A stretch of 27,880 nucleotides of DNA. Origin: a virus. The DNA lies in IMG/VR virus record IMGVR_UViG_3300044911_003196, positions 1 through 27,880 of that record; one strand, written 5' to 3'. The notes below the pieces were generated by a model. It made no database searches and was not told the DNA's origin. It worked only from the letters and a program-made list of their open reading frames with translations. Every line of letters starts with the position of its first letter. Position 1 is the first letter of the stretch. Below are positions 1-27,880 of the stretch, one piece after another. The position numbers were made by a program, and so were the translations under genes.

Positions 1-271
1 ACAGATACCAAAGCGCGATACCCGCCCCTAAACACGACTTGCCGACACCGTTACCCGCTGGAACCAGAATCGTTCTTATTTTCGGGTCCGCTGCTGCCCT
101 GCAAATCTCTATCTGCTTCGTCCAATACGGCTTCCGATTCAATACTTCCAGATTGAACCGCGTTGGACTGGTCTTGTAAGCCGAGTAGTCTTTCCGGGTC
201 CTGGCTTGTTTTGACGCTTCGAATTCGGCCGCTTGCTTTCTGAGGTAGGCTGCGTAGTTGGTGTTCAGAAT
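1..271 (-). CDS. Terminase large subunit, N-terminal part (cut by the window edge)
   Basis: This frame reads about 90 residues before the left edge. It includes the segment NRKPYWTKQIEICRAAADP and then a Walker A loop GNGVGKS (VPAGNGVGKSCLGAG), which is the ATPase site of phage packaging motors. The frame is open from a TAG stop at 272-274 and has no ATG, GTG or TTG until well inside the conserved part. A start at ATT (271) or CTG (268) is possible, with GGGGA about 6-9 bases upstream. The reading overlaps the terminase small-subunit frame by about 220 bases, which is unusual. Either a non-standard start is used, or a frameshift (real or an assembly error) joins or separates the two subunits. 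The identity as TerL is well supported; the start is not. Confidence 0.75.
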   Translation of the reverse strand, partial: MLNTNYAAYLRKQAAEFEASKQARTRKDYSAYKTSPTRFNLEVLNRKPYWTKQIEICRAAADPKIRTILVPAGNGVGKSCLGAGIALWYL

Positions 272-710
272 CTAGCGTCCCCAGCCCGATTAACTCGAAT
301 GTTTGCCGCAAAATAGCAACGTGTTTTTGCAGCTCGCCGGCTTCAAGCCCTGCCAGGTTGCGGTTTTGAATTGCTTCAAGGTGCCTTATCGCTTCTTCGA
401 GAACGATTTCCCGGCCCTTGATCCGCTTCTTTGCTAAAACGGCTTGCTCTCGGTGCAGCCGTTGCCGGATTGCTTCGTCTTGTTTTTCCTGCTTATGGTG
501 GTCAAAAGCTAGCGCCCGGGCTTTCCAGTTGTGGTTTTTGCTAATTATTCCAGCATTTGTATTACTTGCTGGGACTGGCGATTTTTCAGAATAGGCGGCT
601 ACGGCCTTGCGTATGCTTCGAGTGCCTTTAAGTGCCAGATACGCTTCAAAGAGCTTGTAGGCATATTCCGATTCATCTTCTTGACGGTGCCAGGGTCGCT
701 TTACTGGCAT
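51..710 (-). CDS. Terminase small subunit (probable)
   Basis: This is a 219-residue protein with a basic N-terminal region (residues 1-75, HTH-like spacing, with a 'W.ARA.A' segment) and a long central helix rich in Lys, Arg, Glu and Gln (about 76-140). That architecture is common in phage DNA-recognition terminase small subunits. The large-subunit frame with its Walker A motif lies immediately downstream, and that context is the main reason for the call. The start ATG overlaps the TAA of the upstream gene (TAATG). The last 70 or so residues are Ser/Gly/Gln/Asp-rich and lie opposite the conserved N-terminus of the large subunit. They look like low-information sequence, so the natural C-terminus may be shorter, near residue 145. 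Confidence 0.65.
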   Translation of the reverse strand: MPVKRPWHRQEDESEYAYKLFEAYLALKGTRSIRKAVAAYSEKSPVPASNTNAGIISKNHNWKARALAFDHHKQEKQDEAIRQRLHREQAVLAKKRIKGREIVLEEAIRHLEAIQNRNLAGLEAGELQKHVAILRQTFELIGLGTLDSEHQLRSLPQKASGRIRSVKTSQDPERLLGLQDQSNAVQSGSIESEAVLDEADRDLQGSSGPENKNDSGSSG

Positions 711-1228
711 TACTTGCGGCCCTTAAGGCTCTCAATTGCGGCTCTGCCTGGGTCGGCTCCGCGTCGCCCGCTTCCTGGCCGCCTGACGCTTGCCCGCTGC
801 AATCGCTGGGCATTGGCTCTTGCCTGGATTGCCAGGCTGGTGAAAAGTCGCGATTTTGCCACGTTGGCATTTAGCGTTTTCAGCGCCACCGTGATTAATC
901 GCTCAAGTGGCATTGATGCCCTGGTGCAAGCAATGCACAGGGCAAATTGGCTCTTTTGCGTTGCCAGCTTGCGGCCATTATCGCAGATTTTACAGGGCTG
1001 ATAAGGTGCCGGCTCTTTCCAGCCCTCAGCGCTTTCCATCCCTACCAGCGAAAGGCCCTGGCCTCTCACGGCCTTGGCTATGGTTTTATCGGCTATGTTT
1101 TCGGCTTGATCTTCGGTAATCGGTATTTCTGAACACAATGAATCTAGCTTATCTTGACAATAATAAGCCGAAAAATTTTTGTCAAGAGCGGTTTGTAACT
1201 CTAGCGGAGACAAGTAGATAGTTTTCAT
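710..1228 (-). CDS. Hypothetical zinc-ribbon protein
   Basis: This is a 172-residue protein of unknown function. Two Cys pairs, CKIC (C79, C82) and CIAC (C98, C101), are spaced like a four-cysteine zinc ribbon. The N-terminal 70 residues are mixed helix. The C-terminus (from about 130) is strongly basic, rich in Arg, Gln and Ala, and suggests nucleic-acid contact. The gene lies between two small operon members and the terminase small subunit, with an 11-base gap upstream and a 1-base overlap downstream. A zinc-dependent nucleic-acid-binding accessory protein for replication or packaging would fit, but this is inferred from composition and position only. Confidence 0.6.
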   Translation of the reverse strand: MKTIYLSPLELQTALDKNFSAYYCQDKLDSLCSEIPITEDQAENIADKTIAKAVRGQGLSLVGMESAEGWKEPAPYQPCKICDNGRKLATQKSQFALCIACTRASMPLERLITVALKTLNANVAKSRLFTSLAIQARANAQRLQRASVRRPGSGRRGADPGRAAIESLKGRK

Positions 1229-1238
1229 CGCTGTTCCT

Positions 1239-1490
1239 TCAGTTGGTGCGCCTGTTTTCCTGCATCCAGCTAATTGTTGATTCCAGCTCGTTTATTCTGT
1301 TTCTCAGGTCATTTTCAACCAGGTCTCTTCGTTTTTTCTCCTTCCTGCCTGCATCAAGCATTTCGGCAATCGTGGCTCGCAATTGGCTTTCAGCGGCCTT
1401 GGCTGATTCGTAATCGACATCCTTCTCACGATCAAAACCGACGCGGCTTTTGCAGCTCGGGCAGGTTGCAAAAATTGGTTCTCGGCTCAT
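1239..1490 (-). CDS. Small hypothetical protein with CxxC and coiled coil
   Basis: This is an 83-residue protein. A single CPSC pair at residues 10-13 is followed by a charged helix from about residue 27 to the end with heptad-like spacing (coiled coil). One Cys pair could complete a zinc site only in a dimer. The start codon overlaps the stop of the upstream gene (ATGA), consistent with translational coupling. I do not recognise the family. Confidence 0.55.
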   Translation of the reverse strand: MSREPIFATCPSCKSRVGFDREKDVDYESAKAAESQLRATIAEMLDAGRKEKKRRDLVENDLRNRINELESTISWMQENRRTN

Positions 1491-1747
1491 TCTGCTTGCC
1501 CCTTCCAGTGTTCTTCACCCTCTGTAAAAACCAGAATATGCCCGAACGGTGTCTTTTTTAATCTCCCGTCGCGATAGCGCTCGCAATACACCGGTGGGCT
1601 GACAATCCCGACCTCAATGAGTGCGTTGGCAATCTTTTCAATCGGGATTGCCTGGTAATCATTCAGGAACCGCCCAAAATCGGCGTCCATTAATTCGGCG
1701 AACTTTTCCGCCTGTTGTTTGGTGATAGATTCAGGCTTGATCGGCAT
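1487..1747 (-). CDS. Hypothetical 86-residue protein
   Basis: This is a small protein with no recognised domain. The N-terminal half is helical and charged (KQQAEKFAELMDADFGRFL); the C-terminal half holds a short basic 'YCERYRDGRLKKTPFGHI' segment. It overlaps the end of the upstream XRE-like gene by 17 bases and ends in an ATGA overlap with the next gene, so it belongs to the same polycistronic message. Its function is unknown. Confidence 0.55.
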   Translation of the reverse strand: MPIKPESITKQQAEKFAELMDADFGRFLNDYQAIPIEKIANALIEVGIVSPPVYCERYRDGRLKKTPFGHILVFTEGEEHWKGQAE

Positions 1748-2396
1748 TATTAACCCCTTTGGTCACGAAATCAATTTCACTACCAGACAACGGTACGACT
1801 TCACACATGCAGAATTTCGGCTGATTACCGCAGTTTGGGCATTCAAGCTCTTCCAGCCTGTCCCTCAACCGCTCAATCTCTTTCCTCTGCTCTGCCGCAT
1901 GCTCGATCATCCTTGTGGAAAGCAGTTTTTGCTCGTCATATCGTTCTTTTAATCGTTTACTTTCATCTACCAGTGCCAGCACCACATCGGGCGTTGCGAT
2001 CTGCTCAAAACTAGCCTTGTCAGACATTAAATCGCGTCTAAACATCGCAATGATGCCATAAGCCTCGCACACCTTATCGAAAACGCCCGTTGTCAGGTCT
2101 TTTTTGCCATTTAACCAGCCGCCCAGAGTGGTTTTGGGTACACCTGTAACACGGCTTATTTCCGCAAGAGTGCCTGACTTTTCTAATACAAAATTGCGGA
2201 CATGCTCAGACAGTCCAGAGCTCAATTTATTACCACTGCTTTCCAGCATTTCCAGCCTTTGCGTTTTAAAATCAATTAGCTTCCAAACAATATCTAAAAA
2301 TGGATTCAATGGCCCATCACAGATATCGTAATCGATTTCAAGCACCGCCTTTAGTTTTTCAATATCACTTTTTAGCTTGGCAATTTCTTCGCTCAT
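1731..2396 (-). CDS. HTH (XRE-like) protein with C-terminal zinc ribbon
   Basis: From the chosen start the protein has 221 residues. A helix-turn-helix resembling XRE/Cro domains lies at about 74-113 (LAEISRVTGVPKTTLGGWLN). Coiled-coil helices flank it on both sides, and a four-Cys ribbon (C186, C189, C196, C198) sits near the C-terminus. The frame extends upstream to a GTG at 2465, but the ATG at 2396 has AAGGGG six bases ahead and the GTG has no clear ribosome-binding site, so the shorter form is preferred. The HTH implies DNA binding, perhaps regulation of this operon or a replication accessory role. The combination with a zinc ribbon is not one I can assign to a named family. Confidence 0.65.
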   Translation of the reverse strand: MSEEIAKLKSDIEKLKAVLEIDYDICDGPLNPFLDIVWKLIDFKTQRLEMLESSGNKLSSGLSEHVRNFVLEKSGTLAEISRVTGVPKTTLGGWLNGKKDLTTGVFDKVCEAYGIIAMFRRDLMSDKASFEQIATPDVVLALVDESKRLKERYDEQKLLSTRMIEHAAEQRKEIERLRDRLEELECPNCGNQPKFCMCEVVPLSGSEIDFVTKGVNNADQA

Positions 2397-2483
2397 TGCT
2401 TTCCCCTTGAAATATCGGGCGTCCGTGCCCTCTTGCGGTTGCAACCATTCCTTTACCGCTGCCACTGCCCTACCAAGTGGCTT

Positions 2484-2705
2484 TCACGCTTGAAATTTCG
2501 TCAGTCTAGCCGTTGTATCAATGCCCTGTTTTTTCAGCCCTGCCAGCACTGTTTGACGGAATTCTTCGCCCTTGGCAAGTGCTGATGATTCTTCGTAATT
2601 GAGCCGAATCGGCCCCTGGGCGGATCGGTCGATAATATCATCGATAATCCGCCGTTGTTCACGTATTACCTGGCAGGATTGTAGCAGCGTCGTTTGTTCG
2701 TTCAT
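2484..2705 (-). CDS. Hypothetical helical protein
   Basis: This 73-residue protein is dominated by a charged helix in its first half (SCQVIREQRRIIDDIIDRS) and has no recognised motif. Its ATG overlaps the stop codon of the upstream ACP-like gene (ATGA), so translation is probably coupled. Its function is unknown. Confidence 0.55.
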   Translation of the reverse strand: MNEQTTLLQSCQVIREQRRIIDDIIDRSAQGPIRLNYEESSALAKGEEFRQTVLAGLKKQGIDTTARLTKFQA

Positions 2706-2965
2706 CTGTCCACCCCTAGCCCGTTTCGGGTCAATTCTTCTTTCGTTTTTTGGTCCATCTCTTCAAATGTCGAAGGCCAGTTGGCCCCTAGTTTTTCCTT
2801 GACTTGACCAATGCAAACGACATCTTCAGCGCTCAACAGTTTTTCGCGGTCCACCTTATCTTCAATCGCCATCACCATTTCCACCACGTCAAGCGAATCG
2901 AGCTTGTCGGCGTTCGTTGCGTACTCCGCAAAAGTGCCTGAAAAAAACAAGGTATTGTCCCGCAT
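2702..2965 (-). CDS. Acyl-carrier-protein-like small protein
   Basis: This is an 87-residue protein. Residues 23-37 (DSLDVVEMVMAIEDK) closely match helix II of acyl carrier proteins, including the DSL motif whose serine (S24 here) carries phosphopantetheine in true ACPs. A following 'AEDVVCIGQVKEKL' resembles the ACP C-terminal helix. Helix I of a normal ACP is missing or very short, so the fold may be incomplete or the similarity superficial. The frame also allows an ATG at 2977. I chose 2965 because it overlaps the RusA stop (TGATG) and has a G-rich ribosome-binding stretch just upstream. What an ACP-like protein would do in a phage replication operon is unknown. Confidence 0.5.
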   Translation of the reverse strand: MRDNTLFFSGTFAEYATNADKLDSLDVVEMVMAIEDKVDREKLLSAEDVVCIGQVKEKLGANWPSTFEEMDQKTKEELTRNGLGVDR

Positions 2966-3405
2966 CACACCCCCCAAACCTTGATAAATACGCCATTTTC
3001 AGAGCTGTAAGCCTTTGACGATTCCCGCTCGATTACCTGGCAATCATCCTGCCAGACAATCCCCGTTAAAGCGTCCTCAGTGCATCGAATCAGCTTCGTA
3101 AGGTCTGGCTTTTTCGTGTGTGCTTTGGGCGCCGTCTCTTTCACCTGGCTTGATTTCTTGCCGGTGCCGAAATGGCTTTTCGGCCTGGTGAATGAAAATT
3201 CAACCAGCATTTTGACCGGTCCCGTAATCATTTCGGCCCCCGCGTCTGTCATTGCCTTTTGAGCGTGCATCGCAACAAGGGCTTGCCAAGTGCCCTTATT
3301 TTTGGCCGTATCCATCACGACAATTTTGCCTGTTTTCGGGTGCATGAATGCCTTTTTACTACCCGATGGGCTGGGAATGCCGGCAACGAAGAATTCAATC
3401 ATCAT
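2965..3405 (-). CDS. RusA-family Holliday-junction resolvase
   Basis: This 146-residue protein is of normal RusA length. The diagnostic region is at 100-124: KPDLTKL, then EDALTGIVWQDDCQV. It supplies the conserved Asp residues (D101, D111, D120/D121) that bind metal in this endonuclease family, and the Lys (K104) near the active site. RusA enzymes cut branched DNA as dimers. In phages they process recombination and replication intermediates before packaging, which fits its place with YqaJ- and RecT-type genes. It overlaps its neighbours by 4 bases upstream and 1 base downstream. Two consecutive ATGs (3405, 3402) are possible starts. Confidence 0.85.
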   Translation of the reverse strand: MMIEFFVAGIPSPSGSKKAFMHPKTGKIVVMDTAKNKGTWQALVAMHAQKAMTDAGAEMITGPVKMLVEFSFTRPKSHFGTGKKSSQVKETAPKAHTKKPDLTKLIRCTEDALTGIVWQDDCQVIERESSKAYSSENGVFIKVWGV

Positions 3406-3677
3406 TCCGCCCCCCTGATTTCTTGAATAAACCTTTTAATCATCTTCGCCGGCTCTCTGTCTGCCACTGATCCCGTCATTGCCTCGCGAATAAGGGTTAG
3501 CTCCTTCATGGCAAGTTTCGTATATTTCGTTTCCTTGCCGCTTGCAAAATGCACGGTAACGGATACTTGCGTCCGTTCCGCTTTAAATTTATTTGGCTCG
3601 AATTCGACCGTTTCCGTCACGATTCCGATGGTGCCGGTCCTGTCTCTCACAATGTCGCCAGGGTAAAACTGCATCAT
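3402..3677 (-). CDS. Small beta-rich hypothetical protein
   Basis: This 91-residue protein opens with FYPGDIVRDRTGTIGIVTE, a strand-turn-strand pattern typical of small SH3-like barrels, followed by more strands and a basic C-terminal helix. The frame is open further upstream, but the ATG at 3677 overlaps the preceding stop (ATGA), and upstream of it the reading would overlap a conserved gene by 170 bases, so the short form is chosen. Its function is unknown; binding to nucleic acid or protein is possible. Confidence 0.6.
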   Translation of the reverse strand: MMQFYPGDIVRDRTGTIGIVTETVEFEPNKFKAERTQVSVTVHFASGKETKYTKLAMKELTLIREAMTGSVADREPAKMIKRFIQEIRGAE

Positions 3678-4360
3678 TGCCACTCGCTCCTTTCGTCCCC
3701 GTTGTAGTAAGCCTGAAGGCTCAAACGCTGCTCGTTTTGCTCTGGCCTGATTTTTCCGGCCTTTGGCTGATCTCGTTTCAGCAGATTCTGCCAGAATTCG
3801 CCGAATGTCGGCTTGCGTGGCAATCCCCTTGATTCCAGCCAATCGCAAGCGTTTTGATACTCAATCTTTTCCTCTGCTAATCGTGCGTCGGCAATCTCAG
3901 AATTAATCATGATCAAACCGGAATAGCGGTTTTTGCCGATCTCGCAGGTGCAAGCAAAAGCCTTTTTTGTCCGTCTGATTTCTCCGTCTTTATGCCTTAC
4001 GACGGGAACCATCACGACCCCAAGGTTATCGCAGATTCGGCATTTGTGGCCGTCTGGAATCTCATAGCGGGCCTCTGCTTCTTCTCGCAATTCGGCCGGC
4101 TTTTCAGCAATAAACGCCGCGAAATGTTCGAAGATTCGACCAGCGCCACCGATAACGCGATGGGTCGAAAACGAATAAGCAACCTGGCTGGCAAGCCGCT
4201 GATTCTGAATCAGGCCGTTTTCAAACAACAGTCGTTTCCAATTTTCCCACTGTAGCCCGATGATTTCTTGCGAATCATCAAGTGGTATTCCTCGCTGGGA
4301 AAAGAGCGATTGCACCCAGCCCCTTACCCAAGGCTCTGTTTTAATTTCAATTTCAATCAC
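3674..4360 (-). CDS. Cys-rich replication accessory protein (possible helicase-loader position)
   Basis: This is a 228-residue protein with helical N-terminal and C-terminal parts. A central CRIC (C107, C110) and FACTC (C137, C139) probably form a zinc site. It directly follows the replication initiator with an ATGA overlap. In lambdoid phages that slot holds the helicase loader (P or DnaC type), but no Walker motif is seen here, so the role is only a suggestion from position. No helicase gene is present in the window, so host DnaB would presumably have to be recruited by this protein or by the initiator. Confidence 0.6.
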   Translation of the reverse strand: MIEIEIKTEPWVRGWVQSLFSQRGIPLDDSQEIIGLQWENWKRLLFENGLIQNQRLASQVAYSFSTHRVIGGAGRIFEHFAAFIAEKPAELREEAEARYEIPDGHKCRICDNLGVVMVPVVRHKDGEIRRTKKAFACTCEIGKNRYSGLIMINSEIADARLAEEKIEYQNACDWLESRGLPRKPTFGEFWQNLLKRDQPKAGKIRPEQNEQRLSLQAYYNGDERSEWQ

Positions 4361-5217
4361 GATAGACTCTCCAGAAAGGCTTTATTACGCTCCTCAGCCA
4401 ATCGCTTGGCTTCTTGCCTGGCTTGTTTTGGGCTTACCCAGGCCCCGTCTGCCCAATCCGTTTTGACTTTGTGCTGAAAGAGCTTCCAGGGCGTTGGCTT
4501 GCCCTTGCACTCCTCCAGAGCCCAGGCAACAAAGCCTGTGTCAACCATCGCTTGATCAATGCGACGTGTGAGCGGCTCGGCATAAGGACCGAACACCGCG
4601 ATAAAATTTGACTTCAGTTCGCCCAGGTCAACCGGAATAAATTCAATCGGCTGGCTTTCAATTCGTGGCACGATTCGAAGTGATCGGTTTTCTGGACCAG
4701 CCCCCGACTCAAAAGGCTCGATGTTTTGATCATCAGTTGGCGAAAAATCTTCAATGCTGCTGCTGGGTTCTGTAGCATCAGTTGTAATAGTAGATTGGAA
4801 AGATAGATTGATTCCTATATAGGGGTTATTAGGGGAGGTGACGCTAGGCGTCATCCCCCCCTGACGCTGCGCGTCATCCCCCCCCGGCGTGGCGCGTCGT
4901 GGGGTGACGTTTTCCGTCATGTCGTTTTCCGTCATGGGGTGACGCTGCGCGTCATCTGTAATTTTGTCCATGATTAAGAGGAAATATCGACGGCCTTTTT
5001 CATCATATTTTCGATAAATAAAACCAAGTTGAATTGCTTGGTTTAAATCGGATTGAATTCGCCGTACATCCTTTTTGAGAATGCTGGCAAGTTTGTCATT
5101 TGACACATAAACGTGATCCTGGCGGTCTTTATGCAATGCCAGTACGGTTAGCGTCCGAAAAGCGGCGTCGCTCAGCTCAGAACAAACCCAGTTTTCAGGA
5201 ACAAACGCGCGCCGCAT
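4357..5217 (-). CDS. Replication initiator (winged-helix, lambda-O-like)
   Basis: This is a 286-residue protein. Residues 1-85 look like a winged-helix DNA-binding domain: 'LSDAAFRTLTVLALHKD', then 'VSNDKLASILKKDVRRIQSDLNQAIQLGFI' with a beta wing 'GRRYFLLIM'. A low-complexity linker (about 88-175, with repeats such as DDAQR and MTEN) is followed by a helical C-terminal domain (about 195-286). The linker is encoded by a set of palindromic DNA repeats, as in lambda O, where the origin lies inside the initiator gene. The N-terminal domain would bind the repeats and the C-terminal domain would recruit the helicase. The gene starts three bases after the csrA stop. Confidence 0.7.
   Translation of the reverse strand: MRRAFVPENWVCSELSDAAFRTLTVLALHKDRQDHVYVSNDKLASILKKDVRRIQSDLNQAIQLGFIYRKYDEKGRRYFLLIMDKITDDAQRHPMTENDMTENVTPRRATPGGDDAQRQGGMTPSVTSPNNPYIGINLSFQSTITTDATEPSSSIEDFSPTDDQNIEPFESGAGPENRSLRIVPRIESQPIEFIPVDLGELKSNFIAVFGPYAEPLTRRIDQAMVDTGFVAWALEECKGKPTPWKLFQHKVKTDWADGAWVSPKQARQEAKRLAEERNKAFLESLS
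4770..4954. other. Probable replication origin: palindromic iterons plus AT-rich segment
   Basis: Five 15-bp imperfect or perfect palindromes occur at 4839-4853, 4862-4876, 4905-4919, 4920-4934 and 4940-4954. Their forms are TGACGC-N3-GCGTCA (three copies) and TGACG/TGTCG-TTTTC-CGTCA (two copies). A degenerate sixth may lie at 4886-4900, and C runs separate some of them. Next to them, 4770-4838 is AT-rich, a candidate unwinding element. The whole lies inside the initiator gene, as does the lambda origin. Confidence 0.65.
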
Positions 5218-5220
5218 TGT

Positions 5221-5415
5221 TTATTCTGCTTTCTGTGCCTGGCTATCCAATTCCTTTTGCTTTTCGACCCAGATTTCTTCGCGGTTCACGTCAATATCTT
5301 CCGGGGCATCAATCCCTAGTTTGACCTTATCCCCCCTTATTTCTACGACTGTCACTTTTACAGCCCCGCCCGCAATGATCAGAGATTCGTTTTTCTTCCG
5401 ACTAAGAACCAGCAT
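5221..5415 (-). CDS. csrA: CsrA-family translational regulator
   Basis: This 64-residue protein is a full-length CsrA. It begins MLVLSRKKNES, contains VEIRGDKVKLGIDAPEDI, and keeps the RNA-binding NREEIW segment with R45 and the N-terminal L4/R6. CsrA dimers bind GGA motifs in mRNA leaders, usually repressing translation of the message. The ATG is preceded by GGAGG with 7 bases of spacing. It sits between recT and the replication initiator, three bases from the latter, so it is made with the replication proteins. It could retune host physiology or control phage early mRNAs. Phage-borne csrA is uncommon in textbook phages. Confidence 0.93.
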   Translation of the reverse strand: MLVLSRKKNESLIIAGGAVKVTVVEIRGDKVKLGIDAPEDIDVNREEIWVEKQKELDSQAQKAE

Positions 5416-5416
5416 C

Positions 5417-5434
5417 GTTGTACCTCCGTGTTGT
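5417..5434 (-). promoter_or_regulatory. csrA ribosome-binding site overlapping a possible CsrA site
   Basis: On the minus strand the sequence ahead of the csrA ATG is ACAACACGGAGGTACAAC. It contains a strong Shine-Dalgarno GGAGG and, around it, an ACA-N-GGA arrangement like the CsrA binding consensus. This would allow CsrA to repress its own translation. It is inferred from motif only. Confidence 0.45.
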
Positions 5435-5438
5435 AAAT

Positions 5439-5597
5439 GCCGGGCGACAACAAGCCGCCCGGCAGCCTGGATATACCTCTTTGTCGATTCATGTGATGAA
5501 TGGACTCAGAGCCCGGCCTGGTGAGTTGTAGTACCAAGCCGGAACACAGGGGGCGAGATCGAACTCGCCGGCTCTCGGCTGGAAATCCCCGAGAGCC
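5439..5597 (-). ncRNA. Candidate structured RNA: five consecutive hairpins upstream of csrA
   Basis: The 205-base gap between recT and csrA folds on the transcribed strand into five separate hairpins. HpI is 5570-5597 (9-bp stem GGCTCTCGG/CCGAGAGCC, loop with GGA). HpII is 5552-5569 (6 bp, GGCGAG/CTCGCC, loop TTCGAT). HpIII is 5513-5542 (10 bp with one G-U, loop of 10). HpIV is 5483-5505 (3+6 bp with a mismatch). HpV is 5439-5463 (8 bp, GCCGGGCG/CGCCCGGC). None is followed by a U run, so they are not ordinary terminators. Possible roles are a csrA leader, an mRNA-processing or stability element, or a separate small RNA. I know no matching family. Confidence 0.45.
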
Positions 5598-5620
5598 CCG
5601 CCTGGCCCCGTAAACGTGCA

Positions 5621-6646
5621 TCAGTTCCCTGCCTGATGTTCGCTTGCAATTCGCCCCGCTGCATATTTCAGCATCGAAAGCGTTGTTTCCCAATTGTCGT
5701 TACTCTTGGCGATTTCATTTACTTTCTGGCGGTAAGTTGTGGCCTTGCCGCTAACAATTGTTTCATTCGCCATTGTTTCATAAATGGTATTTATGACCGC
5801 CCCCGGGTGCCCGTATTGAGCCAGTCCCCGGCGTGCGTATTCATCCGCTGCTTTTGAGGCCCAATTATCGATCTTGGTGACGATTTCGCCGAACGATTGC
5901 GCTTGCGATTGCATTTCGACCGGCTGTTGACTCTCGGCCGGCTTCGATAAATCAGGCTCTTCCCAGGGTGTTTCGACGGCCTCTGGGATTGGCTCAGGCG
6001 CAGGCTTGGCTGGCGTGGTCTGTACTTTCGGCTTACCGTTCTTCGCGGGCTCTGGTGCGGGCTCTGACAGTGTTTCCGTCAATGGTTCGACATTGACATC
6101 AATAATTTCGCCCTCAATGATTTCATCAGGCGTATAAACCGGACCCATGAAAATATCAGGCGTATAGGCCCGGGCGCCTTGTGTAATGGCCCTGGCAAAT
6201 ACCATTGATTTCGGGTATTTCTCCCAGTTTGATGAAGGTTTAACCAGTTGAGCCCGCTTGGCATCTTCAATCGTATAAACTGACGTACCTAAAAGCTGGT
6301 TGCCCTGGTAAAACGAAATTTTACAGGCTGTGGCGCTCCATTCGTTTACCCGGTAATCATAACGATTTGACTGTTTAATGAGGCTGGAAACAAGCCCGGC
6401 CGATAGGCTTGGCCGGCCCTGAATCACTGACACGCCCATCATGGCCTGAAACGTCGATAGTCCCAGCTCTTTTCCGAGCAAAATCTTAACGGCCGCTTCT
6501 TCGACACTACGGACGCCAAAATACTGACTCTTCAGCGCGATTGCGGCGTATGTCATGATTTCGTCAAGTGTCGCCGGTTCAATCACGTTCCGACGCGGTA
6601 AATCTTCAGTTACAGGTATCGTTGCCAGTCTGTTATTATTCGCCAT
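5621..6646 (-). CDS. recT: RecT-family single-strand annealing protein
   Basis: From the ATG at 6646 the protein has 341 residues. The region from about 25 to 175 has the RecT/Bet-like pattern seen in phage annealing proteins: 'AVKILLGKELGLSTFQAMMGVSVIQGRPSLSA', then 'YPKSMVFARAITQGARAYTPDIFMGPVYTPDE'. A Pro/Glu-rich linker follows, then a helical C-terminal segment. RecT proteins coat single-stranded DNA and anneal it to a complementary strand, and they pair with an exonuclease, here the gene just upstream. The frame could also start at a TTG six bases earlier, but the AGGAAAGG ribosome-binding site is better spaced for the ATG. It overlaps the exonuclease stop by 11 bases. The hairpin-rich region follows. 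Confidence 0.85.
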   Translation of the reverse strand: MANNNRLATIPVTEDLPRRNVIEPATLDEIMTYAAIALKSQYFGVRSVEEAAVKILLGKELGLSTFQAMMGVSVIQGRPSLSAGLVSSLIKQSNRYDYRVNEWSATACKISFYQGNQLLGTSVYTIEDAKRAQLVKPSSNWEKYPKSMVFARAITQGARAYTPDIFMGPVYTPDEIIEGEIIDVNVEPLTETLSEPAPEPAKNGKPKVQTTPAKPAPEPIPEAVETPWEEPDLSKPAESQQPVEMQSQAQSFGEIVTKIDNWASKAADEYARRGLAQYGHPGAVINTIYETMANETIVSGKATTYRQKVNEIAKSNDNWETTLSMLKYAAGRIASEHQAGN

Positions 6647-7586
6647 TGCCAAAAGCCTTTCCTATGCGTGGTGTTCTGTGAGGTGCGCCCGTCTTTTGAT
6701 AGGCTGCAAACAATTCTGGATGATCCGCCTTGAAACGCTCCTGATCAAACGACTTGCGGCCCGCTGTGGTTTTTAGCGTGAAAGCCGGCTTGCCGTTTAT
6801 CAGGCCTATTTCTGCATCGTCAAGAGCTGCCCGAAAACGGTTTGTCATTTCCGTTTCCCGGTTTTCCAGCTCTTTAATTTGTGCCTTAATTTCAACCAAC
6901 TGCCTTAAATCGTCGGCCAGGTTGTCGATATTAATTTCTTTCCCAGGCGTGGCCTGGATCGCTTTCAGCAGGTCGGTTGTACCTGATCGATAATCGACCG
7001 GTGGCAATTCCTTCCCGCGTACATAACGCAACCAGAATTCAATCACCTGATCTAAGGCACCTTCAAAGAATTCAGGTGAGAAGGGTATCTGGAAGATTTC
7101 AACTTTGCGGGCATAGCTGCCCAGGAACAAAACGGCAAGATCGGCCTGATAAATGCCCGATATGCCCATTTGCCACTGCACTTGAGCCTTATAACGCTCC
7201 GGTACATCATCCCATTTGTAATCGGCCGTTGTTTTCGCTTCAACAATCTTGACGGGATTGCCATTGTCGAAAACTAGGCCGTCAACAGTGGCCCCGCAAA
7301 ACTCCCAATCTGGATGACGGTAGAAAACTTGAGTGCGGCCGATCTTAGCGGCCTGGTCGTCCTGGTATCGTCTCAGAACGTAGTTTTCCAGATACAGGCC
7401 CAGCTCCATCGCTTCATTCGATTCGGTAGGTGGTGTCAGGCCCTTTTTTCTCATGGCAATTTCAAAGGGGCTGGAAAAGGCCCCATCGACGCCCAGAATT
7501 CCGGCCGTATCGGCTGATCCGCAATAAGTATTGCGGTCAATCGCGGCGGCCAGCGCCGGCCCTGTGGTTGGCTGTATAACGCTCAA
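6636..7586 (-). CDS. YqaJ-type phage recombination exonuclease
   Basis: This 316-residue protein has the PD-(D/E)XK nuclease residues of YqaJ/lambda-exonuclease enzymes in order: E67 in GLYLENYV, D102 in ATVDGLV, E116-x-K118 in IVEAKT, and Q135 in YKAQVQWQM. The C-terminal third (from about 215) is helical and charged. These enzymes resect double-stranded DNA ends to give 3' tails for the annealing protein, and the RecT-type partner follows immediately. The start is TTG at 7586, preceded by AAGGAGG with 6 bases of spacing. It overlaps the stop of a 15-codon micro-ORF (TTGA), which suggests coupled translation. Confidence 0.87.
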   Translation of the reverse strand: MSVIQPTTGPALAAAIDRNTYCGSADTAGILGVDGAFSSPFEIAMRKKGLTPPTESNEAMELGLYLENYVLRRYQDDQAAKIGRTQVFYRHPDWEFCGATVDGLVFDNGNPVKIVEAKTTADYKWDDVPERYKAQVQWQMGISGIYQADLAVLFLGSYARKVEIFQIPFSPEFFEGALDQVIEFWLRYVRGKELPPVDYRSGTTDLLKAIQATPGKEINIDNLADDLRQLVEIKAQIKELENRETEMTNRFRAALDDAEIGLINGKPAFTLKTTAGRKSFDQERFKADHPELFAAYQKTGAPHRTPRIGKAFGNGE

Positions 7587-7630
7587 ATCTGGCCTCCTTG
7601 CTTTGCTGACTGATTTCCTGTAAAATTCAC
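7583..7630 (-). CDS. 15-residue micro-ORF coupled to the exonuclease gene
   Basis: GTG at 7630 is preceded by GAGGAG with 6 bases of spacing. It reads 15 codons (NFTGNQSAKQGGQI after the start) and its TGA overlaps the TTG start of the exonuclease. The exonuclease ribosome-binding site lies inside it. It may be a translational leader rather than a functional peptide. Confidence 0.4.
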   Translation of the reverse strand: MNFTGNQSAKQGGQI

Positions 7631-7686
7631 TTGAGACTCCTCGGATAAGGAACGGTTGACCCTCGTTGCAAGGCGGGGGTTATTTT

Positions 7687-7878
7687 TTATGCGGACGTAA
7701 TTTTCTTTTTTCTTTTGGGCATTACCTCGCTTGCGTTTTTTGGCAATGGAAGCTTTGAGAGTGCCAATTCGACACCCTCTTGAATCGTGATGTTGTTGAC
7801 CGCGCAAAAGATTCGAAGCGCGTGCTTCGTTTCTTTTTTGACTCGCGTTTCAAGCCGGTCGAGTGGTTCCGCTGGCAT
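7687..7878 (-). CDS. Small RHH-type regulator, first gene of the leftward operon
   Basis: This 63-residue basic protein starts at an ATG with AAGGAG upstream. Residues 8-45 (RLETRVKKETKHALRIFCAVNNITIQEGVELALSKL) follow the strand-helix-helix spacing of ribbon-helix-helix DNA-binding proteins, and a Lys-rich tail follows (PKRKKK). It is the first gene behind the leftward early promoter and faces another RHH-like gene across the divergent control region. It probably represses one or both promoters. It lies about 57 bases upstream of the micro-ORF. Confidence 0.6.
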   Translation of the reverse strand: MPAEPLDRLETRVKKETKHALRIFCAVNNITIQEGVELALSKLPLPKNASEVMPKRKKKITSA

Positions 7879-7909
7879 GTGTCTCCTTTCACTAACTGAC
7901 TACGAAAAG

Positions 7910-7938
7910 ATTCTAATACCATCACGAATTGTAGTCAA
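7910..7938 (-). promoter_or_regulatory. Leftward early promoter
   Basis: On the minus strand, TTGACT (7933-7938) is followed at 17 bases by TAGAAT (7910-7915), a good sigma70-type match. It lies 32 bases ahead of the first leftward start codon and is the only strong promoter seen for the replication operon. Confidence 0.7.
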
Positions 7939-7992
7939 TTAGTATTTTGAATATTTTTTGAAACTTTGTACGAATTTTACGATTTGACTACA
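7930..7992. repeat. Inverted repeat bracketing the divergent promoters
   Basis: TGTAGTCAA (7930-7938) and TTGACTACA (7984-7992) are a perfect 9-bp inverted repeat, each overlapping one -35 box, with 45 AT-rich bases between. A related CTGACTACG lies at 7896-7904. These are candidate operator half-sites for the RHH proteins on either side. Confidence 0.55.
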
Positions 7993-8012
7993 TCTACTTA
8001 TTGAATGATAAT
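7984..8012 (+). promoter_or_regulatory. Rightward promoter for the regulator/integrase side
   Basis: TTGACT (7984-7989), a 17-base spacer and GATAAT (8007-8012) form a strong sigma70-type promoter. Because the -10 overlaps the ATG at 8005, translation of the next gene must start further on, at the GTG at 8038. Confidence 0.75.
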
Positions 8013-8037
8013 AGTTAATGCAGAAAGGAGGGTATCT

Positions 8038-8277
8038 GTGTCTAAGCTAGATAACTTAACGGCTAGACTTCAGATTAGGGTAATGCCGTCAATCATGGCA
8101 TACCTTGATATGGAAATAGGCCGGTTAAGGACTTCGCAACTTTGGTTCGGTAATCGCAAACCAAAGCAGGCGGCTATCGTCATGACAGCTATTAAGGCTT
8201 TTATGGAATTGCCAGCCGAAGAAAAAGACAGGCTTTACGCCAAGTTCTTACCAGAATTTGACGACGGCCAATCCTAA
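8038..8277 (+). CDS. RHH-like regulator, rightward
   Basis: This is a 79-residue protein. The GTG at 8038 is chosen because GGAGG lies 7 bases ahead and the longer reading from 8005 would start inside the promoter -10. The N-terminal 'LTARLQIRVMP' forms a likely beta strand followed by two helices ('SIMAYLDMEIGRL' and 'KQAAIVMTAIKAFMEL'), the layout of ribbon-helix-helix proteins. The acidic C-terminus has no known motif. It faces the leftward RHH gene across shared operator-like repeats, so it is a candidate for one half of a lysogeny switch. It lies just ahead of attP and int. Confidence 0.6.
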   Translation: MSKLDNLTARLQIRVMPSIMAYLDMEIGRLRTSQLWFGNRKPKQAAIVMTAIKAFMELPAEEKDRLYAKFLPEFDDGQS

Positions 8278-8336
8278 CCACCTGAATAAATGAGTAGAGC
8301 CTGTGACCAATGCGATGATTAAGCCACAAAAACGCT

Positions 8337-8378
8337 TTTCTAATCCGTTGGGCGGGGGTTCGAATCCCTCCGGGTGTA
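8337..8378 (+). other. attP core: 3' half of a tRNA-Arg(TCT)
   Basis: The sequence matches the second half of a tRNA. It has an anticodon loop TTTCTAA with TCT at 8339-8341, the 3' anticodon stem TCCGT, a five-base variable loop, a T stem-loop GGGGG-TTCGAAT-CCCTC (8354-8370), the acceptor strand CGGGTGT and the discriminator A at 8378. The 5' half is absent. Many integrases recombine within tRNA genes, and their attP carries the 3' part so that the host tRNA is restored. Int follows 85 bases on. Confidence 0.85.
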
Positions 8379-8380
8379 TT

Positions 8381-8409
8381 TTGCCAAAGATTTGTTTTTA
8401 TGCTATTTT
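8381..8409 (+). promoter_or_regulatory. Possible int promoter
   Basis: TTGCCA (8381-8386), a 17-base spacer and TATTTT (8404-8409) form a moderate sigma70-type match just after the attP core and upstream of int. Confidence 0.4.
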
Positions 8410-8457
8410 ATTTTTGTCACCTGCCTACATGTACTCCCGTCAAAATGCCGAGTTTTT

Positions 8458-8470
8458 GAGTAATGTACTC
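8458..8470. promoter_or_regulatory. Palindrome centred on the int start codon
   Basis: GAGTA-ATG-TACTC is a perfect inverted repeat with the ATG at its centre. ATGTACTC also occurs at 8429-8436. These could be operator or integrase-binding sites. Confidence 0.35.
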
Positions 8471-9539
8471 AATTATCGATGTTTTTGCTGATATGGGACG
8501 CCCTAAGCACAACGTCCCAACTTTACGCCATCATGCTCATTCCGGGCAGGCGTTCATCTTGTTCAATAGCGTGACCATCTATCTAGGCCACGCCGGGTCG
8601 GCTGAAGCGGCAGCTGCTTATCAAGCGATATTGGCGAATATCACTTCTACCGGTCAGGCTGTGATTTTACCGGTCGAGAATCGGCCAAAAATGACCGTAG
8701 GCGAAATAGTTAATGAGTATTTGAGTAACTTACCTAAAAACTACCCTCAAGCCTCTGGCGAGCCGAAAATGATCGGCCTTGCGATCCGTTGGTTGCTGCG
8801 GCAAGAGTTTGCAACAATTCAGGCTGAATCATTTACCCCAGCCAAGTTTCTTGAACTTCGCCAGGCGTGGGTTGATACGGGCAAAAGCATCCTTACTATC
8901 AATAAATGGCACAACTACACATTGAATCTGTTTCGTTGGGCGGCCATGACTGACAGACTTCCGGCAAGTGTCTGGCATTCATTACAGACAGTGCCGAAGC
9001 TCAAGCCGGGCAGATCGCCCGCCAAGCAAGCCAAAAAGGTCGATCCCGTGCCGATTGCAGACGTGGAAGCGGTCAAGGCGGTGGTGTCGGATGTGATCCG
9101 TGATTTGATCGACCTGCAGATATTTACCGGCATGAGGTCAGGCGAGGTCTTGAGCATGACCACCCGGCAGATTTCGGATAACGTTTATCGGCCTGAAAAG
9201 CATAAAAATAAATGGCGAGGCCACAAGCGGGAGATTCACCTGGGGCCGCAAGCACGCGCAATCGTTGCTCGCCGGTCGGCTGGATTGTCGCCAGATGATC
9301 GACTGTTTAAAATGCGGGTCGATAGCTATACCACGACCATCGACCGAGCATGCAAACGGGCAGGGGTGGCGCATTGGCACCCGCACCAGCTTCGGCATTT
9401 GGCCGGGTCGATGGTACGGGATAAATATGGCCTGGATGCCGCTCAAGCGTTTCTAGGCCACGCCACGGCCAAAACCAGTGAAATCTATGCAAAGGTTAAG
9501 ACTGATCTATCCCGGCAGGCGGCTGAGGAGATTGGCTGA
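8463..9539 (+). CDS. int: Tyrosine recombinase (phage integrase)
   Basis: This protein has 358 residues from the ATG at 8463. An alternative start is the ATG at 8493, whose product MGRPKHNVPT looks a natural N-terminus; neither has a convincing ribosome-binding site. The catalytic set is present: R225 (TGMRSGEVL), H308 and R311 (HPHQLRH), H333 (FLGHATAKTSEIYAK) and the nucleophile Y342. The SAM-like core-binding domain spans about 75-170. The N-terminal 'SGQAFILFNSVTIYLGHAGSAEA' resembles planctomycete integrases. It acts on the adjacent tRNA-derived attP. A 13-bp palindrome (GAGTA-ATG-TACTC) surrounds the first ATG and may be an operator. Confidence 0.93.
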   Translation: MYSIIDVFADMGRPKHNVPTLRHHAHSGQAFILFNSVTIYLGHAGSAEAAAAYQAILANITSTGQAVILPVENRPKMTVGEIVNEYLSNLPKNYPQASGEPKMIGLAIRWLLRQEFATIQAESFTPAKFLELRQAWVDTGKSILTINKWHNYTLNLFRWAAMTDRLPASVWHSLQTVPKLKPGRSPAKQAKKVDPVPIADVEAVKAVVSDVIRDLIDLQIFTGMRSGEVLSMTTRQISDNVYRPEKHKNKWRGHKREIHLGPQARAIVARRSAGLSPDDRLFKMRVDSYTTTIDRACKRAGVAHWHPHQLRHLAGSMVRDKYGLDAAQAFLGHATAKTSEIYAKVKTDLSRQAAEEIG

Positions 9540-9543
9540 ACTA

Positions 9544-9558
9544 TTCGGAAATTCCGAA
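9544..9558. promoter_or_regulatory. Palindrome after int
   Basis: TTCGGAA-A-TTCCGAA is a perfect 7-bp inverted repeat with one central base, starting five bases after the int stop codon, and it extends with CT/AG on the outside. It is a likely protein-binding site. No U run follows, so it is not an ordinary terminator. Confidence 0.4.
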
Positions 9559-9601
9559 CAGTTGCAAGTGCATATGAATTATGCGTTTAAACTATATCAT
9601 C

Positions 9602-9714
9602 AAAAATATTTTTTTATTTTTCTATTTTTTATGTTGACTTCGTACTATCAACCCGATATAAATAATAGCGTAGGGCAGAGAAAACAAAACAACTCAGCAA
9701 GGGGCAGACAGATG
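9602..9714 (+). repeat. Accessory-cassette leader, copy 1
   Basis: This 113-base segment runs from AAAAATATTT to the start codon and is closely similar to 11093-11205. It includes an A/T-tract upstream region, the promoter and a leader ending ACTCAGCAAGGGGCAGA. It provides the promoter and ribosome-binding site for the gene that follows. Confidence 0.85.
9634..9662 (+). promoter_or_regulatory. Promoter of the first accessory cassette
   Basis: TTGACT (9634-9639), a 17-base spacer and TATAAA (9657-9662) form a strong sigma70-type promoter preceded by A/T tracts like an UP element. The same arrangement occurs at 11124-11152. Confidence 0.8.
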
Positions 9715-9909
9715 ACCAAGCGACAAATCAATAATCTTCGAAAGCCAATGACAAGCCAAGAGCGATCAAACGTCATGGGCCTGCTGAAACATGACCGCCA
9801 ACTACTGGCTGGCAAGGTCAGCGACTACAACCCTAATCTGGGCGACCGTCGCAAGCGATTGAGCGACCAGATAAAGACACGCATCTTTATGCTGGCAATG
9901 TCAATCTAA
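9712..9909 (+). CDS. Small basic accessory protein (cassette 1)
   Basis: This 65-residue basic protein is read from the ATG at 9712, which has AAGGGG eight bases ahead. The open frame extends upstream through the promoter, so the longer reading is discarded. It is helical and rich in Lys, Arg and Gln (TKRQINNLRKPMTSQERSNVMGLLKHDRQLL) with no recognised domain. Its own strong promoter and its position between int and the convergent tail operon mark it as a moron-type gene, possibly expressed in lysogens. Its function is unknown. Confidence 0.6.
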   Translation: MTKRQINNLRKPMTSQERSNVMGLLKHDRQLLAGKVSDYNPNLGDRRKRLSDQIKTRIFMLAMSI

Positions 9910-9921
9910 ACCCACCACCCC

Positions 9922-9939
9922 GCCCCGGTTCGCCGGGGC
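9922..9939 (+). terminator. GC hairpin after cassette-1 gene, lacking a U run
   Basis: GCCCCGG-TTCG-CCGGGGC is a 7-bp stem with a stable TTCG tetraloop, 12 bases after the stop codon. It corresponds to the hairpin at 11428-11448, but the T run is missing here, so transcription may pass through to the next genes. It may instead stabilise the mRNA end. Confidence 0.45.
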
Positions 9940-9966
9940 AATCACTCAGCAGATAGGAAAAAGACA

Positions 9967-10446
9967 ATGGCCGGATATAGCGGATTCTCAAAAAGTAATA
10001 ACGCCGTTTATGCCGAAGAAAATGATCGGTTTCCGGCAACAAAGCTGGGAAAAATTCTTGGCATTTCTCCAGCCGCAATCAAAGCGGTTTTAACGCCTTG
10101 TGAATGGCATCATACTTCGAAGCATTATAATAAAACAAACTATTATGACCTCGAAGAAGCAAATGAAAAAATAGACCAGCTAAAAGCCTGGAAGCCTGAA
10201 AAGAAAGATGAACAGGTTTTTGAAGGATGTACTGTTTGCTGGATAGAATGGTCTGGCACTCGCAACTATCCGCGTAAAATTGAACACAAGATTATAAATG
10301 TAACAGTGACTAAAAAAGGTGACTGGTTTCATTTTGATCATGTGATTAATGAAAAACTTACGGTAAAAATGAAAAAAAACGGAAAAACAAACGGATTTTC
10401 TGTGACACATAACAATAAGATCATTAATAATTCATGGGGCTTCTGA
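9967..10446 (+). CDS. Hypothetical accessory protein
   Basis: This is a 159-residue protein with AGGAAAA ahead of the ATG. The first 65 residues are helical ('DRFPATKLGKILGISPAAIKAVLTPCEWHHTS', HTH-like). The remainder is beta-rich and strongly basic (KKNGKTNGFSVTHNNK). Base composition is more AT-rich than in the phage core genes, consistent with later acquisition. It shares a 1-base overlap (TGATG) with the next gene, so the two are co-translated. I recognise no family. A DNA-binding or host-interaction role is possible. Confidence 0.6.
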   Translation: MAGYSGFSKSNNAVYAEENDRFPATKLGKILGISPAAIKAVLTPCEWHHTSKHYNKTNYYDLEEANEKIDQLKAWKPEKKDEQVFEGCTVCWIEWSGTRNYPRKIEHKIINVTVTKKGDWFHFDHVINEKLTVKMKKNGKTNGFSVTHNNKIINNSWGF

Positions 10447-10655
10447 TGAATGATTTTATCTGTGATCTTGAAGCCGGGACGGTCACTCACAAGACAATGG
10501 ATCTTGTGTTTTCAATTACGAAAAATCGTGATGGTTCTGTTGATTTGAGATGCTCGAAATTCCCGCCCGGATTCAAAGTGACGATGCAGGAAATTCGAGA
10601 TTTAAATAACGGTGCAAGAGACTGTTATCTTGACGCCGTAAAACGCCAGAAATAA
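10446..10655 (+). CDS. Small hypothetical protein
   Basis: This 69-residue protein starts at the ATG at 10446, which overlaps the preceding stop (TGATG) and has GGGG six bases ahead. The frame also contains an ATG at 10434. It is beta-rich in the middle ('TMDLVFSITKNRDGSVDLRCSKFP') with a helical end. The close coupling suggests that it works with the preceding protein. Its function is unknown. Confidence 0.55.
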   Translation: MNDFICDLEAGTVTHKTMDLVFSITKNRDGSVDLRCSKFPPGFKVTMQEIRDLNNGARDCYLDAVKRQK

Positions 10656-10694
10656 TCACACCACCCCACGGCAGGAGGCCGCGACAATGACCGG

Positions 10695-11006
10695 ATGGAG
10701 CTTGACACTATCCTTTTTTGGGGCCAGTGTAACGCTGGCCAGACAACCAGAATGTCAGACGAATCAGCAGACAAACCCAAACGAGGCCGACCAGTCGGCA
10801 CCCGCAACCGCGCCGGCACTCAAAAGCCGGGCCGCAAGCCCAAACCACGCGAGCGAGAGAAGCGAATTGCGTCGTTGGGCGAGCGTGCGCAGATCAGCGT
10901 CGCGTTATCGCAGACCACGGCGGCCAAGCTGGCGGCGATTGCTGCGAAGTGGCGCGTGACGCGGGGCGAGGTGGTCAGGCGATTGATTGATAGGGCAGAG
11001 GAGTAA
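10695..11006 (+). CDS. RHH DNA-binding protein with AT-hook-like N-terminus
   Basis: This protein has 103 residues from the ATG at 10695 or 84 from the ATG at 10752 (MSDESADKPKRGRPVG). Two basic GRP-type patches (KRGRPVGTRN and KPGRKPKP) resemble AT hooks. The C-terminal 45 residues (ISVALSQTTAAKLAAIAAKWRVTRGEVVRRLIDRAEE) form a clear ribbon-helix-helix, so it is probably a repressor. The best ribosome-binding site (AGGAGG, 10673-10678) is placed for an ATG at 10687 in another frame, so the true start, or a frameshift, is unresolved. A hairpin (GGCCAG/CTGGCC) lies near 10721-10739. It is followed by a terminator. Confidence 0.65.
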   Translation: MELDTILFWGQCNAGQTTRMSDESADKPKRGRPVGTRNRAGTQKPGRKPKPREREKRIASLGERAQISVALSQTTAAKLAAIAAKWRVTRGEVVRRLIDRAEE

Positions 11007-11046
11007 ATGCTATACTAAATACTCCAGCACCCAGTTGGACAAACCG

Positions 11047-11081
11047 GCCTTGAATCGTTTGCAGCGGTTCAAGGCTTTTTT
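11047..11081 (+). terminator. Rho-independent terminator
   Basis: GCCTTGAATCG and CGGTTCAAGGC pair as an 11-bp stem (one G-U) with a 7-base loop, followed by six Ts. It ends the rightward accessory transcript 40 bases after the RHH gene. Confidence 0.85.
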
Positions 11082-11092
11082 ATTGGTGCTGT

Positions 11093-11205
11093 AAAAATAT
11101 TTTTACTTTTTCTATTTTTATTATTGACTTCGTATCCAGTAGTCGATATATTAAATAGTGTAAGGCAGTGACAAACAAAACAACTCAGCAAGGGGCAGAG
11201 AGATG
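11093..11205 (+). repeat. Accessory-cassette leader, copy 2
   Basis: This is the second copy of the 113-base promoter and leader segment found at 9602-9714. The leader from ACAAAACAACTCAGCAAGGGGCAGA onward is nearly identical, and the region between -35 and -10 has diverged. Confidence 0.85.
11124..11152 (+). promoter_or_regulatory. Promoter of the second accessory cassette
   Basis: TTGACT (11124-11129), a 17-base spacer and TATATT (11147-11152) form a strong sigma70-type promoter, just after the terminator of the preceding transcript. Confidence 0.8.
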
Positions 11206-11415
11206 AACGCAGCACAAGCAAAAAGCATTTTGAAATCAGCAGGTTATAAAGCAAACGTCAAATCATGCAGTTGTTACGGTCAAAATTACATCCAGATTTG
11301 TTTCAAAGATGAAACAACTGTTGTAAAGTCTGACGAAAGCAAACTGCAAACATTATTTGCAGGGCTAAGCGTAAATGTTCATTGCGTCAATCAAGCTACA
11401 ATCGAACTGAACTAA
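11203..11415 (+). CDS. Small hypothetical accessory protein (cassette 2)
   Basis: This 70-residue protein has AAGGGG eight bases before the ATG. A helix 'NAAQAKSILKSAGYKA' is followed by alternating strands (CSCYGQNYIQICFKDETTVVKS) with four Cys residues. The fold looks like a small alpha/beta unit. It has its own promoter and terminator, as expected of a moron gene expressed in the lysogen. It is unrelated in sequence to the cassette-1 protein although the flanks match. Its function is unknown. Confidence 0.6.
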   Translation: MNAAQAKSILKSAGYKANVKSCSCYGQNYIQICFKDETTVVKSDESKLQTLFAGLSVNVHCVNQATIELN

Positions 11416-11427
11416 ACCTACCACCCC

Positions 11428-11454
11428 GCCCCGGTTCACCGCCGGGGCTTTTTT
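11428..11454 (+). terminator. Rho-independent terminator of cassette 2
   Basis: GCCCCGG/CCGGGGC, a 7-bp stem with a 7-base loop (TTCACCG), is followed directly by six Ts, 12 bases after the stop codon. The upstream ACCACCCC sequence matches that after cassette 1. Confidence 0.9.
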
Positions 11455-11485
11455 ATTGAAACAATCTTTAATGGCAGTGATTTAA

Positions 11486-11511
11486 TTAAAATTTCAGGGC
11501 AGAAATTTTAA
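11486..11511 (-). terminator. Hairpin at the end of the late operon
   Basis: TTAAAATTTC-TGCCCT-GAAATTTTAA is a perfect 10-bp inverted repeat that includes the stop codon of the last tail gene. It is AT-rich and lies between convergent operons. It is a probable weak or bidirectional terminator or an mRNA end structure. Confidence 0.45.
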
Positions 11512-12242
11512 GACCATCTAATTTCTAGCGTGGCTGTGCCGGCATTGTCTGTATAATAAATTCCGCCAAAAGAACGCCCAAACGCTTTTGCCGGTACTTC
11601 AATCGTCATCGTGCCTGTAGTGCCGGCTTGCGGTCCACCGCTGGCAAAACCGATTTGCGTAAAAGAATCACCGTTTAACATTTGAACGCCGTTAGTTGGA
11701 TTATCAAATGTTAATATTGATTTTTTTGCTAATTGAATTCTTCTGTCAGTTGCATTTGCACTTGAACCGAAAGCGATTTCGATTTGCAAAAGCGACGAGC
11801 CAAGATATCCATCATTAAATGATTCGTTTAAAGTGTATGGCTGAAACGTGTAACCAATCCCATTTACAGTTGATTGGTAAGTGTTGACATCCTTATTTAA
11901 TGTGTGCCAACTGAATAGCTTGTCCTGGCTGGTAAGTGCAAACATATAAAAAATATCACGCGGCGGGTATCCAATATGCTCAAGCTGGGCAATTTGGCTG
12001 TTTTCGGGGTCGGTGTAAAGCGTTGTATCTGGCAATAACACTTGCACGAGCCGCATTTCAAGCGTATTCGCCCATGACACAAGCCCGTTTAGCTGATCGC
12101 TTGACCTCGCAAAGCTGCCACTCGAAATAATATTTATCTTCTGCTGCAATTCAGCCCTTTTTTGTTCCAATTGAAATTTCCGCGATTGCAGACGCAAAAC
12201 GCGCCTTTCAAGCTCTAAAAGCCTTCCCCAATAGTCGATCAT
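11508..12242 (-). CDS. Tail tip / receptor-side protein (probable)
   Basis: This is a 244-residue protein. Residues 8-43 (LELERRVLRLQSRKFQLEQKRAELQQKI) form a coiled coil. The rest is beta-rich with Gly, Ser, Thr and Asn and ends in a short beta sheet (TATLEIRWS). It is the last gene of the tail cluster, after the hub-like protein and a small coiled-coil protein, a position usual for tail fibres or adsorption proteins. The coiled coil would trimerise it. Its start overlaps the preceding stop (ATGA). The assignment comes from position and architecture only. Confidence 0.55.
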   Translation of the reverse strand: MIDYWGRLLELERRVLRLQSRKFQLEQKRAELQQKINIISSGSFARSSDQLNGLVSWANTLEMRLVQVLLPDTTLYTDPENSQIAQLEHIGYPPRDIFYMFALTSQDKLFSWHTLNKDVNTYQSTVNGIGYTFQPYTLNESFNDGYLGSSLLQIEIAFGSSANATDRRIQLAKKSILTFDNPTNGVQMLNGDSFTQIGFASGGPQAGTTGTMTIEVPAKAFGRSFGGIYYTDNAGTATLEIRWS

Positions 12243-12391
12243 GGCGTTTGAAGGCTCACGGTTGGTTCACTGGCAAGCTGTAAAATTTGCATTTCCAGTT
12301 TAACGTTCTCAATCTCAATGTTTCTCACCTGGCGTTCCATTTCAGAAATTCGCCGCTCCATCTCAACAATTCGAGCCCATATCTCTGTCAT
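12239..12391 (-). CDS. 50-residue coiled-coil protein
   Basis: This short gene overlaps its neighbours by ATGA at both ends (starting at 12391 and ending at 12239), which supports its being real. The product is almost wholly a heptad helix (RIVEMERRISEMERQVRNIE), similar in character to the N-terminal coiled coil of the next protein. It may assemble with that protein or with the hub as a tail-tip linker. Confidence 0.65.
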   Translation of the reverse strand: MTEIWARIVEMERRISEMERQVRNIEIENVKLEMQILQLASEPTVSLQTP

Positions 12392-14571
12392 TTTATGCCT
12401 CCTTTGAACTTCTCGATATGTGACTCATACGACAAGTCTAATATGTGAGGGTGCAAATAGCCCTCAAAGCCGCGATATTGTGCCCGCTTGTTGCTTAATG
12501 CGTATTCCGTATGGTAAAGAATTTCGCCGTTTTGCCCGTGATTGAATTTGACCAGGCTGCCCACTATATCGGTCGTGTAATCAGCCAGGGGGTTATTTGC
12601 GTGGCAGGGGTCAACAAACGCCATGCCGACGCAAGGCCGGAAAACAGGGTCGTAGCTGTACCGATAAGCGGTGCCCTCGATAACCGTGTCTTTCACACTA
12701 TCAAGGATTTCCCGCCCCCATTGGCTCATAATGCCCTTATCATCCTCGCTGATCCACTGCGCATAATTGACGTACATCGTCCGATTGATACCGTCTATCG
12801 TGCTGCTGGTGCCGTTATAGTTGGCCGTTGTGACGTTGCCAACGGTCGTATCGGCCGGAACGGTGACAGTCAGTGCCGACGTGGAAACGGGCAACAAAAC
12901 GCGGATATTTGACGGCTGCCCGGTCACGTTCGCCCCGCCCGTGTTCAGGCTGGTTTGATCACCAAAAAACATCACCAGCGGCTTATCAAAGATGAGGGAT
13001 TGCGTTGACCGGTCGATCTGAAAACCACACATTGCATTTTGATAGGGCTCGTTTCCGCTGCTGGAATACTGGACCTGGGCAATGCCCGACTCAACAAAGC
13101 TAAGCGGTGTCCCGTCATTTTTCAGCCAGGGAATTTTCGTGGGAAAGGCCGGTTGAGCATATCGGCCTATCGGCTTACCTTCTGACGTATTCGCTGTAAT
13201 TAAATACCGCCGCCAGGTCTGTAATCCAGGCCAATTGCGGGCAACCATTGTAAAATTGTTGAAATTGGTATTCGGCAGGGGCTCGTTAAGCTGTAAATAA
13301 CTCTTGCCGTTGGCCGTTAGATTGGTATTTGACACCACTTGCCGATTCACAAGCTGCTGCCAGGTGCTATTGCTGGTGCGCGTGACGTAGAGAAAGCCCT
13401 GATAAGCCGAACTGTTTTGATTCCAGGCGTTATTGGCCCAAGTCAGGTTATTTTGTGATGGATCGACGTAGAGCCAATTTGGATCGGCCAAAACGGCATT
13501 GCCGGGATCGGCAATATAGGCTGGGTCCGATGAATTCGCCTCGTTGGCTGTGCGTGGACGCCGGCAAAGGGCTGTGCCGGTAACGGTCTGGCCTTCTGTT
13601 TTGGTCCAGACTGAGAGATTCCAAGCGGCTTTAGCGGCCGTGTTGTTAGCATACCAGGGCGAAACGGCGAAGTTTTCGACCAGATCACCGTTTTTCTTGT
13701 CAAGTAAAACCGGCTGAATATTCGGCCCGCCCTTGATTACAACCCTTGAGAATGAGTTGGAATAGTCGCGCCTGAGCTGGGGGGCTGGATCGTCGCCAAT
13801 AGTCAAAGTTTTGGTTTCAACCCGGCTGCGCGTGTCCGAAAATCGGATGATGCCCCAAGTCTGAGGGGCAGAATTAGGATTATTGGGGTCTGATGCTGAT
13901 TTTTCGTATTCAATCCACATCACATGATTCGGCGCTAAATTCTGCAGGACGCCCCTGATTGAATCGAAAAGGCTGTCGCCTTCAAACGTGACTGATTTTG
14001 TTGGCCGAAATGCCGACAAATAAGCGTCAGTTGTCAGGTCAGAAACGGTGCGAGAATCGATTGACCAGGTTGTTATTCCGTTGGCCGTTGTGGACGTGTA
14101 ACGCCCGAGCCTGTTGGCCTGAAGGCTGGCGCGGGTGTCCTCCTGCTCTAAAACAATGCGGATCATTTCGCCAAGCGTTTTTCCGGCATAGGTCGGGTCA
14201 TAATTGGTGTCGGTCACGCCCAAGTTAAAAGTGATTGTGCCTGTACCGTCAAAAGGGGAAACAACAGGAATGTCGTTACCGTGATACTCCCAGCCCTGGG
14301 CCTGATAGGCGTAGGTATAGCCCCGCGTTTCATCAAGTATTGGTTGACGGTCACGAATGCGGCCGGTAAAGACGATATTGCCGTTAATGGTCAGGTCAAC
14401 TTGTTTATTAGTCCATGAGGCATTAGCCGGCAAAACGGCTTCGTGAGCGAAGGTCAGGCGTGAAGGCGCGTTGCGTTCATACGTGGTGATTTCATTAATT
14501 GTCACCCGGTCATTAACCAGGCTAATTGTCTGCCCGTCAATTGACAAACTCATGTTGCTGATTAGCGGCAT
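12388..14571 (-). CDS. Tail hub / baseplate protein (probable)
   Basis: This 727-residue protein directly follows the tape measure gene by 9 bases. The N-terminal 120 residues ('VDLTINGNIVFTGRIRDRQPILDETRGYTYAYQAQGWEYH') have the beta-barrel pattern of phage hub domains of the gp27/GPD type. The middle is beta-rich with Asn and Thr, and the C-terminus again resembles hub domains (NHGQNGEILYHTEYALSNKRAQYRGFEGYLHPH). In siphoviruses the gene after the tape measure usually encodes the distal tail or hub protein that closes the tube. A precise name is not possible from sequence alone. Confidence 0.6.
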   Translation of the reverse strand: MPLISNMSLSIDGQTISLVNDRVTINEITTYERNAPSRLTFAHEAVLPANASWTNKQVDLTINGNIVFTGRIRDRQPILDETRGYTYAYQAQGWEYHGNDIPVVSPFDGTGTITFNLGVTDTNYDPTYAGKTLGEMIRIVLEQEDTRASLQANRLGRYTSTTANGITTWSIDSRTVSDLTTDAYLSAFRPTKSVTFEGDSLFDSIRGVLQNLAPNHVMWIEYEKSASDPNNPNSAPQTWGIIRFSDTRSRVETKTLTIGDDPAPQLRRDYSNSFSRVVIKGGPNIQPVLLDKKNGDLVENFAVSPWYANNTAAKAAWNLSVWTKTEGQTVTGTALCRRPRTANEANSSDPAYIADPGNAVLADPNWLYVDPSQNNLTWANNAWNQNSSAYQGFLYVTRTSNSTWQQLVNRQVVSNTNLTANGKSYLQLNEPLPNTNFNNFTMVARNWPGLQTWRRYLITANTSEGKPIGRYAQPAFPTKIPWLKNDGTPLSFVESGIAQVQYSSSGNEPYQNAMCGFQIDRSTQSLIFDKPLVMFFGDQTSLNTGGANVTGQPSNIRVLLPVSTSALTVTVPADTTVGNVTTANYNGTSSTIDGINRTMYVNYAQWISEDDKGIMSQWGREILDSVKDTVIEGTAYRYSYDPVFRPCVGMAFVDPCHANNPLADYTTDIVGSLVKFNHGQNGEILYHTEYALSNKRAQYRGFEGYLHPHILDLSYESHIEKFKGGIK

Positions 14572-14580
14572 TGTTTACCC

Positions 14581-16242
14581 TTATCGGCTCATCCGTCGCT
14601 GCATTTGCGGCCGAGCTGGCGCTCTCATGTCGCCATTGCCCATCATTTCAAGCTGTTGCCGTACTTGATTGTTTCGGGCTTCTCTTTCTTGTGATGCTAT
14701 CGCCTGACGCTGCATGATCGCTATTGCCGCCGCAAAACCTTCTGAGACGGAATCGACTTCGCGGCCGAGCTGGCCTGCGAGCTGCTGAAATGATTCCTCG
14801 CCGCCTTTGAGCGATTGCATCGCCGCTTCTTCCGCTTCGCCGCGTCCCATGCCGCCCTGCATGAGGGCTTGCGTCATGGTGTTAATGTCGCGTTGTTCAA
14901 GTTGCTGCAAACCGCGTTTTGAGCCAAAACGGCCAAGCTGTGTGCGTCTGACAAGGGCGGCCTGAAGTGGATCAAATTGCCCTAGTAATTGATTGCGAAT
15001 AGCGGCCTGCTGTGTCAGGTCTGCTTCGTTGGCCTTTTCAGCTTCCGCCCGCTGTTTAATCGCTTCCTGATTTTGTGCGTTTTCAATATTCTGACGATTC
15101 GGCCCAATTGCTGCCATTTTATCCGCAAATGCTTTTGATTTTGCGGTGGCGCCTTTCACGCCCTTGATCGATTCGTCAACTTCTCTGTTTAACTCTTCTT
15201 CTGATCGTGTGAATTGAAATTGCTCTCGTGCGGCCTGGGCTGCGCCCGGATTAACTCGCGAAAACTCTTCGAAGAGCTTTTCAAACTCTTGTGGAGTCGT
15301 TGCCTGGGCCATGCCGCCGATTAACGCCTCAACTTCCGCCTCTGCCTGTTTTCTTAATTCTCGGTCAACCAAGGGCAGGTATTTTTGTCGATTCTTTTTA
15401 AGGATAATTTTACGGGCTTCCTCGATTGGCATTTGGTTTCCAACTTCGCCAATTCCGTTCACAGTGCCCAGCGACATATCCAAAACTTCCTGGTCAAATT
15501 TTCCGTCAAACTTGCTTGCAAAATCCGCGAGCATTTCATCATTAATTCCCTCTCTCAACTGCCCAAAACGATTGCGTATCGACGCGTCCTGAACGCCTTT
15601 TGCAAAACCGGGCTGCACGATGGCCTCATCGTAAGCCTGTTTCATCTTCTCGACATTCTCTTTTGCCAAAATGCCAGGGTCTTTTGCCTGTTCTTCTGCG
15701 GCCTTTTCTGCTGCCCGCTGCTTATTTAATGCGTCCTCCTTTGCCTTCAAATCTTCGGTTGCCGCAATCAATTTCAAATAATCTTCGTAACGGATGTTGT
15801 CACGCTTTGATAGCTCGTCAACTGTCTTTTTCTGTCGCTCAAGGGCGGCCTCTTCAGCCTTGATTGCGTCTGTCAGTTCACCCAGGGCAAGTTTTACCTT
15901 GTTCGTCCATTCAAACCATTCTGGATGCCGCTGTGTTAATTGACCGATAGCAACGGCCGCAATACCGGCAACGCCTGCCATGCCAGCACCAAGGCCCAAA
16001 GCCTGTACTACTTGCGGGATATTGTTCATAATCCCGCGCATGCCGTATTGCAGGTCATCAACGGCATAGGCCAGCGTCAATAAGCCCTGGCCGCCCGCCA
16101 TTTTTGAGCCGGCTGCCTGGCCTGATGCCGTGCCTACGCTTCCGATCTGCTGGTTTAAGTCTCTCAGCTCTTTGGTAGCTTTTGAGACGTTATCGACGCC
16201 CAGCACATCAAGCACCAGGCGTATCTTTTCTTCGCTTGTCAT
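14581..16242 (-). CDS. Tail tape measure protein
   Basis: This 553-residue protein is Ala-, Gln- and Glu-rich. A short N-terminal domain of tape-measure type ('VLGVDNVSKATKELRDLNQQIG') is followed by a Gly/Ala hydrophobic stretch (about 60-105, LGLGAGMAGVAGIAAVAIG) and long charged helices to the end. This composition and its place after the tail tube identify it. Tape measure length sets tail length at roughly 0.15 nm per residue, implying a short siphovirus tail of about 80 nm if all of it is helical. No peptidase or lysozyme motif is seen. It is followed by the hub gene. Confidence 0.7.
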   Translation of the reverse strand: MTSEEKIRLVLDVLGVDNVSKATKELRDLNQQIGSVGTASGQAAGSKMAGGQGLLTLAYAVDDLQYGMRGIMNNIPQVVQALGLGAGMAGVAGIAAVAIGQLTQRHPEWFEWTNKVKLALGELTDAIKAEEAALERQKKTVDELSKRDNIRYEDYLKLIAATEDLKAKEDALNKQRAAEKAAEEQAKDPGILAKENVEKMKQAYDEAIVQPGFAKGVQDASIRNRFGQLREGINDEMLADFASKFDGKFDQEVLDMSLGTVNGIGEVGNQMPIEEARKIILKKNRQKYLPLVDRELRKQAEAEVEALIGGMAQATTPQEFEKLFEEFSRVNPGAAQAAREQFQFTRSEEELNREVDESIKGVKGATAKSKAFADKMAAIGPNRQNIENAQNQEAIKQRAEAEKANEADLTQQAAIRNQLLGQFDPLQAALVRRTQLGRFGSKRGLQQLEQRDINTMTQALMQGGMGRGEAEEAAMQSLKGGEESFQQLAGQLGREVDSVSEGFAAAIAIMQRQAIASQEREARNNQVRQQLEMMGNGDMRAPARPQMQRRMSR

Positions 16243-16261
16243 TTCAGCTTATGCCCTAAAA

Positions 16262-17206
16262 TTAGGCGGCCGGATTGGTAATTGAGCAAGTCACATCAAG
16301 ATTCGTACAATCATAGTACGGCTTGAGTGAACCGCTCTGCATGAAATCACCGCCAGGCGGCCGGCTGGTCGAAAGCTGATTCCAGACGACATTGAAAAGG
16401 TTAAATGTCACCTTTTTATTTGCTGCATAGGTGAATTCAAGTTTGTTATTCGTGGCATATTGAGCCGATGCAAACGATGTCAAAATGCTCATCATCTTAC
16501 TGGTGTAAGCATGAGTATCAAGGTCCATTTGTACTGAAAGCGATGGATTCCAGCCGTAGTAGGCGATTCTGTCGGCATACTGATTTGCATGGAAAATCGG
16601 GTTCGTATTATGCTGAATCTGAATGCTCGCGCTTCGCATCACGCTCTTTAAGCTGGTGTTATTCAAGAGCAAATCTGTTCCGCTCCAAAGATAAACGGAT
16701 GTCGGAAAGTCGTTACAGGCCGGCGCTGTCAGTGAAACGCCCGTATCGGTCCATTGACTGCCCACAAGGTTTAATTGCATTGTCACCGGGGCCTGTGCCG
16801 CTGCATTTGAGCCGCTGAGCGTTACGCCCGTAAATTTGACGCCCGAAAACCGTTCGACTCGAAACACGCCGGCATTCGACGCATAACTGCGGTAAATCGT
16901 GTAGCTTGGCAGGTCTGGAATGCCGTTTGTCACTGTTGGCTCAAAAACGGCTGTTTTCCAGAAATTCGCCTGCTCATGATAAAGCTGCGTGGTGAATTGG
17001 CCGGCAACGGTGTACTGAGAGGCCCCGGTATTAATATCGACCACTCCCCGCGATGGCCTGGCCCCTCGAATGGTGAATAGTTGCGGGCTAGCGTCTAACG
17101 TGGCGTCGCTTTCCGCCATTTCCAGCCAGATTACATCGGCCGCGGCCGGGCTTGCCGCTGGTGTGTTGTAAACGGCCTCTTTTACGATTTTGATGTACTG
17201 ACGCAT
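16262..17206 (-). CDS. Major tail tube protein (probable)
   Basis: This 314-residue protein is beta-rich, with many Thr, Ser, Asn and aromatic residues, few charges and no signal peptide, which is typical of tube proteins. It lies between the tail terminator-like gene and the tape measure gene, the usual slot for the tube protein. Two halves of similar beta character (1-150 and 151-314) suggest two barrel domains, as in some single-ring tail tubes. I see no diagnostic motif, so position carries the call. Confidence 0.65.
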   Translation of the reverse strand: MRQYIKIVKEAVYNTPAASPAAADVIWLEMAESDATLDASPQLFTIRGARPSRGVVDINTGASQYTVAGQFTTQLYHEQANFWKTAVFEPTVTNGIPDLPSYTIYRSYASNAGVFRVERFSGVKFTGVTLSGSNAAAQAPVTMQLNLVGSQWTDTGVSLTAPACNDFPTSVYLWSGTDLLLNNTSLKSVMRSASIQIQHNTNPIFHANQYADRIAYYGWNPSLSVQMDLDTHAYTSKMMSILTSFASAQYATNNKLEFTYAANKKVTFNLFNVVWNQLSTSRPPGGDFMQSGSLKPYYDCTNLDVTCSITNPAA

Positions 17207-17212
17207 GTTCTC

Positions 17213-17695
17213 TTAGCACCTCGAAGGCTTGATTTTGATAGACACCTGCACGATTGCCGTACCGCCCAGCGCGTTAAACGCTGGCATCGGAACGACGTTA
17301 AAACCCTGTTGAATAAACGCCGGCTCGCTCAACAAAACGGCCCGCCCGGTTGCTGCTATCGGGTCCCTGAGCCAACTAATATCACCATAAGGATCAATAG
17401 CCGATTCCAGAGCCCCGTAGAAGTTCAAAATATCGCGATGATCCGTGCCTGGAAGCATGTAATCAAAGCCAATTTGCACGATTGCCGCGTGTGTGCTGGG
17501 TGTTGCTGTCGCGATTCCGCCAGGCTTGCAGCCTATGACCATCATTGGCATTTTTGCCGCTGATTCAGGCGTCAAATCAAACGGTACGCCCTCAAATGTT
17601 TTGATTACCCGACTGATCACAGGATCGAATTTAACGCGGTTATAAATGGCCTCGAATGCTATCGCTCGCGGGTCAATCGGTAAGTTTAGCGCCAT
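17213..17695 (-). CDS. Tail terminator / minor tail protein (probable)
   Basis: This 160-residue protein has a helix at the start (RAIAFEAIYNRVKFDPVI), then alternating strands and helices ('MMVIGCKPGGIATATPSTHAAIVQIGFDYM...ILNFYGALESAI'). This matches the alpha/beta layout of phage tail terminators (lambda gpU-like), which cap the tube and join it to the head. It sits directly upstream of the tube gene and overlaps the preceding stop by 1 base (TGATG). The identification is by fold pattern and position. Confidence 0.55.
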   Translation of the reverse strand: MALNLPIDPRAIAFEAIYNRVKFDPVISRVIKTFEGVPFDLTPESAAKMPMMVIGCKPGGIATATPSTHAAIVQIGFDYMLPGTDHRDILNFYGALESAIDPYGDISWLRDPIAATGRAVLLSEPAFIQQGFNVVPMPAFNALGGTAIVQVSIKIKPSRC

Positions 17696-18456
17696 CAGCT
17701 TCGCTTTCTTCTCACAAATTTCGGATTATGCCCAGCGCCTTGAGGACCCCAATACATCGGATCAACAATCGTCATCAACATTTTGATCCAGGCGTTTAGC
17801 TCTTTTGTGGCCTGAGTCTTTCCCCACTGCCTGAGCCCGACAAGATTCCGTTTTGGCAGGTCAACCAGGTAAAACGACTGATTAAAGCCTGTTTTGCCGA
17901 CATTATCTTTTTCAATCGCTATGGTAGTCCCGTGAAAATGGGCTGCTATGAAGGGAATGCCCTTTTTACTGACAATATCATCCCAGCCGCCCTCGACTCC
18001 GATTCGATTCATCCCGGTTAAGATATTGATTCGGTAATTACTGATAACCCGGCTGGCCGGCCCTCGTGGCGCCAATGGCGGCCCGGTCATTTTCTTGTAT
18101 TGAGACGTTTTCAGGTTGTCAGATGGGTTAGGCTTAAAGCCTTGACCGCTTCCGCCAAGACTTGCAAAGTGAAATAATCCGCCCGCTTCGTAGTTGTTAA
18201 ACGCTTCACCTTGAGCATTAAAGAATAAATCCCCGGCCCTGCCTGGCCCTGTTTGACTGAGCGAAAGCCGGTATTTTGTCGGCTGCATGGGGTTGCCGTC
18301 ACCGTCAATCCCCATCATTACCCCGCGCCGGTTGTCCTCAATCAATACCTTTGCCCAGGCATCAACCAAGGGACCGACATAATTGTTAATTGTTTCAAGC
18401 CGAAACATGCCCTCGTAAGTCTGTTCAAAACTGCCATCGGCAGAGGCTTTGATCAC
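17695..18456 (-). CDS. Tail-completion / virion morphogenesis-like protein 1
   Basis: This is a 253-residue protein. The C-terminal half has a histidine (AHFHGTTIAIEKDN), then LPKRNLVGLRQWGKTQATKEL. This resembles the 'P.R...G(L/I)' signature followed by a helix that ends gpS/gpG-type phage virion morphogenesis proteins. Such proteins finish the head-tail joint. The following gene product (tail terminator) and the tandem partner upstream agree with this. It shares an ATGA overlap upstream. The similarity is by eye and moderate. Confidence 0.5.
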   Translation of the reverse strand: MIKASADGSFEQTYEGMFRLETINNYVGPLVDAWAKVLIEDNRRGVMMGIDGDGNPMQPTKYRLSLSQTGPGRAGDLFFNAQGEAFNNYEAGGLFHFASLGGSGQGFKPNPSDNLKTSQYKKMTGPPLAPRGPASRVISNYRINILTGMNRIGVEGGWDDIVSKKGIPFIAAHFHGTTIAIEKDNVGKTGFNQSFYLVDLPKRNLVGLRQWGKTQATKELNAWIKMLMTIVDPMYWGPQGAGHNPKFVRRKRS

Positions 18457-19229
18457 TTGGCAAAATTCCAGTTCTTAAAATCGACTTTCACAGTAATTCC
18501 TGTGTCTCTTAATCCTGGCGTGCCGGTTGCGGTGTTTCTTACGCGGCTCTTGCTGGTGTTTCTGAATACATTGACACCCGCCGCCAAGAAATCTTCCACG
18601 TCCCATTGTTCGACCGGCTTCACCGGCTTGCCGGTTTTCTTGTCCGTGCCTGAATCGAAAGGCAGCTCGATACCAAGCCCCTGATTTTCCATAATCGGAC
18701 TGATTTTCTTGTTAGGCATTGTTCCGCGTCTCCAGTGGCTAAGGGCTTCACGCTTGATTTGCTGTATGCCGGCTGGCGAGATGCCGAAAACGTCACGTTT
18801 TGGCAGCTTGCCAACCACCCGCCCGCCGCGCCTGATACAAGCGCCGCGCCGGTGCATATCAAGTATTTTAGCCCATCCGGATTGCCAATAGAACAAAATG
18901 CCAAGGCTGGTGATTGTATATTTCAACAGTCGCCTTGTTCTCGATAGCGCCCGGTGCGGCATTAACGGCTCGCCGTCCACCCGCTTACCGGTGCGTCGGA
19001 ATCTGACTTTTCGATACCGGACCGGCTTCAGTTTTCGGCCGTGCCGATCAAGCCCCTTTTGCAGCTCGCTTTGTTTCACCTTTTCGGCAATAATTCCGGC
19101 CACTTCGTAAAACCGCCGTTTTTCGCCCTCAGAGGCTTCTCGCCATTCCCGGCCCTCAGGCTCAATATCTTTAACCAGAAACGTAAGGGGGTACGTTCCT
19201 GGCGGCTCTACGATGGTGCAATCGATCAT
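18453..19229 (-). CDS. Tail-completion / virion morphogenesis-like protein 2
   Basis: This is a 258-residue, very basic protein. The central portion matches the gpS/gpG-like plan: a helical, basic region ending 'GWAKILDMHRRGACIR', followed by KLPKRDVFGISPAGIQQIKREAL, the 'P.R...G(I/L)S' turn and helix. It carries a C-terminal extension of about 90 residues. The tandem neighbour shows a similar signature, so the pair may be old paralogs or act at different steps of head-tail joining. ATGA overlaps on both sides indicate coupled translation. Confidence 0.5.
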   Translation of the reverse strand: MIDCTIVEPPGTYPLTFLVKDIEPEGREWREASEGEKRRFYEVAGIIAEKVKQSELQKGLDRHGRKLKPVRYRKVRFRRTGKRVDGEPLMPHRALSRTRRLLKYTITSLGILFYWQSGWAKILDMHRRGACIRRGGRVVGKLPKRDVFGISPAGIQQIKREALSHWRRGTMPNKKISPIMENQGLGIELPFDSGTDKKTGKPVKPVEQWDVEDFLAAGVNVFRNTSKSRVRNTATGTPGLRDTGITVKVDFKNWNFAK

Positions 19230-21685
19230 GGTTGTTTTTTGCTAAATAATTTCAACAATCTGATAGCACGTTCAACCGATCCGCGACGCATACCAGATTG
19301 ATCGTTGGATAGCCACAATTCTTTTGTTTTGTTGCGGCCTTGTAGTTCGTAGGTTCGATCAATTTTATTTCGGTTTTGCAGTGATTGTGATTGAGTTTCG
19401 TAAATACCTTTTTCCGTGATTTTGTAGTTTGTGCCTGCTCCGTCGTAACTACCTTTTAGAAACTCTCGTTTAAGTTTGTATTTCGGGTCAGTATCGGTGA
19501 TTTTTGCTATGTAGCCCTTTTTGGGCCCGCCCATTGATGATGGCAACTGTAAATCAGCGGCATAAGCTGAACGGACAGTAAAGCCAGATGCTGTTTTGGC
19601 TGGCTTTATAATATCTTTAAGAGCTTTACCCGCTTCGATTATCTTATAAGCAGTGCTTTTTAGTATTTTGTCTTTTTCGTTGAATTGTTTACGGGCTTTG
19701 ATTGATGCATCATAAACATCATGTGCATAGCTTGGGCCTAATGGGTTAGAACCTGGTGTGCCCTTATTTTTAAAAGTTCTTTTGGCAAGAACAATAGCCG
19801 ATCTAGCTTCCTTAGGTAATGTCAGCAGGAATCTTGCATCTTGCTTTCTCTCCTCCGTCCCTCTCCCCGGCGCAAGCTGCCCGCCGCGCGAGAATTTAGG
19901 CGGCTTGCCCGCTTTTTTGATCGGAACAATAAATGAGGGTAAATCGGACTTGCTTTTGACAGTCTTTTTGCCCTGCATTGCTACTTTTAACTGTTGTAGA
20001 TGATTGTTATTCTCGCCCCGGAAAGATTCAGGCTTAGAGATATAACTGCTTTGTGGGACTTTTGCCGTATTCAGTATGCGCAATTGCTTGAGAGCGGCGG
20101 ACGCTGAGCCTCGCAGCATCTTAACTCGTTCAACCAATGCCTCGGCCTGTGTTTTTGTGCCCCCTCTTGTTAAAGCACTTACCCAGGTACTTTTATTTAC
20201 GCTGGCCTGGCTTAGCTTGCCTGTAGGGGTTAAAAGCTCTTTTGCCTTTAACTGCGAATCTGTAAGCTTTTGTTCGATGCTTCCTCTAACATGTGCCGAT
20301 TGTTCAATAATCTTTTTAGCATTACCAAGCGGCCCAAAGTTGGTAACGTCTCTTGGGTTGTTGGCCGTATAACCCCAGCTTCTACGGACTAAAGCATTTT
20401 CCCGAATGATACTGGCAAGCCCGCGACCAATAGGCCCTTGAGAACGCAGAGATAGCAGCATTTCGGCCGCTTGCTTTCTTGTTGCTCTGCCTTCTGGTGA
20501 TGTTCTCGTATTATTACGCGATTCCCTTAACCGTCTTGCTTTCCAGTATCTTGCGTCGGGATTGCTTTGTACTCCCGCCTCTTTTGCTCTTCTGTAACGA
20601 TCTGCCCTGGCTTCTTCGAGAGTTCTTACAGGTGGTGGTGGGGTTGCCGGCTTATTCTTCTCTTTCATCCGCAAGCCGATAAGCTCGCGATTACCGGCCG
20701 CGCTCGCCCTTGCCACGCCATAACCGGGCTTGGATCGAACGGATTGAACCAATGCAGCAGCCCGCGAAAGCGGAGCAGGGGCAGCAGCCGGCTTTTGTAA
20801 ATCTTTTCTAAGCTGATTATAAGTGTCTCTAAATAAAGGATATTGTTCTTTAGGTATATCCATCAGGTAATGATGTCCAATTGTGCCTGTTTCGGGAAAA
20901 TACACAATACGGCCTTTTTCAACGCCCTTTACAAAAAATCTGTTAGGGTGCTTTCTCCATTGAGTAATATTGCCGCTTTCCATTGCCGTTTTAATTGCTG
21001 GTGGCAACTCAAGAGAATTAACATTGTCAATTAAATTTTTCTCTCGTTCTATTGCTCGTTTTGTTTTCTCAATTCCTGTCTTGCTTGATCTTATGCTATC
21101 GCTTTGACGCTCCCAGCGGGCCATGGTTGAAGGGCCGTTTCTTTTGTCGTTTAACGGCTGCCCGTTTGCGCTGCGAACATCCGCAAAATGCTCGTCAAAC
21201 CGTCTATTAAGATCGGCTTCTTTCTTAGTAAGTGACCCCTGCAATATCGCTAGTCTTTTTGATCCTGCATTTTCAGTTGTAGCTGAAACTACAGGCGCAG
21301 CCGGCTTTTGCTGTGCCGCTGTGGCCCCGGCTTGCTTCTCTTTCCGCTGTGCCAGCAGTGTTTTCAATCGCTCTTGCCGGCTCTTTTGCGTAATCAAGCC
21401 TTGATCAAATCGCTGTTGCAACCGCCCCTTGAGTGCGGCCGCGCCTTGATCCGAAAGGTTATAGCCCATGCGTGCCCGGTCGTCAGCCTGTTTCGCTGTC
21501 CGATTCATGGCCCGACATTTCGCCAGGGTGGAATACGTCTGAGGGTCAAGCGGTTCCTTGCCACGAATCGACAATTGCCAGTTCGAAGCGGCCTGAGAAC
21601 AGGCGGAATTGCCCGTTTTTGATCGGCTTGAAGGTTTTACCGGCTTCTTTGGTGCTGATGCTTTCTTGGGTGCTTTGGCCGCCAT
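19226..21685 (-). CDS. Large basic virion-associated protein, paralog B
   Basis: This 819-residue protein is strongly basic. A Lys/Pro/Ala tail (1-20) is followed by a module (21-117) about two thirds identical to residues 22-117 of the next gene upstream, beginning RSKTGN.ACS.AASNWQL and ending RFDQGLITQKSR. The rest differs from the paralog. A region near 270-300 ('GTIGHHYLMDIPKEQYPLFRDTYNQL') resembles none I can name, and the middle is coiled and Arg/Ala-rich. It lies between the connector and tail-completion genes, where proteins packaged in the head or injected with DNA are often coded. A ribosome-binding site GGAGA precedes the ATG. Confidence 0.6.
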   Translation of the reverse strand: MAAKAPKKASAPKKPVKPSSRSKTGNSACSQAASNWQLSIRGKEPLDPQTYSTLAKCRAMNRTAKQADDRARMGYNLSDQGAAALKGRLQQRFDQGLITQKSRQERLKTLLAQRKEKQAGATAAQQKPAAPVVSATTENAGSKRLAILQGSLTKKEADLNRRFDEHFADVRSANGQPLNDKRNGPSTMARWERQSDSIRSSKTGIEKTKRAIEREKNLIDNVNSLELPPAIKTAMESGNITQWRKHPNRFFVKGVEKGRIVYFPETGTIGHHYLMDIPKEQYPLFRDTYNQLRKDLQKPAAAPAPLSRAAALVQSVRSKPGYGVARASAAGNRELIGLRMKEKNKPATPPPPVRTLEEARADRYRRAKEAGVQSNPDARYWKARRLRESRNNTRTSPEGRATRKQAAEMLLSLRSQGPIGRGLASIIRENALVRRSWGYTANNPRDVTNFGPLGNAKKIIEQSAHVRGSIEQKLTDSQLKAKELLTPTGKLSQASVNKSTWVSALTRGGTKTQAEALVERVKMLRGSASAALKQLRILNTAKVPQSSYISKPESFRGENNNHLQQLKVAMQGKKTVKSKSDLPSFIVPIKKAGKPPKFSRGGQLAPGRGTEERKQDARFLLTLPKEARSAIVLAKRTFKNKGTPGSNPLGPSYAHDVYDASIKARKQFNEKDKILKSTAYKIIEAGKALKDIIKPAKTASGFTVRSAYAADLQLPSSMGGPKKGYIAKITDTDPKYKLKREFLKGSYDGAGTNYKITEKGIYETQSQSLQNRNKIDRTYELQGRNKTKELWLSNDQSGMRRGSVERAIRLLKLFSKKQP

Positions 21686-21690
21686 CGTCT

Positions 21691-23307
21691 TTATCTCCCT
21701 GCCCGGGCGCGTCGCTGTCTGGCAACTTCCCGCCGCTGTTCTGGTGTTAGTTGTTTGAGGTTTCTGGCTTCTTTCTGTCGCTGTTCTTTGTTCACGGCGT
21801 TATCCAGCAGCTTCATGATTCGCCGCTCAAATTCCGGATAAACCTTGTCCAGCTTCTTCCCGCCTGCCACCTGGCCGGCATAGCGGTCAAGCGTGCGAGA
21901 TGTCAGCCCGTAATTTCGTTCGATATCAAACATCTGCAAGGCTTGATCGGCCTGGCGTGCCTGGTCCTGTGAACTGGTCGTATCGATCTTGTTTTGACCG
22001 ACTTGCTCAATCCGATTCACGTTTCGGCTACGTGAAATCTTGCCGAATAAATTGGCATCACCACGCATCCGGCTTTTAAACCGGTCCGCAAACATGGCCC
22101 GGAATTCCGCCAGGTTGACAAACTCCTCATCATCGAAGAGCCCGCCGCCCTGCTTAGCCATAAGCGGAGCCCGCTTCAATTCCTGCCCGAATTCGGCCGT
22201 TTTGCCGCTGGTCCAATTGCCCTTTTCTGATCGATTGAAGAGCTGCAATTGATCCTCTGGCCTCAGTCCTGATCGGCCGATAGCAACGGCCCTTGAAAGC
22301 GGGGTTGTTTCATCAACCACTTTTCGCCAGATTTGAGGGGCAAGCCCTCGCAATGCCAGCCCTTCCGAAGCGGTACGTTCTGACAGACTGATCCCGCGTT
22401 GCTTCAGTTCTGATTCAATATCAGGGCTCTTCGAATCGCGGAAAAATCGGCCTGCATCGACCGAAGTTCCACGCCCCTCGGCAATGTTCGTTAGTGCGCC
22501 CTTCTGACGTGCCTCGCCGGCGTCCTTAGCTTGGATGTACTGGACGTTTAAGCTCTTCACGCCCAGCCGCTGCGCCAGCTCGTAGCGGTGGTGCCCGTTC
22601 ACGACATAAGTTTTGCCGTTGGCCGGGTCTTTCCAGACCTGGACCACGCCCGCAAGCTCTTTATTCCAGACCTTTGTTTCCTTGAATTGATCCGTAACGC
22701 CTACAGGCCCGGAAGTATTCATTTTGTACTGAAAACGCTCAGGATCGGCCTGAATTTCGCTTGTTTTCAGCGTCCGAACGCCTGATTGCGTTTCCGCCCT
22801 GGCCTTTTCTTTGGCCTTTACCTGGCTGATCAATCGCTTTGTATCTGCAAGCCCCGGCTTAGGCTCGCGAACGGGTCTAAGTGCCGCCCGGCCTTTTTCG
22901 GTTGGTGCCAGGCGGGCAACGGTCTCTTTTTGTGGCTTGGCTTGTGTGGTGCCGTTACGCTCTGCCCGCTGTTGCAGGCGTTTTTTGAGTTCTTCGCTAC
23001 GGCTTTTCTGGGTGATAAGGCCCTGATCAAATCGCTTTTGTAATCGGCCTTCAAGAGCCGCCTGGCCCTTTTCTGAGAGCTTGCCGGTTCTGCCCTGGTC
23101 AACGGCTTGCTTTTTTTGCCGTGCCATTGCCCGGCATTTGCCCAGCGTCTTATATGTGTCTGGTTCAAGAGCCGCCTTTCCTCTAATTGCAAGCTGCCAG
23201 TTACTCGCAGCGCGTGAACAAGCGTCATTCCCGGTTTTCGAACGGGTAGAAGGCTTTTTCGGTGCTGTAGGCTTACCCGGCTTTTTGGCTTGTGCAATCG
23301 GTGGCAT
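21691..23307 (-). CDS. Polyvalent-type protein with ParB-like domain, paralog A
   Basis: This is a 538-residue protein. After a Lys/Pro tail, residues 22-117 form the module shared with the downstream 819-residue protein. Residues about 180-291 match the DdrB-like ParB domain of phage 'polyvalent' proteins: 'ADPERFQYK', 'ELAGVVQVWKDP', 'YVVNGHHRYELAQRLGV' and 'GALTNIAEGRGTSVDAGRFFRD'. The remainder is helical and basic. Polyvalent proteins are thought to be injected with phage or plasmid DNA and to act early in the new host. Its place in the head-tail cluster suits a packaged protein. The ribosome-binding site before the ATG is weak. Confidence 0.7.
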   Translation of the reverse strand: MPPIAQAKKPGKPTAPKKPSTRSKTGNDACSRAASNWQLAIRGKAALEPDTYKTLGKCRAMARQKKQAVDQGRTGKLSEKGQAALEGRLQKRFDQGLITQKSRSEELKKRLQQRAERNGTTQAKPQKETVARLAPTEKGRAALRPVREPKPGLADTKRLISQVKAKEKARAETQSGVRTLKTSEIQADPERFQYKMNTSGPVGVTDQFKETKVWNKELAGVVQVWKDPANGKTYVVNGHHRYELAQRLGVKSLNVQYIQAKDAGEARQKGALTNIAEGRGTSVDAGRFFRDSKSPDIESELKQRGISLSERTASEGLALRGLAPQIWRKVVDETTPLSRAVAIGRSGLRPEDQLQLFNRSEKGNWTSGKTAEFGQELKRAPLMAKQGGGLFDDEEFVNLAEFRAMFADRFKSRMRGDANLFGKISRSRNVNRIEQVGQNKIDTTSSQDQARQADQALQMFDIERNYGLTSRTLDRYAGQVAGGKKLDKVYPEFERRIMKLLDNAVNKEQRQKEARNLKQLTPEQRREVARQRRARAGR

Positions 23308-23327
23308 CTGTCGGCCCTTGGCTCAGA

Positions 23328-23429
23328 TCAATGTTTCTTGTCGCAAGTGCAGCCCTTTTTGCTGCCCTTGTGTTTTGTGCTGCTTTTTGCAGCAGGCTTG
23401 GCTGTTTTCGGTGCGGCTTTCTTTGCCAT
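23328..23429 (-). CDS. 33-residue Lys/Ala-rich basic protein
   Basis: This short gene has AAGGA ahead of its ATG. The product, MAKKAAPKTAKPAAKSS and on to a CTC-containing Lys-rich end (KKGCTCDKKH), resembles histone-tail-like DNA-condensing peptides. It also resembles the Lys/Pro/Ala tails of the two large proteins encoded next to it. It may bind packaged DNA. It starts 4 bases after the connector gene ends. Confidence 0.6.
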   Translation of the reverse strand: MAKKAAPKTAKPAAKSSTKHKGSKKGCTCDKKH

Positions 23430-23432
23430 TTG

Positions 23433-24296
23433 TCAGTTCCTTACGCATACATTGAGATTGATAACAACGTCGTATTTTTGGCTTGTGGCATAGCTTTTTA
23501 CTTTCACCGTCGCGGCGGTTAAGGCGCTATTCGCCATTGCCCGGAATTCAGCGGCTTTTCTACGGTATGCCGATGAATCTTCTTTCATGCTTACCTGGGC
23601 CATACAAATGAGGTGGCACGCATAAAGAGCGCAGGCCCTTCTCAGTGCCGGCGTCAATTCGATCCCTTTGCCCGATTCAATTGACGTTTTCAGCCAGTCG
23701 GGCGGTTCATCGTGCCGCGTGCCCCAATATTGGCCGTAGGCCGATGTGTAGCGGCTAAACGTGTATCTGTCGTTGTGTGACCGCATAACGACATTATCAA
23801 GCCATAATCGGGCGGTAATCTGGTGCTCTTCAAAGCCCGTCCGGTCATATTCGCTCTTACACTGATCAATCCAGGGGGCAACCGTGCGCAGGTCCTCGAT
23901 GGTCGTATAAGGGCGCTGGCTTACCGGCAAGCAACTTGCCGAATCACCAGGGGCAGGCTTCAGCGTGTAAGAGCCCCGGCAAACTTCATAGGTCAGGCCG
24001 CCTGAGGTTGCCAACAGTCGCCACTGATAAGAGCTGGCTGGTATTTCATGGGCGCCGGTGGTGGCAATGGTGATAAGGCCGTTATTGGCATTTGACCAGG
24101 CGGCCGTTATGCCCGCGTCGTCAAGTGCTTCGGTTTCATCGCCTCGCCAGACTTCCACGGCCAATACGTCACCGGCAGACCAGCCTGTTAAGGCTGATCC
24201 TGCCAGATTGACGATTTGCAGGCTAAAGGCCCGGTAGGCTCTTGCAGAGCCTTCCAGGTCAAGCCGGCTTGTGACGGGTGTATCACTCAGGGGCAT
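23433..24296 (-). CDS. Head-tail connector with N-terminal beta domain
   Basis: This 287-residue protein has two parts. Residues 1-130 are beta-rich, Ig-like in pattern ('YRAFSLQIVNLAGSALTGWSAGDVLAVEVWRGDE...YQWRLLATSGGLTYEVCRGSYTL'). Residues 135-287 are mainly helical ('TIEDLRTVAPWIDQCKSEYDRTGFEEHQITARLWLDNVV...RRACALYACHLICMAQ'), which fits head-completion adaptors of the gp6 type. It follows the coat gene by 5 bases, the usual adaptor slot. The fused N-terminal beta domain is unusual and might decorate the head or bind a tail component. Confidence 0.6.
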   Translation of the reverse strand: MPLSDTPVTSRLDLEGSARAYRAFSLQIVNLAGSALTGWSAGDVLAVEVWRGDETEALDDAGITAAWSNANNGLITIATTGAHEIPASSYQWRLLATSGGLTYEVCRGSYTLKPAPGDSASCLPVSQRPYTTIEDLRTVAPWIDQCKSEYDRTGFEEHQITARLWLDNVVMRSHNDRYTFSRYTSAYGQYWGTRHDEPPDWLKTSIESGKGIELTPALRRACALYACHLICMAQVSMKEDSSAYRRKAAEFRAMANSALTAATVKVKSYATSQKYDVVINLNVCVRN

Positions 24297-24301
24297 GAGA
24301 A

Positions 24302-25270
24302 TTACGCCGTCAAGATAGAACGGTGGATAACGCAGTGATCTTTGCGGTGTTCCTTCACATTACAAAGAGTTCTGACTGTAATCCGATTAAATGGCCCGCC
24401 TGTAGCGCCGAGATTTTCGTCATAGGAAAATGTCAGAAGAACCGGAATCCCCATGACATTGGCATAACGAAAATTGACTGTCCCTGAAGGCGGTTCAAGC
24501 GGGGCGGCCGCAAATACGCAAGCGTTACGGTGAAATACCGCCGTTGAGTATGTCAGGTTGGGCGCGGTTCCCGATGTAACTGACTGTGGATCTTCCAAGA
24601 ACTGAAAACCGTATTGCGGCTGAATAACGCCGTTATCGCGCAGCTCGCCGGCTTTACGGTCGCTGATTGCAGCTACTTTGATAAAGTTGTCATCTTGCAA
24701 CCACTGGTGATAAATCTCTGAGTGGCCGACAACAAACAGATTTGCGCGGTCTCCCAAAGGAATCTTTCGAGCCGAAAGAACCTTGCGAAGATTGACAAAC
24801 TCAGCAAAAGTCACCTTTGCCGGGTTTGTGTTTGTCACACTCGAAGAAGTGTTGCCAGAGACGTTGTAAGTGCCAATGACAAACTTTGCCGCAACCTTGG
24901 CATTCAGATATTCAATCATCTGAATCATGACCTTGCTGATGGCTTGGTCAATGAGTGACGGATTGTCTGCCACTCGTGCCGACTCGTAACTGGTCACGGT
25001 GAAAGACTTTGTAGGCATATCATCAAGTGCCAGGTCGGTTGAAGTCGTCGTGACGTTCTTCGTTCCCGGCGCTGTGGTAATAGCGTTTACGACATCACCA
25101 TCAACATCAACCAAGTTGATTTTTACGGTGGCGTTCGGTGGCATTGGCGTATCAGGAACGGGGTTCATATAAACCGCCGAAAGATAGGCCGCGTGCGGTG
25201 TCAGGTGTTGCGAAAGCTCAGTAAACCGAGCCGCAACGGTGTTCATGTACGTACTAAAATCGTTAGGCAT
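24302..25270 (-). CDS. Major capsid protein (P22-coat-like / HK97 fold)
   Basis: This is a 322-residue protein. Features in order are an N-terminal helix with YLSAVYMNPVP, a strand pair 'NATVKINLVDV', the segment 'KSFTVTSYESARVADNPSLIDQAISKVMIQMIEYLNAKVAAKFVIGTYN' matching the E-loop/spine region of P22-type coat proteins, a helical A-domain part 'TFAEFVNLRKVLSARKIP', and a C-terminal beta sheet. It is downstream of a coiled-coil scaffold gene, as expected. Size and order support the coat assignment. The Cys-rich end (CNVKEHRKDHC) is an oddity. Confidence 0.78.
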   Translation of the reverse strand: MPNDFSTYMNTVAARFTELSQHLTPHAAYLSAVYMNPVPDTPMPPNATVKINLVDVDGDVVNAITTAPGTKNVTTTSTDLALDDMPTKSFTVTSYESARVADNPSLIDQAISKVMIQMIEYLNAKVAAKFVIGTYNVSGNTSSSVTNTNPAKVTFAEFVNLRKVLSARKIPLGDRANLFVVGHSEIYHQWLQDDNFIKVAAISDRKAGELRDNGVIQPQYGFQFLEDPQSVTSGTAPNLTYSTAVFHRNACVFAAAPLEPPSGTVNFRYANVMGIPVLLTFSYDENLGATGGPFNRITVRTLCNVKEHRKDHCVIHRSILTA

Positions 25271-25285
25271 TATTCGCCTCTCCTA

Positions 25286-26011
25286 TTACTGTTTCAGACT
25301 TTTCTGATAGCTGTTCACTGCGGCCGGATTAGTCCAGTCAACCGTTTTGGCTGGGTCTCTTGCCGCTTCTGGTGCGGAACCTCCGCCGACTGCCTGAGCC
25401 CCGAACGCCCTTAGCGATGGGGCAGGGGCTGGGGGTGCAGTCTGTTGGCGAACTTCGCCTTCGCCGGCTTGGGCAGGTTGCTCGCCTGCCTGGGCGCCGG
25501 CCGCCTCAAAAAACAGATAAGGCTTCGTGGAATGCGCTTTCCCGATTGCCTCCTGTATCACCTCTGGCGTCAAATCTTCCAGGTCGTCAAGGCTGGTTCC
25601 TGCCGCGCCTAGAATTTCTTGAATTGAAACGCCTTGCTGTAAATTCATGCCTTCAGGAAGTGCCGCATAAATCGCATCTTCCACGTAAATCTGCTTTAAT
25701 TCGCCGCGTAACATGGCGTTTTCTTGCGCCAGCTCGTTTTCATTCGTAAACCGCTGAAATTGCTCTGTCTGCTGCTCCATAATCGTGATGGCTTCATCAC
25801 GTTCTTGGATAAGCTGCTGTTGTGTTGATTGCAATTCGTTGAACTTGTTTTGCAGCTCTGCCAACTCGCCCTTCCGGCGCTGAAGTTGCCTGAGAACCTT
25901 TTCAAATTCTGATCGGCTTACAGTGTCGCTCATGCGATTCTTTCTGGGTAAAATACCATTGTCAGCGTCGGGAACGTCCCGGCTGGTCGATGGTTCAGGT
26001 TGTTCTGTCAT
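25286..26011 (-). CDS. Scaffolding protein
   Basis: This 241-residue acidic protein has the classic layout. A disordered N-terminus is followed by a long coiled coil (about 33-105, EFEKVLRQLQRRKGELAELQ and on), a helical segment, an Ala/Gln/Pro-rich linker, and a C-terminal tail ending in a basic helix (AAVNSYQKSLKQ) that would contact coat subunits. It immediately precedes the coat gene and starts on the base after the peptidase stop codon (TAAATG). Scaffolds direct procapsid assembly and are then expelled or degraded. Confidence 0.75.
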   Translation of the reverse strand: MTEQPEPSTSRDVPDADNGILPRKNRMSDTVSRSEFEKVLRQLQRRKGELAELQNKFNELQSTQQQLIQERDEAITIMEQQTEQFQRFTNENELAQENAMLRGELKQIYVEDAIYAALPEGMNLQQGVSIQEILGAAGTSLDDLEDLTPEVIQEAIGKAHSTKPYLFFEAAGAQAGEQPAQAGEGEVRQQTAPPAPAPSLRAFGAQAVGGGSAPEAARDPAKTVDWTNPAAVNSYQKSLKQ

Positions 26012-26812
26012 TTATTTTTGTAAAACGGGCGGTATCGCTTGCGGGTCAAGTTCCGCCGCAAAAACACCGTAAGCATCAAAGCCACTGCCGCGCAGATTTC
26101 TTTCAGCAATCCAGCAATAGCCTTGATTGCCCCATTCTTGGCCCCAACTGTTTCTCATGCCGATCAGCCAGCCTGATTTGCCTTGTTTCATGGCAAATCC
26201 GCCAGATACCGCGTGATTGTGCCAGCCTGCCCGGTTCATGGGCACGCCCTCTGCATCCAGTGAATTGAAACCGCTGTTTACCGGTACGCTGAAATTGAAT
26301 GGAATGCGAAGCTGTGCCGCTACGCATAAATCGTTGAAGTTTTGCAGCCTGTAGCCAATTTCAACTTTGAATCGCTTCGCATTTTCACGGGCATTTTCAT
26401 TGATTCGACGGGGATTGATCACTCCGTGTGGCACCAGTGCATCGTCACAAGTGCCGCTCTTTTGCAAGTGTGTTAAAGCCTCTGCAATTGAGCTGCCCCG
26501 GTCGATACCACCACACAAATCAGCATAAACCAGCCAGGCCGATAAGGGCACATAGCCAAGCCCTGCGATATAACGGGCATCTTCCAGCGATGAGGCTGCT
26601 GCATGACCATTACAGGCCCCGTAAGAGCCCTGATTTTTGATTGAAACCTTGTAATCGGGGTTTGATCGATAGTCGAACTCTTGCCATTTATGTTCGGGCA
26701 CATCGGGCAAAACACCGCGAACGGGCAGGATCAGACTGACGGGCGGCTCTTGGTTGCCAAGTAAAACCGTTTGACCGTCTGGCAGTTCCCATTGTTCCAA
26801 GCCTTCGATCAT
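26012..26812 (-). CDS. Papain-family (C1A-like) cysteine peptidase
   Basis: This 266-residue protein has an intact papain catalytic set. Q61 and C67 lie in KNQGSYGACNGHAAASSL, H200 lies in WHNHAVSGGF, and N221 lies in MRNSWGQEWGNQGYCWIAE. These match the Gln, Cys, His and Asn of papain. There is no signal peptide; a short N-terminal segment of about 55 residues could serve as a propeptide. The gene lies directly before the scaffold and coat genes, the usual slot of a capsid maturation protease, and after small membrane and secreted proteins that could be lysis factors. Both a maturation role and a lysis role are possible. Phage C1A peptidases are rare. Confidence 0.85.
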   Translation of the reverse strand: MIEGLEQWELPDGQTVLLGNQEPPVSLILPVRGVLPDVPEHKWQEFDYRSNPDYKVSIKNQGSYGACNGHAAASSLEDARYIAGLGYVPLSAWLVYADLCGGIDRGSSIAEALTHLQKSGTCDDALVPHGVINPRRINENARENAKRFKVEIGYRLQNFNDLCVAAQLRIPFNFSVPVNSGFNSLDAEGVPMNRAGWHNHAVSGGFAMKQGKSGWLIGMRNSWGQEWGNQGYCWIAERNLRGSGFDAYGVFAAELDPQAIPPVLQK

Positions 26813-27306
26813 TTCAGCCCCGCTGCGATCAGTTTGAGTTCTTCAATCGACGTTACTTTCTTGACCTGTACAAGTTTTCCGCTCTTGTCTTGCAGAATTA
26901 CCATTGGCAATCCGGTCGAGGTAACGTCTGCTCGAAAATTCAGAAGGTCGATGTCCCTTTCCGTGTCGGCATACGTTCGGAACTGTACCCCTGCATCTTT
27001 CAGCAGGCCGCGCATTACGCTGTTTGTTCGCCATTGCGCCTGTTCCGGGTCTGATGGGTCAACGATCAGCGAGAACCAAGCCACATCCTTAACTACTGGC
27101 TTATTGTCAGGAGGCGGTACAGGTGGCGGAGTTGGCGGCGGTGTCGGGTTGCCGTCGCCAAGAACCACCACCTGACCTGTCTGCTTGCCTACAAAATATG
27201 TGAACCCGTGATGGCTGAACACCACCCGTTCCTCAGTCGATGGTTGAACCACCACCGAGGGCACGGATGATTGAGCCAGGATTAAAGCAGTAATCAAGCT
27301 GATCAT
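26809..27306 (-). CDS. Secreted or membrane-anchored thioredoxin-fold-like protein
   Basis: This 165-residue protein has an N-terminal hydrophobic stretch (SLITALILAQSSV) like a signal peptide or anchor. A beta segment follows, then a Pro-rich hinge (TPPPTPPPVPPP, about 74-87), and then a C-terminal domain with the beta-alpha-beta pattern of thioredoxin-like folds (AWFSLIVDPSD, FRTYAD, GLPMVILQDKSGKLVQV). The cis-Pro (LPMV) is present but there is no CxxC, so it is unlikely to be a redox enzyme. It shares ATGA overlaps with both neighbours. The role may be cell-envelope or virion related; it is not established. Confidence 0.6.
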   Translation of the reverse strand: MISLITALILAQSSVPSVVVQPSTEERVVFSHHGFTYFVGKQTGQVVVLGDGNPTPPPTPPPVPPPDNKPVVKDVAWFSLIVDPSDPEQAQWRTNSVMRGLLKDAGVQFRTYADTERDIDLLNFRADVTSTGLPMVILQDKSGKLVQVKKVTSIEELKLIAAGLK

Positions 27307-27512
27307 TTCTGATATACCGCTTTCAAATGCGATTCGTGCCGCTTGAGGAACTTGGCAATTTCGTCATCAGAAATCGTCACCATATCGCCATTTTCGTCCG
27401 CTTCCCTCACCTTTTGTAAGATGAGGGGAATGACCAGCTTTATGATGTATGGCGCGAGTAGCTGAATAACAGGCCAGACAACCCAAAACGGCACGAATTT
27501 TACCGCTCTCAT
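27303..27512 (-). CDS. Small membrane protein, holin-like
   Basis: This 69-residue protein has one hydrophobic stretch (about 5-34, FVPFWVVWPVIQLLAPYIIKLVIPLIL) and a charged cytoplasmic-type tail. It is the size of class III holins, which permeabilise the membrane at lysis. It lies in a coupled group with a secreted protein and a papain-like peptidase. No lysozyme or amidase is visible in the window, so the holin call is tentative; a virion or assembly membrane protein is also possible. Confidence 0.45.
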   Translation of the reverse strand: MRAVKFVPFWVVWPVIQLLAPYIIKLVIPLILQKVREADENGDMVTISDDEIAKFLKRHESHLKAVYQK

Positions 27513-27757
27513 TTAGTCTCCCCTGGCTTTATTTGCAGAATTCGGAATTGTGGCAATCGGCCTACCCGATTTCGGCCGTAAATGAGTCCGCCAGGCCCAA
27601 CGGGAGTAATCACCGTGTAAGTCGTCACCGATGGCAGCGGCTTAAGCGGCGCCGTTATTTCGACGCTGTAAACCTGCTGATTCGGATTCTGCACGATGGT
27701 TAAGCTCTCAACTTGACACTTGCTGCACGCAGCAGCCACAACGACATCAGCCAGCAC
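27509..27757 (-). CDS. Small hypothetical protein
   Basis: This 82-residue protein begins at GTG with AGGTG upstream; an in-frame stop lies just before it. It has a short hydrophobic N-terminus with a CSKC pair (ADVVVAAACSKCQ), followed by beta-rich sequence. It shares an ATGA overlap with the membrane protein gene downstream. Its function is unknown. The Cys pair could be metal binding, or the AAAC could suggest a lipoprotein site, but a basic signal start is missing. Confidence 0.5.
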   Translation of the reverse strand: MLADVVVAAACSKCQVESLTIVQNPNQQVYSVEITAPLKPLPSVTTYTVITPVGPGGLIYGRNRVGRLPQFRILQIKPGETK

Positions 27758-27787
27758 AGATCACCTAGCCTTTCCGGGACAGAGTAA

Positions 27788-27817
27788 AACCATTTTCCTG
27801 AGATCACGAAAATGGTT
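27788..27817 (-). terminator. Hairpin between the partial gene and the late group
   Basis: AACCATTTTC-GTGATCTCAG-GAAAATGGTT is a perfect 10-bp inverted repeat nine bases after the upstream stop codon. Only a short T run (TTTT) follows on the minus strand, so it may be a partial terminator or an mRNA-processing or stability element. Confidence 0.4.
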
Positions 27818-27826
27818 GACGGACGT

Positions 27827-27880
27827 TCAAACGCCAATATCGCCCTTATCGGGCACACCAAGTTTTGCGGCTTCTATCCG
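27827..27880 (-). CDS. C-terminal end of an unidentified gene (possible portal)
   Basis: Seventeen codons of an open frame enter from the right edge, reading RIEAAKLGVPDKGDIGV and a TGA. It runs leftward like the rest of the late cluster. On a circular map it would lie just after the large terminase and before the head genes, where the portal is expected, but 17 residues cannot establish this. Confidence 0.45.
   Translation of the reverse strand, partial: RIEAAKLGVPDKGDIGV

Follow-up and report, generated by a model that had tools for sequence, protein, structure and literature searches.

The gap between recT and csrA in a 27.9-kb phage record (27,880 nt; the window, meaning this whole stretch of DNA) carries an RNA structure whose predicted fold follows the layout of a tRNA that lacks a D stem and a usable anticodon arm. 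It is a diverged member of a group of csrA-linked tRNA-like elements whose fold is conserved through compensatory changes, whose sequences are swapped in one and the same slot and which lie on the strand that is read with csrA. By its position, the region from 5416 to 5620 would be transcribed together with csrA and form the leader of the phage csrA mRNA.

The minus strand of the window carries, in this order, the genes for a YqaJ nuclease and RecT, the gap, csrA, and the genes for a replication-initiation-like protein and RusA (Table 1). The cellular csrA genes nearest to that of the phage are nearly all from Planctomycetota, which makes a planctomycete the likely host. No nucleotide match to the locus was obtained among the INPHARED phages; the csrA matches in that collection, mostly from Pseudomonas and Vibrio phages, were less than 60 % identical. 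Elsewhere in the window, repeated units of the GACGC...GCGTCA type, seen by eye at 4836-4956 within the replication gene, are possible origin iterons, and secondary matches between the window and its relatives revealed internal phage repeats (9602-9715/11093-11206 and 21338-21638/22960-23257).

Table 1 Features of the recT-csrA region of the window
Feature	Positions	Strand	Evidence
csrA (64 aa)	5221..5415	-	Pfam PF02599, E 1.5e-20
Ribosome-binding site of csrA, ACGGAGG, contains GGA	5423..5429	-	Paired in predicted fold
G+C-rich 11-bp hairpin 5' of the ribosome-binding site	5438..5464	-	Predicted fold
Interrupted hairpin CTCTGAGTC...GAC..AGAG, 4+3+6 bp	5477..5511	-	Predicted fold; L003 keeps the stem with a G-U change
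Hairpin CCGGCTTGGT/ACCAGGCCGG, 10 bp	5513..5542	-	Predicted fold; one mismatch in L003
Segment replaced in L002 by unrelated sequence (GAAATTG-TGACGCG...CGCGTCA-A)	5544..5618	-	L002 vs. window
tRNA-like structure of 68 nt (acceptor-like stem; linker with GG, no D stem; P2; T-arm)	5545..5612	-	Minimum-energy fold, pair probabilities, same-slot fold in L002
Acceptor-like stem, 3' strand CCCTGTG	5545..5551	-	Pairs with 5612-5606
T-arm-like hairpin GGCGAG-TTCGAT-CTCGCC, 6 bp, loop one base shorter than canonical	5552..5569	-	Predicted fold
Middle stem P2 (GGCTCTCGG/CCGAGAGCC, 9 bp), loop GGATTTCCAG, in anticodon-arm position	5570..5597	-	Pair probability ~1.0
Acceptor-like stem, 5' strand TACGGGG	5606..5612	-	Pair probability 0.73-0.96 with 5551-5545
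recT, single-strand annealing protein	5621..6652	-	PHROG 561, E 3.7e-27

Folding of the gap on the transcribed (minus) strand gave -98.7 kcal/mol against a mean of -71.5 kcal/mol for shuffled sequences (z = -6.35), and none of 200 shuffles was as good; the opposite strand was also more stable than its shuffles, but less so (z = -4.57). The five stems listed in a first-pass annotation of this DNA are all present, with pair probabilities that are mostly 0.9-1.0. Their description as independent and perfect has to be revised: in the minimum-energy fold, the first two are enclosed by a 7-bp closing stem and together with it make up a three-way junction, and the stem at 5511-5477 is interrupted. 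A terminator-like site was looked for on the minus strand of the gap and was not found; a search of the same strand for a sigma-70-like site was equally negative. The statement that this structured RNA resembles no RNA family is supported in that Rfam gave no family above its gathering cut-off in the window, and the matches obtained at a relaxed threshold were at chance level and all on the other strand. Both the L008 group, where it shows a compensated change, and the window group have a G+C-rich hairpin just 5' of the ribosome-binding site, and the L016 leader has the same layout with a different set of hairpins. Sequestration of the Shine-Dalgarno sequence by 5476-5469 was considered and dropped, since it is strong in the window, weaker in L003, and variable elsewhere.

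Within the three-way junction, the T-arm-like hairpin with its TTCGAT loop directly abuts the acceptor-like stem. The window copy is imperfect, having a T-loop of six bases and two G-U wobble pairs in the acceptor. ARAGORN at default settings called no tRNA in the window; at lowered thresholds its calls, of tRNAs as well as tmRNAs and on either strand, contradicted each other and were not used. The element did not score on any tRNA model tested, and its membership in the csrA-linked group therefore rests on slot, fold, and T-loop.

The slot is best seen in three relatives that carry the locus. L004 is virtually identical to the window here, while L003 has an identical tRNA-like part between flanks that are only ~85 % identical. 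L002 matches the window at 97-98 % identity in long stretches to one side and at 92 % across a 4.4-kb stretch that holds recT and the gap; from the recT stop to CCGGCTTGG, however, it carries a replacement (TGACGCG ... GACCA...TGGTC ... GCAGGTTCGACTCCTGC ... CGCGTCA). This insert is unrelated in sequence and is nevertheless predicted to fold as the same three-way junction, with a canonical T-arm. The recT gene of L003 (from 6001) is missing its C-terminal end together with the stop codon, so that a single open frame leads from recT across the tRNA-like region and on into csrA, which is a different allele there.

Across phages, tRNA-like elements are enriched upstream of csrA on the csrA-sense strand. 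A descriptor (5-bp T-arm, TTCRA loop, acceptor of at least 6 bp) applied to ~0.75 Mb of phage csrA loci returned 29 csrA-sense matches versus 3 antisense, with 0.4 expected from local shuffles; its stricter form returned 10, 1, and 0, respectively. Matches lay within 300 nt of csrA in 19 of 127 distinct upstream contexts, equivalent to about eight lineages once related contexts are merged and L080 is counted; the L024 element starts just outside this distance, and the descriptor does not pick up the window allele. The antisense strand upstream of csrA had no match in the 127 contexts, and the rest of the csrA-sense strand had 18 in 996 kb, real tRNAs among them. The csrA-linked elements are those of the window group, the L008 group (~30 contigs), L024, L027, L053, L264/L265, L272, and L307, to which L080/L271 add an element called as a tRNA by ARAGORN. 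At 80 bacterial csrA loci, the same descriptor does find tRNAs, confirmed by ARAGORN, and no sense-strand element was found within 300 nt upstream of csrA. In many planctomycete chromosomes (e.g., L118, L131, and L141), a tRNA gene on the same strand lies ~400-1100 nt 3' of csrA, which may have a bearing on how phage csrA met tRNA-like elements.

The elements are 59-134 nt long and are easily overlooked: ARAGORN at default settings called only three of the phage elements tRNAs and missed nearly all relatives. The tRNA family was the only Rfam family for which relatives (L046 with two elements, L073, and L024) exceeded the gathering cut-off. Scores of 36.3, 28.5, and 24.8 bits were obtained on the tRNA model (cut-off 29), and 28.8 bits on the tRNA-Sec and 25.4 bits on the mascRNA model, both below the respective cut-offs. 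Similar elements also occur directly 5' of DNA polymerase A genes (L061, 1894-2023; L037, ~3330-3430) and, in L024, at the junction of an AAA-domain gene with a DUF669 gene, which suggests that their use is not restricted to csrA. L093, L096, L105, and L110 have the same tRNA-like leader followed, where csrA would be expected, by an HNH endonuclease gene beginning with MLVALEIKKGSG, perhaps a homing gene inserted at the csrA start.

The first-pass annotation took a lack of compensatory changes in related phages as grounds for refutation; such changes proved abundant, and the structure was not refuted. The L008 group has conserved flanks, GGATGGCAATTTGTCG ... TTGTCAGGGG, around at least four different alleles, with T-stems such as GTAGG/CCTAC, TCCGG/CCGGA, and AAGGG/CCCTT; L103, with other 5' flanks, has GTGGG/CCCAC. 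In an alignment of this group anchored on the flanks, pairing of the T-stem is complete (100 %) and three of its pairs show two-sided changes; the acceptor is 83 % paired, the losses being at the two pairs adjoining the T-stem. Across lineages, acceptor and T-stem of 12 elements are paired in 95.8 % of cells, a percentage that is partly by construction because the 31-nt core alignment was trimmed manually out of elements that had been picked by their pairing, and 11 of the 12 pairs show two-sided changes. Shuffles of this set gave 59 % and 7.4 pairs (none of 500 as good), and slid registers gave 38-50 % pairing; shuffled-sequence scans and the flank-anchored alignment serve as checks independent of the core alignment. 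Pair 7-66, adjoining the T-stem, is often unformed. L264 and L265 differ by an acceptor change from G-C to A-U. In the relatives, the acceptor closes onto a T-arm with a canonical 7-base loop (TTCRANN), while the middle arm (P2) is the most variable part and is conserved neither in sequence nor in length. These results rule out an origin as chance hairpins and make neutral decay unlikely.

The same data bear on the view that the elements are functional or decaying phage tRNA genes that lie before csrA by accident. In its favour, the Rfam tRNA model gives scores for several relatives, the ARAGORN tRNA of L080/L271 lies before csrA, and the first half resembles tRNA-Leu in L307, L046, and L053. 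Such an origin is all the same very unlikely: most elements have neither a D stem nor a constant anticodon loop, U33 and the anticodon-like triplet are not the same in L008-group alleles that are nearly identical, and decay is opposed by the compensatory changes and by repeated independent placement before csrA. A canonical tRNA was rejected for similar reasons, the D stem being absent from the window, L002, and L008, the length and loop of the middle arm differing, and U33 varying among close alleles. There is hardly any probability that the window element is an integration site (attP) carrying the end of a host tRNA. A T-arm-like sequence is present and the phage encodes an integrase, but the element has both acceptor strands, unlike a 3' fragment, and lies ~3 kb from the integrase gene, beside which a plausible attachment core is found. 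This probable core, GGGCGGGGGTTCGAATCCCTCCGGGTGTATTTTGCC on the plus strand at 8348-8378, resembles a tRNA 3' end and is located directly 5' of the integrase gene (8463-9539).

It had also been proposed that binding of CsrA may be the reason for the hairpins, an idea that finds no support here. A GGA is indeed exposed in a hairpin loop, that of P2, and the motif ACACGGAGG does precede csrA. The window leader, however, contains two GGA sequences where shuffles contain 3.6, and the leaders of the relatives show no clear enrichment except for L272 (4 vs. 1.5). The loop GGA is not conserved, being absent from the middle arm of the L002 replacement and from P2 of the L008 group. A CsrA-titrating RNA of the CsrB/RsmZ type, with many loop GGAs, was rejected on the same count. 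Feedback by CsrA at ACGGAGG is possible, as this Shine-Dalgarno sequence contains GGA and ACAAGGAT is present in most L008-group leaders. A leader in which the hairpins present GGA to CsrA, CsrA represses its own translation at that site, and the tRNA-like part merely stabilises the mRNA is doubtful in view of the lack of enrichment and conservation.

With about an even chance of being right, the elements may be regarded as tRNA-derived structures that were recruited as processing sites for RNase P, and perhaps RNase Z, and that fix the 5' end of the csrA mRNA; which enzymes act, and how expression is affected, is inferred. The csrA leader would start with the D-stemless, tRNA-derived structure, of which host RNase P would read the coaxial stack of acceptor and T-arm and the elbow, cutting at the 5' side of the acceptor. 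A GG doublet follows the acceptor by 2-11 nt in all 11 tabulated elements (chance ~0.001), and U is found at position -1 in 9 of the 11 (7 of 9 lineages, P ~0.001). In these small samples, both features are in keeping with a substrate of RNase P in which D-loop and T-loop form an elbow. Two points tell against cleavage: the window's own copy is imperfect, and the RNase P of some bacteria prefers a CCA, which no element encodes. The planctomycete tRNAs seen at bacterial csrA loci do not encode CCA either. As the elements lack an encoded CCA, RNase Z may cut after the discriminator position. Cleavage would give a csrA mRNA with its own 5' end, parted from recT where recT is upstream, and would leave the downstream hairpins and the ribosome-binding site as a separate leader. 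The idea that csrA could be regulated apart from recT is supported to the extent that a structured leader before csrA could permit separate expression. Since the gene upstream of the L024 element is divergent, parting two genes is not a universal role, and the leader role is the common denominator. That about eight lineages keep the structure before csrA while its sequence is swapped suggests a landing site for tRNA-processing enzymes on a phage mRNA.

The main rival to such a processing site is mimicry, in which the tRNA-like RNA, free or in cis, would serve as a decoy or sensor by binding a tRNA-recognising protein (EF-Tu, a synthetase, a modification enzyme, or a defence nuclease that cleaves tRNA), with an arms race behind the variable middle arm. 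Sequence swapping fits this as well: unrelated sequences replace each other in one slot with acceptor and T-arm kept, and the middle arm varies most. Mimicry is possible, though hardly probable, given that the anticodon-like triplet and its loop are not conserved and that a link in cis to csrA is unexpected for a free decoy. A combination of the two, with the elements as exchangeable 5' modules of the csrA operon, is distinctly unlikely; here a host tRNA-maturation enzyme would make the mRNA 5' end, the excised RNA would act separately as a sensor of, or a decoy for, host factors that bind tRNA, and differences between hosts would drive the swapping.

Processing of tRNA-like parts has precedents: those cut by RNase P are found in tmRNA, in some bacterial mRNAs, in phage RNAs, and at plant-virus ends, and together with RNase Z the enzyme frees mascRNA from MALAT1 (PMC11143913; PMC4919922). 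Elements of the mascRNA type, cut by these two enzymes (PMC4919922), resemble those described here in being tRNA-like folds within a longer non-tRNA transcript (mascRNA/menRNA of MALAT1 and MEN-beta; Rfam RF01684). The L103 element matches the mascRNA model weakly (25.4 bits vs. a cut-off of 42.5), and there is no close sequence relation; mascRNA sits in humans, at the 3' end of a long non-coding RNA of the nucleus, whereas the phage elements lie in an mRNA leader where processing is proposed. The tRNA-like domain of tmRNA likewise has an acceptor, a canonical T-arm, no D stem, and a long stem replacing the anticodon arm; the phage elements are short and variable in sequence and have neither a recognised tag reading frame nor pseudoknots. 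Identity with tmRNA was rejected, as there is no model match or tag reading frame and the elements measure 59-134 nt. The 3' tRNA-like structures of plant viruses (TYMV type) are viral tRNA mimics and RNase P substrates (PMC12710915). They share with the phage elements that a viral RNA mimics tRNA, but have a pseudoknotted acceptor with CCA at the genome 3' end instead of a regular acceptor, without CCA, within an mRNA. In mitochondrial tRNA punctuation, tRNAs at gene borders set the mRNA ends. The phage elements are also tRNA-shaped parts at gene borders, with the setting of mRNA ends as a proposal; those of mitochondria are true decoding tRNAs, in contrast to non-decoding elements tied mainly to csrA. 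The his operon is cited in PMC11143913 as a case of RNase P acting inside a polycistronic bacterial mRNA. The proposed cleavage within the phage mRNA would be alike in this. Among bacterial operon mRNAs processed by RNase P, we know of none with a conserved tRNA-like junction that goes with a single gene family.

No Rfam family and no publication on such elements was found, the latter in a keyword search with most subscription journals outside its scope. The elements are best placed among tRNA-like structures recruited into other transcripts, outside any named family. If this reading is correct, they would constitute a conserved class of tRNA-like structures in the mRNA leaders of DNA phages, linked to a single regulatory gene and missed by routine annotation. 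The question of whether phages make use of RNase P and RNase Z in shaping their mRNAs, in the manner of mitochondria and MALAT1, would become testable, and a new view on the expression of phage-borne CsrA would be gained.
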